A program made the position numbers and the translations under genes. From Huiozyma naganishii CBS 8797 (Eukaryota; Ascomycota; Saccharomycetes; Saccharomycetales; Saccharomycetaceae), in assembly GCF_000348985.1 (NCBI RefSeq), contig NC_035925.1, positions 434,001 to 498,000 of the forward strand: DNA of 64,000 bases. The letters run 5' to 3'. Positions 1 through 64,000 of the stretch are shown here, piece after piece; within the stretch, counting starts at the first letter, position 1, and the number at the start of each line of letters is the position of its first letter. Under the pieces are notes generated by a model. It saw nothing but the letters and a program-made list of their open reading frames with translations, searched no databases and was not told where the DNA came from.

Positions 1-1380
1 CTCATTCACACAAGTACTCTACGGAGTGTGTTAAAGGAAACCATCCCTGAACGGAGAGAGCAATTACTGAAATTGAAGAAGTTTCATGGCCAAGTAAAGA
101 TACCGGCCGGTGATATTACCATTGGGTCAGTTCTTGGGGGCATGAGGGGTAACAAGTCAATCTTTTGGCAATCAACCACACTGGATCCGATGGACGGGAT
201 CAAATTCCACGGGATGACCATTAAACAGTGTCAGGAACAGTTACCTGGCGATGCGAATGACCATCAATTCTACCCAGAATCAATGCTGTGGCTGTTACTA
301 ACGGGGAAAGTCCCCACGGTGGAGCAAACCAACGAACTGATTTCCGAGTTGAACGGAAGAGCGGAGAACGGCCGCTTACCAGAGTGTACTGAAAAGTTGC
401 TTGACAATTTGCCCAATAATATGCACCCAATGACACAGCTCGCCATTGCCGTTGCCTCTTTGAACTACGGGTCCCAATTCGCTAAGGGGTACCAGGCTGG
501 AACCATCAACAAACTGAACTACTGGGAAAGCACCTTGGAGGATTCGTTAACCCTCATTTCCAGATTACCTGCACTAGTGGGTAAAATATACAGCAAGATA
601 ACGCAAGATGGGTCACCCCTGGGCCAATTCAACAGCAGTAAAGACTGGAGTTACAACATCTGTTCCCTGATGGGGATGACCGCTGGCGGGGACTCCCTCA
701 ACAACAATAACTTGTCTCCACAACAGTCGCAAGATTTCGTCAACCTGATGCGGCTGTACACGGGCATCCACGCGGACCACGAGGGCGGGAATGTATCGGC
801 CCATACTACGCACCTCGTAGGGTCTGCGCTGAGCGATCCATTTCTGAGTTACTCCTCCGGCCTGATGGGGCTCGCGGGTCCATTGCACGGTCTTGCTGCG
901 CAGGAGGTCGTGCGGTTCTTAGTGGAGATGAACGGCAGTATCAAAAATGTGAATGACCCAAAACAGATATCGGAGTATCTGTGGTCTCTGCTCTCCTCAA
1001 ACAGAGTGATTCCAGGGTACGGACACGCGGTTCTTAGAAACACGGACCCGCGGTTCCAGGCGATGTTGGAGTTTGCAGAGAGGCGGTCTGACGAGTTCAA
1101 GGACGATGCAAACGTGCAACTGATGATGACGCTCCCCAAAGTCGCACCAGCCGTCCTCAAGGAACACGGGAAGTGCAAGAACCCGTACCCGAACGTGGAC
1201 AGTGCTTCAGGGGTGCTGTTCCAGCACTACGGGGTCACGCAATTGCTATTCATAACTGCAATATTTGGCTGTTCGAGAGCTTTGGGGCCGTTATCGCAGC
1301 TTGTCTGGGACCGCATCTACGGATTACCCATCGAAAGACCCAAGAGCATGGACCTCGAGGCACTGCAGAAATTGGTGTGA
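1..1380 (+). CDS. CIT3: 2-methylcitrate/citrate synthase, mitochondrial (5' partial)
   Basis: Condenses propionyl-CoA (or acetyl-CoA) with oxaloacetate in mitochondria; the CIT3 branch serves the 2-methylcitrate cycle. The reading frame is open from base 1, so the true start lies left of the window; the GTG at 28 is not a start. The citrate synthase core is complete: GGNVSAHTTHLVGSALSD and GPLHGLA in the middle, PGYGHAVLRNTDPR with the second active-site His, and NVDSASG with the catalytic Asp. The C-terminus ends shortly after GLPIERPKS, as in yeast Cit3. CIT3 is preferred over CIT1/CIT2 because the next gene on the same strand is PDH1, the same pair as YPR001W-YPR002W. Substrate preference is inferred from orthology only. 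Confidence 0.93.
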   Translation, partial: LIHTSTLRSVLKETIPERREQLLKLKKFHGQVKIPAGDITIGSVLGGMRGNKSIFWQSTTLDPMDGIKFHGMTIKQCQEQLPGDANDHQFYPESMLWLLLTGKVPTVEQTNELISELNGRAENGRLPECTEKLLDNLPNNMHPMTQLAIAVASLNYGSQFAKGYQAGTINKLNYWESTLEDSLTLISRLPALVGKIYSKITQDGSPLGQFNSSKDWSYNICSLMGMTAGGDSLNNNNLSPQQSQDFVNLMRLYTGIHADHEGGNVSAHTTHLVGSALSDPFLSYSSGLMGLAGPLHGLAAQEVVRFLVEMNGSIKNVNDPKQISEYLWSLLSSNRVIPGYGHAVLRNTDPRFQAMLEFAERRSDEFKDDANVQLMMTLPKVAPAVLKEHGKCKNPYPNVDSASGVLFQHYGVTQLLFITAIFGCSRALGPLSQLVWDRIYGLPIERPKSMDLEALQKLV

Positions 1381-1803
1381 AGTCAATGGTAAACTCCGAT
1401 GGCACGGCGGGACCGGTACTACAAGTGTAATTTACGGACTGCTAACAGAACCAATGCGGGGGACAGGGAAGAGGGTCATACAAGGGCACTACTGAAGTCG
1501 ATAAACTAGATGTTTACAATAAAAGAATTAGATCGATCCGTCCTTGAGTGAAGTTCCTATTTCAGTTTTTTACTCCAACTGATCGTTCTTGATTTATCCA
1601 TCGCATTGTAAATACCTTCCCCACAGAATGGTTTAATGCATATAAATACATGGAAGTATTTATCCAATGGCAATTGAATGATATGGTCATTTCCCCTAAA
1701 TAGCTCCTGAACCTTACCTTACTGTTATATATATGTGTATATAAATATTCTTCTCCAAACAGCTTTCTTGTTAAGGTTCCGCAGCGTCACCTACTGTAAA
1801 AGA
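1381..1803. other. intergenic, CIT3 to PDH1
   Basis: This stretch holds the 3' end of CIT3 and the promoter of PDH1. There is an AT-rich tract with TATA-like sequence (TTATATATATGTGTATATAAAT) about 60-80 bases before the preferred PDH1 start. The in-frame ATG at 1735 falls inside this TATA-like tract and is probably untranslated. No RNA gene or repeat was seen. Confidence 0.5.
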
Positions 1804-3333
1804 ATGACCCTTTTTAGTAAGCTAAGAGGTCAGTCCAGAAACATCAGATACCCTCGTTGTTTTTACTCTACACAGATGCAGCAAAACGTGAGGCCAGAAG
1901 CGGACAAGTTGTTACAGGACATAGCGACGTATGTCCACTCGAAGCCAATTGATTCCTCACTGGCTCTGAAGACCGCAAAGCTCTGTCTATTGGACACGCT
2001 TGGGTGCGGTCTTGCCGCTTTGAAATTCGACCAACCACGGCAGATCATCGAGCCCATTACATCAACTCTGGGGAAGATCCCCGGCGGCACTAGAGTGCTC
2101 GGAACTAAATTTGAGATGGACCCAGTTAACGGTGCGTTTGCACTGGGGACACTGATCAGATGGCTGGATTTCAACGATTGCTGGCTAGCTGCTGAATGGG
2201 GCCACCCTTCCGACAATCTGGGAGGGATCCTTTCCGTGGCCGATTTCGTCAACAGAGCGGGGACAAGCCCCAATGGTCGGAAATGGACCGTCAGGGATGT
2301 CTTGGAGGCGATGGTAAAGGCGCACGAAATCCAGGGAGTTCTGGCGTTGGACAATTCGTTCAACTCTCACGGACTCGACCATGTAGTGTTGGTTAAAGTG
2401 GCCACCGCGAGCGTCGTCTCCAAACTGTTGGGCCTTACAAGTGAACAAACTATGGAGTGTGTTTCACAGGCCTGGGTGGACGGTCAAAGCTTGAGGACTT
2501 ACCGCCATGCACCAAATACCGGGTCCAGGAAATCGTGGGCTGCTGGGGATGCATGTTCGAGAGCTGTCAAATTGGCGTACCTGGTGAAACAAGGTAACGT
2601 TGGTTTGATTCCCTCCGTTCTATCGGCACAGACATGGGGTTTTTATGACGTCTTGAATGGCGGTGAGCCGTTCAAATTTACCCAGAGAGATTCGTTTGAG
2701 TCTTACGTCATGGAAAACGTCCTCTTCAAGATTTCATTCCCAGCAGAATTCCATGCGCAAACAGCGGTGGAATGCTCCATCAAGGCTCACAGTATCTTGA
2801 AACAGTTGGGGAAGACTGCTGCAGATATCAAATCGGTAAGAATAAGAACCCAAGACGCAGCGATGAGAATTATTGACAAACAGGGCCCACTATACAACTA
2901 CGCTGATAGAGACCACTGCATCCAGTACATGTCTGCTGTACCACTTATCCATGGTAGGCTCCAGGCTAACGACTACATGGATTCTGTCGCAGAAGACCCT
3001 CGGATCGACGAATTGAGAGCAAAGATGTTTTGCGTCCGCGACGAACAGTTTACACTGGACTACCATGACCCAGAGAAAAGATCTATCGCAAACGCTCTCC
3101 GGATAGAATTGAACGACGGCACTGTTTTGGATGAGATTGTAGTCGAATACCCTGTTGGCCACCGCCGCAGAAGAGAGGAGGGGATCCCATTGCTAATGTC
3201 TAAATTCGAAAACCATCTGAACGATCACTTCACAGCAGAACCTGAACGTGTCCAGAAAATCTTAGAACTGGCTCAAAGTGAGAAGCTACTGGATACCACG
3301 GCGGACGAGTTCGTAGACTTGTTCTGGAACTGA
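1804..3333 (+). CDS. PDH1: 2-methylcitrate dehydratase, mitochondrial (MmgE/PrpD family)
   Basis: Dehydrates 2-methylcitrate to 2-methyl-cis-aconitate, the step after methylcitrate synthase in propionate breakdown. The protein matches yeast Pdh1 along its length, with the PrpD-family blocks RWLDFNDCWLAAEWGHPSDN, DGQSLRTYRHAPNTGSRKSW, KISFPAEFHAQTAVE and a C-terminal VEYPVGHRRRREEGIPLL. The ATG at 1804 is preferred (509 residues); the upstream in-frame ATG at 1735 lies in a TATA-like tract. From 1804 the N-terminus is basic and Ser/Arg-rich (MTLFSKLRGQSRNIRYPRCF), suitable as a mitochondrial presequence. It follows CIT3 on the same strand, and the two probably act in one pathway. Confidence 0.95.
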   Translation: MTLFSKLRGQSRNIRYPRCFYSTQMQQNVRPEADKLLQDIATYVHSKPIDSSLALKTAKLCLLDTLGCGLAALKFDQPRQIIEPITSTLGKIPGGTRVLGTKFEMDPVNGAFALGTLIRWLDFNDCWLAAEWGHPSDNLGGILSVADFVNRAGTSPNGRKWTVRDVLEAMVKAHEIQGVLALDNSFNSHGLDHVVLVKVATASVVSKLLGLTSEQTMECVSQAWVDGQSLRTYRHAPNTGSRKSWAAGDACSRAVKLAYLVKQGNVGLIPSVLSAQTWGFYDVLNGGEPFKFTQRDSFESYVMENVLFKISFPAEFHAQTAVECSIKAHSILKQLGKTAADIKSVRIRTQDAAMRIIDKQGPLYNYADRDHCIQYMSAVPLIHGRLQANDYMDSVAEDPRIDELRAKMFCVRDEQFTLDYHDPEKRSIANALRIELNDGTVLDEIVVEYPVGHRRRREEGIPLLMSKFENHLNDHFTAEPERVQKILELAQSEKLLDTTADEFVDLFWN

Positions 3334-3508
3334 ATCAACACCAACCTACGTACATACATATCCATATATATATCTATCCACAATCCATATTCTTTACTTG
3401 CAAGTGTTTTGCAATTCACATAATGAAGAAAAGAAAAAAAAATTTGAAAGCGTCCAACTGCGACCTTTGCGATCATCCCAACAGTTCTCGAGTGAAGGGA
3501 TACCACCA

Positions 3509-6196
3509 ATGAGCGGCTCTGCACTGGGCAGTAACCCAATTGCGAAGAGGGAGGACGAACAGGAGTCCAAGGGGGCTTCAACTTCAAAACTCTTCAGTGA
3601 TCTGATCGAATCTTCTGGGACTCTACCCACAACGTCATCTGAATTGGGATCTATTCAACTCTCAATCAATGAGATCAACAGACGTACCAAAGAAATGAGG
3701 GCACACACCCACGTTGCTGCGAACCGTGATCACACGAAGGCGCATTACTTGTTGGCTGGTAGTGGACTGGCATTTGATGATGTCGACACTTCGTTGCAGA
3801 ATCTACAACGCGTCGGACAGAATGGCAGCTCTTTGGGTGGGGCACGTGAAAGAGACGGGAAAGCCTCGGCTTCTACTACGGAGATTGATAGTTATTTGAA
3901 ATTGAAGAAGGACGAAAACATTTTGACCTCCATTGAGTTAGTGTTATCGAATGCTGCTAAAGATTTCGACACTTTTGTCACATCTAATTTGAACCTAGAC
4001 TGGGAACAGAGGAAGAAAGTTGTGAGAGAAAACTTCGGTATACTTATCAACCAGAACTCGAAGGGGGAACTTCAGAATCACACGTCCTCGGTTGATGCTC
4101 AACCGCCCTCCCTCAAAAAATTGTGGAATGCCAATGGCTCTCTCAAAAATAATACCACCCCCAACAACATTGCCCGGATTCTAAGCGATGATGATAACTT
4201 ACCTAAATTTAACGTCAACGAACATCACATGGTCAGAGCGAAGTTTGAGGGATACGGAGAAGTTATTCACAGGTTCAACAACGCAAGACAGGCACGCGCC
4301 AAATTTCCATTACACCAGGAATTTATCCGTCTGTTGAATAGTTCTGGCGATAATAAAAACATTCAATTGCTTCAAAGCTGGAGGATTTTAGAAATTGCCG
4401 ACAAGAGTAAAATGAAGAACACTAACGCTGAGATTATCAACAACTCGAAGCACACTTTACAGTCTCAATTTCTGGAACTCGTCGCTTCCATGTATGAAAA
4501 GAAAATGGATGAGGGATTACCAACTAATATCAATAAGATGAAGTCATTTATTGATTCAACTTTGAAGAACCTTGCTGACAATACCTGGAAGATCGCCAAC
4601 CTAACTATAGTTAACAATGTGCCAGTTTGGGCGCTTATTTTCTACCTACTGAGGGCAGGGTTGAACGAGGAAGCGTTGGAAGTCGCTGTTAGCAACAAGT
4701 CGAGCTTCAAGAAGGTCGAACAGTCCTTTTTGGGTTACTTCAAGGCTTACATCCAATCCAAAGACAATAAGTTGCCTGTGGAATTCTCGACCAGGCTGCA
4801 TACAGAATACAACCAACACATTAAAAACTCGCTCAACGGAGATCCCTTTAGAATGGCTGTTTACAAAATTATTGGTAGGTGCGATTTGACAAGGAAGAAT
4901 ATTTCTGCTGTCACTCTATACATGGAAGACTGGCTATGGATGCACTTCATGCTTATTAAGGAGGAGTGTGTGGACCCCAATGACCCGGTTTATGAAAGAT
5001 ACACACTAGAGGATTTCCAAAGCATTATCTTGTCCCATGGACCCTCCAAATTCAAAAACTCTTATCTACAAATTTTGATTCTGAGTGGGTTATTTGAGTT
5101 GGCAGTTGAATACGCATATTCAATCAATGAAATAGACGCTGTACACTTGGCCATCGAGCTGGCAAACCAGAAACTACTGAGAATAAGTACCGACCAACCA
5201 AGCGTAAATCCATCCACGGGCGAACGATTTAAATTCGTGAGTATCAACGCTGAAACGAACGCTACGCAGCTCAATTATGCGAAGGTCATTGCGTCTTACA
5301 CAAGATCGTTCAAGTTTTCCGATCCAAGGATTGCTACCGAATATTTGATTTTGATCGGATTAGTGGAGACTCCAACAGAGATTGAATTATGCCACGAAGC
5401 TTTGAGAGAGCTAGTCTTGGAAACCAAAGAGTTCAGTATACTGTTGGGTAAAATTAACAGAGACGGGTCGAGAATCCCCGGGGTCATTGAAGAGAGACAA
5501 CCGTTACTCCATCTGAATAACGAGAAGGAGTATCTTAGAACGATTACTGAACAAGCTGCTCACAGGGCTGAAGAGGATGGCAGAATATATGATAGCTTGC
5601 TGCTGTATCAACTATCAGAGGAGTACGACATTGTTATCACGCTGATCAACGGGCTATTGAGTGACGTTTTGAGCAACTCTGATCTGTCTGAGAACTTATT
5701 CTGGAACGACGACACAAGCGAGTCGAATCCAATCTTGCTAGCTGAGAGGTTGATCGACATTTATTTGGGCAACGTCGAAATCTCACAACTGATTTCCAAC
5801 AAGAACCAAGAGACGTGTTTGCTGCTTTTGCAGCTTGTGAAGATCAGGAAACTGTTTATCTCGCAGCAATGGCAGATCACATTACAGGAGCTTGCCTCTT
5901 TAGAGCTGTTGCCACTCAAAGACGATGCCTCTATCAGAAAGAGGGCTGAAGATTTCAACTCTTTGAACCCCAATGTGATAAAATGCGTGCCCAACTTGCT
6001 TGTGATGAGCATGACCAGTATTTCTAAAGAGATTCGGTTGCTGCGCAGCAGTGTTTATCAGACAACAGTGAAGGACCAACAGATATCAGCTCTCAAGACA
6101 GTTGCCAAAAACCTGATGGTATATGCCGGTATGATTCAATACAAGATGCCGAGGGAAACGTATAGCACTCTTATTGCGCTCGACGTCGCACTATAA
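3509..6196 (+). CDS. NIC96: nucleoporin of the inner ring, Nup93/Nic96 family
   Basis: Scaffold nucleoporin of the nuclear pore inner ring; its N-terminal coiled coil anchors the Nsp1-Nup57-Nup49 channel complex. About 895 residues from the ATG at 3509, against 839 in S. cerevisiae. The open frame extends 37 codons further up to 3398, but that stretch has no family similarity. Recognisable blocks are SSELGSIQLSINEINRR near the N-terminus, HYLLAGSGLAFDDVD, the central VEQSFLGYFKAYIQSKDNKLPVE, VTLYMEDWLWMHFMLIKEE, LCHEALRELVLETKEF, RDGSRIPGVIEERQPLL, and the terminal MIQYKMPRETYSTLI. The mostly helical C-terminal two thirds is the Nic96 domain. It is convergent with YPI1, with about 150 bases between them. 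Confidence 0.96.
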   Translation: MSGSALGSNPIAKREDEQESKGASTSKLFSDLIESSGTLPTTSSELGSIQLSINEINRRTKEMRAHTHVAANRDHTKAHYLLAGSGLAFDDVDTSLQNLQRVGQNGSSLGGARERDGKASASTTEIDSYLKLKKDENILTSIELVLSNAAKDFDTFVTSNLNLDWEQRKKVVRENFGILINQNSKGELQNHTSSVDAQPPSLKKLWNANGSLKNNTTPNNIARILSDDDNLPKFNVNEHHMVRAKFEGYGEVIHRFNNARQARAKFPLHQEFIRLLNSSGDNKNIQLLQSWRILEIADKSKMKNTNAEIINNSKHTLQSQFLELVASMYEKKMDEGLPTNINKMKSFIDSTLKNLADNTWKIANLTIVNNVPVWALIFYLLRAGLNEEALEVAVSNKSSFKKVEQSFLGYFKAYIQSKDNKLPVEFSTRLHTEYNQHIKNSLNGDPFRMAVYKIIGRCDLTRKNISAVTLYMEDWLWMHFMLIKEECVDPNDPVYERYTLEDFQSIILSHGPSKFKNSYLQILILSGLFELAVEYAYSINEIDAVHLAIELANQKLLRISTDQPSVNPSTGERFKFVSINAETNATQLNYAKVIASYTRSFKFSDPRIATEYLILIGLVETPTEIELCHEALRELVLETKEFSILLGKINRDGSRIPGVIEERQPLLHLNNEKEYLRTITEQAAHRAEEDGRIYDSLLLYQLSEEYDIVITLINGLLSDVLSNSDLSENLFWNDDTSESNPILLAERLIDIYLGNVEISQLISNKNQETCLLLLQLVKIRKLFISQQWQITLQELASLELLPLKDDASIRKRAEDFNSLNPNVIKCVPNLLVMSMTSISKEIRLLRSSVYQTTVKDQQISALKTVAKNLMVYAGMIQYKMPRETYSTLIALDVAL

Positions 6197-6342
6197 CGAC
6201 CGCAACAAACGACAGAAGAACAAAAAATTTGAACTTGAACCATCCCATGTGTATATAAGTTATGTACTGGGACAGGGAACCATGACCATTCGATCGATCC
6301 TCCCTACTCCCATCCCCCTCCGCCTCAACTTACCACTTTTAA

Positions 6343-6783
6343 CTACAAACGCCTTTGAATCTGAATATGCTTGTAATCCGGTTGTACTTCGTAAGCGTTG
6401 GGCTCTGCATCCGCAGCTTGCAACTTCTCCTTCCTACGAGCAATCCGGCGCTGCCTCCTCTGGTTCTTGTTCAACCCCTCATCGTTGTCGGACTCACTTG
6501 AAGAATCGGAGGAACTTGACCCCTCCTCGTGCTCATGCTCCTCGTGATTGTGCCCGACACACTCGTCCTCGTCCTGAGGGTGGTAAATACAGCATATCTT
6601 CGTCTTCTTCCTGTCGAGGTGCTCGTTATCTACAACGTCCTGCTCCCATTTGACGTTGTGCCGTGCCGCAGTAGACCCGCTCTTCTGCTCCTGTTTTGCC
6701 TTCTGATCAGCGCGTAACTTCAAAACGGGGCGCACAACGGTCTCCGTCTGCGACCCCTGTACTGTCTCTGCCGGACGGTCCAT
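6343..6783 (-). CDS. YPI1: type 1 protein phosphatase inhibitor/regulator
   Basis: Small regulator of the PP1 phosphatase Glc7, the yeast counterpart of inhibitor-3, acting mainly in the nucleus. It has 146 residues from the ATG at 6783; an in-frame ATG 15 codons upstream (6828) seems less likely. The family core [14 protein letters not shown] is present with its PP1-docking VKW, followed by [16 protein letters not shown]. After that come a His/acidic/Ser-rich tract, a basic RRQRRIARR segment and the conserved NAYEVQPDY. It is divergent from RPN11 with a shared promoter of about 200 bases, as in YFR003C-YFR004W. Confidence 0.94.
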
Positions 6784-6979
6784 TATCACAGACAAGTGGA
6801 GAGCTGTTCCGACTACGATGCTCCCCAAGATGCCAGTAACACCACCTTCTGGGCCTCCCCTTCTTCAAGATTTGATCGAAAATTTGAAATATATTTAAAT
6901 TTGAACAGTTCGAGGTTCTTTAAGAGGCGAGTGGTTTCAGTGGCGAACAGTGGGCAACGAACAAAGGAGCAACGGCGCG

Positions 6980-7900
6980 ATGGAGAGACTACAGCGGCTG
7001 ATGATGAACGGGAAGGTTGGAGCCGTCGATGCGGAGAAGGACGACACGAAGGAGACCGTTTGGATCTCGTCGATTGCTCTACTGAAGATGCTGAAGCACG
7101 GGCGTGCCGGTGTGCCGATGGAAGTCATGGGACTGATGCTGGGTGAGTTCATAGATGAGTACACGATCCAGGTAGTGGATGTGTTTGCCATGCCGCAGTC
7201 CGGGACCGGTGTCTCTGTCGAGGCTGTGGACGATGTGTTCCAAGCGAAGATGATGGATATGTTGAAGCAGACAGGCAGGGACCAGATGGTTGTTGGGTGG
7301 TACCATTCGCATCCTGGGTTCGGTTGCTGGCTGTCTTCCGTGGATGTGAACACTCAGAAGTCCTTTGAGCAGCTGAACAGCAGGGCCGTCGCTGTTGTGG
7401 TGGACCCAATTCAGTCCGTGAAGGGTAAAGTTGTCATCGACGCCTTCAGACTGATCGACACTACAGCTTTGATCAACAACCAGGAACCCAGACAGACCAC
7501 GTCGAACGCCGGTCTGATGAACAAGGCGAACATCCAAGCTCTGATTCATGGGCTCAATAGGCACTATTACTCCCTAAATATAGACTACATGCAGACGCCG
7601 GCGGAGGTTAAAATGCTGATGAACGTGCACAAGGAGCAATGGCAGTCCGGGTTGAAGATGTACGACTACGAGGCGAAGGAGGAGAAGAACCTTGCCGCGA
7701 CGAGGAGAATGGTGGAGATAGCAGAGCAGTACTCGAAGAGAATAGAGGAGGAGAAAGAGCTGACGGAGGATCAACTCAAGACCCGGTACGTCGGGAGACA
7801 GGATCCCAAGAAGCACTTGGCGGAGACCGCGGAGACCGCGCTGGATGATAACATTGTCTCGATATTGACCTCCAGTGTCAACGCAGTCGCAATTAAATGA
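6980..7900 (+). CDS. RPN11: 26S proteasome lid deubiquitinase (JAMM metalloprotease)
   Basis: Zinc-dependent deubiquitinase of the 19S lid that removes ubiquitin chains as substrates enter the proteasome. The JAMM motif is intact: [14 protein letters not shown] gives zinc ligands His109, His111 and Asp122 when the start is the ATG at 6980, the same numbering as in S. cerevisiae. The insertion after the motif (NTQKSFEQL) and the C-terminal [12 protein letters not shown] block are conserved. The protein has 306 residues, the usual length. An in-frame ATG ten codons upstream (6950) is not conserved. I saw no perfect Rpn4 site (GGTGGCAAA) in the short promoter. It is convergent with SAD1. Confidence 0.98.
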
Positions 7901-7966
7901 ATAGCGGCCAGCGACGACCATATATTATGTAAGTGTTATGTACACGGTGCCGTCACGGGCTCACAC

Positions 7967-9226
7967 TCAAACCCTACGCCATACTTGCAAGTATGTCTCC
8001 TTCAAGAACAGGAGTTCTTGTTCTCTGGCCGTCACAAGGGGGCCGTCAATCTCGTACCATTGATCGTTATTCGTGTTGAGCAGTTGTAGTTTCCAGTGGT
8101 TTGTATCGTCCGTTGCAATGTCCGAGGACCTGACGACGTCGTTGATCAGGTTCCCCTGAAGTCTGTATCGGTGGTTCCCCGGGAACTCTACCGTGAGCGG
8201 GAAATCCACCATTGTTTGGTTCCTGTCCCGTACGGGGAAGGGCAATCTTGCACCAGAGTGTCTGTTGTAGTAAACGATGAGGTGTTCCGGAAGGGAACGG
8301 AACATGTAAGGCGCTGTGTCGCTGTCGAATTTGTTCTGCAACAACGTGGATAGCTGGATCTGCGGTAGATCGTTGACTTCTCTCCCGTCTTTGAAGATCG
8401 TGGCCGATGATGTGGGTAAGTCCAGCGTAACGTTCCAAAAGGGGACCACTCTGCTAGTCTGCTTGACCTCAATTTCTCCGCGACACGCGCTGGCCAAAGT
8501 ATCCTGCAACGGGGACTTGATCAATTGGTTGATCAGCCAGTTGAATGCCAGTTTCGGGTCCGTGACGTCCAACCAATCTCTCGAATGTACCTGCAGGTAA
8601 CTGACCCATTCCTCCGGAGAGACGTGTCCCCTGAGCAGAGTGGTGGACCAAAGTCTCTGCACGAATTGTGTAACTTGCCCCACCAGTGTACCCTCTTGCT
8701 GCTTACACAGCAAGAGATTGTCTCTCACGGGTGTGATATGTGCGAGCAAGATCACAATATAGTTCACAAGTTGTGGCTTCCCAGTGATACCGACGAACCC
8801 GTTCGTGTACTGCTTCCCTGCAACGAGATCCGTGCAGTTCTGAGGAAACGCCTGCAATCTATCACTCTCAAACTGCGGCTGCAACGCCAATTGCAACCGT
8901 TGCAGCAGCGTGTCCCGCGCGGTATCGACCTCTCTGTTCAAGGGGAGCTCATACACTTTCGCGTCCCGTAGGTTCATGAACATGCTGTGCCGTGAATTGT
9001 TAACCGCATGGAGAAAGCAGGGCGACCGTGCGCCCCTCCCCTGCAAAAACTTCCCGCATTGCAGGCAGCAGTACACCTCCAGCGGTGTGCACTTCACGGA
9101 ACACCTCTTCACTTGATCGAAATCTAACTTCCTGAGATCGATGTACTTGCGAATGGTGCCCGCATCCAATCTTTTCACTGGCACATCAACAGAGTTCGTA
9201 CTTGCCGCCCGTTTCACCGCCGGCAT
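7967..9226 (-). CDS. SAD1: spliceosome assembly factor, inactive ubiquitin-hydrolase-like protein
   Basis: Needed for stable U4/U6.U5 tri-snRNP assembly and splicing; orthologue of human USP39. It carries an N-terminal ZnF-UBP module (TPLEVYCCLQCGKFLQGRG, with later His residues) and a C-terminal USP fold. Matches to the family include HITPVRDNLLL, SYLQVHSRDW, PFWNVTLDLP, NRNQTMVDFPLTVE and the end LLFLKETYLQVW. The protein is 419 residues from the ATG at 9226; the frame is open for another 58 codons upstream, but that extension is Cys-rich and not conserved. I see no USP catalytic Cys box, as expected for this family. It is divergent from the YFR006W gene. Confidence 0.95.
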   Translation of the reverse strand: MPAVKRAASTNSVDVPVKRLDAGTIRKYIDLRKLDFDQVKRCSVKCTPLEVYCCLQCGKFLQGRGARSPCFLHAVNNSRHSMFMNLRDAKVYELPLNREVDTARDTLLQRLQLALQPQFESDRLQAFPQNCTDLVAGKQYTNGFVGITGKPQLVNYIVILLAHITPVRDNLLLCKQQEGTLVGQVTQFVQRLWSTTLLRGHVSPEEWVSYLQVHSRDWLDVTDPKLAFNWLINQLIKSPLQDTLASACRGEIEVKQTSRVVPFWNVTLDLPTSSATIFKDGREVNDLPQIQLSTLLQNKFDSDTAPYMFRSLPEHLIVYYNRHSGARLPFPVRDRNQTMVDFPLTVEFPGNHRYRLQGNLINDVVRSSDIATDDTNHWKLQLLNTNNDQWYEIDGPLVTAREQELLFLKETYLQVWRRV

Positions 9227-9406
9227 CGCTGGACCCACAGCACAAACACCAACTGCAACAACATCAACGCGATGACCTTCACCGTGAAGCAACGGAACTG
9301 AACAAAATATATTTCTGAATATAGAAAGAAGACGGCGACAACAACAGCGTGAACTTGACACTTGACACATTCTCTGTCGGAGGAACTCCGTTGAAACCAT
9401 TGAGCG

Positions 9407-10912
9407 ATGAGTGAGGCGATCAAGGGTCCGCTATTGGGTGCTGCTGCTGGTGTGGCGACGTATTTGGCGCTGCAGAAGTCGAAGGTGTTGGGGAAGGGCA
9501 AGGGCCCCTCTGAGGTGTCTTACAAGGCTCCACAGTACTTTGTTGAGAACAAGTATCCTGCGAAGGAGCACAATCGTGTTGTGAAGAGCAAGATGGCCGA
9601 GCGGGATACGCCCGTTGGGTTTGTCCTTGCTGGGAACGTGGTGGAGCCCGTGAAGTACTGCGATGGGCAGAAGCCGTTCCGGCAGGAGCGGTACTTCTAC
9701 TACCTGTCTGGGTGCGACATCCCGGGGTCTGTAATATTCTTTGACGGGGCTCAGGAACGGCTTGTGCTGTTTATCCCTGATGTCGACGAGGAGAGTGTCG
9801 TTTGGAGCGGGCTACCAGCGACGCCCAAGGAGTGTATGGAGCGGTACGATGTCGACGACGTGATGTACGTGTCTGAGTTACCCAAGATGTTAGAACGGGA
9901 CGCATCTGGATTGGAGCTGTTTACTACTGATTTTGATGTGCTTGGCTGTGTGATTGGTGACCAACGGGGTCGAATTGCCGCTGGGTCGAACGAGTTCTTC
10001 GATGCGATGGATGAGGCGCGGCTGATCAAGGACGAGTACGAGATCGAGACTTTGAGGCACATCTCCAAAATGACGGACTACTGCCATTACTCTGTGATGT
10101 CCGCGTTACCCATTGAGCAGAACGAGTTGCAATTGGAGGCCGAGTTCCGGTACCACTCGCACCGCCAGGGTGCGAAGGGGTCCGGATACGACCCGATCTG
10201 CGGGTCCGGTTCCGCATGTGGAACTCTGCACTACGTGACGAACAACCAGGAACTTGCTGGGAAGGATTCTGTCCTTGTGGATGCCGGTTGCGAGTGGCGC
10301 AACTACACTTCTGATGTGACGCGGTGTTTCCCCCTAACGGGCCGGTTTACACGGGAGCACCGGGCAGTGTACGACGCTGTCCTAGACATGCAGACCCAGA
10401 CGATGGCGCTAATGTCCCCTGGGGCCTCCTGGGAAGAGTTACACCTGTTGTCGCACCGCGTGCTGATCAAACACCTGTTGAAGATGGGTGTTCTCCGTGC
10501 GGGACACACTGAGGAGCAATTGTTGGAGTCCCGTGTATCCTGTGGGTTCTACCCACATGGGCTGGGCCACTTGCTCGGGCTCGATGTGCACGACGTTGGT
10601 GGCCACGCGAACTACGAGGACACGGACCCACTGTTCAAGAACCTACGGTTGAGACGCACGTTGCAAACGGGGATGGTAGTGACGAATGAACCAGGGTGTT
10701 ACTTCAACGAACACCTGCTGGACGAGTTTGTGCGGCCGTTCCCTGAACGTGCCCAACTCGTGGACTTCACCGTTGTAGAGCGGTACATGCGCGTCGGCGG
10801 TGTTCGGATCGAGGACGACGTGCTGATCACGAAGGAGGGTCACGAGAACCTTACTGGGATCACCTCGAACCCCGAGGAGATCGAACAGATCGTAGCCAAC
10901 GGGTCAGCGTAG
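9407..10912 (+). CDS. YFR006W: Xaa-Pro dipeptidase/aminopeptidase-like metallopeptidase, M24 family
   Basis: Predicted to cleave peptides next to proline using two metal ions; the yeast orthologue YFR006W is little studied. A hydrophobic segment at about residues 8-22 (LLGAAAGVATYLALQ) suggests a membrane anchor or targeting signal. The aminopeptidase-P-like N-domain follows, including RQERYFYYLSGC. The M24 pita-bread fold has its metal ligands: Asp in LVDAGCEW and SDVTR, His in HGLGHLLGLDVHD, Glu in TNEPGCYF and Glu in GGVRIEDDV. It has 501 residues against 535 in S. cerevisiae. Enzymatic activity is inferred from the intact ligands. Confidence 0.92.
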   Translation: MSEAIKGPLLGAAAGVATYLALQKSKVLGKGKGPSEVSYKAPQYFVENKYPAKEHNRVVKSKMAERDTPVGFVLAGNVVEPVKYCDGQKPFRQERYFYYLSGCDIPGSVIFFDGAQERLVLFIPDVDEESVVWSGLPATPKECMERYDVDDVMYVSELPKMLERDASGLELFTTDFDVLGCVIGDQRGRIAAGSNEFFDAMDEARLIKDEYEIETLRHISKMTDYCHYSVMSALPIEQNELQLEAEFRYHSHRQGAKGSGYDPICGSGSACGTLHYVTNNQELAGKDSVLVDAGCEWRNYTSDVTRCFPLTGRFTREHRAVYDAVLDMQTQTMALMSPGASWEELHLLSHRVLIKHLLKMGVLRAGHTEEQLLESRVSCGFYPHGLGHLLGLDVHDVGGHANYEDTDPLFKNLRLRRTLQTGMVVTNEPGCYFNEHLLDEFVRPFPERAQLVDFTVVERYMRVGGVRIEDDVLITKEGHENLTGITSNPEEIEQIVANGSA

Positions 10913-10968
10913 AAGATCTGGTACTTACTACATCGTGTATATAAGTAAAGTTAAATGCAAGCAAGTAT

Positions 10969-11532
10969 CTAACGGCCTTGCTGGAGTCTCTCCTGCAGTT
11001 TTGACTTTGCGAACCCCCAGGCCCCCAACAAACCCTTGTCCAAGTCCAGGGAGACCTGTGGGTCCGTGGTGGGCGGTCTTGTCACGCGCGCGGCGATGGT
11101 CGCCGGGTCCGTCTCAAGGACAATCCCGTTATCGACGGCCTCATCGACCAGCAGACACACGAGGTCAAACTTGTCCTGCACGACACGCATATCAACACCA
11201 CCGCTGTCCAAGAGCAACTCCAGCGCACCTGCGATCCCCTCGAACACAACGTCCACGAGCACCTCGTTCGCAGAGGCGTGCCCTACCACTACCACGACAA
11301 CATCGGTAAACCGTTTGAACCGTACAAGACTCCCAGAGAACATCTGCAAGTCGCCCTCGCTCTTCGCCGTCCGCCGAGCGAACTCCAACTCAAACTCCCG
11401 CTGCCTCTTGAGAGACCCAGCTAGAGACTCCTCACCGTCCTGGACGTGCGGTGGCGCAAAGTAGTTCGCATACACCCTGTTCCCCTTCTGGTCCAGTATC
11501 AGCACCGCCTCAATGCAGTACAGCGAGCTCAT
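10969..11532 (-). CDS. RET3: coatomer zeta subunit (zeta-COP)
   Basis: Small longin-fold subunit of the COPI coat, acting in Golgi-to-ER retrieval. It has 187 residues from the ATG at 11532, close to the usual 189. The start MSSLYCIEAVLILDQKGNRVYANYF is the typical zeta-COP first strand. The middle segment (VDVVFEGIAGALELLL, FDLVCLLVDEAVDNGIVLETD) and the C-terminal helix (AWGFAKSKLQERLQ) also match. The in-frame extension to 11622 is a Thr-rich translation of a repetitive promoter tract and is rejected. The gene is strongly GC-rich. It is divergent from TAF3, as in YPL010W-YPL011C. Confidence 0.95.
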   Translation of the reverse strand: MSSLYCIEAVLILDQKGNRVYANYFAPPHVQDGEESLAGSLKRQREFELEFARRTAKSEGDLQMFSGSLVRFKRFTDVVVVVVGHASANEVLVDVVFEGIAGALELLLDSGGVDMRVVQDKFDLVCLLVDEAVDNGIVLETDPATIAARVTRPPTTDPQVSLDLDKGLLGAWGFAKSKLQERLQQGR

Positions 11533-11729
11533 CTTGGCGTGTTGGCGTCCTGTAGGTGTAGTAATTGTAATAGTAGTAGTAGTAGTTGATATGTTGAAGT
11601 TGTTCTTAGTCGTCGTCGTCACCCGGTTTTCGCGATGTTTGAGTTGGCGATGACCAGTCCGTTGAAGACGGCGAGTGACGAGTTGTGGGCTGCTGGTTGT
11701 AGCTGCTGCTGGTTGGTGTCCAGCACGGT

Positions 11730-12797
11730 ATGACTGCGAGCGGGGAGTTCCATTTCGGGCTGCTGCGGGTGGCCGTGTTGCAGTTGCTCAAGGCGGTCGG
11801 ATTCGACAGGGCAAAGCCGTCGACAGTGGACACCGTCGCGGACCTGTACGTGCGGTTCCTCGAGTTGCTCGTCGACGAGGTGCGGAGGCTCGCACAGGCG
11901 CGGTGCGGTGGTGAGCTAGACGATATTGCATTGCAGGATGTCTCGCTGGCGCTCGCCAACCTGCACGTCGTGCGAGGTGGGGACGTGTTGGACGTGTATG
12001 GGGAGAACCCACATGCATTGGGGCAAGGACCGGGGCCCTGGGAACAGTTCCGTGAGTGGTGTGGCGCTGAAAGTGACGGTGGTATTGCTGCGGATGCGAG
12101 GGTAGTGGCAGCACCGCCCATTGAGCTGCTGAGGAGTTCCACTGGGGCGGACCAGACGCAGACAAACACGCTCAAGACGGCATTCACCGTGGGACCCAAT
12201 AGAGCCCTGGATACCGCGGCCGCGGCTGCCGCGACAGCACAGGAGGATGATAACGTGCGCAGGGAGAACGAACTAGTGGAAGAACTCATACAATCTGGGG
12301 ACACGGACGACTGGCTCAGACTGCTCGTCACGAGGCAGAAATTGGCAGCGTGGACGAGAGCAAGGGCCAGAGCCGGGACGACTGCTACCACGAGGACGAG
12401 AAATGCACAGGTAGAACTCCCGGAGGCCGCGGCACAGCTCCCGGGGATCAACGGGTGGAGACACTCTGTACTTGCAGCACGAGTACCGAGTGGCGCAGGG
12501 CACACGATTCAAGCGAGCACGCAGAACGAATACGTCCCTGCAGACGTGGACGTACCGGCGCATCATGTGCTCGCACTCGCATCGAAACTGCCAACAATGA
12601 TGCAGGACTCCAGGCTCGAAAACGTTACACTCTCCTATGAGAACGACCAGAACAGCGATAGCGACACAGAGCGGCACTCACAAATGCACAACAACACTAA
12701 CAGTAACGAAAATAATTTACAGTTCACAGAGATGGAGGACATGGATAACACCTTCCAGAGAAGACAGTCTATAGATTTTGACCAGTCTTACCCATAA
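11730..12797 (+). CDS. TAF3: TFIID subunit TAF3 (histone-fold)
   Basis: TBP-associated factor of TFIID that pairs with Taf10 through its histone fold. The fold spans about residues 5-85 (FGLLRVAVLQLLKAVGFDRAK..., IALQDVSLALANL), followed by VLDVYGENP as in the family. Other matches are DDWLRLLVTRQKL near the middle, SRLENVTLSYENDQ-like sequence, and the C-terminal DNTFQRRQSIDFDQ. It has 355 residues against 353 in S. cerevisiae. There is no PHD finger, which is normal for budding yeast. The coding sequence is among the most GC-rich in the window. It is convergent with RRP12, with about 80 bases between the stop codons. Confidence 0.94.
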   Translation: MTASGEFHFGLLRVAVLQLLKAVGFDRAKPSTVDTVADLYVRFLELLVDEVRRLAQARCGGELDDIALQDVSLALANLHVVRGGDVLDVYGENPHALGQGPGPWEQFREWCGAESDGGIAADARVVAAPPIELLRSSTGADQTQTNTLKTAFTVGPNRALDTAAAAAATAQEDDNVRRENELVEELIQSGDTDDWLRLLVTRQKLAAWTRARARAGTTATTRTRNAQVELPEAAAQLPGINGWRHSVLAARVPSGAGHTIQASTQNEYVPADVDVPAHHVLALASKLPTMMQDSRLENVTLSYENDQNSDSDTERHSQMHNNTNSNENNLQFTEMEDMDNTFQRRQSIDFDQSYP

Positions 12798-12874
12798 GCA
12801 TCAACCACGCCTTTCCCTCTCTCTGTGTGTCTCCCCTCACCTACATACATATAGATAATATCATCATCAATTTC

Positions 12875-15800
12875 TCACAACTTCCGCCTCGACTTGAACT
12901 TACCACCTTGCTTACCACCTTGCCTACCGCCTTGTTTCTTGCCGACTCTGTTCCCCTGGGGTTTCGCACCGAGCGTCTTCCGGTTGTCCTCGTCGTCGCT
13001 AAAGCCTTGCGACTCGGCATCCTGACCCGCACGGTTCTTGAATTTCAACTTGTTCTTCTGACCACGAACGGGGCCCTGCTTAACAGCCTCCAAGTACGCA
13101 TTGATACCATTCGTCACAGACTTCAGTGGGTCCTCCTCGCCGTCGTCACGGTTTTGACTTTGGCCGCGCGCACCAGCAGCAGGGGCACCCTTCATCACAA
13201 GCTTGCCCTCTGCATCGAAATTGAACATATCGTCACTAATGGTGCCCTTCTTGCCCTTCTGGAATTTCTTGGGTCTCGTCGTAGAGATATGCGCAAGAGT
13301 CTCGGAATCCAACAAATCAAGCGGATTGTCCCCAGACTTCTCCACAATGTATTTCTGCGACGCTTGGCGCTTACCCTTGCCCGCGGTTTCTTGCTCAGCG
13401 TCGCCACGATCCTCTGTATCCGATGCAGAATCGTAAATGGCCTCGTCAAACGCAGACATAAACTTGGGTCCCTTCGCTACATCAGGGAGCAGGATCTCAG
13501 AATCAGCACCAGTCTCGCGCTTGCTTCTATTACGGATCTTCCGGATGTTCGCTAGCAGCTTCATGTCAGACTCGGGGAAGTGTTCCGCAATGAAGTCGTA
13601 CCCGAACCGCCTAATCAACCGCTCAATGATGTGCTTCACCCTCTGCTTGAAGTGCCCCGTGTGCTCGTTCGACCACCGCAGCAAGTTCACAAGCAACCCT
13701 GGGATCTTGGAACGCATCATCTCAACGGGGAGCCCCAAAACACACACCTTTGTAAACCCAATCGCACTCTTAACAATCTCTCTCGAGTTCGACGTCAAAT
13801 ACAACTCGATCGTGTCGTACACTTCCAAAATGATATCCCCAGGAAGCGATTCCTTGAACTCAAACAGTAAACACGCAAAAGCTGTGATCGTACTGCTCAC
13901 CATATGTTGCGATTCACCGATCAGCCCGACAGATATGATCTTGAAAAACTCGCCAACACTCGATGGCTGCATGTCCTCCAGCCCGTTCTCGTTCACCATC
14001 CGGATCACACCGCCTTGTTCCTGCATCTTGTGGCCCATCAAAAGCAAGATATCAAAAGCTGCCTCCCTTGTCTTCTCGTTGACATCCTTCGTCGACAGGA
14101 TCACCTCGGCAACAATCTTCACGATGAAATCCAACTGGTCAAGTGGCAACAGCTTGATCAGCGTCTTGATCGCAGTCAACCGCGCGGAACGCGACGCAGT
14201 CTGCACCGTCTCAGCATTGCTCACCATGGTATCTTTAATCGACCGGATGTGCTCCAGGATAGACGTGGACCCGGGGTCCAATTCAGATAGTTTGTTGATA
14301 ATTCTGTACGCCCTCTTTTGAACCAACGTATTCGTGGACTTAATCGTGATGTCAAAGATAGAGAATAGAGCGGCGTAGCTGGTCTCAGGCAAGTACTTCA
14401 CCATCGTGATGATGATATCCAACAGAGTGGATGTCAACTGCGTCCCGGACCGATTTGACCCGCTCAGCTTGGCCTCCTTCTCCATGGCATCCTTCAAAAG
14501 GGTACACACATTGTTGAATGTCTTCTCCAAGTCAACGGGAGTAGTAATCTTCAAAAGGGACTCGATGGTCTCCAAGATGTAACCTCTCGTGTTTGGAGCC
14601 GTTTGAGTATAGACGTTGAATAAAACTGCAAGTAAGTTGACAGCTTTCGAGGTCAAATATTCCAGATTTTTGACAGTCTCCTCCACTGGGAAGACCTCTT
14701 GCAGAAGAAGAGGCGCCTCCAACGAGTTTTGCGTGTACGCCAGATTGGACTCGACGAGTACCTTCAACGAATGACAGATGGTTGTCCTTAGTTCGACGTT
14801 GCTGTACATCAAAGAGCACAGCTCCTGCGCAAACTCATCGGTGAACGCAGTTCTTAGGTCACTTGGTAACTCGGTAAAATGAGGTAAAGTGGACCACAGT
14901 TGATCCAAAATAGTTTGAAAGATCTTCAATTGGATTGATTCGGTATCCGCAATTGGGGCAATTTTTTCAGTGAATGACTTGATCACTGGGGTCAACTCAG
15001 TGACGAAGGTTGATAGCTTCGCGTGTTTGGTGTAGTCCCTTAACAGGGGCAGCAGCCAAGCTCTACCAGGTTGTTGGTTGTTCGTCAAATTCAAGGGTAG
15101 AATACGAAGGACAACATCGGGGCCCATTGCAGTAATAGCAGATCCCACTACCAGTTCAATACCCCCTTGCAATTCCATATAATGCGCGTGCTTCTCGTTG
15201 TTCCTCCATTTATCAACAATCACAAGTGGATCAACAATACTTTTGGCGGATTTGTACCCAAATTTCTGGTAGGCTACAGCAATGACTTGTAGCACCTCGT
15301 TGGCGGAATTGGCGTATCTAACAGAGAGGAAGTCTACGAAACGCTTGGACAATTGACCAACGATCTTATCAACTTTTTGAACGCGTTCGTATTTTCTTAA
15401 CAGAAGCTCGTCTTTGACAGATTCTGTTAATATCCCAATTAAACTTTGGGATGCACTATATGCAATCTCCTTGGAATCACTTTGGAGGTAGGCCGCGAAA
15501 ACCTCAAATACTTTGGGTAACCTCTCGAAACAGTTGAGGGGCTGTATAGATGCATACGTTGACATGGCTTTAACAATGACAGCCATCCACGCAGAAGCCA
15601 AATGTGTATCAGAATTGGCAGGTTTCATCGAAAATATGGTGTCCAAAATTAGCAAATATTTCGCCTCAGATGCCTTTGTTGAGAAATCGGCGATAGATTG
15701 GAACAAATTTTCGAAACATTGAAATGTGGACGCCACTAAATATTGATTTGATGACTTGATTATCTCCAATAGGTAATCGCACAGTGGTTCCATATACTTC

Positions 15801-16576
15801 GAGGGCCATTGGCCCGTCGAGACAACTGTGTTAATTAGTTTGTTCAGTTTGATGACATCGTTACTTAGCGCGTCCTCATCCTGTTGCTGATTCTTCTTCT
15901 TCTTTTTCCCCATTTGGCTCAATTCATTAATCGCCGTTTGCCAAGATGCCATTACAAAATCTGCAATCCCTAAAGAGGCGACGTGTTCCGAGGTGGGCGC
16001 TGCAGGTGGAGATGATAGTATCACAGAAATCGACTCCAAGGCTCTCTTTCTGATCTTAGGTCTGTGATCCAACGACAGCTCCAAAAGACCTTGCAAAGCT
16101 CTTCGTGGGGTAATCGCCAAGTTGTGCGTGTTATTCCAGGCTTGTGCATCCTGGGCAACCAGCAACGCTTCCAAACATCCAATGGCAGATCTGATAAGCA
16201 TGGAATGTTCCTCTGTATCTATAACGACGTATGGTGCAACTTTGGTCAAGATGTCAATAAACTTCGACCTCAACAGTTGATTTGGCGTGTAGTGAAGTAA
16301 AATGTCTAACAGATACACTGCTGAGGTTGCAACTTCGTAATTTTGAATATTGCCCTCTGCATCCGTGGCAGTGTCCAATAGGGACAAAAATGCAATCAAG
16401 TAGTTAATGAGGTTCTTGCCAGGTTCATTGGTGTCAAAGTTTGATATGTTTTCTTCAACTGCGACTAGAGTAATTGCAATGGTTTTCTGATTCAGCAATT
16501 TGGACGTGGCCTGAGAACGCACTTTAGACAATTTCTCATCCAGTTCCAAGAACTTTGCCACTTGATCTGCATCCAT
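12875..16576 (-). CDS. RRP12: ribosome biogenesis and export factor, HEAT-repeat protein
   Basis: Nucleolar/nuclear karyopherin-like protein needed for export of pre-40S and pre-60S particles. The 1233-residue protein starts MDADQVAKFLELDEKLSKVRSQ and is made of HEAT-like helices throughout. It ends in a highly basic Gly/Lys/Arg tail (KKQGGRQGGKQGGKFKSRRKL), likely a nucleolar or RNA-binding signal. Conserved blocks include GRAWLLPLLRDYTKHA, LTAIKTLIKLLP and RWSNEHTGHFKQRVKHIIERLIRRFG. Its promoter carries adjacent PAC and RRPE sites, so it is probably co-regulated with the ribosome biogenesis regulon. GC content is higher in the 3' half than in the 5' half. Confidence 0.95.
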   Translation of the reverse strand: MDADQVAKFLELDEKLSKVRSQATSKLLNQKTIAITLVAVEENISNFDTNEPGKNLINYLIAFLSLLDTATDAEGNIQNYEVATSAVYLLDILLHYTPNQLLRSKFIDILTKVAPYVVIDTEEHSMLIRSAIGCLEALLVAQDAQAWNNTHNLAITPRRALQGLLELSLDHRPKIRKRALESISVILSSPPAAPTSEHVASLGIADFVMASWQTAINELSQMGKKKKKNQQQDEDALSNDVIKLNKLINTVVSTGQWPSKYMEPLCDYLLEIIKSSNQYLVASTFQCFENLFQSIADFSTKASEAKYLLILDTIFSMKPANSDTHLASAWMAVIVKAMSTYASIQPLNCFERLPKVFEVFAAYLQSDSKEIAYSASQSLIGILTESVKDELLLRKYERVQKVDKIVGQLSKRFVDFLSVRYANSANEVLQVIAVAYQKFGYKSAKSIVDPLVIVDKWRNNEKHAHYMELQGGIELVVGSAITAMGPDVVLRILPLNLTNNQQPGRAWLLPLLRDYTKHAKLSTFVTELTPVIKSFTEKIAPIADTESIQLKIFQTILDQLWSTLPHFTELPSDLRTAFTDEFAQELCSLMYSNVELRTTICHSLKVLVESNLAYTQNSLEAPLLLQEVFPVEETVKNLEYLTSKAVNLLAVLFNVYTQTAPNTRGYILETIESLLKITTPVDLEKTFNNVCTLLKDAMEKEAKLSGSNRSGTQLTSTLLDIIITMVKYLPETSYAALFSIFDITIKSTNTLVQKRAYRIINKLSELDPGSTSILEHIRSIKDTMVSNAETVQTASRSARLTAIKTLIKLLPLDQLDFIVKIVAEVILSTKDVNEKTREAAFDILLLMGHKMQEQGGVIRMVNENGLEDMQPSSVGEFFKIISVGLIGESQHMVSSTITAFACLLFEFKESLPGDIILEVYDTIELYLTSNSREIVKSAIGFTKVCVLGLPVEMMRSKIPGLLVNLLRWSNEHTGHFKQRVKHIIERLIRRFGYDFIAEHFPESDMKLLANIRKIRNRSKRETGADSEILLPDVAKGPKFMSAFDEAIYDSASDTEDRGDAEQETAGKGKRQASQKYIVEKSGDNPLDLLDSETLAHISTTRPKKFQKGKKGTISDDMFNFDAEGKLVMKGAPAAGARGQSQNRDDGEEDPLKSVTNGINAYLEAVKQGPVRGQKNKLKFKNRAGQDAESQGFSDDEDNRKTLGAKPQGNRVGKKQGGRQGGKQGGKFKSRRKL

Positions 16577-16648
16577 TGTGCAAAGCTTCTTTGGCGGTTG
16601 TATTTGTATTCAATCAAGTAATCCAAGCGACAGTTTCTAATATATGAA

Positions 16649-16661
16649 GCGATGAGATGAG
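16649..16661. promoter_or_regulatory. PAC element upstream of RRP12
   Basis: GCGATGAGATGAG matches the extended PAC consensus (core GATGAG), bound by Dot6/Tod6 in S. cerevisiae. It lies about 75 bases upstream of the RRP12 start. Confidence 0.8.
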
Positions 16662-16687
16662 TTTGAATAATTTTTTATTATGAAGAA

Positions 16688-16696
16688 AAAAATTTT
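16688..16696. promoter_or_regulatory. RRPE element upstream of RRP12
   Basis: AAAAATTTT matches the RRPE consensus bound by Stb3. It sits about 27 bases upstream of the PAC site, the usual close pairing in ribosome biogenesis promoters. Confidence 0.7.
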
Positions 16697-17375
16697 CTCT
16701 CTTTTTTCAAAATCTCATTTTCTTTCTCGAATTTCCCGATTATTAGCAGTAAAAGGTGCATAGTACCAGTGGTGTGACATCTGTTGGCGTAGCGCAAATG
16801 TTATTAGGTGACAACTCCACTTCAGCTGAGATAATCTCTTACAAGTTTAGGCCCTTGTCAATCTTGAAAGTGAGAACATTTGTACATTCTTAGTTTGAAC
16901 ACGTAGGATCGGCCAGTCTAGTTTGCGGACTTTCGGTATCTACTCGAGACTGAGGTCCGATCTATAATCTAAAGTGTATGCACTAGTCTTAATAAAGGTA
17001 CCCCGACAAGTTGTAGTCATACCAACCCTGTATATCTACTTGTGATTGCCTTCTTTTACTGGAGTAAAAGCGTGTGAGTATCAAAAAATTAAGATACCAG
17101 ATCAAAGGATAAACAACAATGCTCGTGAGTCAACAGACAATTGCATATTTAAAATTTGAGCAAGCTGTAATGGATGCTACAAGCTGGGAGACTACAACTG
17201 TACGCCTTCTACACGGTATTCACGCTCCTCCACGTGACATCTTTTTGTGACGGACAGACATCTCGTCATTTTTGTATTTTAAACAGTTCTCCCACGGGTT
17301 GCTACAGTATACTGAAGATGTACATCAATCACGTAGGTGGAATTCTCATAAGGTTGCAGTGCAGATACCTCCCGG

Positions 17376-17723
17376 ATGACGTGTGGACTAGTGCGCATAA
17401 GACTGGCGAGGTTTGGCCGCCGGAACAATCCTCTGTACAATATCGTAGTCACACAGTCGCACAAGGCGAGAGACTCTCGTCCGATTGAAGTCCTCGGCAC
17501 TTACAACCCAACACCAAAACGAGTGAGTAATAGTGCTGTTCCCATCAAGGAGGTGAATCTTGATTTTACGAGGGCGAAGTACTGGATCGGTGTGGGTGCT
17601 CAGCCGAGTGATATTGTCACAAGGTTGTTCATCAAGGGTGGGATACTTCCAAGGGAAGATTGGGCCTCTAGCAAAGTTAGAACGAGTAAAGTGGTAAGTC
17701 CGCTTAAAGAGCTGATGGAGTGA
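17376..17723 (+). CDS. MRPS16: mitochondrial small-subunit ribosomal protein bS16m
   Basis: Component of the mitochondrial 37S ribosomal subunit, bacterial S16 family. It has 115 residues and starts [25 protein letters not shown], the S16 signature. [17 protein letters not shown] and [17 protein letters not shown] follow. The length is close to the 121 residues in S. cerevisiae. It is convergent with the CIP1-like gene, in the YPL013C position of the inverted block. Confidence 0.96.
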
Positions 17724-17867
17724 TGAAAGTTGGGAAATGTTCGATACACAATTTGGATATTTATGTATTGGTGTTCTTGTATATACTAAAAAGAAAATGG
17801 TACTAGCAGAATTAATGATTACAGTAATATTATAAGTTTGGGCGGGGCGGCATTACTCCTCTGGAAC

Positions 17868-18791
17868 CTACTTGAGGTTTGATTTTTTGTTGAACTGGGC
17901 CGTAGGGTGCATGACTCTACCGGATAGCGGCGAGGATGTCCTGCTTGCCGGTCTATTGAACAGTGGCATTTGAGCCGGCCCTGAGTTGTTCCAATTGGCC
18001 AAATTTATGCTACTACCCAGTTGTGTTTGTTGCCCCCCAAACCCGTTATCAGGTTCGTTCGGCGTCATTACGAATTGACCGTTATTTACCACGCTTTGGT
18101 ACGATTGTAAATTCTGTATCCTCTCCAATGTATCGCTTCTGGGTCTTATATTTGCCGTGTTCCCAAGCAAGTCTGTGAACTGCTTTGGAGCCACGTTTGG
18201 TCCACTTATCGAGGAAGCGGAACAGTTCCGGACCAGGTACTGCTCCTTCTTCACCTCGCTGAGCAAATGGTGTCTCACCAAAGTCATCAAGTAGTTCGAC
18301 CTTTCATAGCCAATCTGTATCTCTCTTTGTTCAGCCTGTTGTAAAGAAATCTTGGCGACTTTGTCCAACACACCAGATGGCGGGTTGCAGTTATCGAATG
18401 GAGTAACCTGTGGGTCCGAGCATACCAGTTGGTATATCTCGTTGACCAATTTCGTGAATTGTGGAGTGAAGGAGGTCGTGGCACCTGATGCACCGTTAAA
18501 GTTTGTCATCCGCGAGTAAGCGGACTCACCAAAATCTGAATTTATGGAACTCGCCAATGAAGTGGTGCTACCATTGTTCACGTCGCCATCTCTGGCAAAG
18601 TAAGGACCGGTGGGGGCCCCCATGAGGGAAGCCAGTGAGCTAGCACCGTTGCTCACGGGTGTCACCATACCAATGGACAACCGAGGGTCCACCAATTGTT
18701 GCGATGGCTCAAAATATTGTTGCTGTAGCAAATCTATCATACTCTGTTTGGTACTGGATCCTGTGGTCTCAGCACTTGGGAATTTCTTCAT
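17868..18791 (-). CDS. CIP1: CIP1-like protein (YPL014W position)
   Basis: A 307-residue Ser/Asn/Gln-rich, largely disordered protein. It has one well-ordered block near residues 107-190: a PQFTKLVNEIYQLVCSDP helix, then VTPFDNCNPPSGVLDKVAKI, then a helical segment ending LMTLVRHHLLSEVKKEQYL. The assignment to CIP1 (a G1 Cdk inhibitor in S. cerevisiae) rests mainly on position: it follows MRPS16 in the same relative orientation as YPL014W does. The sequence match is from memory of the family and is less certain than for its neighbours. A function as Cdk inhibitor is inference only. Confidence 0.6.
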   Translation of the reverse strand: MKKFPSAETTGSSTKQSMIDLLQQQYFEPSQQLVDPRLSIGMVTPVSNGASSLASLMGAPTGPYFARDGDVNNGSTTSLASSINSDFGESAYSRMTNFNGASGATTSFTPQFTKLVNEIYQLVCSDPQVTPFDNCNPPSGVLDKVAKISLQQAEQREIQIGYERSNYLMTLVRHHLLSEVKKEQYLVRNCSASSISGPNVAPKQFTDLLGNTANIRPRSDTLERIQNLQSYQSVVNNGQFVMTPNEPDNGFGGQQTQLGSSINLANWNNSGPAQMPLFNRPASRTSSPLSGRVMHPTAQFNKKSNLK

Positions 18792-19997
18792 TTTTGTCAG
18801 CGAAAGATATCTGATAGGTAGTGCTTTGATATATGTATCTCTGTAAGTTGAGCTTCGGGAAAAAAGGGGGATTCACGTAATACGACCAAAAACGACCGGA
18901 AGGAACCAAAAGACGCGCAAACAGGTGGACAGAGAGGGAAAAAAATTCATTCAAAGGACTACTCCGAACCGAGCAATCTCTGCGTTATTAAGTAAGCAGC
19001 AGAGAATGGGAAAACCAAAGAGAAAGAGAAAAAGACACACCCAACAAAGAAAGCGAGCGAAAGAAAGGGGCGCTGGTTCACAGGGAGCCCTTCCACAACT
19101 GACGCGAAACTGCAGTGACAGAAGTCAAACGGCTAATATATCTCGCATCTTCGTCTTCTTCTTCTTCTTCTGGGAGAACCAAAAATCTCACGCCAAATTT
19201 TTTGTATTACGAGAGCGCACATTCCGACCCGTTTCGGGAAACTGCTGAAATCTCACAGAATCGGCTGCAGGACGCTCTTTCCTGAAAAAGAAATGAAAAC
19301 TGGTGACGAGTATTCCCAAAAGAGGAATGGTGATATCTTCCCGTTCCTCCAGTACCCAGCAGACAGCAGACAGCAGCTGCAAGTAACGCATACGAGCCCG
19401 TCCCTTGTCCCTCCCTCCGGCGCGGTCTTCGCTTTACAACAAGCAAGCGCTCCCCACTCTTGCTCCACTTTTTTTGGGCTTTGTTTTGTTGTACTCTTCG
19501 AACAAGTATTATTCTGATTATCATCCCACGCCCCTTAATGAGGGTGCGGTGTCCCCCTCCCCTCTTCCACCACCCCACAAGTCCAGAAATGTTCTACGTG
19601 CGCCCTCTCTGCTGCTACATGTCGCTAGAAAAGCTGCAAGAATAATAATAATAATAATAAAAATAGTAATATTAATAATAATATATTCAAGAAGACAGCT
19701 GGAAATATTGTCGGACCATTTTTTAGAAGCCCAACGTGCTCGGTTTCTTCTTTGATTTTCCCAATTCTGGAAATGTAATGGTTCTTTCAAGCTTCTTCGA
19801 TTTTGTAGCTGGTTCACCTCTATGCTCTTTTTTTACCTCTTATTATTAATTTTTTTTTATTATTGCTACCTAGACTTTCTTCCATCTTGCTATAGTTGAT
19901 GGTGCCTGTGTTTCTGTGTGTCGTGTTGCTTCTTGAGGAGTTGCACGGTACTGTTCCAAACCACGCCACTGCCCAAACTTGTGTTGCTTGTAGACAG
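18792..19997. other. divergent intergenic region, CIP1-like gene and CHL1
   Basis: A 1.2-kb region with low-complexity tracts: purine runs near 18.9-19.1 kb, a CTT run at about 19150-19170 and an (AAT)n tract at about 19641-19687. Five AGGGG/CCCCT pentamers (18865, 19066, 19531, 19554, 19559) could be stress-response elements, but this is not far above chance. Several open frames here are low-complexity translations and are not accepted as genes. No tRNA or recognisable snoRNA was seen. Confidence 0.5.
19641..19687. repeat. (AAT)n microsatellite, imperfect
   Basis: About eight uninterrupted AAT units followed by further interrupted units, about 310 bases upstream of the CHL1 start. Confidence 0.85.
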
Positions 19998-22496
19998 ATG
20001 GCGGGGATGTTTCATCACCCGTTTGAGCCGTATGATATTCAAGTGGAATTGATGCAGTGCATCTATGATGTGTTGAGTTCTACTGCGAGTACGAACGCAA
20101 ACGTTCAAAGGAAAAAAATTGGGATACTTGAATCTCCAACGGGCACGGGGAAAACTCTCTCGTTGATCTGTGCTTCCCTATCTTGGCTAAGAGATAATAA
20201 ACTGAAACTTTTAAGTTGTGGTGATAATGTGGGCGGTGAGAACTCTGATTCTGACTCAGAGGATGAGCCCGAGTGGGTTAAGGAAACGTTTCAGAAAAAA
20301 CAATTGCAGGATAAACTTGGTCTTTTGGACGAGTTCGAAAGGCATCTTGATATAATAGGGAAACAGGGTGACACACCATCTGCTAAACACCTGGAGAGGC
20401 CCACGAAGACTAGGAAACTAAAACACGTCGCAGTGAAGATTGAAGAGGAGGATTACTTACCCAAACCGTACGAGGAAGACGGTCCAGAGTCCTCGCAGGA
20501 TGATAAAAATTTACAGCTCAACAAGGAGGTCGCTCATTTACTGGCGAAAATCGACGCCTCTCACGGTAATAAGAATCCACAAGACAACAACCCCTTTGCT
20601 ACCGCTTCAGTGAACCCTGTCAAAATCTTTTTCGCCTCCAGAACACATTCACAATTGAACCAATTTGCATCACAGTTACAGTTACCAAAGTTCCCGTCCT
20701 CATTCCCGGACAGTGTCCCCAACGAGAGAGTGAAATTCCTCCCACTAGCATCAAAGAAGCAACTCTGTATTAACCCGGAAGTGACAAAATGGGGTACTTT
20801 GGAAGCAATAAATGATGCATGTTATGAGGTTAGACATTCACCCAAGGGGTGTCCCTACTATCAGAACACCACAGAATGGCATTACTCAAAAGATACCACT
20901 TTCTTCAAGGATAAACTCTTTGAGTCCGTTCATGACATTGAAAACCTTGTAGAAACAGGGCAACACTTACGAGTCTGTCCATATTATGCATCTCGGGACA
21001 CACTCCCGGGGATGGAAGTGATAACTCTACCGTACCAGTACCTGTTGTCCGAATCAACGCGGGATATCATGGGGATTGATTTAAAGGACAGTATCGTGAT
21101 CATCGATGAAGCTCATAATTTGGTTGACACAGTCAATAGTATTCATTCGGCAAAAGTTACTTTGGATGACTTAATCACCTGTGAAAACGGTATCCGTCAC
21201 TACTTACAGAAATTCAAACTCAGATTAAACCCAGGGAACCGGGTCAATCTGTTGAAACTATTGAAGCTGATATCTACAATCTCCCAATATATCAAGTCTA
21301 ATTTCAAAAAACCAGGACAAAAAGTTGACGCAAATGATATATTAGGTGACTCCAATGCCGATATCCTCAACATCCATAGATTGATCAAGTACATTCGTGT
21401 CTCAAAAGTGGCCTACAAGATTGATACATATATCAAAGCATTAGATAAAAAGACTGCCGATGACTCGCCAACGGATAAACCAGGGCCAACAACTTCCTCC
21501 CAGCCATTGCTCTTTAAAGTGGTCTCGTTCCTTACATGCTTGACCAACCCGGCAAGCGAAGGTCAGTTCTTTTTTGAGACTGGGCCCTCCATGGAGTACA
21601 TGTTGCTAGAACCCAGTAAACAATTTGAGTCAATCATCGAAGATGCAAGGTGTGTCTTCTTGGCGGGTGGCACCATGGAACCAATTTCTGACCTGACAGA
21701 GAATTTGTTCCCCCTCGTACCGAAGGAGGAAATCAGCATATTTCAATGTAATCATATTGTTCCTGATGCCAACGTCGAAACGTTCGTGATTAACGAACCA
21801 GGACTGGAGTTTACTTTTGCAAACAGAGGGAACAACACACTGATCAATATACAGTTGTTTTCCTTCTATAAAAAGTTGTCAAAAACAGTCCCCCTAAGCG
21901 GCGGTATCGTTGGCTTCTTCCCAAGCTACCAGTTCCTACAGAATATCATTGACCAGTGGAAAGAAAATGGTATTTTCGATGAAATGAACAGGACGAGGAA
22001 GATATTCTACGAGTCCAAAAACGGGAAGGATCCATTGAATGACTACACTACCGTGGTCACAAATCAAGATCCGAAAGTGGGCGCCATTTTGTTTGCTGTT
22101 GTCGGTGGACGACTTTCGGAAGGTATAAACTTTCAGGACAATCTTTGTAGGGCGGTGGTTATGACTGGCCTACCATTCCCCAATCTGGCGAGTGGGGAGC
22201 TACAAATCAAAAAATTGCATTTACAGGAAAAGGTTAAGAAGCGTGGCGGTGACACGAAGCAGGCAACGAAGGATTTCATTGAAAATATATGCATGAAAGC
22301 TGTGAATCAAAGTGTTGGTAGGGCCATTCGACATATGAATGACTACGCCAATATTTATCTATTAGATAACAGGTACAGCAATGAATCCATCAGAGGGAAA
22401 CTATCCTTGTGGGTGAGAAGAAGAATCCAACCTCAAACATCCCTCGATGGCGTGATTACTGAAACCACAAGGTTTTTCACAGAGAAGGAAAAATAA
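19998..22496 (+). CDS. CHL1: DNA helicase of the XPD/FANCJ type, sister chromatid cohesion
   Basis: Superfamily 2 iron-sulfur helicase acting with the replication fork in cohesion establishment; orthologue of human DDX11. The ATG at 19998 is preferred because FHHPFEPYDIQVELM matches the family start; the frame stays open 34 codons upstream without similarity. Walker A is ESPTGTGKT at about residues 45-53, the DEAH box is IIDEAHNLVD at 370-373, and Cys residues around 275-335 (KGCPYY, RVCPYY) form the Fe-S domain. C-terminal motifs are GRLSEGINFQDNLCRAVVM and QSVGRAIRH. It has 832 residues against 861 in S. cerevisiae. It is convergent with TFC8. Confidence 0.95.
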   Translation: MAGMFHHPFEPYDIQVELMQCIYDVLSSTASTNANVQRKKIGILESPTGTGKTLSLICASLSWLRDNKLKLLSCGDNVGGENSDSDSEDEPEWVKETFQKKQLQDKLGLLDEFERHLDIIGKQGDTPSAKHLERPTKTRKLKHVAVKIEEEDYLPKPYEEDGPESSQDDKNLQLNKEVAHLLAKIDASHGNKNPQDNNPFATASVNPVKIFFASRTHSQLNQFASQLQLPKFPSSFPDSVPNERVKFLPLASKKQLCINPEVTKWGTLEAINDACYEVRHSPKGCPYYQNTTEWHYSKDTTFFKDKLFESVHDIENLVETGQHLRVCPYYASRDTLPGMEVITLPYQYLLSESTRDIMGIDLKDSIVIIDEAHNLVDTVNSIHSAKVTLDDLITCENGIRHYLQKFKLRLNPGNRVNLLKLLKLISTISQYIKSNFKKPGQKVDANDILGDSNADILNIHRLIKYIRVSKVAYKIDTYIKALDKKTADDSPTDKPGPTTSSQPLLFKVVSFLTCLTNPASEGQFFFETGPSMEYMLLEPSKQFESIIEDARCVFLAGGTMEPISDLTENLFPLVPKEEISIFQCNHIVPDANVETFVINEPGLEFTFANRGNNTLINIQLFSFYKKLSKTVPLSGGIVGFFPSYQFLQNIIDQWKENGIFDEMNRTRKIFYESKNGKDPLNDYTTVVTNQDPKVGAILFAVVGGRLSEGINFQDNLCRAVVMTGLPFPNLASGELQIKKLHLQEKVKKRGGDTKQATKDFIENICMKAVNQSVGRAIRHMNDYANIYLLDNRYSNESIRGKLSLWVRRRIQPQTSLDGVITETTRFFTEKEK

Positions 22497-22577
22497 TGTT
22501 ACCTCTCCAGTTAATATTACAGTTTATAGATACAAATTTTAACGTGCTATTTGTACAATAAATTACATGGGTCAAGT

Positions 22578-24311
22578 TCACAACAACTTGCTCCCAGTAT
22601 AAACACTCTTCTCGTTGAAATATTCCAACAAAGTTCTTGTAAACCAACCGTATTCATTCAACAAATCTTTGTTAATGTCTATTATTCTATGTTTTGTTAC
22701 AGGGCAGACCTTTACGCGTGTGGTGATCAAGGGTAGTAACGTCACCGAACAACGTCTCCATGTATTTCCATCTTGTGACTCAATTTCTGTAAGATTTTCA
22801 TTTTCACTTCCGAAAAGAAAGACCTGTTCTATGAACTCACCTTTAAATGGAATGGGGTGCTGGGATGGTAAGAAGGTTGGATTCTCACCAAGTACTTTAG
22901 CCAAAGATGCCAAGCATGCCTGGTCCAGTAGATTGTCTATTTTAGTGATGTTATCTCTGCCGTATTCGAATACCAATCTGTAAAATAAATCAATAGTTTG
23001 GACCTCCGTTGTTATCAAATTGTTGAAAAGTCGGTAAATCATGGAATTGTGATTCATGATATCGTTAAGATACAAATTGAGACCCTCGCTTGTGTCAAGA
23101 GTGGGTACCTCAGCACTATCTTCTGTAACGGGAAGTTGCTTATTGTAGATGTGATACGTTTGATACCACGCCAACCCTGACGCCTTATTTGATAGTTCCC
23201 AATTATCGTATAACGGAAAGAAGGATACCTTATATTGGAATTCCGATTGGATCTTGTACTTCAGAGTATCCCGGTCAATATCGTAGAGAATGGCAACAGA
23301 ATACCCGTCGGGTGATAGGGCAACACCATGAATAAATAGCGTTGACTTGTATTTTTTCAATGGATTCCAGACTTCGTTCCACTTTTTCAGTTTCCTCTCT
23401 AGGTTTGGAAAGATGATGTCTTCAGAAAGTAATTCGCCAGCTTGATCCAAGTTTAACTTACAGGAAGAGCTGTTAGATAAGAATACAACCTCTCTGGTTC
23501 GTAACAATGGTATTATGTGGAATTCTTGTAATGGGTCTACTCTAAACATTTTGGTATCTTTTGTTTTCAAATTAACTTTATAGACGGCACCATATGTCGC
23601 TATTATTGCAAATTCGTGTACAATATCAATGTTTACTATTTTGAATCTTGCTGGTGGTAAAATCTCATCGGCAGCCATTGTGGACCCATCCACGAAGTGA
23701 ACACCGTTATCAGAAGCAGCGCAGATCATACCATGATCACTCCAACGTATATGAACAACCCATTGTGGTAATTGACTGACAGAGCCTAATGTAATATTCT
23801 TAGAAGACTGGGAACCGTCGTTGCCCAGCGTAAATAAAACGAGTTCATTTGTCTCATTTCCCACGGCGATTGATAGTTTGTTCGGGCACCATTCAAAACA
23901 ATGATACGTTCTCTGTTCTATGGTAGAGTTAGGATCATCCAAGTTCGAAAGCAACTTGTCGTTTTTGAACAGAAGAACATTACCGTTGTTTGTTAGAACA
24001 GCCATTATAGTGGGGTCGACCGGGCAGGGTTTACAGCTCCTGACAAAGGACGCTGGCTGAGAGTTTAGCAGAGTATTGATACTATTCACTTGATGTTCAA
24101 GTTTGTTATTCGTATCAACCTCGAATGGAATACTTTGGACATGAAACAGGTCCTTTGAATGCGTATTCATTTCCTTATTGTAAAGGGGAGTGCCAACACT
24201 AACCTCAGGAATAGTGTCAAAAAACAGGGTTCCATCAGAGCACCAGTGAAGGCCATCATAAAAATCCTGTAGTTCTCTCCTCTGCAACACCAAATCCCTC
24301 AGCAATTTCAT
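22578..24311 (-). CDS. TFC8: TFIIIC subunit tau60
   Basis: Subunit of the tauB module of RNA polymerase III factor TFIIIC, linking tau138 and TBP at tRNA genes. The start MKLLRDLVLQRRELQDF at 24311 matches the family; an extra 36 codons upstream to 24419 are not conserved. The protein has 577 residues against 588 in S. cerevisiae and a WD40-like propeller. Matching blocks include SLLNSQPA, AVLTNNGNVLLFKNDKLLSNLD, HGVALSPDGYSVAILYDI, GLAWYQTYHIYNKQLP and the C-terminal TWRRCSVTLLPLITTRVKVCPV with NEYGWFTRTLLEYFNE. It is divergent from NCR1. Confidence 0.95.
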   Translation of the reverse strand: MKLLRDLVLQRRELQDFYDGLHWCSDGTLFFDTIPEVSVGTPLYNKEMNTHSKDLFHVQSIPFEVDTNNKLEHQVNSINTLLNSQPASFVRSCKPCPVDPTIMAVLTNNGNVLLFKNDKLLSNLDDPNSTIEQRTYHCFEWCPNKLSIAVGNETNELVLFTLGNDGSQSSKNITLGSVSQLPQWVVHIRWSDHGMICAASDNGVHFVDGSTMAADEILPPARFKIVNIDIVHEFAIIATYGAVYKVNLKTKDTKMFRVDPLQEFHIIPLLRTREVVFLSNSSSCKLNLDQAGELLSEDIIFPNLERKLKKWNEVWNPLKKYKSTLFIHGVALSPDGYSVAILYDIDRDTLKYKIQSEFQYKVSFFPLYDNWELSNKASGLAWYQTYHIYNKQLPVTEDSAEVPTLDTSEGLNLYLNDIMNHNSMIYRLFNNLITTEVQTIDLFYRLVFEYGRDNITKIDNLLDQACLASLAKVLGENPTFLPSQHPIPFKGEFIEQVFLFGSENENLTEIESQDGNTWRRCSVTLLPLITTRVKVCPVTKHRIIDINKDLLNEYGWFTRTLLEYFNEKSVYTGSKLL

Positions 24312-24383
24312 TATTAGCTTGACGACTTTACGTGTCGTTCTATGTGTATATAATCTGTAATGATTTTTTTTGGCATCTTTTAA

Positions 24384-28010
<3,627 letters not shown>

Positions 28011-28251
28011 CCTGATACGATTCAATACTATACCAATTTACGTAACTTCATATACAACCAAGACACCTTATTTCCAAATCTGGAAACCCCACGTCATTGA
28101 AATATTCCCTTGAGTTCAGTTTCCCTCGAGACTGGAAACATATAAAAAAAAAGAAGATAGAGTGGAAGTGGATCTATACCCCAATAGGTGCAACGATACC
28201 TGGAACCTCCATCAGTTATAAGACCAAGGTTTAGGGTGCTTATCTACGTGC

Positions 28252-28890
28252 ATGTTCAAAGTACTTGATTTATATACCAATGCGTTGAGGAAACGACCCA
28301 AGACTACCAATGCTATAATGACAGGTGTGCTATTCGGTTTAGGGGACGTTTCCGCACAACTGATGTTTTCGTATCCTAATGATTCTAAACACACTCCGTT
28401 GAGCCATGGAGAGACTCTTGACGACATCGCTAAGAGCAAAGGCTGGGTATATGACGTACCGCGGACTCTCCGAGCAGTATCCTACGGCGCCCTTATTTTT
28501 TCCTTCATTGGGGATAAGTGGTATAAGATTCTAAATTTTAAAGTCAAACTGAAGGGAAAACCCTCCTCAGATTGGTCCAATAGGTTGTTGAGGGTTGGAG
28601 TGGATCAACTATTGTTTGCTCCCTTGTCGCTGCCGTTCTACTTCAGTTGTATGACGATAATGGAAGGTGGGAATTGGGGGACGATAAAGAATAAGTTGAA
28701 GAACCAGTGGTGGAGCACTCTAGTAACGAATTGGGCTGTTTGGCCCTTGTTCCAAAGTATCAATTTCTCGTTTGTCCCTCTGCAACATCAATTGTTGGCG
28801 GTGAACACCGTAGCCATCTTTTGGAACACTTATTTGTCATACAAAAACGCCACTTTTTCCATGGAACCACATCATATGATTGTGGACTGA
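28252..28890 (+). CDS. SYM1: mitochondrial inner membrane protein, Mpv17/PMP22 family
   Basis: Yeast counterpart of human MPV17, an inner-membrane channel-like protein needed for growth on ethanol at high temperature. It has 212 residues with about four membrane segments. Family blocks are TTNAIMTGVLFGLGDVSAQL, FIGDKWYKILN, PFYFSCMTIMEG, NWAVWPLFQSINFSFVPLQH and the end VAIFWNTYLSYKN. An insertion of about 15 residues (near HTPLSHGETLDD) follows the first helix. In S. cerevisiae SYM1 is on chromosome XII (YLR251W), so its place between NCR1 and AEP3 differs from that order. Confidence 0.94.
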   Translation: MFKVLDLYTNALRKRPKTTNAIMTGVLFGLGDVSAQLMFSYPNDSKHTPLSHGETLDDIAKSKGWVYDVPRTLRAVSYGALIFSFIGDKWYKILNFKVKLKGKPSSDWSNRLLRVGVDQLLFAPLSLPFYFSCMTIMEGGNWGTIKNKLKNQWWSTLVTNWAVWPLFQSINFSFVPLQHQLLAVNTVAIFWNTYLSYKNATFSMEPHHMIVD

Positions 28891-29009
28891 ATGTATACAT
28901 TGGATTTAGAGTAAACTTTGTCTACTAGTATTTAGCTTAAGAAGGCATTTGAATAGTCGTTAGTGCGGCATAGCAATGGGTCTCCTTTCAAAGAGAGCAA
29001 AAAGAAAAC

Positions 29010-29080
29010 TCCGAAACGGGGAGTCGAACCCCGATCTCCACGGTGAAAGCGTGATGTGATAGCCGTTACACTATATCGGA
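29010..29080 (-). tRNA. tRNA-Glu (UUC)
   Basis: The minus strand folds as a tRNA with anticodon TTC in the loop CTTTCAC. The B-box is GGTTCGACTCC and the A-box region is normal for yeast tRNA-Glu; it differs little from the S. cerevisiae tRNA-Glu(UUC). There is no intron. An oligo-T terminator lies just downstream (A-rich on the plus strand before 29010). The acceptor stem appears to have a U6-U67 mismatch. Confidence 0.93.
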
Positions 29081-30321
29081 TGTAAAAGAGATAAATTGTT
29101 TTAGGCTTAACCGTGGCAAATCCCCACTCGAAAAAAAAGACTTTCTTGGACAATCTGGACAAATAAGGATCAGCATAAATCAGGACAGATGCACGGTTCA
29201 CAAACAAGAAGTTGGAATATCATTGTAAATAATACAAGTAAACTAATTAGCAAGTATAACGGAAGACTAGTATCTTCTACAACACTACGCTTTAGTGTTA
29301 GTATTAGAGATTTCAAGTACCACCTAAGTTACTCTCCCAGATTTGCCCTACAACATTTTTTTTAAATTCGCTGGGTTTGAGTATCTTTTGAATGATCAGA
29401 TGCAACTTCCAAATGGATTCAAGACCAGTGAACTAGACATAGGGGGTCCAAAAACGAAGGACAACAATGCAAAGAGATGGCTGGTTAAGAAAAACAGGAC
29501 GAAAAGTAATAGTGTCACCACATAAAGAAAAAATGGAATATTACAAGGTGCCAACTTCGCATAAGCAACCTATAGGGGTTTGTTAAAGCCATTGTAAACA
29601 AGCGATGCATAACGGCTGAAGTGTGTCGCAGAAGGTCAAATAAAATATTCTGCCAAAGTAATGCATCTGGTATGATAAAGCAACGAGAAAAAGAAAGAAC
29701 GGGTCATGTAAGACACAGAAGAGGTACACAATAACAAATCGCCTCAACTTACAAAATCCACATTATCGAAACAAAGAAAATACATTAACGGAGTTGGACT
29801 GTTTTCAGATCTAGAGAAGGAGGAACCGCCATACGATCAGGCAACTCGAAGGATATTTTCAATCTTTGCCCTACTACAGAACTTTACTTCTGTAATATCT
29901 TCAGGCCAAGCCATCAATTCAATCTCATTCATTGATTTGTTCTTTGCGGGGAACCCCTTTCCCTCAAATCCCGAACAATCTCTTATTTTCCCATGTATGA
30001 GCATCAAATCCCTAATTGTGTTAGGAACTGCAATTTTTTAGCCATATTTCCCTAACACCATCCTATTTTCACAACAACTATTGCAAAGACTCGTTAAAGA
30101 ACTCCCGTCGTAACACCATGCGATCTGGTTTTCTGATCAAATAGTCATGTCACAGAATCTTCAGAAATAATAAAAGTGTTCAAATCGACAAAAAACGTTT
30201 TATGGCGTGGAGGGGAAACGAAGTGTACCTTCCGGAGAAGGTGAAATACCCGTCATTAAGCCACGATCTGCCCTGTTTTCTGTGCTATCTTGACTGAACA
30301 ACGCAGGAGCGCTGACATTGG
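29081..30321. other. gene-free region, tRNA-Glu to AEP3
   Basis: About 1.2 kb of mixed-composition sequence with no open frame longer than 60 codons, no second tRNA and no repeat I could define. A segment at about 29206-29285 resembles the ends of yeast LTRs (TTGGAAT ... ACAACA), but it is too degenerate to call. It may hold the AEP3 promoter plus an unrecognised non-coding RNA or eroded sequence. Confidence 0.4.
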
Positions 30322-32100
30322 ATGAATGTGTCACAAAAATTTGGCGAGCTAATAAGAAAGGGAAGCAAGTCATTCAATGTGAATGTGCAGCGCATTACAA
30401 TGCTTGCGCACGCTAGCAACCAGAGTCACACGGGCGCGGCTGTCAAGGTACGACGATCAAGAGGGAAAGTTGATGTACATCGACTTGTTACTGAAAATTT
30501 AGCGTTGGTAGGCAGGGGCTCCCAGTTCGAGAAGAAAGCTGTGCAGCAATTTCTGTCCCCGCTGCAGGAGGAGGGAACGTTCCAGCGACAAAACGTATCC
30601 GCAACGTTTGACACGGAAAGGGCGGTGAAGCTGCATAGGTTGAACAAGGAATTGCGCGGGGACCCCAAACTTGCTCCAATTATCGATACCAATTTCTTGG
30701 ACCAAGTGCTGAGGCTGCTAGAGCAATTGACCCCCAGGACGGATCTTGAGACGGGTAATGTTGTTTCCCTGCGGAGCACGGCTCCAGAGCACCGACCCCC
30801 ATTGACATCGCAACTGGAGGTTCCGCATGTACCAGATTTCACTCTCCCCGAGAACAACAACAGTGAAGCGTTTGCGCGGTACATCGGGCTGCTAACGCAC
30901 GGGAAGTTTATCAAGGATTCGCAACTGCCGTTGTTGATCCGTGCACTGTTGCACCCGTTTAATGAGACGACGGCGCCACTGTTTACGGTGCGGAACTTCA
31001 ACGATGCGATGTTTTACTTCCGGAATAAGTGGGACATCGCGAGCATGCGAGAGACTTTCTCGCTTATCAGGCTGTGCCGCCTGCACCGGGACACGATGTC
31101 TTACAATTTGATGCTTGGTGGTGTGCTTAGGAACGCGCGAATCCGCAAGGTTGGGAACACGACTCGGGAGTTCGTATACTACCTGGAGCAGATGTTGCGT
31201 GATGGGGTTTCCGCGGACGCACACTCGTGGGGGGTTGTCTACGACCACTTGCTCAGTGACGAGGCGCGGTCGCGGTTGTTGGCTCGGTTGTGGGTCATTT
31301 CTCCGCAGTTGGGCAGGAGCTCTGTCTTGATGATGCGAGTGATGCAGAACTGTGAGGACCCTGAGAAAGTGGTGAAATTCATGCGAGAGCACCATGTAGC
31401 ACTGACATCCGGGATCCTGCGACTACTTTTACGGAAATACCTTGCGCAGGACCGCATTGGCGAGGCGTGGCAGGTACTGCAGCGAGCGCCTACAAGGTTA
31501 TGGGACGTGGGAATGTTAAACGGGTTCCTGATATGTCTGGCGAACCGGGGCCGCGTGGACATGTGCCTGATGGTGATTGGGAATTTCCAGTCGGCAAGGG
31601 TGCCCCTGGACGGGGACGTGTTCCGGTGGCTTTACAAGGCGCTCGTTCGGAACGGGTACACACGGAAATTCGCCGTTGTTTACCAGGAGATTACACGATG
31701 GCACAGACGTGTGTGTCCCGTTCGAAACACTTACTGGAAAGTGAAGTGTGATACAATTGTGAAATTCAATTGTAAAGGTTCGGACCCTACGCGTGAACAG
31801 GAACAGAAGTTACAGCTGCTTCTCAGTGGAGTGACTTGCAAGGGGTCCCTAACGTGGGATGTGTGGAACGTGTACCCTGACTTGCGACCTTTACTGCGAT
31901 TTTTGGGGGTTGTTAAGGGCAAAGGGTCGCGTTCTGGGACCGCACCCAGCCATAGTATTAGTGACGAGGGTACTAAGGAGAAGAAGAGACGGTACCGTGA
32001 GCGGATCAGACATATATCTGTGGGGAACGCCATGGCTCAACGTATACCGTATGCTCGTGACACTTACGGAGCATTGGCGAGGGACTTCTTTTGGAGATAG
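30322..32100 (+). CDS. AEP3: mitochondrial PPR protein, ATP6/8 mRNA stability and translation factor
   Basis: Peripheral inner-membrane mitochondrial protein that stabilises the bicistronic ATP8/ATP6 mRNA in S. cerevisiae. It has 592 residues against 606. Pentatricopeptide-like helix pairs run through the middle, and blocks such as YIGLLTHGKF, LLHPFNETTAPL, SYNLMLGGVLRNARIRK, FRWLYKALVRNGYTRKF and a C-terminal KRRYRERIRHI match the family. The N-terminus is basic and could act as a presequence from either ATG 30322 or ATG 30400. The (AG)n tract with an assembly gap begins at the stop codon. It is followed convergently by LSP1, as in YPL005W-YPL004C. Confidence 0.9.
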   Translation: MNVSQKFGELIRKGSKSFNVNVQRITMLAHASNQSHTGAAVKVRRSRGKVDVHRLVTENLALVGRGSQFEKKAVQQFLSPLQEEGTFQRQNVSATFDTERAVKLHRLNKELRGDPKLAPIIDTNFLDQVLRLLEQLTPRTDLETGNVVSLRSTAPEHRPPLTSQLEVPHVPDFTLPENNNSEAFARYIGLLTHGKFIKDSQLPLLIRALLHPFNETTAPLFTVRNFNDAMFYFRNKWDIASMRETFSLIRLCRLHRDTMSYNLMLGGVLRNARIRKVGNTTREFVYYLEQMLRDGVSADAHSWGVVYDHLLSDEARSRLLARLWVISPQLGRSSVLMMRVMQNCEDPEKVVKFMREHHVALTSGILRLLLRKYLAQDRIGEAWQVLQRAPTRLWDVGMLNGFLICLANRGRVDMCLMVIGNFQSARVPLDGDVFRWLYKALVRNGYTRKFAVVYQEITRWHRRVCPVRNTYWKVKCDTIVKFNCKGSDPTREQEQKLQLLLSGVTCKGSLTWDVWNVYPDLRPLLRFLGVVKGKGSRSGTAPSHSISDEGTKEKKRRYRERIRHISVGNAMAQRIPYARDTYGALARDFFWR

Positions 32101-32144
32101 AGAGAGAGAGAGNNNNNNNNNNNNNNNNNNNNAGAGAGAGAGAG
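32099..32144. repeat. (AG)n microsatellite containing a 20-base assembly gap
   Basis: AG repeats flank a run of 20 Ns (32113-32132). The tract starts at the AEP3 stop codon (TAG followed by AGAGAG). The real repeat length is unknown. Confidence 0.95.
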
Positions 32145-32203
32145 GAAGAATTAGCATTAAAAATATAGTATGATATATTCATGTAGATATTACTTGTCTG
32201 TTG

Positions 32204-32228
32204 ATAATAATAATAATAATAATAATAA
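32204..32228. repeat. (AAT)n microsatellite
   Basis: About eight uninterrupted ATA/AAT units between the convergent AEP3 and LSP1 3' ends. Confidence 0.9.
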
Positions 32229-32327
32229 CAGTAACAATTGAACTTAAAAGAGAAAGATAAGAAATAACAAAGAAATAAAAAAGAAAGATAGAAGGAAGTT
32301 AGTCAATTGTTAGAAGGGTACGGCCGT

Positions 32328-33311
32328 TCAGTAACCGTCCTGTTCCGTTGGTTGTTGCTCTTCGTGTTCAACTTCGTGGACCTCTTCAACTGGTTCTTCT
32401 TCGATTTCGACTTCCTCGTGGTGGATTTGTTGTCCATCTTCGTCCTCGTCCTCTTCGACGTCCTCGTAGACATCGTCGACGGTCTGGTGGAACGACAAAG
32501 TTGGCTTGACGACGGCGACGTCTAGGGTCCATGCCTCCAATGCGGCCTCTGCGTCCATGATGATCTGTCTGGATGCGTCGTACCCGTCGTAAGCGGGTCT
32601 AGCCTCACCTGGGGTGACTGGCGAGTCGTCTAGCAATTCCAGTAGCGCCTTACCGTAACCGGCAATCAGTGCGAACTTCTCGGACATTTCTCTCATGGAG
32701 TCGAACTGGTAGTTGTACGACGCTTTCAACTTCTCTCTGGTGATGTTGGACAACTGTGCCTCTGCGACTAGGGACTCAGCCTCTGCTCTGACCAATTCTT
32801 GCTCCAAAACGGGCACCTTCGTGCTCATAGGGTCCTTGTACTTCAAGTGTGCGATCTCATCGGTGATTCTGTCCTTGCGCTCCCTGGAAGGTTGCACACT
32901 GGCCTCGATGTTCCTGATGGACTTCATAGTGACACGGTACTGGTCGTACTTGTCGATGAACTGGTCTTGCAACTCACCCAATTCGAAAAGCAGCACACCA
33001 AGCTTGTCAGTGACATCCGAGACGTCGTCGTCGTTCTCGGCCCCCCATAGGGACAACTGTCTCGCGGCGGCCCTGCGCTCATTGGCAACGACCTCCATGG
33101 CGCGCAGCACGCCCTTCTCGGTCTTCACGAGCTGCGACAGCTTCCTGGACAGCTCGGGTCCGAAATTGCCAGCGGCGTTCTTACGGAACGTCGACGCCAG
33201 GGACGCCTTCCCGAAGAACCGCGACTTCGTGCTCGAAGGTGGTGGTGGTGGCTGCTGCAACTGCTGTGCGGTAGGAGCCCTTGCGTTTCTCAAAGAGTAT
33301 GTCTTGTGCAT
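32328..33311 (-). CDS. LSP1: eisosome core component, BAR-domain protein
   Basis: Membrane-bending protein that with Pil1 builds eisosomes under the plasma membrane. It has 327 residues. The N-terminus MHKTYSLRNARAPTAQQLQ and the block SFRKNAAGNFGPELSRKLSQLVKTEKGVLRAMEVV (here STFRKNAAG) are family hallmarks. Paralogue-specific residues (SLWGAENDDDVSDVTDKLGVLLFELGELQDQF, SFHQTVDDVYEDVEE) fit Lsp1 better than Pil1. The BAR domain covers about residues 40-275; the tail is highly acidic. It is divergent from BLM10. Confidence 0.95.
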   Translation of the reverse strand: MHKTYSLRNARAPTAQQLQQPPPPPSSTKSRFFGKASLASTFRKNAAGNFGPELSRKLSQLVKTEKGVLRAMEVVANERRAAARQLSLWGAENDDDVSDVTDKLGVLLFELGELQDQFIDKYDQYRVTMKSIRNIEASVQPSRERKDRITDEIAHLKYKDPMSTKVPVLEQELVRAEAESLVAEAQLSNITREKLKASYNYQFDSMREMSEKFALIAGYGKALLELLDDSPVTPGEARPAYDGYDASRQIIMDAEAALEAWTLDVAVVKPTLSFHQTVDDVYEDVEEDEDEDGQQIHHEEVEIEEEPVEEVHEVEHEEQQPTEQDGY

Positions 33312-33952
33312 TGTGTGGGGATGTGGTGCGGGGTGAATTAGTGTCTACTAAAGTGTTCCAGGTCTGCAATCTACCACAACAACCCTCGCTCCCGGTTGTT
33401 CCCTTACCTGCCTCTCTTTATAACCTGCTGCGCTCTCGAGTCGTTCTTCAAATTTTGCAATTTTTCAGCGTCTGCGAGCCCCCTTTTTCGGTGTCTCTGC
33501 GGCTGTTTCTGAGCGAAACACGCTTTTTGGAGGGGAGTCGAGGGGAGGGGAGCGGGAGGGGTTTCGTCGAAAGTGACGTGTTTTGCGTTTTTGGCGGTGC
33601 GGATTTTGCGAGTGCGGGGTTAGGGGGCCGGGTAGTATTTCCTGTTTGGGATGTTTTGGTGTTGCCGTTTTTGGTGTGGGACAAATGGACATGGACAAAT
33701 GACGGATTGGGACAGGTCAGGACAAGTCAGAGCAAACAAAAAACGGGCCTGCTTCACTCGAGTTTCGAACACGGGAATTGCAAAACAGGAGGAAAATGAC
33801 GTTGTGGAAAAAATTTATTATTATAATGGGAACAAGAGAGCAGATCTCAAGAGTATTGGATGGGGCAGAAGGTAAGTGCTAAGAGCGCAGAGAGAGGATA
33901 CCACTCAAGAAGGGTGACCCAGTCTTGTTCCCGCCTTTAGATACTTTCCCAG
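33312..33952. other. divergent intergenic region, LSP1 and BLM10
   Basis: A 640-base promoter region with G/T-rich composition on the plus strand. Several overlapping open frames here are low-complexity (Ser/Pro/Lys-rich) and are not accepted. I saw no RNA gene and no Rpn4 consensus near BLM10. Confidence 0.5.
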
Positions 33953-36900
33953 ATGAAGAGATCTCGCCAGAGCACGGTCTCGCCGAACAAGCGCGGTAAA
34001 GTGGCGGAGGTCCCACGGGACAGCCGCCAGGGGGGCAGTCTGTTTCAACAGAGACTGGAACGATATGCACTGGATATTGCAGTGGACGGGGTTCCCTCAG
34101 AGTTGTACAATACTGGGTCCAGTCATTTCACTAGATTGGACCCCCCCAAGTTTAACCCAGCTTCGCATTTGCCCTATAGAGTTCCGGATGTCACTGTTCA
34201 GAGTAAGTACCTCTGCCATGTGGTGGTCAATTTGTACGCAGCGATTAGCTCGTTGGATATACAAGGGATTGTTGCGCTCAACGCTAGGGATTTAGCTGAG
34301 GATGGGTCCCTTGGTGCAGTGGATATCAACGAGTCAGATATTGCTACTTTCGATGAGGCAGAGGAGAACGATGACGAGGAACAACAGATGATGATGGCTT
34401 TCGCGGATGAGAGTGGAGACGTCGCTGAATACATTGATGAACTGACTGCTCCGGACTTCAACGTCTCGGGGAAGATCACGGAACGGTCAGAGTCTATAGT
34501 GAACGTCAACCACTGGACGAACGAACTGCGCAATTGTCTCAATTCAGGTGTTGTTCCAATGCCATTGACGCTGAGGGCAGCCCTCACTACAGTGTACTAC
34601 CATCTCGCACTCACACAGGGGCAAAAGATTTACAGACAATTGCACGTCGAGATCCTAGAGTTACTTGTAAACACGGACGACAGTGGTACTAACTTCACAA
34701 AATTACTCAGGGATAATGGGCTAGTGTTAGACCACACACCAATGTTTCAATTTCTCACGCAGTTCTTGCCCTACCCAGACGCAGACTTCGCCAGGTACGA
34801 TATCCAATCAAGAGACGATTTGCAATTGTTCAGATTGCTTCTCAAGTTGGCACACTTGGCGAGACCGTTCTTCAAGGAGGACGCGGGGGAGCCGATCCTA
34901 AGTGACACACTCGATTTCCTACTAGCAAGCTTCGCACCTTCAACAATGTCAATGGTCCTACCCATCATCAATTCCTACGTCCCCTACCATTACTCGACAA
35001 CGGCAGGAAGGGACAACATTTTGACTTACTTCCCCGTATTTTTCAGCATTTGGAGTTCAGTGAGTCCAGGTGTCGCCATCGATACACACATGTACGATTT
35101 TGTTGGGTCCGTCGCAGAGGATTTCCACGAAAGGTTTCTTCTGGAAGATCAAGCTCACAACACGGATACCTGGTCCAGGGACCACTTCTCGGAATACGGG
35201 CTGTTCACGCCAACTCAGATGAGCTTTCTTTTCAACAGACTCCAGGGCCATTTGAGGGCAGACGGACAAATCCACTCGTACTCCAGGACAGTTCGGCCCT
35301 TCGTGTACTCCATTAACCCACACAACAACACCGCATTCTGGAGGAAACTCATCAGTTTGGTCAAATCGATAGAAACTTTTGTTCACCCTTCCAACACTGG
35401 GTTCTGGACAAGACCTATCGCCAAATTTGTCCACGCCTTTATCAAGATGTACCACGGCAGAAGGCAGAGGGAATTACTGTGCGATCACACCCCACATTTT
35501 GCATTGACCAACGAGTGCCACTCCAAGATCACCTCCGTGTTTGTTGAAGTGCTCTTCACAGGGTCGCAGAACAAAACAGCAGATGTCGCAAACTACTACA
35601 TCTCCAGCATGGCGTACCTGCTTGACTTAAAACCATCTAATCAACACATTATCTTTGACAGAGTACTAACCGACATCTACGACGCCCTCGCAGGCGAATA
35701 CATCCACTCAAGACACAGAATCATTGCATCGTTGAAACAGTTCACTAGGATCGTTAGGTACATGACTCTCCATAAGATTTATAGAATTCATATCACAAAC
35801 ATCATGTCCCTACTAGTCGCCAAAATCGATTTGAACGATATCAATTTGACAAGCAACCTATTGAACGGGATTGTGTCCATTACAAGCTTCGTACCCCTCG
35901 AGGCTGCCACTACTACCCTCCCTGCTGGTGAAGATACTTTGACTTTCGAATCGCACACTTTACCTTTTATCGAGGCACATTTCATCCATTTGAAGTGTGC
36001 GAAATCCACACCGGAATTGGACACGCAGAAGGGGGCGGACTTGGAAAAGTTATTCAACGCCTCGACCACTATCTTTGAAAATATCCTGAGAGTGTACGTC
36101 GAGAAACTGTTCCACTTCGTGGACGTAGAACTCGAGGAGGCCTTCATCACGAAACTGAACCAAACAACGTTGCTCATGATCGAATCAATGGACAACCGTA
36201 CGTTCAAAGTGTACTCAGAATTGTTCCAAAGAGTGTTCTGGGACAACGACGCATTCAGAGAGAAGGATCCAAACTACGAGCTCGTCAGCGTCGCACTCTC
36301 AGCCATCGTGAAGAGAGACCCAGCCTCGGCGGCACCCCTCATCAGAACCATCTTCTTTAATGTCAAGCAGCAGATCGAGCGCGGTGCCGCCTCCGTGAGA
36401 AGCTCCTCGGAGATCCAGAAGAGGGATATCAGGCTTGTGATGTTCCTGAACTCGTTGAATGACGTGTTGAGACAATCACACGAGGCGCTGATCTCCATCG
36501 AGGACGAACTCATCGAGTTCATGAAGTACTTATTTGGAAATGTCACGAACCCACCACTTGACGTCATCACCTCGATCATCGTACACAGCTCCCTCGCAAC
36601 GCTAACTACCACAGAGCTGACTGAGGCACGCCTCTTCCCGGAAGAATCAACACTATCCACGAGTGAGAAATGGGGCGCGTTGCAATTCGATGAACGCAGG
36701 TTCCAAATCCAGGACTTATTATGGCATGTCCCCTCAAAACAGGAGATTGACGTTGCCGTGAACATCCTGAACCAGATGGTGGATTGGTGCATTACGAAAT
36801 TGGAGAAACTGTTGGAGTCGCCACAGTCAGATACTGTGTACTGTGACCAGCTTCAGAAGTATATCTTGATCATCACACATTCGCTCTCAGGTGCAAGTTT

Positions 36901-39900
36901 ACTGTTCGACCCTGAGTTTAATGAATTGACAAGGGGTAAAACCGCTTCAAGAGGGGTGAGGTTGGCGACCTGGGATGATGACGAACTGGGCGCGGAGGCG
37001 ACAGACGGGCACGCTCCGAAGTTGACCGCTGGTGCAGATGATGATCTCGCCAGGGATGAGGAGAGCGCCGATGTGGTCAACAAAGACACAAGCCCAGAAG
37101 ACATCCTCATTTTCGATGCTGATGACATCAATGGTGATAATGCCTCTGAGGTTCCCTCGGGGATATGCACGCCAGCAGTACCTGACACCGATGACAATGA
37201 TATTTCAGACGACCTATGCTGTGTTAATAAAAGTACCGGTTTCAAGAAACTGAACATCTTTGCCTGCAACTACTGTTTTGGTCAAACTGAAGCAGAAAAG
37301 TTGCGGAACCCATTGTATTTTGAAGTGCACAAGATCAGGGACAGGATCGGGGGTCTTCTCCACAAGGTATACTTGTTTTTAATCGAGCACCACGAAAACA
37401 ATACAATCATGAACCAAATCATACTCCATGGTATGAAAGTATTTTTCACCGATGTTGGACAGGAAACTGTTTTTAACGAGGACTCGACAGCAACTTTGGA
37501 TTGCGATTTCTTGGAAAATATCCAGTCCTTGGCACATGTGGACAAACCGTACACTCGAACGTTATTTGCAATCAAAATCAACGAATACCACCAGAGTCGC
37601 GTCATGCTACACTCAACAAATCGTTATCCCTCTAGATTGGAAAAAAAATTGCTTATGGACATCATTTCTTTGTCAATTTCCATATATCCGGATGTTTACA
37701 AGCCAGCGCAAGGAACCCTTGTACATTGTATGAAGCAAGTAATTGGATCTTATGCGACAATAATGGGTGTTGTCATGACGTCTTTAAGGGAAGGTGTAAA
37801 AACCCAATCGCACAAGAAAATCGAAGTTGTGCTGAAATTACTCTTGGTGAAGAAGATTCATCGGAAGATTATGTCAGATTTCAAAAATTTGAAAGATCTG
37901 GTCTTGTTGCTCATCGAATGTTGTAATATCAACGAACTTGATGTTGGTGTTCTTGCCGAGCGTTTACTGCTTAACATTGTCGGTGGACTGAAGATTCCTT
38001 CCAGTATTTGCGTCCACGATGAAAGGATGTTCACACCGATCGCACCGACTGACCAGTACATGGCTGCAAGGGTGAAGGCTATCAGGGAATCTAAGGACAA
38101 CAAACGTCAGTACTACTTACAGTTGTTGACAAGTCTGCAAGAAACTCTACTGGATGTGCTAAACAAGCAAAATAAAGCAACGTGGAAAATTCCAATTATT
38201 CTAGTAAGATTTCTCAGTAGACTACAGTCCAGTCTAGAGATATCTACAAATGTCAAAGCCGTTTCCCTACTCCACGAACAAACAAGGGAAAAGCACCCAG
38301 ATATGGTCCATTTGGTAGTTAGATCTTACCTTGGGATATTCAACAAAATATTTTCCTTGTCTGACTACAAGTACGACATCTCTAATGCGTATCGAAGCAG
38401 TTTTGATCCATCCTTTGTGGAGGTGATTCAGTCATCAGAAATTGATTTCAAAAAGAAGTTCCAAGCTGAAATGAATAACTTGGAGCATCCAAACTTCTTT
38501 ATTGATTGTCGCCCGTTTGTAGGTTGGTTATGTTGGGGACGAGAGATGAAAGTGTTGAAGGCTGAACCTGTCCAAATCAACTTGAAGCAAGAAGACATCA
38601 ATGCTGTGAACTGCTTGGGTTCATTGGTGAGCAAGCAATGGCTAATAGATGTTACGACAACACTGGTCCAAGATAACGAGAGTCGTACTGTCTTCAGCAG
38701 CGGTAACGTTTCATTTTTCGTTTTGATGATTATTTTGATCACCGAAAAGCATACTACAGCGATTACTTTGAATGACTTGTTCGATCTCTGTACCAAATAC
38801 TACGATCGATACGACAAAGCAGCAATGATTATGTCTGTAGAAATCTTTTCCAGTTTGCTCTGTGGTGATAAGTACATGGCTAAGGATGAGTTGAAGGCTC
38901 GTAATACGTTTGCCTCCAGGTTTTTGAAAGATTGTTTGAATAACGAACTGAACCAGGATGCCTTTGAAATTTGGAGCACGTTCTGTTGGTGGATTCCTAC
39001 GCTCTACGACATCAGAAGATGTCCACCACTGTTTGAAATCTTCTCTCATGTCGAGACCGTGCTTGATAGTAATTCTGACGCAGCTGCACATCAAGCTTAC
39101 AAGTTGTTGATGTTGCGGAGTATCGCTATCGGTACAGAGTTTAGATCTCCTGATATGAGTCACGTCATAGACACACTTATTTTTGACCACCCGTACGATC
39201 AAGTGCGGGAAGCCGTTGCGAAGTTATTTGTTACGTTGATTCAGAACATGTGCTACCCATCTATGGACAGTCCCAAGGCGTTGTTAGAAGCCGAGATGAG
39301 TGCTGACGGGTTAGGTCTGCCAATGAAATGGGCAACATCTAAAATTGACACCGTGATCAAGAGGCATTTCCAATTGATCTCTGAGGAGTACACTTTGCAT
39401 ATAAGGGGCAAAGATCTAACCCCGCAAGAAAGCATCAAGACGAGATACTTTTACCTATCCTCGACAATGTACTATTGGACAACCGAGATGATAAAGGGAC
39501 CCAATAAAGTCATTCTTTTCCCTTACCTTGTGGATTACATTATTCCATTTTTATTACGTTTGATCTTACAAAAGGAAACCTGCCAGTTGGCAGGCATCGA
39601 TGCAGCCACCATCTTCCTTGGGATCGCGTACTTGCCTGTTCGTGATAAGGAGATGTGTTCAATTGCCGCACTAATGTGTGCCAAACCGAGTAAGAAGGAA
39701 TCCTCCCACCAACTGAAATTGAAACTAAGCTTTATCCAGTTCTTCCTGTCTGCACATCTGTTGCGACTAGACCAGGAACAAAAAAATATCATCATGGAGT
39801 TTATAGTGACCAACTTGTACAACGACAAGCTCGTTGAGGTAAGAGACCGTGCGGCCGATGTACTATCAGATATTGTCCACAACATTGAGTCCGAGCAAGC

Positions 39901-40249
39901 GCTGATCCAGCTGATATCGCGCTTCTCCTCCAAGCTGGATGGTCTGACCTGGGAACAAAAACAGGAGCATTCGAAAACAGACTCGCGCATTCACGGAAGC
40001 GTCATCGGTCTTGGTGCCATCATATCTGCCTTCCCCTACGTGTTCCCCTTGCCCAGATGGATTCCTGAGCAGCTGAGCAGACTGTCGTCGTGGGCCCGAA
40101 CCAACGGTGTCGCGGGCGCCTCTGCAAAGGCCATAATTGCCGAATTCAAGAAAGTGAGAACGGACACGTGGCAATTCGATAGGACGGTGTTCACAAGCGA
40201 TGAACTGGAGGATTTGGAAGGTGTCATGTGGAGGAGCTACTACGCGTAG
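33953..40249 (+). CDS. BLM10: proteasome activator Blm10/PA200
   Basis: Giant HEAT-like solenoid that caps the 20S proteasome and opens its gate. It has 2098 residues against 2143 in S. cerevisiae. The protein ends SYYA, the HbYX-type tail (penultimate Tyr) that docks into the alpha-ring pockets. The N-terminus (SLFQQRLERYALDIAV) carries a basic, possibly nuclear, signal. Acidic disordered inserts lie at about residues 125-160 and 1005-1090. Blocks such as FIDCRPFVGWLCWGREMKV and QEHSKTDSRIHGSVIGLGAI match the family. Base composition changes sharply inside the gene (see findings). The following gene on the same strand is SEC4, as on S. cerevisiae chromosome VI. Confidence 0.96.
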   Translation: MKRSRQSTVSPNKRGKVAEVPRDSRQGGSLFQQRLERYALDIAVDGVPSELYNTGSSHFTRLDPPKFNPASHLPYRVPDVTVQSKYLCHVVVNLYAAISSLDIQGIVALNARDLAEDGSLGAVDINESDIATFDEAEENDDEEQQMMMAFADESGDVAEYIDELTAPDFNVSGKITERSESIVNVNHWTNELRNCLNSGVVPMPLTLRAALTTVYYHLALTQGQKIYRQLHVEILELLVNTDDSGTNFTKLLRDNGLVLDHTPMFQFLTQFLPYPDADFARYDIQSRDDLQLFRLLLKLAHLARPFFKEDAGEPILSDTLDFLLASFAPSTMSMVLPIINSYVPYHYSTTAGRDNILTYFPVFFSIWSSVSPGVAIDTHMYDFVGSVAEDFHERFLLEDQAHNTDTWSRDHFSEYGLFTPTQMSFLFNRLQGHLRADGQIHSYSRTVRPFVYSINPHNNTAFWRKLISLVKSIETFVHPSNTGFWTRPIAKFVHAFIKMYHGRRQRELLCDHTPHFALTNECHSKITSVFVEVLFTGSQNKTADVANYYISSMAYLLDLKPSNQHIIFDRVLTDIYDALAGEYIHSRHRIIASLKQFTRIVRYMTLHKIYRIHITNIMSLLVAKIDLNDINLTSNLLNGIVSITSFVPLEAATTTLPAGEDTLTFESHTLPFIEAHFIHLKCAKSTPELDTQKGADLEKLFNASTTIFENILRVYVEKLFHFVDVELEEAFITKLNQTTLLMIESMDNRTFKVYSELFQRVFWDNDAFREKDPNYELVSVALSAIVKRDPASAAPLIRTIFFNVKQQIERGAASVRSSSEIQKRDIRLVMFLNSLNDVLRQSHEALISIEDELIEFMKYLFGNVTNPPLDVITSIIVHSSLATLTTTELTEARLFPEESTLSTSEKWGALQFDERRFQIQDLLWHVPSKQEIDVAVNILNQMVDWCITKLEKLLESPQSDTVYCDQLQKYILIITHSLSGASLLFDPEFNELTRGKTASRGVRLATWDDDELGAEATDGHAPKLTAGADDDLARDEESADVVNKDTSPEDILIFDADDINGDNASEVPSGICTPAVPDTDDNDISDDLCCVNKSTGFKKLNIFACNYCFGQTEAEKLRNPLYFEVHKIRDRIGGLLHKVYLFLIEHHENNTIMNQIILHGMKVFFTDVGQETVFNEDSTATLDCDFLENIQSLAHVDKPYTRTLFAIKINEYHQSRVMLHSTNRYPSRLEKKLLMDIISLSISIYPDVYKPAQGTLVHCMKQVIGSYATIMGVVMTSLREGVKTQSHKKIEVVLKLLLVKKIHRKIMSDFKNLKDLVLLLIECCNINELDVGVLAERLLLNIVGGLKIPSSICVHDERMFTPIAPTDQYMAARVKAIRESKDNKRQYYLQLLTSLQETLLDVLNKQNKATWKIPIILVRFLSRLQSSLEISTNVKAVSLLHEQTREKHPDMVHLVVRSYLGIFNKIFSLSDYKYDISNAYRSSFDPSFVEVIQSSEIDFKKKFQAEMNNLEHPNFFIDCRPFVGWLCWGREMKVLKAEPVQINLKQEDINAVNCLGSLVSKQWLIDVTTTLVQDNESRTVFSSGNVSFFVLMIILITEKHTTAITLNDLFDLCTKYYDRYDKAAMIMSVEIFSSLLCGDKYMAKDELKARNTFASRFLKDCLNNELNQDAFEIWSTFCWWIPTLYDIRRCPPLFEIFSHVETVLDSNSDAAAHQAYKLLMLRSIAIGTEFRSPDMSHVIDTLIFDHPYDQVREAVAKLFVTLIQNMCYPSMDSPKALLEAEMSADGLGLPMKWATSKIDTVIKRHFQLISEEYTLHIRGKDLTPQESIKTRYFYLSSTMYYWTTEMIKGPNKVILFPYLVDYIIPFLLRLILQKETCQLAGIDAATIFLGIAYLPVRDKEMCSIAALMCAKPSKKESSHQLKLKLSFIQFFLSAHLLRLDQEQKNIIMEFIVTNLYNDKLVEVRDRAADVLSDIVHNIESEQALIQLISRFSSKLDGLTWEQKQEHSKTDSRIHGSVIGLGAIISAFPYVFPLPRWIPEQLSRLSSWARTNGVAGASAKAIIAEFKKVRTDTWQFDRTVFTSDELEDLEGVMWRSYYA

Positions 40250-40661
40250 TGCAGCGGATCCGCCGGACCCGCTACCCATTGCCCGTTGCCCGTTGCCCGG
40301 ACGCTAGATGCCGTTCCTCTGTTTTAATTTCGGAAGCGGAAAAACTTCGAATAAAATATTGATGTTTCTTTGTGTGGGAAATTCGCGATAGTTTGCATTT
40401 GGTTTACAGTTGGTGTACGGCTAAGAGTTTCACCCCATTCATATCGCTTTATCAATTAACTTCAATTTCTGTGTATTAACTCGTTGATTGGAAAAAGCAG
40501 AGCAAATTATCCTGAGGTTTTAGTGCTTTTTTATCTTTCTCGATTTAGCTTCGCAACTGATTATTTCCCTCCCCTTCTCTCACTGTTCCAATTGCCAATC
40601 GGTGTAGATATATCACAAACATACGTATAACACATAGAGACACAGTTCAGATAGAATTAAG
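40250..40661. other. intergenic, BLM10 to SEC4
   Basis: Holds the BLM10 3' end and the SEC4 promoter. A short tandem repeat of GTTGCCC-like units lies at about 40275-40300. No RNA gene was seen. Confidence 0.5.
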
Positions 40662-41297
40662 ATGTCTGCCTCGGGGGAAAATAGCAAACAATATGACAGT
40701 ATCATGAAGGTGTTGCTAATTGGTGATTCCGGTGTTGGGAAATCGTGTTTACTGGTCCGTTTCGTGGAGGATAAATTCTCTCCGTCGTTCATTACCACCA
40801 TTGGGATAGATTTCAAGATTAAAACGGTCGATATCAATGGAAAGAAGATCAAGCTACAACTGTGGGACACTGCCGGGCAAGAACGGTTCAGAACAATTAC
40901 CACGGCGTACTACCGTGGGGCCATGGGGATCATTCTTGTGTACGACGTCACCGATGAACGGACATTTGAGAACGTCAAGAATTGGTTCAAGACCGTGAGC
41001 GACCACGCTACTGACGACGCACAACTTCTGTTGGTTGGGAACAAATGTGACATGGACACAAGACTGGTCACACATGAACAAGGTGAGGCCCTGGGGAAGG
41101 AATTGGGGATTCCATTTGTGGAAGCAAGCGCAAAGGACGACACAAACGTCAACGAGGTGTTCTTTACGCTGGCAAAGCTTATTCAAGGAAGACTCGATAG
41201 CCAAAGTGCGGCCGACAGCACGGCTGGCCGCGGAAACAGTAAGGGCGGTGTGAATATTAACGAAAACGGCAAGAAAAGCTCCTCGAATTGCTGTTGA
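40662..41297 (+). CDS. SEC4: Rab GTPase of exocytosis
   Basis: Secretory-vesicle Rab that drives tethering through the exocyst at the bud. It has 211 residues against 215 in S. cerevisiae. All GTPase motifs are present: P-loop GDSGVGKS at residues 21-28, effector segment [25 protein letters not shown] and EASAKD. It ends in a Cys-Cys dipeptide (SSNCC) for double geranylgeranylation. The variable tail before it is Gly/Asn/Ser-rich. Confidence 0.97.
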
Positions 41298-41677
41298 GTA
41301 CTGTCACTATCTACTGTTCCCTTGTTTTTCTCAGGCAACTGCCCCTCTCCTCTCCCATCTCTCACACACTCACGCACGCACGTATAAGCAAATTTGTGTC
41401 GTGTAATTGTTCAAATGGTTATCAGTGACGGAAACGGTACAGACTTTAAAACCATCATGTCTGCCACGTAAGTATATGTGCATAAAGTATGTATATATAT
41501 ATGTGTGTGTGTGTATAAGTACATCAAACTGTCCAATATGTCCAGCGACTTAAAGGTCGAAATCGCACGTCAAATACAATATGAAAAAAAAATAATATAT
41601 AAAAAAGAAGTAGAAGAAGAAGCATATTCATTGCTGGTTACTTCCTCGATTTTGGGAGATAAAAGGGGATCCTGGGG
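41298..41677. other. intergenic, SEC4 to ULP1
   Basis: Holds the SEC4 terminator region and the ULP1 promoter. It includes a (TA)n(TG)n microsatellite at about 41490-41516 and A-rich tracts around 41580-41630. An ATG followed by GTAAGT near 41458-41474 was considered as a first exon, but no branch site was found. Confidence 0.5.
41490..41516. repeat. (TA)n(TG)n microsatellite
   Basis: Alternating purine-pyrimidine tract, TA units followed by TG units, about 160 bases upstream of ULP1. Confidence 0.85.
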
Positions 41678-43321
41678 ATGTCTCTCGTTGGTTTTGAGCG
41701 AAACAAAGATAAGAGTGAATATACTCCGTTATATTCGATGTTGTCCACTCACAGTTCACGGGGCAACGAAGCCAGAAAGCACAGTAGCATACCGAGCGCT
41801 TCAAATAAGTTAGCAAAATCGGGCGGTTCCAAAACAGATGAGGAAGAGAGCGAGATGGGTGGGACTGCACACGGTGTGCATCTTTGGAATAGACTGTTTT
41901 CACGTCTATCCCACAGCGGTAAAACAAATGAGGATGCGGAGTGTGAAGTGCCCGTTAAGGATGCAAAGCGCCAAAGGGACCAAGACACGTTACTCATACC
42001 TAGAAAGAAGAAAAGACCCGCCAATGAAGCGGAGATGGGTATTGAACCCAAACGACAAGAAGTGAATGATAAAAAGCTAAATCTTTCTAAGGATCCGTTT
42101 GGCTGGAATAAGTGGGAAACAACCGAGATTGGATCATCGAACAAGAAGGCTGATTACGGTACAACATTTTTTAAAAGAAAAACCCTAACGAAATATAAAA
42201 ATGGTATTGACGATGCCGATGTAATTTTACGATCTGAATCTGATGAACTGGCCTGCCTAAGAGAAATCTTCAACGGCGAGTATTGTATTCCGAAAGTCAT
42301 TGCTGATGAACGGAAACATCAGTTACAATTACTAAACCGAGATAAACAGGTCATGGAGCCGTCTTCGACTAGCAAATGGAGGAACTCAGTGGTGATGTTG
42401 ACCGAAAAAATCAGAAATATACTACTACTAGAGGGGCATACTTCCAAAGAATCACAAGACAATGACGTGGTATTTGTAAAGGAGAAAAAAATACCGTCAT
42501 TAGAGGAGAAACGTCAAAGGTATCATGACAACAAGAAATTATTCGATAAGAAACTATCAAACTTAGAGAATGAGTTTAAAAATTACAGAGAATTGACCCA
42601 GGAAAGAAGGAGAATTCAGGAAAGCATAAGACAGAAGAGAGAATCAGCTGGAAAGGCCAATATTATTCCAACTTTGAAGGAAAAAGATTTGAGACATATT
42701 CAAAGTACTCTAGAAAGAAAAGACGCTGCTGTGTTATATAACAAGGAGAATATTGAGGTGGGCATCAGAGATTTCAAGACTCTAGCGCCAAGGAGGTGGC
42801 TAAATGACACGATAATTGAGTTTTTCATGAAATTCATTGAAAACAATACCGAGAACACTGTAGCCTTCAACTCTTTTTTCTATACAAGTCTCTCTGAACG
42901 TGGATACCAAGGTGTCAGAAGGTGGATGAAAAGAAAGAAGGTCACTATCGATAAACTGGATAAAATTTTTGTTCCGATAAACTTAAAGCAATCGCACTGG
43001 GCACTTGGACTGATAGATCTGAGGAGGGAGAGAATAGTTTACGTTGACTCACTGACGAATGGACCTAGTGCGATAAGTTTTGCCATCCTGAATGACTTGA
43101 AAATATACATCAGCGAGGAAAGTGGTCAGAAAATAGGCGAAAATTTTCAGCTGGTTCATGCAGACTGCCCTCAACAACCAAACGGCTTTGATTGTGGGAT
43201 TTACGTGTGCATGAACACACTATATTTGTCAACGGACTCAGAATTAACTTTCTCTGCAAAGGATGCCGTAAAAATGAGATACTATATAGCGGGTCTGATA
43301 TTATCTGGCGGTGATAAGTAG
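41678..43321 (+). CDS. ULP1: SUMO (Smt3) protease, C48 family
   Basis: Cysteine protease at the nuclear pore that matures Smt3 and removes it from substrates. It has 547 residues against 621 in S. cerevisiae; the N-terminal regulatory part is shorter. The motif KDPFGWNKWETTEIGS of the middle region and the coiled coil before the protease domain are conserved. The catalytic residues are intact by alignment: His440 (QSHWALG), Asp457 (YVDSL), Gln500 (DCPQQ) and Cys506 (GFDCGIYV). It is convergent with HST2. Confidence 0.96.
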   Translation: MSLVGFERNKDKSEYTPLYSMLSTHSSRGNEARKHSSIPSASNKLAKSGGSKTDEEESEMGGTAHGVHLWNRLFSRLSHSGKTNEDAECEVPVKDAKRQRDQDTLLIPRKKKRPANEAEMGIEPKRQEVNDKKLNLSKDPFGWNKWETTEIGSSNKKADYGTTFFKRKTLTKYKNGIDDADVILRSESDELACLREIFNGEYCIPKVIADERKHQLQLLNRDKQVMEPSSTSKWRNSVVMLTEKIRNILLLEGHTSKESQDNDVVFVKEKKIPSLEEKRQRYHDNKKLFDKKLSNLENEFKNYRELTQERRRIQESIRQKRESAGKANIIPTLKEKDLRHIQSTLERKDAAVLYNKENIEVGIRDFKTLAPRRWLNDTIIEFFMKFIENNTENTVAFNSFFYTSLSERGYQGVRRWMKRKKVTIDKLDKIFVPINLKQSHWALGLIDLRRERIVYVDSLTNGPSAISFAILNDLKIYISEESGQKIGENFQLVHADCPQQPNGFDCGIYVCMNTLYLSTDSELTFSAKDAVKMRYYIAGLILSGGDK

Positions 43322-43424
43322 TCAGGAAGTATATGTAGAAAAAAAACATGCATATTTGAGAATCTCGAAGCGAACTCAAAGACTCTATCGTCAGTATTGA
43401 GAGGCAGGAGCACAAATTCCACTG

Positions 43425-44699
43425 TTATGTAGGCTGGTTTGATACCTTCTCTTCTTTGTTACTACTTTCCGATTCATTGTGAGGAGATTTATGTTCCTCT
43501 AATTTATCTAAACTACTTTCGGTGCTTGCTTCCTCCTTTAAACTATCACTAATTTCGTTTGGCTCCGTTTTATCTTTCGCCTCCTTCAACACGTCCTTTT
43601 TTGAAGACTCTGGCTCTTCTTTCACAGGCGTTGAAGACAATCCTAATTTTCCCAACTTTTCTGAAATCTCAATAGCCTCGGGTTTTTCGTTGTCACTTTC
43701 GTCTTTGTTTATAGTCAACTTCTTCATCTCCGACATGACTTCAGAGATTTCTTTCTTGGTATCAATTTGTTTAATTTCAAACTCATTACACAACTTCTTC
43801 AATTTTTCACTCCAGCCCATTTCTTCTGCCAATCTTTGGGCAGCGTCATCAGTACTGCCCTTGAACATTAAATCGGTTTTGCGTTTTTCCTGAGCAAACG
43901 AACCAACCATCTCTTTGTTAATTAGTATTCTACGGATTTTTGCCGGGACCTCGTGTGGGAGAGATGCAAATGGATAAACCGCTAACGAAGTACCTGCGAC
44001 AATGACAATATATTCACTCGCTGATGATTTGTCCTCTAAGGTTTCGAGATCGTCTTCCCATGTATCGAAGAATCTGGCCGGCAGATTCTCACCAAAAAAC
44101 ACAATATTCGGTTTTATCAGGCTTTTGCAGTGATCGCATCGCGCAAAATCGATGCTATCTTCAGTCTTAAAATCCAGTTTTTCTTTAAAATAGTTCATCG
44201 GGAACTGTTTCTTACACTTAATGCAATGGTTCGAAGCAAAATTCCCGTGTGCTTCAACAATGTATTCTGCATTAATACCTGCTTGCGCTTCCAATGTGTC
44301 AATATTCTGCGTGTATATTCTGCGTAATCGATTCTCATCCTGAAATAATTTCATGAAGAAGTGAAACTTTGAAGGTTTGAACTTACCAGGGTAGAGTTCC
44401 TTAGCCAAAGTGTAGAATGGTTTGGGATTTTCTTCAAAGAAATCGATATCAAACACTGCCTCTGCAAATGGTAGATTCAATTTAGCAAGGTTTCTATAAA
44501 GGCCTGTCTCCGGCGACCTGAAATCAGGGATACCACAAGATGTTGAAATACCGGCACCAACCATAAATATTACGTTAGCACCAGATGTTTTTCGAAGCAA
44601 AAAGCCTAACTTCTTAACTGCTTTCAAATTTGCATCATCGTGTTGAACCAGGTACTTCATGTACTTGTCTCTCTTTTCTTCTGGGCTCAATGTACTCAT
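43425..44699 (-). CDS. HST2: NAD-dependent deacetylase, Sir2 family (Hst2)
   Basis: Cytoplasmic/nuclear sirtuin removing acetyl groups from lysines, including histone H4 K16. The protein has 424 residues against 357 in S. cerevisiae. The NAD site GAGISTSCGIPDFRSP (from Gly48), TQNID at 130-134, catalytic His151 in EAHGNF, zinc Cys159/162/188/191 and GENLP are all present. The C-terminus beyond about residue 310 is a long Glu/Lys/Ser-rich tail, more extended than usual. The start codon lies about 18 bases from the putative 3' LTR end of the upstream retroelement, which has the same orientation. This is unusual for its promoter. Confidence 0.94.
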   Translation of the reverse strand: MSTLSPEEKRDKYMKYLVQHDDANLKAVKKLGFLLRKTSGANVIFMVGAGISTSCGIPDFRSPETGLYRNLAKLNLPFAEAVFDIDFFEENPKPFYTLAKELYPGKFKPSKFHFFMKLFQDENRLRRIYTQNIDTLEAQAGINAEYIVEAHGNFASNHCIKCKKQFPMNYFKEKLDFKTEDSIDFARCDHCKSLIKPNIVFFGENLPARFFDTWEDDLETLEDKSSASEYIVIVAGTSLAVYPFASLPHEVPAKIRRILINKEMVGSFAQEKRKTDLMFKGSTDDAAQRLAEEMGWSEKLKKLCNEFEIKQIDTKKEISEVMSEMKKLTINKDESDNEKPEAIEISEKLGKLGLSSTPVKEEPESSKKDVLKEAKDKTEPNEISDSLKEEASTESSLDKLEEHKSPHNESESSNKEEKVSNQPT

Positions 44700-44754
44700 A
44701 TTTTCTTACAATAATTTGTTATTCTTCTTACCTTCTACATAACAGCTCAGCTAC

Positions 44755-44778
44755 GAGAGACTAGCACACTAGTCTCTC
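44755..44778. repeat. perfect 10-base-arm inverted repeat in the presumed 3' LTR
   Basis: GAGAGACTAG, CACA, CTAGTCTCTC: a perfect hairpin lying 56-79 bases upstream of the HST2 start. Confidence 0.9.
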
Positions 44779-44792
44779 TTTCTATACGCGCG

Positions 44793-44869
44793 GTTCAGAA
44801 GTAATCACAACCTGCGTCTAGTGAAGACTTTTATGTCACTCTTTACGAAGCTTCACTTGATGCTCAACA
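44793..44869 (-). repeat. 3' LTR, segment shared with the 5' LTR
   Basis: This 77-base stretch is 75/77 identical to 48224-48300. It starts TGTTGAGC on the minus strand, directly after a polypurine tract (GTAGGGGGGTA on the minus strand, 44870-44880). The LTR probably continues left to a TGTT/AACA end at 44717, giving about 153 bases. Confidence 0.85.
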
Positions 44870-44989
44870 TACCCCCCTACTTCTGCAATCCGCAAACCAT
44901 CGCATCTCTAAACTACTCAGGTTCTTACACGTTGTTTAATCGATGCCAGATGTAGCCAACCGCTATGATCATTTAGTTTGCATTTCTTA

Positions 44990-45400
44990 CAACAATGTAC
45001 CAGTCCGCTGCATCGTGCTAGCAGACTGAGTACCAGGGTGATACTTGATCACCCCCTCAAACCGAAGCCTTTTGACCTTCGGTAGTCTATAGAAAGCCGT
45101 ATTTGATACTATACTGTAGACGGTGTGATTATTCTGACTCTTCCAGAATCCACAGCTCACTTTATTCATCATAGTGAGGTTCTGCTATATCATGTTCATA
45201 GCATGTATACGAGGATGACCCTTGATCTCCCCCTCGATCCGAGATACACAATGCTCGGTAATCCACAGCAAGTCATATTGGATACTCTACCGTAGATGGT
45301 GTGGAAGCACTGACTTCATAGGCTCCATCCCTCACTCTATCCAACTTAGTAAGGTTGTGCTAGAAACGCTTCGTAGCACGGACCTGGAAATGACACCCAG
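44990..45400 (-). repeat. imperfect tandem duplication in the element's 3' region
   Basis: Two units of about 175 bases (about 45005-45185 and 45186-45361) align clearly (for example TGATCACCCCCTC / TGATCTCCCCCTC and CTGTAGACGGTGTG / CCGTAGATGGTGTG). The start of a third follows near 45370. The sequence has decayed and carries no intact frame. Confidence 0.65.
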
Positions 45401-45654
45401 TCATCTCCGGCACATGGTGATCGTCTCCCGAGGGGGTACAGAACTTGCCGTTGCTGTTCCAGATTTGGTAGCGCTGCTGGTTCCTGATCTGGGCAGAGTG
45501 ACCGGCTTCGGTTGTTTTGAGTACCCATACCTTTCCCGATGTAAAAGCTCCAGTGAGCCTCTTGAATAACCATCTTACTACCATTTCTAAGGTATGTCGA
45601 TTTCAGCGTTACTCTTTAATAACCATATTCAAACCTCCCCTTGAGGTATGGCGG

Positions 45655-45842
45655 TCTATGATAAATCTTCGTGTTCAGCCTTTGTTGACGATAAACATAC
45701 CACCATTCTTATCTTCGTTGAACTCCACGTAACTGCACCGCCAGCCATAAACATCACCTACCCCCCAGTAGAATAAGGGAGATCCAGGGATGACTCCGAA
45801 GTAGCATCTGTGTTCACGATAATATTAATAGGAGCCCCCTTT
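45655..45842 (-). pseudogene. copia-type RNase H fragment
   Basis: The minus-strand translation gives the typical copia RNase H core: a D-S/T block ending YSTGG, then an in-frame stop, then VMFMAGGAVTWSSTK and CLSSTKAEHEDLS, the counterpart of the STSG / ISWSSKKQ / SSTEAEY motifs. The stop codon and further downstream stops make it a pseudogene. Confidence 0.8.
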
Positions 45843-45910
45843 TGATACTGCATACTGACGTGTAGTGTAAAGGTACTTTTAGCAGGAGATAAATGAAGTT
45901 CTTACCACAT

Positions 45911-46179
45911 TTAATCTGTAAGATAGTTCCTCTTCATTATCGCTCTGTCACTGGAACCTTTGCTGTCACTGCCACGCTGAGTACGGGCACCTAAAGATTT
46001 ATCCCTTGCTCTTCTTTCAACCTCTAAATACTCCTTCTCGATCCTCCTGTACGCTTTTATCAGATTGTCCAATTGGTAACTCAGTCGCTTCTCCACTGGC
46101 TTACCACCGTGCACTAGCACCACACGGTCCCTGATAACCATCTCACGCCCCAGTTGCATACTTAGATCCTTACATTCCA
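45911..46179 (-). pseudogene. LCP5: LCP5 fragment, second part (Sas10/Utp3/C1D domain)
   Basis: Open from ECKD to a stop at 45911. The block RDRVVLVHGGKPVEKRLSYQ continuing LDNLIKAYRRIEKEYLEVE matches the Sas10/Utp3/C1D domain, closest to yeast Lcp5, a U3 snoRNP-associated ribosome biogenesis factor. It resumes where the first part stops, after the inserted LST8 piece, with only about five codons of LCP5 lost. The intact gene is not in this window. Confidence 0.8.
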
Positions 46180-46268
46180 CCTATAGCAACATGTGGATTA
46201 AGGAGACCTTTTCAACTGGCTTTCCTTGCTCCCCTTCGCTTGTGAATGCTAAAATGATCAAACGAAAA

Positions 46269-46490
46269 TCAACCGTCGTTTAATGCAACGCAAACAACAT
46301 CCTTGTGGTGACCATCATACTGTCTTACAACTTTCCTCGTGGGCAGATCCCATAGTCTGACGTAATGGCCTGATGACGCTGTCAAGAGGTATCCGCTATT
46401 TGCGCTGAACGCGCAGTCCCAGACCCACTTGTGATGAACATTCAAAGTAGATTCGAATTTGAAGTTGTTATCAATGGACCAAACTCTTGT
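46269..46490 (-). pseudogene. LST8: LST8 C-terminal fragment (WD40)
   Basis: About 74 codons equal to the last WD40 repeats of Lst8, the Gbeta-like subunit of TORC1 and TORC2: RVWSIDN, HHKWVWDCAFSANSGYLLTA, HYVRLWDLPTRKVVRQY and the true C-terminal CVALND followed by the stop. It lies inside the LCP5 fragment in the same orientation. Roughly 90 bases after its stop (46180-46268) may be LST8 3' UTR; their origin is not established. Confidence 0.9.
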
Positions 46491-46520
46491 GACCACATTC
46501 ACTTTCCCCTACCGCACTAA

Positions 46521-46724
46521 TAGCGGCGGGTTAACATAGGACATCAGAGAACCGTTCTTCAAAGTCAGCAACGAGTGTTTCTCCAACTTGTCCTCACCCC
46601 AAACACCTAGCGTCTTGGAAACCTTGCGCTTCGAGCAGTCGGTCGAATAAAACTCCTTCAACTGCGTGAGCGACCTCGGAGTCGCCTCCAAAGAGTCATT
46701 AATAGCCTCCAACGTACTATTGAA
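46521..46724 (-). pseudogene. LCP5: LCP5 fragment, first part (N-terminus)
   Basis: FNSTLEAINDSLEATPRSLT to KHSLLTLKNGSLMSYVN corresponds to about residues 3-75 of Lcp5. It is fused in frame to the preceding reverse transcriptase start, with no initiator Met at the junction. It is broken after YVN by a stop and the LST8 insertion. Confidence 0.8.
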
Positions 46725-46841
46725 CTGATAGGTGTCATGTTCCCGAAATATGTTCAGTTTTTTCTAACATGCTGCTTTCCAAAGTTCCTCATCTCTCCTT
46801 GAGAAGGCTTCTCGGGCATCTTTGACAACTGATAAGAAAGT
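46725..46841 (-). pseudogene. copia-type reverse transcriptase, N-terminal fragment
   Basis: The minus-strand frame SVVKDAREAFSRRDEELWKA, then AC, a TAG stop, and KKLNIFREHDTYQ, is the usual N-terminal edge of copia-type RT (the WKAAMDxELxxLxxNxTW region). It is one frame off the pol ORF ending at 46876. It joins LCP5 sequence directly after Tyr-Gln. Confidence 0.8.
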
Positions 46842-46875
46842 GCATTCTTAATATTTTCCATCTGCACCTCATCAA

Positions 46876-47325
46876 TCAATTAAACTTGGTTGGAATTGCA
46901 CGCGTCTGTTGTACCTCTGGAAGTTGTACGTTACGTTTCTTGATGGGTTTCAAATGCCCAATCTCACTAACGTTCTTTCCAGACACATTTTCTGTCATCA
47001 CATCATTCATGTGATTTGTCCGCGGTGCTGCTGTTCGTAAGCAGTCAATTATACCCTCTTGCTTCTTGACCCGGTCTACAGTTTCCTTTATCTCTTTAAT
47101 ATTTTTAGGAAAACCTGGGTATGTTTTCGCAACATCAGCAAGAATGTTATTCAATGCTTCTACCGGATTCATGCAGCCTGTACTACCTCCTGTATCTGTA
47201 GCAGACCTTTTGCTACAGATGTCATCTCGGGCGATAGAGAACATTTCGCCCTCTATGTTAGGGTTGTTCAAATCGTCCCCAAACACACTCTTCGGTGCTT
47301 CGCCCGGTGGGTCGAACAGATTCAA
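46876..47325 (-). pseudogene. retrotransposon pol segment, unassigned (integrase C-terminus/linker position)
   Basis: A 149-codon open frame overlapping the end of the gag-protease frame by 4 bases. It is rich in Asn/Asp/Lys and has no recognisable integrase HHCC or DDE motif. By position it would be the integrase C-terminal or linker region, so an internal deletion has probably removed the integrase core. Confidence 0.55.
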
Positions 47326-48239
47326 TTTCTCATTCTCCCCATGACGAAATATTCAGAAAGTCCCCCTGACTTGTCTTCTCCCATAGAAGTGTTAACATCT
47401 GGTACCAGTTGGAATATTTCCTGCGAGGCAGATACTCCCCGTAACGTTGAAATAGCATATGATTGTACATCATGGATGTAAGAATAGTTCTTCAAGGGAA
47501 AGTTCAATTCTTCAAATTTCACTTGGTTACTGGAGTATACCTTGCCTGTACAGGCACCAAAGGTTCGATATACTCTCTTCCGCGAATTTCCCTTGCCTGT
47601 GCAGGGATCAAAGGATCGATATGCTCTCTTCTGCGAGTTTCCGCGGTGTGATTTTAAAGTATAAAGCCCATTTCTTTGCTTAGCCATCGTCGACCTAACG
47701 CCATCTTGGGTTATCATCTGTAGAGGAATTTTTCCAAATATGAAACGACCCTTTGACGTCGCCGTTGCCGCTGAAATGGATATCAACTTGAAATCAACAC
47801 CAGGAACATAAGCCACATTGTGTAAGAGGAAATTCTTGACCTTAACTTTTCCAAATCCTTCAATGGTAGCATTTCCAACAATACCTGTCAATTCCTCATG
47901 CTTGCCCATCTTAAGCTCACTAAACATACTCGCGTCATTGCATACATGAATGGAGCTTCCGCTATCAACTACCAATTCTCCCTTGGGGAGTGATGTTGAT
48001 GCATACATTGATGCATAAAAGCTTTGTAGACCGCCTATTTTTTCATTCGATCTAAAAGTATTAGCATCCGGATAGTCCCGTTTATACTTAACGCACTTAC
48101 TAATCGGATGGTTTTCTCCACAGTGGAAACACTTGATCTGAGAGTGATAAGTGCTCCTTTTAGCGGCCATGGCCACCTCGCCATGTTCCGCTTTCCCTTC
48201 TCCAAGATCTTGGAGTAAATCGTGTTCAGAAGTAATCAC
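47322..48239 (-). pseudogene. retrotransposon gag C-terminus and aspartic protease
   Basis: The 305-codon frame contains a CCHC zinc knuckle (CFHCGENHPISKC, CX2CX4HX4C) and then a retropepsin active site (ELVVDSGSSIHVCND). It begins inside the truncated 5' LTR, so the gag N-terminus is missing. Two in-frame 51-base tandem units follow the protease. There is no integrase zinc finger. Confidence 0.85.
47541..47642 (-). repeat. two tandem 51-base in-frame units in the pol frame
   Basis: Units 47541-47591 and 47592-47642 match at 44 of 51 positions. Each encodes 17 residues with KRxYRxFxxCTGK, so the duplication keeps the reading frame. Confidence 0.85.
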
Positions 48240-48300
48240 AACCTGCGTCTAGTGAAGACTTTTACGTCACTCTTTACGAAGCTTCACTTGACGCTCAACA
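48224..48300 (-). repeat. truncated 5' LTR
   Basis: This is the first 77 bases of the LTR, starting TGTTGAGC at 48300, joined directly to the middle of gag. The rest of the LTR, the primer-binding site and the gag start are deleted. Confidence 0.85.
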
Positions 48301-48574
48301 CATTGGATAGTTCCATTATGAAGGTGAATGCGTAAGTGTCTATCTGACGTTCTAATTACCTTGCTCATTGCGGGGCAGAAAATTTCAAAGTTCCATTTTA
48401 AAATTTAAAGAGGTTTCAAAAGGTAATTGCGCAAAAAAAAACTAGCAAGAGCTCTCGTTGCTATCCTTCATTTCGAATGTTGTGTTTGTAGAGCTGGAAG
48501 AAATAGTCGCTTACACTCACTATTGCAGCGCTCCATTACACTCACAAAAAATTATAAATCGTGATTACAAAAAA

Positions 48575-48648
48575 CGACCTCGGTGAGGATTGAACTCACG
48601 ATCTTGCGATTAACAGTCGCACGCCTTAACCAGCTTGGCCACGAAGTC
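48575..48648 (-). tRNA. tRNA-Asn (GUU)
   Basis: A 74-base cloverleaf on the minus strand with anticodon GTT in ACTGTTAATC. It has a closed acceptor stem (GACTTCG/CGAGGTC with one T-G pair), normal A and B boxes and an oligo-T terminator (A6 on the plus strand before 48575). It is nearly the same as S. cerevisiae tRNA-Asn and has no intron. Confidence 0.95.
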
Positions 48649-49768
48649 TTCAATTTATTTTTTAAAAATTTTGGTAAATGTTAAATAGTTACTTTTTTTA
48701 GCAAGATAGGTGGTTAAATACTTTATTTTTAGATATAAACTGAACTGTTGGTAAACAATTAAAGCCTGTAACGTAATAGGCCAAGTCAATAGTCAATTAT
48801 CCTTCGGTGATATCTAATTATGACTAAAATTGAGGGCACAACAGCACTACACTGTGTACAAGTTGTTGTACCAACTTGATTGGTAAGCACATAGCACTTA
48901 TAGGCTACATCCAGGCTGAAATAAACCTGATAACGTATAACAAAATAGAATCGGGTGTACCATCACGCAAAGAAATACATAGATGGGAAGAAATCTATAT
49001 TTAACGAGATACTCTTCATGATTCAAGTTTACTGCTCAGCTTCAATAATCAAACGTATCATTGCCATTTATGTTTACCTACCGATATATGTCCCAATCAG
49101 CCATCTCGGCTCAAAGTTCAACGTTCAATAATCTTTCCAAAGAAAGCCGGCTCATCCAGCCATCAACCGGAAGGCAAAAAGATGTTAGCTCGCAGCCTTT
49201 CTTGTACGAATTCTCCGCTGTTGTCACTAACCAATACATTGTATCACAATACGCCTCCCCCGGCCTATGTAAAGATATTTGCACCGTTCGTGTCGGGCTC
49301 TTTTGTCGTAATATATCAGTCAAATGAAAAACTTCGGTGTTGATGTGTCAGGAAGTAGAGTACTTTGCTCCCAAAATCCCCAACCTGGAACACCTTAAAC
49401 CGCGCCATTCTGAATGGTCAAGTGATAATGAACTTTGTGGCCTGTATGTCTCGCGTAAAGTACGTGTAATATCCCACATTACCCAGAATATTTTTAAGGT
49501 ACGTGAAGGAGAATTGGTGTTCCAGCCCTATAAAGAAATCTATACAAGCCGGGGTGTATATACAGTCAATATGAAGTGGCCAGGTAGCAGTCTGAGAGAG
49601 TTATACGCTCTGGTTATTTGTAGTTTACGAAACCGTGATCGTTTTCATCTTCAATATACGATGAAAATAAGGTTTTGAAAACATGAAAATTCAAGAGGAA
49701 ACTTCGCAACCGTTGAATACGACGACTTGGCGTTGACGTTTGGAACCCCGTGAAGAGGAACTGGTACC
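48649..49768. other. gene-free region, tRNA-Asn to SVP26
   Basis: About 1.1 kb containing two open frames of 88 and 113 codons on the plus strand (49061-49327 and 49337-49678) and a 70-codon frame on the minus strand. None shows a family motif I know. It may be eroded coding or LTR sequence near the tRNA. The last ~90 bases should hold the SVP26 promoter. Confidence 0.4.
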
Positions 49769-50443
49769 ATGATCCTGAAACTGGTTTCTTATGCAGGGAA
49801 CCTCTTTGGGTTCCTGTTCTTAACATTGTCTATTGCCTCTGGCCTCTATTACATTAGTGAGTTGGTCGAAGAATACTCAGAACCTACTAAGCGGTTTTTG
49901 ACGAGGGCCATATATGGTGTCATTGGATTACTGGTGTCGTTATTGATTTTTGATAAATTCCCATTCAAATTAACTGTCTTTGCGATTGCATCTCATGTCC
50001 TCTACTTACAGAATATGAAAGGGTTTCCTTTTGTCAGTTTTACAAATCCTACGTTCCTTTTGAGTTGCGCGTGCACTGTTCTGAATCATTATCTATGGTT
50101 CAAATACTTCAACGACGTTGAAATACCTCCCCAATTCAAATTCAATCCTAACTATATACCAAAGAAAAGGGCTACCTTTTCAGAGGTGGCTTCTTTTTTT
50201 GCAATCTGTGTGTGGTTTATTCCCTTCTCCTTATTTGTTTCCTTATCAGCTGGTGACTACGTTCTACCGACCGCAGAAGAACTAAAGAAAACAGATGATC
50301 CAACGGCTCAACCTAAGCTTCGTAAGAGAACGATCAACCTTGTCCGTGTTGCTATCAACAATGTTAGGGGCTTCATCCGTTCCTCGTTAAGAATATTCGG
50401 GTTCAAAATTGCTGAGCCAGAATATGACAGACTATCTATCTAG
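49769..50443 (+). CDS. SVP26: ER-to-Golgi cargo receptor for type II membrane proteins
   Basis: Tex261-family membrane protein of early Golgi and COPII vesicles that helps export of type II enzymes such as mannosyltransferases. It has 224 residues against 228 in S. cerevisiae, with about four membrane segments. Conserved blocks are GFLFLTLSIASGLYYISELVEE, KRFLTRAIYG, CTVLNHYLWFKYFND, PPQFKFNPNYIPKKRA and VWFIPFSLFVSLSAGDYVLPT. Its position before SSP1 follows YHR181W. Confidence 0.95.
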   Translation: MILKLVSYAGNLFGFLFLTLSIASGLYYISELVEEYSEPTKRFLTRAIYGVIGLLVSLLIFDKFPFKLTVFAIASHVLYLQNMKGFPFVSFTNPTFLLSCACTVLNHYLWFKYFNDVEIPPQFKFNPNYIPKKRATFSEVASFFAICVWFIPFSLFVSLSAGDYVLPTAEELKKTDDPTAQPKLRKRTINLVRVAINNVRGFIRSSLRIFGFKIAEPEYDRLSI

Positions 50444-50673
50444 TAGTGGGAATGTGATTATGTGTGTGTTAATGCTGTGTATGCTTCGGGACTATATAAT
50501 CTTAGATCCGTTAGACTCTCTTTGTCAATTTTTCAACCCTTTTGACATTTCCGATGCGAAACAAAAGTGTGGAATCCAGACACAATGGTCAGTGTCACCT
50601 GTATCCCAGATAATCAATACTGGTCGGAGTACCTAAATATTGGTATCAAAGTCTTTTTAACGGTAGTGAAATG

Positions 50674-51840
50674 GTACGATGACGGGTGGGGTTATAGAAG
50701 TTTATTCTTTTGAAAATTTTCCGAAGGCTGTTGATCGCCAATGCTTCGTTGTTTGAAGGATTTGAAGTAAGAATATTATAAAACACCTTTTCCAACTTTT
50801 TACACGAATGTTCCGTTGATAGTATTACTATTGAAAAACCACCTGAGGGGGCAACAGGGATATCTTGCTAGTTTAAAAAACTTAGTAACCTTTTTACAAC
50901 GGATCGAGAAGGGCAGTTCCGTTATGACATTCCGGACTGATGAAGAAGCTACTAGGCTTTGTATAAAGCTACAAGTTAAGGTAGAGATATTTTGTGAGCG
51001 TCAGAGTTCTAAATTTAAATTAGCGTCGATCTTTTCCAAACACAGCGAACAGTATTATCACTACAAAGGAGAAGCTGAGCGGATGTTATCTACATGTACA
51101 AAATCATTTAATGCGTGTCTTGAGAAGATTATAAAAACTCACGGTAAAATTACTTTCGATAAGTTTTGAGAGAAAGAAAAAACATACAGATTTGTCATTG
51201 GCTTCTTCAATCTGGAGAACCCAATATCATTGATACAATGGAAACATGGTACTAGTAATGGAATTCTGTCTGCACTCAATCACTTTTTGGTACCACTGGT
51301 ATTAGTCAGGACGTTACTGATTCCGTCAAGTTAACTGTGAAGAGTTTGCAACAGTAAACCAATGTATCAAAGGATCGATTGATAAAAGTCTGGAATGAAA
51401 TTTTTGACGTAGTTCGATCGGCAAGATTGGAAAGACAGCACATTAAAAAGTTCTGTATTACGAGTAGGGTCACTAACATTAACACGGTGTTTCTTCAGTA
51501 ATCTGTCGAAAAAGAAAGAGATACGGTCAAGGTATGCAACACATATTGGGTTGAACTACAGGAAATGTTTTTACTGGAAATTCCAGACAGTCTAATATCC
51601 CTCTCCTCCCAGTATTTATTCTGGATTAATACTGATATTCCCCTTGTGTGATATCTAAGGAGAAGCTGATTGGTTGGCGAATATCCTGTTGACACCGTTA
51701 AGAAAGAGGCACCACCCTTATGGGATTTTAAATCGAACAACTCTGAAATTGAACACGTTATTGAAACTAAGAGATCGGAGCTAGATATTAAGGCGCCTAC
51801 AGCTGTGAACCGTGTCAAGCTAATAGATGCATAAATAGCA
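50674..51840 (+). pseudogene. degenerate F-BAR-like gene (YHR182W position)
   Basis: Several plus-strand frames, broken by stops and shifts, give fragments in order: MTGGVIEVYSFENFPKAVDR, a 117-codon helical frame (50816-51169) with KSxFKL- and YYHYKGEAERML-like F-BAR character, then CNTYWVELQEMFLLEIPDSL, and finally a stretch ending near 51834. This resembles an F-BAR (FCH) domain. The position between SVP26 and SSP1 is that of YHR182W in S. cerevisiae. Family assignment is tentative; loss of function is clear from the many stops. The frame from 51850 may also belong to the remnant. Confidence 0.45.
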
Positions 51841-52123
51841 ATTACGAACATGCAAACCTCCAGAGATGGAAACCTAGTGGTTGATGGTATAGACGTTGAA
51901 CTGTTACATCTGAAGGCAATCGACGGTCAAGCAGAAGATTTTGTTTCGCTTTCACTCAAAACAACGTCAGCCCAAGAATCACAAACCGTAGTATATGAAA
52001 AATTGAAAGGAAGAAGTGGTATGATTTCGAATCGTTTATGTATGAATACATTATGTATAATGTGTATAATGCAATTACTCTCTTTTTTTTTTGTATGCAT
52101 TTTTCAGCCTTTAAGTATGCGGC

Positions 52124-52132
52124 GACACAAAA
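52124..52132 (+). promoter_or_regulatory. middle sporulation element upstream of SSP1
   Basis: GACACAAAA is a perfect match to the Ndt80 site gNCRCAAAW, 144 bases upstream of the SSP1 start. Confidence 0.7.
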
Positions 52133-52275
52133 TGACATGTTTCCGAAAACAATTAACATTTGGAATTGTAACACTTCGAGGTTCAAAGAGGGGGCAATAA
52201 ATTTAGGTTGTGGTGTTGGTTCTGCTCCCCCTGCTGTCTCTGCCTCCCTCAATACGTTGCTCCTTACAGACAATA

Positions 52276-54021
52276 ATGAGTGGTAACCATTTGTATCCTG
52301 GAGTTGATGATAGAGAACAAGCTTTCAACATGCCCTTTGGTGGGAAGGGGTTGATTGACGGACACGACCCAAATCACAGCCGAATCGTACCCAATGAGGC
52401 TGAAAGTGAGGAACGGAAAAGGGACAGGCTGAAGAGCTGGATTTCAGGTGCTATTCATAAAAGTAACACCCCTGCGTATGAACATGCCGTTGTAGACAGA
52501 GACACTCAAACTGCGGAGCCGCCCAACTCATATTATCGAGGCACCAGTAAAGGTGTAGGGGGATCCATTGAAAACCCAGATGTGGAGGAGGATTCAATGG
52601 TAATGCAATCGGTCAACGATTTTAGCGGTCATCCAGCAACAAGTTCAAGACATAATGGGCCGCCTATGACCTCACAATATAATCAATATTCAAGGGAGTG
52701 CCACGAAAATGACAGCCCGAATTATGACAACGAAGTTAAAACGCGGTTTGATCGTGATAATATGAAGGATCTAAAAAGCAAAAGGGAACAGGTTCAAGGT
52801 ATTATGGATGCATATACAGCTTTGAATTTTAAGAATCGCACGATTGTCAATTTACAGAAAAAATTGAAGGATGTTATAACGAAGAACAACCACCATGAAA
52901 AGGCACTGTACCGATTTGTAAAAGATTTGGATAGTTGGGTTGCACAATGTGGGATAAATGACAACAGTGACGTGAGGATCGCCATCAAAAACATATCCAC
53001 TATGTTGGAAGCGCATACTGCATTCGAAAGTAATATGGCTGCTGGGTTAAAGAAAATTTATGAAAAGCTTACTGTCGCTGGTTCAAGGGAAACGGAATTT
53101 AATAACGTCCAGAAGAAACATCATATGGGGAAAAAAAAATATGACCAAGCAGTATTGAAGAGGAACTCCAAGGGAGATGGTACCATACACGCTCTTCTCG
53201 AATTTGTGGGTGATACCCAGACAAGGTTAACGGAAGAAAGGGCCAGATTTGAAAGTAGTGTCACTCTCGACTTCAGGGAGATATTTATAGAGTTCACACA
53301 GCAGGTTTACAACAGTACCAAAAATCTTGAGGACGTTTCCAAAAAGTACGTTGAAAAGTCTATCATGGAGCTCTCTCATATTGATGAAAGACGCACTGTT
53401 GAGGTATTAACCAAGTCTATGAATATGAGAAACGTGCAAGGAATAGGAATTGAAACTTCTGGAAATCGGGTGCATAGGACTTTGGAGGGCGGTGTTTTTG
53501 ATATAAAAGACCCATTGTTAGGGAATGTTTACAAGAAACTTGAATATTTGATTGAAGCACCTCCACTGCCATCAAGTGCTGAACCACGACTAAATTTTAA
53601 GACTGTATCTGAAGATACTTCATCGTTTGATTCTGCTAAAAATAATGATGATGAAGGGATTGAAACAATTTTACACGACCAACAAGGAGTAGACCTCTCA
53701 AAGATGCATATAAGGGAAGAGTGCAATAATACAATAAGAAACAATGTACTTGAAGAAAAGGCTGTCGATAGGGACATCTTACGAGAAAAAAAGATGAATG
53801 AATCTATAGCCGTACATCAAAAGTCATTAGAGCCCAAGATAAATGGAGGCTACCCTAGTAATGTTGTTGATCAGAGAATCGATGATTTTATTGACTCCGA
53901 AATTGGGCATGCTGTTTTCCAAAATTTTGACACCCACGGAACGTTGGGAACTGCAAGTTTGAAAGAGAATGGTTGGAGGTCTGCAATGTTAGATGAAGAT
54001 GATCAAATAACCGACATTTAA
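52276..54021 (+). CDS. SSP1: prospore membrane leading-edge protein (Ssp1), by position and architecture
   Basis: In S. cerevisiae Ssp1 coats the leading edge of the prospore membrane in meiosis II. The protein here has 581 residues from the ATG at 52276 against 571; the 22 codons upstream are not supported. The N- and C-terminal parts are polar and disordered. The central part (about residues 165-400) is helical, with coiled-coil character (NFKNRTIVNLQKKLKDVITK, SNMAAGLKKIYEKL, DFREIFIEFTQQVYNSTKNL). Identity rests on synteny (between SVP26/YHR182W remnant and PFS1), matching length and an Ndt80-type site in the promoter; I did not recognise a diagnostic motif. Confidence 0.7.
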   Translation: MSGNHLYPGVDDREQAFNMPFGGKGLIDGHDPNHSRIVPNEAESEERKRDRLKSWISGAIHKSNTPAYEHAVVDRDTQTAEPPNSYYRGTSKGVGGSIENPDVEEDSMVMQSVNDFSGHPATSSRHNGPPMTSQYNQYSRECHENDSPNYDNEVKTRFDRDNMKDLKSKREQVQGIMDAYTALNFKNRTIVNLQKKLKDVITKNNHHEKALYRFVKDLDSWVAQCGINDNSDVRIAIKNISTMLEAHTAFESNMAAGLKKIYEKLTVAGSRETEFNNVQKKHHMGKKKYDQAVLKRNSKGDGTIHALLEFVGDTQTRLTEERARFESSVTLDFREIFIEFTQQVYNSTKNLEDVSKKYVEKSIMELSHIDERRTVEVLTKSMNMRNVQGIGIETSGNRVHRTLEGGVFDIKDPLLGNVYKKLEYLIEAPPLPSSAEPRLNFKTVSEDTSSFDSAKNNDDEGIETILHDQQGVDLSKMHIREECNNTIRNNVLEEKAVDRDILREKKMNESIAVHQKSLEPKINGGYPSNVVDQRIDDFIDSEIGHAVFQNFDTHGTLGTASLKENGWRSAMLDEDDQITDI

Positions 54022-54187
54022 CAACTCTTCCTATATTTTTTCCAAACACGGTAATCAGTTTCGCATTTCGGAAGAAAGCAATCCGTTTTATACAATATTT
54101 ATTTGTTTATTTTATCTAAAAAGCTGAATTATTCAAATCTTCTCAATATAAAATATTTAAACAACTTTAACAGAGTTTCAGGCTTTT

Positions 54188-54994
54188 CTACGCCGTCCAC
54201 TCCTCCATATTATACATCCTTCTCGTTAAACAGTCAATTTTTTTACTCTGAAGATACACCAGCTCCTCATTATCAGTAGTTGATATAACAAAGGACTCGT
54301 CCAAAACGTCCTTGTCAAATTCAACTTCGTCCCAATCTAACGAATAATCCACCGAGAAACACCTATTGTGCCAAGGCATGCCATCAGGTTTCCATAACGG
54401 AATTCTGTCTATCCACAGGTTTACCTTTTCGTTATGTGACATGCTTCGGGCAGTTCTAGGATTGAAATGGTGAGGGATACCAACTAGCTGCTGAGGGTCC
54501 ATGCCACCAATATAGGAATATTTTGGATTGGTAAACTGTCCAAAGTTGTCCTTCATGAAATCAGTTTCTTTAGACAGTTTAATAAATTCTGCTGCATCTC
54601 CATAATCTTTGCTTTGGGATACCGTTATTCTTGGTTGCGATGGTAAAATTGGAGGGTAAGAAACCTCAAATTTCTTCATTTTATAAGCCTCCGGATTATG
54701 ATTATTTCCGGTTGGTAAAAAGGACCTGCGTAACTCTTGGCAGATATGTGTTTCGTGATGTACGTGGGCGTAATTCTCGTGCACATCCCCCACATCATTT
54801 GCCGGACCAAAAATGTTTTGTTTATCCTTTGAATTAAACTGTGGTCCATTCTTCTTTGACGCCTTTGTAATAAGCTTGTTGAAATCCTTTTCTCTAGTAG
54901 ATTTCCGTGGATTCTGATTTATTTCAATATTCAGTCTCTGATTATCTGGAAGGAGAGGTTTTATTTCTTTAAAACTTGAATTCCTGAGAGGCAT
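54188..54994 (-). CDS. PFS1: prospore formation protein Pfs1/Ady1, by position
   Basis: In S. cerevisiae Pfs1 is a sporulation-specific protein that helps recruit Mpc70 to meiotic spindle poles. The gene here encodes 268 residues against 237. It is polar, with Trp- and Tyr-containing blocks near the C-terminus (NLWIDRIPLWKPDGMPWHNR, FSVDYSLDWDEVEF). It is convergent with SSP1 and followed by KOG1 on the same strand, exactly as YHR185C between YHR184W and YHR186C. The assignment rests mainly on position. Confidence 0.7.
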   Translation of the reverse strand: MPLRNSSFKEIKPLLPDNQRLNIEINQNPRKSTREKDFNKLITKASKKNGPQFNSKDKQNIFGPANDVGDVHENYAHVHHETHICQELRRSFLPTGNNHNPEAYKMKKFEVSYPPILPSQPRITVSQSKDYGDAAEFIKLSKETDFMKDNFGQFTNPKYSYIGGMDPQQLVGIPHHFNPRTARSMSHNEKVNLWIDRIPLWKPDGMPWHNRCFSVDYSLDWDEVEFDKDVLDESFVISTTDNEELVYLQSKKIDCLTRRMYNMEEWTA

Positions 54995-55641
54995 GGGAGT
55001 TTCGTTGTTGTTGAGCTTGCCTAGTGGTAGTGTGTTAATATGATGTGATAATTTTTTGACTATAGAAGTGGGGAAATTTATTTTATTTTAGTTTTAATGA
55101 GAGAAAATTACACAAAATGATTATTTTTTCCTTTTTCAAAGTGCTAGACTATACTGTGTGTAAAGTACACTGAAATAACATCAGGGTTCTGGATACTGTA
55201 TAATAATGAGCCACGAGCCCATTTTAATACAGTTTCCACATTTACTTCTTATACATATGTTTGTTATATGGAGTAGCTCTTACAATTGGAGCAGATCGTC
55301 TTCCTGGATCAAGATTTACTGTTGTAAATTTGATAAGTATTTCTTTTATTCTAGAGATGTTCATATCTTGAATATAGAATGCGTCTGCTGGCCGCTATTT
55401 TGATCGGGTTTAAACGTTTAATACCTCTTTCCAAAGGCTTTTTACAAGAAGATTCTCTAATACGGAGAAGAACTTTGAATGATTGATATGTACAGAACAA
55501 TTATTGTATTATTGAAAATAATACACTTCCATCACAAGTATATTGTTATTTGAGTATGCTGAATATGTATTCGAGTTACATAGATTTCTCGGTAATATCT
55601 GCAAATCTTTCCTCGACGGAAGATTTATAAAAAAGTATATA
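54995..55641. other. intergenic, PFS1 promoter and KOG1 3' end
   Basis: About 650 bases, AT-rich. The PFS1-proximal side holds the possible middle sporulation site. A 65-codon plus-strand frame (55206-55403) has no family features. No RNA gene was seen. Confidence 0.5.
55111..55117 (+). promoter_or_regulatory. possible middle sporulation element upstream of PFS1
   Basis: TACACAAAA (core CACAAAA at these positions) has one mismatch to gNCRCAAAW, about 115 bases upstream of the PFS1 start. Confidence 0.4.
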
Positions 55642-58600
55642 CTAATAAATTTGATTCAGCGTGGGGTTGACACACTTATAAATATTAACATGAGAATCAT
55701 GCGAATTGGACGCCGCTAACATCATCCTGTGAGGATGGAAGGTCATGCTAGATATGAATGAGTTTGACGAGTAGGAAGTTATACCTGTTGCTGCCAATGT
55801 ATTGGCAACGTTATGCCCCAGGGAGTTTTGTGCATTTCTAAAGTTTGTTAGAAGGTCACCTGAAGTGGTCCATATTTTTATCTGTTTACTGCTTGTAGCA
55901 ATGATTGGTGCGTGCTCGTGTACTTGCAATGAGGTTAGCGTAGTTGTATTTTGCTTATGGTCGCCAGTCTGATGCGAATTCTCATTCTCATCGACAAAGC
56001 TGTGAACCGCATCTTGATGTCTGATGTCCCATAATTCCACTACACCATTCGAAGTTCCACTCACCAATTCTCTGTAGCCGCCTCTTTGCATGTGAACATT
56101 GTTGATCCAGCAATTTGCCCTGCCTGTACTTGCTGATCTCCATCTACGAACCATAGAGTCTCTTGCATCTATACGCCTGTCATACACTCTCAAAGTCCCA
56201 TCCGCAAAACCAGCAACAAATATATTACCGGCAAGTTGATCAGAAGTCAGCGAGGTCACCAGGGATGACGTTTTGGCCGGAATATCAACTTCAACGGTTT
56301 CTGTATGAGCGTCCCATATACGAATAATCTTCACATCACCAGTAGCCAACAAGGCACCCCTCATCTGATGCCACTCTGTCAGAAGCCCATTAGATCGAGG
56401 GGTTAGCAGCATTTCAGTTAGGCCCCTCCAAGCTGCAATCAGTTCCACACTACTATTGGAGTTTATATCCTTGAAAATTTTTATGATTCCATCTGATGAA
56501 CCAGTCATCAGTAAAGTGGAGTCATCTTCATTTATAAATTTCAAATCTGTAATTTTTGTACCAAACGGATTGCTGTTCGAAAACCGCGACAGCATCTTAT
56601 TCTCATCCCAATCAAACAAAGTAATATTGTCTCTATCATCTGCAACAGCTACATGATCTTCAAATTGTGTAAATCTCAATAGCTTCGGCTGTGTCTTGTT
56701 ATCAAACGTCACTAACTTGTTTGACCAATCACCACACAACGAAAGTTTTTTCTGTCTTTGCGTCTCGTTTATAATGTTCTCGTTCCTGTTTCGGCGCCAT
56801 ACCTTTGCATTATATTCAACACTACCCACCTCATCTGCTTCTGGTTTCCTCATTTGGGGCTCTTGAAAGTACTCCCGACAATAGTCTAGAAACGTACTTT
56901 GGAATGGTAATTTAGGAGGCTCTGTAATTTTCTTATATCGAGGAGTAGGTGGAACAAAAGATGTGCCATGCGATGTACCTAGTAATGAAATTGGTGTGTT
57001 AGTTTTATTCTTTTTGCTCTTAGAGGAGTCATTGTCGAAGTTCGTTGGCCTGTTTTCGTTGAAACCCAAATTTCTAAATAAGGCACCCAACGATAACCCA
57101 GATTTAAGACTCGCATTATCATCCTCTCGCGTATTTTTTTTCGTGCTGTTATTCCCGAATGATGTCATTTTTGGTTTCGCTGCTTGGACAGGGTTCGAAC
57201 TAAATCCCATTCTATTGGCAGAGTTCAGTTTGGAGTTCTTCTGATACAGATAGCGTTCTAGTCTTGTGAAAGGTTCGCAAAGATCTTTATGGCTGCTCAG
57301 CTCTAACAAGATGTAGTCTACCACTTTTTCCGCCAGATGTCTATTTTCCAAGTATGGATCACTTGACAAAATCAGCAACGCCTTCCAAACAGTGCTAAAA
57401 ATGGAACCGTGACTAACTGACTGTGTCTCCGTCATTTTCACGCTATCAGCATCAAGACCCTCGAGTTGTACCATATCCTCCGTGAGTTCGTTAAACGCAA
57501 CAACAAGGAAAAAGGAAGAATATCTGTATACCAATTGAGAGAAATAAATGATTACTTCTTTTCTGACCAAAGAAGAACCATCATCAATTAGTGGTAACAC
57601 GGCCACTAGTATGTTGATTTCTTGACCTTTTAATCTTTTTAAATCAATATTTTCTAGTTGGTTCTGCATGATTTGGCAAGTGGCCAGTTGCTGCTCTAGT
57701 TTTACCTGTTGTTGTTCCAAATGCTGTTGCTGCTGCTGATTTTGCCTTTGGTGTAAACTGTTCAAAACTTGTTGCAATGGCACTTGCAACTGTTGATACT
57801 GTTTTTCAAAATCCTGTTGCAACCTTAAAATGTTATCTGTATCATCTGCACTGGATATGAAATGTTTTAGAGTCATGACAGTGGCTGTTCTCACTTCAGG
57901 TACGGGGTCGTTCAGCGAAGCTAGTAGCTGATTAAACACACCAAGATTCATCACAACCCATTTATGCAAAGGATTGTCAATGTACAATAAGCCTAGTAAA
58001 ATAATAGACCATTGCCTCAATAGAGGAATATCCGAATTGGAAGTGTAATAACACAATTTATTAACCAACTCAATCGTAAAGCAGTACTTTTGTCCCAAAG
58101 GGAAATCTCTAACAAAGGATGACAAAACGAACACAGCCATAGCCTTTTGTTCATCTGTGGTATCGTTCGAATGATATAGCTGACCGTTGAATTGCTGAGT
58201 GTAAGGGTGATCTTGTCTCATAAATTTCGTATTAGTAGGGGTTGCCATGGTCAATGGATTGTTGTTATTGAATGAGGATGCACTTCCAGCGGAACTGCTC
58301 AGTAAACCAAAGTCCGGTACAATCACATTGACAAAATACATGTACCCCTTTTCCTTGATGAGCTCAGTTTGTGTGTTTTTGTAGTCTATACACATTATCC
58401 TTGCCCAAATAAAAACTAGAATAGGTTTCAGTTCTGGAGCCGGACTCTGTAATAATTTTAGCACGTAAGGGAATATTCCAATCGAAAGAGAAAGGTAAAC
58501 AGCCCAGGGTCCCAAGTCAAGAAACCTGGATAATAGTACTAATGCGCGAATACGATGTACTTGCGATAACAAAACTTGTAAAACAATGGGTAATTGTTCC

Positions 58601-60267
58601 GGGGGGTTACGAACATTTGACATATATTTTAACCAAAGTTCGAATGCAGTTAGATTTTGTTCAAAGAAACCGGTAAATTGCTGCTGCTGCTGTGGCTGCT
58701 GTTGCAAATGCACAGATGATTTTCTTGAAGTAGTGTGTTTTTGTAATGCAGGGTGGTTTGCTAGGGACATGGTACTCAAGTTTGTTGCCGAAAATTTTGA
58801 TTGTGGTCGTATTGATCCTGGCTTCTGTTGGGCTTGCTGTTGGTCGTTACCGTTCATCTTTGTCAAAGAAGAGCTTTTCTGGTTTTGAAGCACTTCTTGT
58901 TGCTGTAAAACTAGTTGTGTTTCCAAATCGGAACTTGGTGGGGCATTTTTCAGGTCAACAACCAGCTTACTCAATACCTCATCCATAGCGAAGTCCCACG
59001 ATTTCCACAAAGAATGAGTGATAATACTATCTGGTAATTCTGGATCTGATATTGGATGACAATTATACCACGGCATTATTCTTTTGGCCAGAAGAAAATT
59101 ACGGAATAGGGCAGCAATCATCAGATCATGCCTGAAAAGTTTTTTAAATAGCGGTCTTGGTAAGCATGTCCATGCTATCGTATCAGTTATCGCCGTGAAT
59201 ATCCAATTCAACTCACCCAAAGGTGTTCTCCTGTCCGATAACATCCCCGGGATATGGACGTTGGGAGCATTCGCCCTGTAAGAATTTTTAGGGTCCGGAT
59301 GACGTTCTGATATCGAGTTTTCAAAGAATATCTTGTACTTGGTATGTCTCAGCGATGACTGCATTAAAAATACCCTGACACTTATCTCTATAGGACAAGT
59401 CAAACAGCAGGTGAATAAATCTGCGGGCAGTTCGGGGACCATGAGCAGCAATTCATTAGACCTGCAGGATGCCAATTGGAAACATTCTGTATAGGCCGCA
59501 GTGGGAGACGGTGCTGCAGTGTCATGATTCCCTTCCTCGTCGTCTTTTATCCTTTTCTGTATGAATTTTTGAAAGTTTGTAACAATATTACCAGCACTGT
59601 TACAGTCCCAAACAAATATGCAAGGTGCACCCAGCCAAGTTTGTAAATCGTACAATGAAACCGGAATATATTGAGTGTACCCTCTATTGAAAACCCATAT
59701 CTCACCAGAGGGAGTTGGCTGTGGTACACCATGACCATTGTAATGGAATAGAATCTGGTCATTCTTAGAAGTTCTTCTCAAAGAATTGCAAAACCGTTTC
59801 ACGTCTTCGACACAGGGGTCCAAACTTTGTTTATACCTTGTTCTCAAGGACAACGTTTCGTACTGTGACTGCAAATTCTTCCCAATTTGTTCAATGGCCT
59901 TCTTGGAGTCCTGAAAATTAAGTGGATCCACCCACGCTTCGACTCTAGCACAGGGGTGTGTCTTCGTTACGTCTGGAGGGTCGACCCCAAGATTTAAGCA
60001 CAACAGAAGTGCAGCACTCACAGTCTTTTGCCGGTCCTTCGTGATTTTCCAGTCAGTAATCGGTTGGTAGTAACCATCAGCATCCCTCTGTTTCACCTCT
60101 TCGGGAGTTGGGTTCCCATTCGTCTTATGTCTCTTATCGTCAAAGTAAAAGTAGAACTCCTCGGCAAGGGTCTGCAGAAACTGCTCACTTTTGTACTGCT
60201 CCTCAAACCCATGCCTCATTTCGGCATTCAAGCCTCTCGGCGGCTCTGAACCGTACGTCACGGGCAT
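55642..60267 (-). CDS. KOG1: TORC1 subunit, raptor orthologue
   Basis: Scaffold subunit that presents substrates to TOR kinase at the vacuole. It has 1541 residues against 1557 in S. cerevisiae. The N-terminal caspase-like raptor domain is clear (RRTSKNDQILFHYNGHGVPQ, NRGYTQYIPVSLYDLQTWLG, IFVWDCNSAGNIV, about residues 165-245). It is followed by HEAT-type helices with polyglutamine stretches (around residues 527-536 and 852-870) and a disordered Ser/Asn-rich linker. The C-terminal WD40 propeller covers about residues 1195-1541. Divergent from IKI1 across the palindrome array. A fragment of LST8, which encodes another TOR subunit, is present elsewhere in the window only as a pseudogene. Confidence 0.96.
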   Translation of the reverse strand: MPVTYGSEPPRGLNAEMRHGFEEQYKSEQFLQTLAEEFYFYFDDKRHKTNGNPTPEEVKQRDADGYYQPITDWKITKDRQKTVSAALLLCLNLGVDPPDVTKTHPCARVEAWVDPLNFQDSKKAIEQIGKNLQSQYETLSLRTRYKQSLDPCVEDVKRFCNSLRRTSKNDQILFHYNGHGVPQPTPSGEIWVFNRGYTQYIPVSLYDLQTWLGAPCIFVWDCNSAGNIVTNFQKFIQKRIKDDEEGNHDTAAPSPTAAYTECFQLASCRSNELLLMVPELPADLFTCCLTCPIEISVRVFLMQSSLRHTKYKIFFENSISERHPDPKNSYRANAPNVHIPGMLSDRRTPLGELNWIFTAITDTIAWTCLPRPLFKKLFRHDLMIAALFRNFLLAKRIMPWYNCHPISDPELPDSIITHSLWKSWDFAMDEVLSKLVVDLKNAPPSSDLETQLVLQQQEVLQNQKSSSLTKMNGNDQQQAQQKPGSIRPQSKFSATNLSTMSLANHPALQKHTTSRKSSVHLQQQPQQQQQFTGFFEQNLTAFELWLKYMSNVRNPPEQLPIVLQVLLSQVHRIRALVLLSRFLDLGPWAVYLSLSIGIFPYVLKLLQSPAPELKPILVFIWARIMCIDYKNTQTELIKEKGYMYFVNVIVPDFGLLSSSAGSASSFNNNNPLTMATPTNTKFMRQDHPYTQQFNGQLYHSNDTTDEQKAMAVFVLSSFVRDFPLGQKYCFTIELVNKLCYYTSNSDIPLLRQWSIILLGLLYIDNPLHKWVVMNLGVFNQLLASLNDPVPEVRTATVMTLKHFISSADDTDNILRLQQDFEKQYQQLQVPLQQVLNSLHQRQNQQQQQHLEQQQVKLEQQLATCQIMQNQLENIDLKRLKGQEINILVAVLPLIDDGSSLVRKEVIIYFSQLVYRYSSFFLVVAFNELTEDMVQLEGLDADSVKMTETQSVSHGSIFSTVWKALLILSSDPYLENRHLAEKVVDYILLELSSHKDLCEPFTRLERYLYQKNSKLNSANRMGFSSNPVQAAKPKMTSFGNNSTKKNTREDDNASLKSGLSLGALFRNLGFNENRPTNFDNDSSKSKKNKTNTPISLLGTSHGTSFVPPTPRYKKITEPPKLPFQSTFLDYCREYFQEPQMRKPEADEVGSVEYNAKVWRRNRNENIINETQRQKKLSLCGDWSNKLVTFDNKTQPKLLRFTQFEDHVAVADDRDNITLFDWDENKMLSRFSNSNPFGTKITDLKFINEDDSTLLMTGSSDGIIKIFKDINSNSSVELIAAWRGLTEMLLTPRSNGLLTEWHQMRGALLATGDVKIIRIWDAHTETVEVDIPAKTSSLVTSLTSDQLAGNIFVAGFADGTLRVYDRRIDARDSMVRRWRSASTGRANCWINNVHMQRGGYRELVSGTSNGVVELWDIRHQDAVHSFVDENENSHQTGDHKQNTTTLTSLQVHEHAPIIATSSKQIKIWTTSGDLLTNFRNAQNSLGHNVANTLAATGITSYSSNSFISSMTFHPHRMMLAASNSHDSHVNIYKCVNPTLNQIY

Positions 60268-60708
60268 GCTCGGTTACCGCTCTTCAGCTTGAGTGTACGT
60301 GTATTGGCTATCTCTCTTTTGGCTGAACATTTGCAATTCACTATTGTGCGGACAATACTATAGTTAAAGTGCAGAATAGCACTTTTTTTTCAGTCTTTCA
60401 TTTTCAATGTTTTTAGGGCTTCTGTTCAAGCCCTAGGAGATAGAATTTAGGGCTTATATTAAACCCTAAGTAGATAAGTTAGGGCTTCCATTCAAACCCT
60501 AAAGTTTAAAATTAGGGCTTATTTGCTTAAACCCTAGGGCTGGCAAGTTAGGGCTACAGTCTTCAAAAAATTAAAGTTCTACACGAGAAGAGATAGAAAG
60601 TTATACATTGCGGTCACAGCTCATCGGCAAGCACTAGGTACAAGACAGTTGACTTATCGATTAGTTAAAGTCGGTGAGGGATAAATATCACAAAAGGGGC
60701 TCTCAAAA
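60268..60708. other. divergent intergenic region, KOG1 and IKI1
   Basis: A 440-base shared promoter. The middle holds the palindrome array; the IKI1 side is AT-rich. No tRNA was seen and no snoRNA was recognised, although Tbf1 sites often precede snoRNA genes in S. cerevisiae. Confidence 0.5.
60413..60555. promoter_or_regulatory. array of TTAGGGCTT / AAACCCTAA palindromes (Tbf1-like sites)
   Basis: Five TTAGGGCT sites start at 60413, 60447, 60479, 60512 and 60548 (spacing 32-36 bases). Four are each followed by an inverted partner: AGCCCTAG 60429, AAACCCTAA 60461, AAACCCTAA 60494 and AAACCCTAG 60528. ACCCTAA is the core bound by the yeast Myb-type factor Tbf1. The array lies in the shared promoter of KOG1 and IKI1. 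Confidence 0.8.
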
Positions 60709-61638
60709 ATGGCTATCTCTAACCAAAATCCATCGGTACTTTTGAAAAGGGTGCTCAATTTGACGGACAATTCTTTTTTCATACTGTGTATTGACAATCT
60801 TGCTCAAACATCACAGGGGATCGTTCAAGAAGTCATCCATTACCGAGATTCAGTAGAAGGTAACGTTATATTTGTTTCTTTTTGTACTGCTGAGAAACCA
60901 TCATATGCCACTCATTTTATTGATGTGACTGCCATCGGAGGCCTAGAGAAAGTGGTAGACCAGGTACATTCATACTTGCCATCCCCAAGAGGAACGGTCA
61001 AATCCAACAAAAAGTTTCTTATATTGATTGATTCGCTAAACTATATGCCGAGAACTAAGTTGGCACAGTTCATAAGTTCCCTTGGCTCCCCATACGCGAT
61101 TATTTTAGCCACATACCACAGGGAGATGCTCGAATCGCACATGCATGTAACCCAAGAATATAACAACACATCCAATTATCCATCCGGTTTAGAATTGCTA
61201 CAGTTTATGGCCACGAGCATTATCACTACGAATCCCATACTGCCTTCTACTCTGGACGACTCTGGTGAGTTGCACGACCAGCTGGACAGCTTGAGAATCC
61301 CGCGAGGGTTGAATCAACCGAGGTTTGAAATTACGCTGGTAAATAGAAGGAAATCAGGGAGGTCAGTTACTTACAATTTCTTGGTCGATACAGATACTCA
61401 TCAATATGATCTAGCCACCAAGGAGAACGATACGAGTGCAGAGCAAGAAACGCCAGAAATGTTGCAGGACTTGACCACTTTCAACTTATCGACGTCGACA
61501 AAACAGAAACAAGCCAAGGAACAGGTAAATCTGCCCTTTTTGGAGGCTCAGTCGTTTGGGACTGGTGGGGCTATCGTTTATGAATACGAAAAGGATGATG
61601 ATTATGACGAAGAGGATCCGTACGAAGATCCATTCTGA
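60709..61638 (+). CDS. IKI1: Elongator subunit Elp5
   Basis: RecA-like subunit of the Elp4-5-6 ring of Elongator, needed for wobble-uridine modification of tRNAs. It has 309 residues, identical in length to S. cerevisiae. Blocks are VLLKRVLNLTDNSFFILCID, FLILIDSLNYM, LRIPRGLNQPRFEITLVNRR and the strongly conserved acidic C-terminus PFLEAQSFGTGGAIVYEYEK followed by DDDYDEEDPYEDPF. It lacks a canonical Walker A motif, as usual for Elp5. Confidence 0.97.
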   Translation: MAISNQNPSVLLKRVLNLTDNSFFILCIDNLAQTSQGIVQEVIHYRDSVEGNVIFVSFCTAEKPSYATHFIDVTAIGGLEKVVDQVHSYLPSPRGTVKSNKKFLILIDSLNYMPRTKLAQFISSLGSPYAIILATYHREMLESHMHVTQEYNNTSNYPSGLELLQFMATSIITTNPILPSTLDDSGELHDQLDSLRIPRGLNQPRFEITLVNRRKSGRSVTYNFLVDTDTHQYDLATKENDTSAEQETPEMLQDLTTFNLSTSTKQKQAKEQVNLPFLEAQSFGTGGAIVYEYEKDDDYDEEDPYEDPF

Positions 61639-61760
61639 TTTTGAGAAAGCATTTCAACAGATGCGCCCAAATACTTTGTTAATGTTATAGAAGCTGTTTA
61701 TATCATGTATATTATGGAAGATGCCAGTTTGAACAGGTATTCACAGGTGCCTCGACGAAT

Positions 61761-63752
61761 TCAAGTAGCTATACCAATGCGGCTCAATATCTTTTGTTTC
61801 AAACGCAGTAGTTTTGCCTTTATGGTTCTTTCAGCTAACACCTTATCAGCTTCTTCAACTGTAACTACCCTCTTGACTAGAAGATTGAAGATCATACCAA
61901 AAATCAAGCCCATGACAGTGGATGTGATGATAATGACATTGTAAGGCATACTGAAGTCAGGTGTGGATAGCGACAGAAGTAATGTTGCCGTTCTGATCTG
62001 ATAATCAGTAGGGCTAACCACAGTTATGACCGCGGACTCAATCTCAAATCCATGATTGGCATCTGGTGGGTACTCGGCAAACTGGAGCAGAGTTTTATCG
62101 TACTGATACGATACCGCAAAAGATGTGAATGCTGGAATTTCAATTATGTATTCCAAATGTGTTGGTCTGGAGCGGTCGATTGCTGGAACGTAGTGCATCG
62201 ATTGCATAATGTCTTCCACAGTAACATTGGGTGACCCATTACTGTGTGTATTATCTACTTGCAATGTAGACAAATACACTCTCATAAACCATGGTAAGGT
62301 TTCAAAGTAGATGGCTCTTACAGGTTGTGAGCGGGGATTATGAAAAACAGTTCTCAGCCCACCATGATCTTGTCCATATCCAGTCAATGATCTACTGACG
62401 TATAATGGGACCTCATCCAATACCGTTACGCTACTGGTATTAGCAGAGCTCAGATTGATATCGTATTCCACACCTTCATTCAGCTCAAAACAGTTGCTGT
62501 CAAGGCCCAAGTAATCGTCACCAACCTTCAGAGTGAAGGACCAATCATCGGTAATATTTGCACACACACGAGAAGGACTTGAAGCAAAGTTATCACATCC
62601 TCGGATAGATTTACCAAATATCTTCGAGAATAGGAAATCTGTTTCCGCATTATCGGAGGAAGGGAAACATACAAATGCATCAAAGTGTTTTGTCTGATCG
62701 CACCGTAACTTGTCTGCCTCAACTGGTTTAGGAATAGGGTTTTCTACTCTTTCGATTGTATTTGGGACATTTATTACCATGTCGACCATGGCTTCCATAC
62801 TATAACGGCATTCCCCATATAAATCATCACACTGAGTTTCAATATCAATGGAGAGGCTATGCCATATCGAATCAAACACTTTATGCCCATCAAGATACGA
62901 CGAAAGCCCCGACTTACCTTTTGTAGGCAGCAGTTTGATTAGGGGAGTTAGATTTTCAGTACACACAGGTTCATTAGCCAAAGCGGCCCGGATCAAATAC
63001 AGCTGTTTATCTTGGTCGAACAAAGGCAGTTCTTCAGATGCAGCAGGATGGAAGGCATACACTGGATAAGTAGTTTTTGTACTGTCAATGAAATTAATGG
63101 AGGCACAAAACAAACCACTCAAAGAATTTGCTAATGATTTCCATTGGCGGTACGCATTTTCCTGGGAATCAGATTCGATGATAGCCCATAACTCCACACC
63201 TGATCCACCGGATTTGAACCCATCGTACGGTAGGGTATCCCAGGATTCAGCATCCCAAAACCCTCGGGTGAATCTCAAGTGTAGTTGGCGTGTAGCAGTA
63301 CGTTCTAATAAGGGTTTGAATGGTTTGGGAAAAACAGTGTAGTGACTATATTGATCGATGTCAAGGTCGGTTTTCCCCGGAGTGAAACTTTCAGATTTCA
63401 TGTCGAACGAGAATGACGAAAGTAAATGGTTTCCTGGTAATGGTTTCAACCGCAAGTCTTCTTGATAGGGGTACTTCAATTCGTCCAAGACAAGCATTGT
63501 TTCCTCGACAAAATCTTGAAATTGAACGTCTTCGACCGTGTGTGCATCCGCAACGGTATTCTCTTCTACATTCCTAGTGGCAGAAGGACTAGCAACTGCT
63601 TCGGTCGTGCTTTGAGCGGTGAAATTTGTCTTGCAACTTCCAGTGACTATAACATCGTCGGCATCGTCCTGCATTGCACTGTTAACTAAGTCATATTCGT
63701 TAACATCGATGTTAGTCCCACTCACTGACCTTAAAAAACAGGACAGTGCCAT
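61761..63752 (-). CDS. GPI16: GPI transamidase subunit (PIG-T orthologue)
   Basis: ER membrane subunit that attaches GPI anchors to proteins, disulfide-linked to Gpi8. The ORF has 663 residues against 610 in S. cerevisiae. Conserved blocks are LPGNHLLSSFSF, FTRGFWDAESWDTLPYDGFK, GVELWAI, SGLFCASINFIDSTKTTYPV, EPVCTENLTPLIKLLPTKGK, SLTGYGQDHGGLRT and PPDANHGFEIESAVITV. A single membrane helix follows PDFSMPYN near the C-terminus (IIITSTVMGLIFGMIFNLLV), with a basic tail. The predicted N-terminus (MALSCFLRSVSGTN) is a poor signal peptide, and about 60 extra polar residues precede the conserved domain, so the 5' end is uncertain. Confidence 0.92.
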   Translation of the reverse strand: MALSCFLRSVSGTNIDVNEYDLVNSAMQDDADDVIVTGSCKTNFTAQSTTEAVASPSATRNVEENTVADAHTVEDVQFQDFVEETMLVLDELKYPYQEDLRLKPLPGNHLLSSFSFDMKSESFTPGKTDLDIDQYSHYTVFPKPFKPLLERTATRQLHLRFTRGFWDAESWDTLPYDGFKSGGSGVELWAIIESDSQENAYRQWKSLANSLSGLFCASINFIDSTKTTYPVYAFHPAASEELPLFDQDKQLYLIRAALANEPVCTENLTPLIKLLPTKGKSGLSSYLDGHKVFDSIWHSLSIDIETQCDDLYGECRYSMEAMVDMVINVPNTIERVENPIPKPVEADKLRCDQTKHFDAFVCFPSSDNAETDFLFSKIFGKSIRGCDNFASSPSRVCANITDDWSFTLKVGDDYLGLDSNCFELNEGVEYDINLSSANTSSVTVLDEVPLYVSRSLTGYGQDHGGLRTVFHNPRSQPVRAIYFETLPWFMRVYLSTLQVDNTHSNGSPNVTVEDIMQSMHYVPAIDRSRPTHLEYIIEIPAFTSFAVSYQYDKTLLQFAEYPPDANHGFEIESAVITVVSPTDYQIRTATLLLSLSTPDFSMPYNVIIITSTVMGLIFGMIFNLLVKRVVTVEEADKVLAERTIKAKLLRLKQKILSRIGIAT

Positions 63753-63963
63753 CCAAAAAAGACACCATTCTGCAACCAGGACATCGTCATCACCGGCGAC
63801 ACAATTTGAACAGCTGCCTCAAGTTCAACGTCTACCTTGGTGAGTTGCAGGTACGTGTTTCTTCCTGAAAATTTAAATATACTTTTAAAAATCTATCAGA
63901 AAACGATGCTGCTAACAAATAGTTAGTTGCAGAGACCGGTTGTAACAGGAAGTGATCATAAAT

Positions 63964-64000
63964 ATGTCGGATGGAATAGCTCCTATGGCAGAAAATGATA
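63964..64000 (+). CDS. start of an unidentified gene (3' partial)
   Basis: ATG followed by 11 open codons (MSDGIAPMAEND) to the window end, divergent from GPI16 across about 210 bases. Too short to identify; it may be a real start because the spacing suits a divergent promoter. Confidence 0.35.
   Translation, partial: MSDGIAPMAEND

Follow-up and report, generated by a model that had tools for sequence, protein, structure and literature searches.

A Ty1/copia relic at HST2 of Kazachstania (Huiozyma) naganishii carries decayed pieces of the host genes LCP5 and LST8, one inside the other, in place of its reverse transcriptase

At the start of the sirtuin gene HST2 on contig 4 of Kazachstania (Huiozyma) naganishii CBS 8797 lies a decayed Ty1/copia element (44641-48300, minus strand) in which the region of the reverse transcriptase (RT) is taken up by pieces of two host genes, LCP5 and, inside the LCP5 sequence, LST8. 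All positions refer to the window, that is the whole stretch of 64,000 nucleotides that was analysed. The best explanation, to which we assign a probability of roughly 0.7, is that LCP5 mRNA plus LST8 took the place of the RT segment when the element was reverse transcribed in virus-like particles, and that the product then integrated in HST2. The components of the locus, from the 5′ to the 3′ side of the element, are as follows.

48301-48316, minus strand: displaced original HST2 start, ATGGAACTATCCAATG (the joined flanks are in frame with HST2)
48301-48305, no strand: 5-bp flanking repeat CATTG on the 5′ side of the element, with four of five bases the same as 44636-44640
48224-48300, minus strand: 5′ LTR remnant, the first 77 bp of the 229-bp LTR, joined to mid-gag (75/77 identical to the 3′ LTR)
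47623-48223, minus strand: gag zinc-knuckle to protease part (89% DNA identity to contig 11, 426012-426611; Pol_BBD, E 8.1e-12)
47533-47634, minus strand: 51-bp tandem repeat at the junction of protease and integrase end, within the open frame (copies differ at 9/51)
46880-47579, minus strand: integrase C-terminal end and linker to RT (protein matches to other copias)
46728-46837, minus strand: RT start (stub), with a stop and frame changes (weak match, 46814-46752)
46493-46727, minus strand: captured LCP5, codons 3 to ~80 (sense alignment to own gene)
46178-46490, minus strand: captured LST8, comprising its 73 final codons, the stop (46271-46269) and some 90 nt of 3′ UTR (sense alignment)
~45900-46183, minus strand: captured LCP5 again, codons ~80 to ~171, overlapping the first part by 4 bp (GTGG)
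45655-45899, minus strand: copia RNase H region with several stops (match within 45772-45671)
45205-45654, minus strand: 3′ pol-side sequence common to one other relic (80% to contig 11, 293759-294223)
44870-44880, minus strand: presumed polypurine tract, GTAGGGGGGTA, named from its position and composition
44641-44869, minus strand: 3′ LTR, 229 bp, TGTTGA...TCAACA, holding the Gag start ATG (LTR family comparison)
44636-44640, no strand: 5-bp flanking repeat CATCG on the 3′ side (4/5 against CATTG)
43425-44699, minus strand: HST2, with its start codon and first ~20 codons in the 3′ LTR (SIR2, E 1.1e-56)

The element is a relic of the Ty1/copia (Pseudoviridae) type, not a complete copy, and consists of the 3′ LTR, the polypurine tract, the 5′ LTR remnant, gag/protease, the integrase end, the RT stub and RNase H; protease, integrase, RT and RNase H follow one another on the minus strand in the order expected for Ty1/copia. 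Since the 3′ LTR, the polypurine tract and the 5-bp flanks (4/5) are all present, the whole is regarded as one integrated unit. The first-pass annotation had placed the chimera between element ends, and these ends exist, but the layout is more rearranged than it supposed: the 77-bp 5′ LTR is fused to mid-gag, at a point located by comparison with the gag copies on contigs 2, 11 and 9, and the core of the integrase is missing. The latter is absent at the tandem repeat, where the contig 11 relic runs into integrase-core-like sequence. The gag/protease part sits in a 308-codon open frame (48248-47322) with one frame change at its end (~47340), and the integrase end and linker form a second open frame of 158 codons in another frame. 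Within this second region, 47579-47427 is 37-38% identical to open copia frames (E 4.9e-7 and 9.3e-6) and 47187-46888 is 67% identical to the contig 9 relic, while no match to 47426-47188 was found among the other copias of this genome. The RT stub weakly resembles another copia of the same genome (43% over 21 residues, E 0.01), and a search of the genome for RVT_2 gave seven places, none of them inside the window, the copia RT domain being lost here. The RNase H that had been proposed to follow LCP5 is indeed found, with 53% identity over 34 residues to a contig 10 copia (E 1.8e-4). Elsewhere in the genome, locus L048 on contig 12 holds a 1597-codon uninterrupted copia-type frame with RT (2871-7661); searches of the genome DNA with parts of the window element gave no DNA-level match to it. 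A tRNA-Asn gene (48575-48648, minus strand) lies 275 bp past the 5′ end of the element, which is thus downstream of it.

The LTR belongs to a family with 12 other genomic places where 160 or more of the 170 LTR bases used as query align at 92-98% identity. Seven other members were examined, four of which (L035, L036, L037 and L040, the last after shifting the LTR end by 2 bases) have exact 5-bp flanks and one (L038) has flanks agreeing at 4/5, with none found in the remaining two. In the window, the 3′ LTR passes straight into HST2, whose product matches the yeast Hst2 chain of a solved structure (E 2.9e-108), and the Gag start of the LTR now reads as the HST2 start codon and first ~20 residues. 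With the element removed, the joined flanks (the empty site) read MELSNDANLKAVKK, in frame with HST2. The element has thus displaced the original start of HST2 and the LTR, as read from the sequence, is predicted to supply the start codon. The HST2 product in the protein database has 411 residues and begins MKYLVQHDDANLKA, from an ATG that likewise lies within the LTR. In six of the seven other LTRs, the Gag start reads MS(T/E)LS...EE(K)RD(K/R)Y, much like that of the window LTR, and in the seventh it is kept despite a small deletion. On contig 2, the Gag start of an LTR of the same family opens into a 445-codon gag/protease frame (L034, 4144-5478), which runs from one LTR into a second, inverted one.

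A DNA search of the genome with 45655-46841 returned four matches, namely the query itself, two stretches of LCP5 (contig 4, 367233-367515, 86%, and 367512-367737, 85%) and one of LST8 (contig 8, 302254-302557, 82%), and no second copy of the chimera. The first-pass annotation was right to name LCP5 and LST8 as the host genes: the contig 4 gene (KNAG_0D02160) matches the S. cerevisiae Lcp5 chain of a solved structure (E 4.5e-114) and the contig 8 gene matches an LST8 structure chain (E 1.3e-199). Aligned to these sources, of which one place per gene was found, the pieces are 80-87% identical, in other words 13-20% different. The search of the same genome for further host-gene chimeras with four copia-relic regions gave 28, 47, 27 and 66 matches beyond self. 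With Pfam, the pieces taken alone gave a clear WD40 match for LST8 (E 1.8e-9), a weak Sas10 match below the cut-off for the first LCP5 part (E 0.041) and nothing relevant for the second.

The Ty-LCP5-LST8-LCP5-Ty arrangement in one orientation, as first proposed, is borne out by the sense alignments of all three pieces together with the LTR and the polypurine tract. The end of LST8 was captured with its stop (73 codons, against ~75 claimed), and 46180-46268 does continue as LST8 3′ UTR. The two LCP5 parts form one continuous source stretch (contig 4, 367233-367737), interrupted only once, where the parts overlap by 4 bp, so that LCP5 does resume after LST8; it does so in another frame. Likewise, the reading of RT running in frame into about codon 3 of LCP5 stands as far as the frame goes, given that the RT stub (after its stop), the first LCP5 part and LST8 share one frame until the LST8 stop, but the stub itself carries a stop and frame changes. 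A functional fusion protein was considered and rejected, because a TAG lies in this shared frame, inside LCP5, and the LCP5 piece has two small indels that cancel. Between matching points of two other copias of the genome, RT and its connection measure 877 and 879 nt, against 828 nt for the host segment, which argues that the latter replaced the RT region and was not added to the element.

According to the preferred reading, the locus is a decayed and internally rearranged Ty1/copia element. Its RT-coding segment would have been swapped, during reverse transcription in virus-like particles, for a copy of host LCP5 mRNA, and a piece of LST8 mRNA (coding end and 3′ UTR) would have been placed inside the LCP5 sequence; the LTR-bounded product would then have integrated with a 5-bp target duplication at HST2 codons 5-6. 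The pieces of LCP5 and LST8 run in the same sense as the element, and each stays within the putative transcript bounds of its own gene. The RNA templates and the steps inside particles are inferred; no intron was seen in the LCP5 and LST8 frames of the genome and RNA and DNA templates are therefore indistinguishable here, and no poly(A) was found at the LST8 end.

The captured DNA and the LTRs give different ages. For the fragment branch, the neutral length comes to no more than ~0.11 per site, and the tandem repeat, if a true duplication, gives ~0.10 per lineage from its nine differences, three of which are at one end. The LTR ends differ at only 2/77; in a comparison with 14 sequences of the family, the 3′ LTR has a base other than the most frequent one at 9/229 positions (five shared with some member and four private) and the 5′ remnant at 1/77, from which an LTR age of ~0.016 was obtained. 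The captured DNA thus appears roughly six times as old as the LTRs. Had capture and insertion been simultaneous and the LTRs left untouched, one would expect the 77 bp to show 9 to 15 differences; with fragment-branch lengths from 0.067 to 0.111, the observed value has P between 5e-3 and 5e-5. Barring conversion of the LTRs, this mismatch makes capture and the insertion into HST2 separate events. On one view the chimera was still being copied and moved well after it had formed; on the other, both LTRs underwent later conversion.

The first of these possibilities, which we hold tentatively and at somewhat less than even odds, is a mobile Ty lineage carrying host genes, moved in trans after loss of the integrase core and RT and only recently arrived in HST2, whose gag/protease frame would have stayed open while LCP5, LST8 and the repeat at the integrase end decayed. 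It would be a yeast counterpart of a transducing retrovirus. The 927-nt gag/protease frame is free of stops and frameshifts; at the rate of the insert (taken as 4-6 events per 729 nt), 5-8 of them should have accumulated. This favours a lineage still under selection. The dN/dS values against other relics (0.31 to 0.48 for gag/protease and 0.61 for the integrase end) indicate weak or no constraint and count, weakly, against selection, as the compared copies may also have decayed. The second possibility, compatible with either mechanism of capture and somewhat unlikely, is that the chimera has been in HST2 since its formation and that its LTRs look young through conversion by younger ones. The flanks that differ at one of five bases lean towards an older insertion, the 12 closely similar LTR places are potential donors, the genome search yielded no second chimera, and the dN/dS of the integrase end against the contig 9 relic (the 0.61 above) is like that of unselected sequence. 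Conversion would however be needed both in the 3′ LTR, with its four private changes in 229, and in the 5′ remnant, with one change in 77, and it leaves the uninterrupted gag/protease frame to be accounted for.

The joins bear on how the host pieces entered. No clear overlap is seen between LTR and gag; the join of RT stub and LCP5 is ambiguous (CAGTT against CAATT in the source); two bases (TC) between LCP5 and LST8 fit neither source; and at the return from LST8 to LCP5 the sources share at most ~1 base. Microhomology, proposed at first pass as a feature to check at the junctions, is accordingly weak, being limited to an imperfect CAxTT at the RT-LCP5 join and ~0-1 base at three readable joins, a count that leaves aside the final join, unreadable without the Ty parent sequence. 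Both borders of the LST8 piece carry the LCP5 bases GTGG. An integrase-type insertion of LST8 would be expected to leave the 5-bp duplication of this LTR family; four bases are shared here, and the fifth differs from the source in both copies. Under a uniform assumption a free jump would return to within 4 nt of its departure in LCP5 with a chance of ~0.8%. The single LCP5 site, the 4-bp repeat and this low chance lead us to favour the insertion of LST8 into LCP5 sequence, either in the particle or in a resident copy, over two independent jumps. Of the two routes offered at first pass, at least four template switches or nested cDNA insertion, switches are thus the less simple and nesting fits better.

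The same features could also be produced at the DNA level, through repair of a broken resident Ty copy with stray LCP5 and LST8 DNA or cDNA, inserted as a chain; the 4-bp repeat flanking LST8 would then be a filled-in staggered break. Insertion of LST8 at one LCP5 point and the scarcity of microhomology agree with such patching, and capture of Ty1 cDNA at breaks, and of retrosequences at rearrangements, has been described in S. cerevisiae (PMC7175516). As an account of the whole chimera it is nevertheless improbable, at roughly one chance in five, considering that each piece runs in sense (for the two together, 1 in 4 by chance) and that the host segment takes the place of a pol segment of similar length; it could apply to the LST8 step alone.

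The decay of the pieces points to dead copies of the resident genes. Pooled over the three coding pieces, there are 48 synonymous changes in 215.6 sites and 52 nonsynonymous in 504.4, giving dS 0.264, dN 0.111 and dN/dS 0.42 (0.58, 0.36 and 0.35 per piece) when transitions are weighted five-fold. Unweighted sites (pS 0.27, 0.29 and 0.34, and pN 0.11, 0.08 and 0.09, for the first LCP5 part, LST8 and the second LCP5 part) would lower the ratio and leave some room for selected divergence before capture. In 34 changed LCP5 codons, the residue of the own gene is the commoner among 20 outgroup proteins (picked from the 119 others listed among the 181 found) in 26 cases and that of the fragment in five, with three ties; for LST8, all 14 changed codons are, by eye, at residues that the own gene shares with the Lst8 of S. 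cerevisiae and K. marxianus. Nonsynonymous divergence does not differ between LCP5 and LST8 pieces (38/349.6 against 14/154.9; Fisher P 0.63). Over 45900-46727 the differences are clustered, with one in some 30-nt windows and nine or ten in others (chi-square P 0.0014 for 23 windows, without three short end windows and three in the 3′ UTR); the parent gene may have converted parts of the pieces.

A foreign origin of the host pieces, by transfer or introgression from another species or a diverged population, is improbable to the point of roughly one chance in seventeen. The 13-20% divergence is large, and the ratio of 0.42 is slightly under the ~0.5 to 0.6 that reasoning, as opposed to simulation, leads one to expect of a copy dead since the split when compared with its living parent; but it is closer to that situation than to two living genes, and the nearest other LCP5 among the proteins listed has only 62% protein identity. 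An assembly or cloning artefact typically looks like a join of unrelated genes but would match its sources at ~100%, and with pieces that differ by 13-20% and carry a stop and indels it is hardly credible.

Capture of host genes by LTR elements is established, mainly in plants and animals. Maize Bs1 is an LTR element that carries parts of three host genes, all of them incomplete, and whose chimeric gene is said to be transcribed and translated (PMC13317346); the window chimera likewise carries partial segments of several host genes, but these come from two genes, one inside the other, are all decayed and are found in a yeast. In LTR-mediated retroposition, reverse transcription switches template between the RNA of an LTR element and a packaged mRNA, with several switches and partial mRNAs allowed; it is described in plants and animals, and microsimilarity is given as what enables the switch (PMC5408686). 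It too leaves a host mRNA segment between element parts and LTRs; microsimilarity is weak in the window chimera. A tripartite LINE chimera of Magnaporthe grisea is reported to unite three transcripts by double template jumps between flanking target repeats (PMC2104539), and it is alike in these fused transcripts and repeats but relies on LINE machinery, joins two retrotransposons with a noncoding RNA and shows no element-host-host-host-element nesting. Also related are the Ty1 retrosequences of S. cerevisiae, host RNAs copied into the genome (PMC7175516) by a budding-yeast copia enzyme. The window chimera differs from them as a natural fossil within an integrated element. Most S. cerevisiae Ty1 retrosequences were seen in experiments. 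A limited search of open-licence literature found no natural yeast example of a host-gene chimera in an LTR element, and no open-licence paper that brings together LCP5, LST8 and a retrotransposon. The earlier statement that no example had been described holds at most for yeast, in view of Bs1, LTR-mediated retroposition and the Ty1 retrosequences; the apparent novelty lies in a natural case from budding yeast in which one host gene is nested in another and RT is replaced.

The locus preserves in legible form, and with clocks of its own, the capture of host genes by an LTR retrotransposon of yeast, and the enzymology of capture is testable in laboratory strains of the same yeast group. The clocks provided by the host pieces, the tandem repeat and the LTRs bear on whether captured genes travel with a Ty lineage, while the HST2 site presents an LTR in place of the start of a conserved sirtuin gene.
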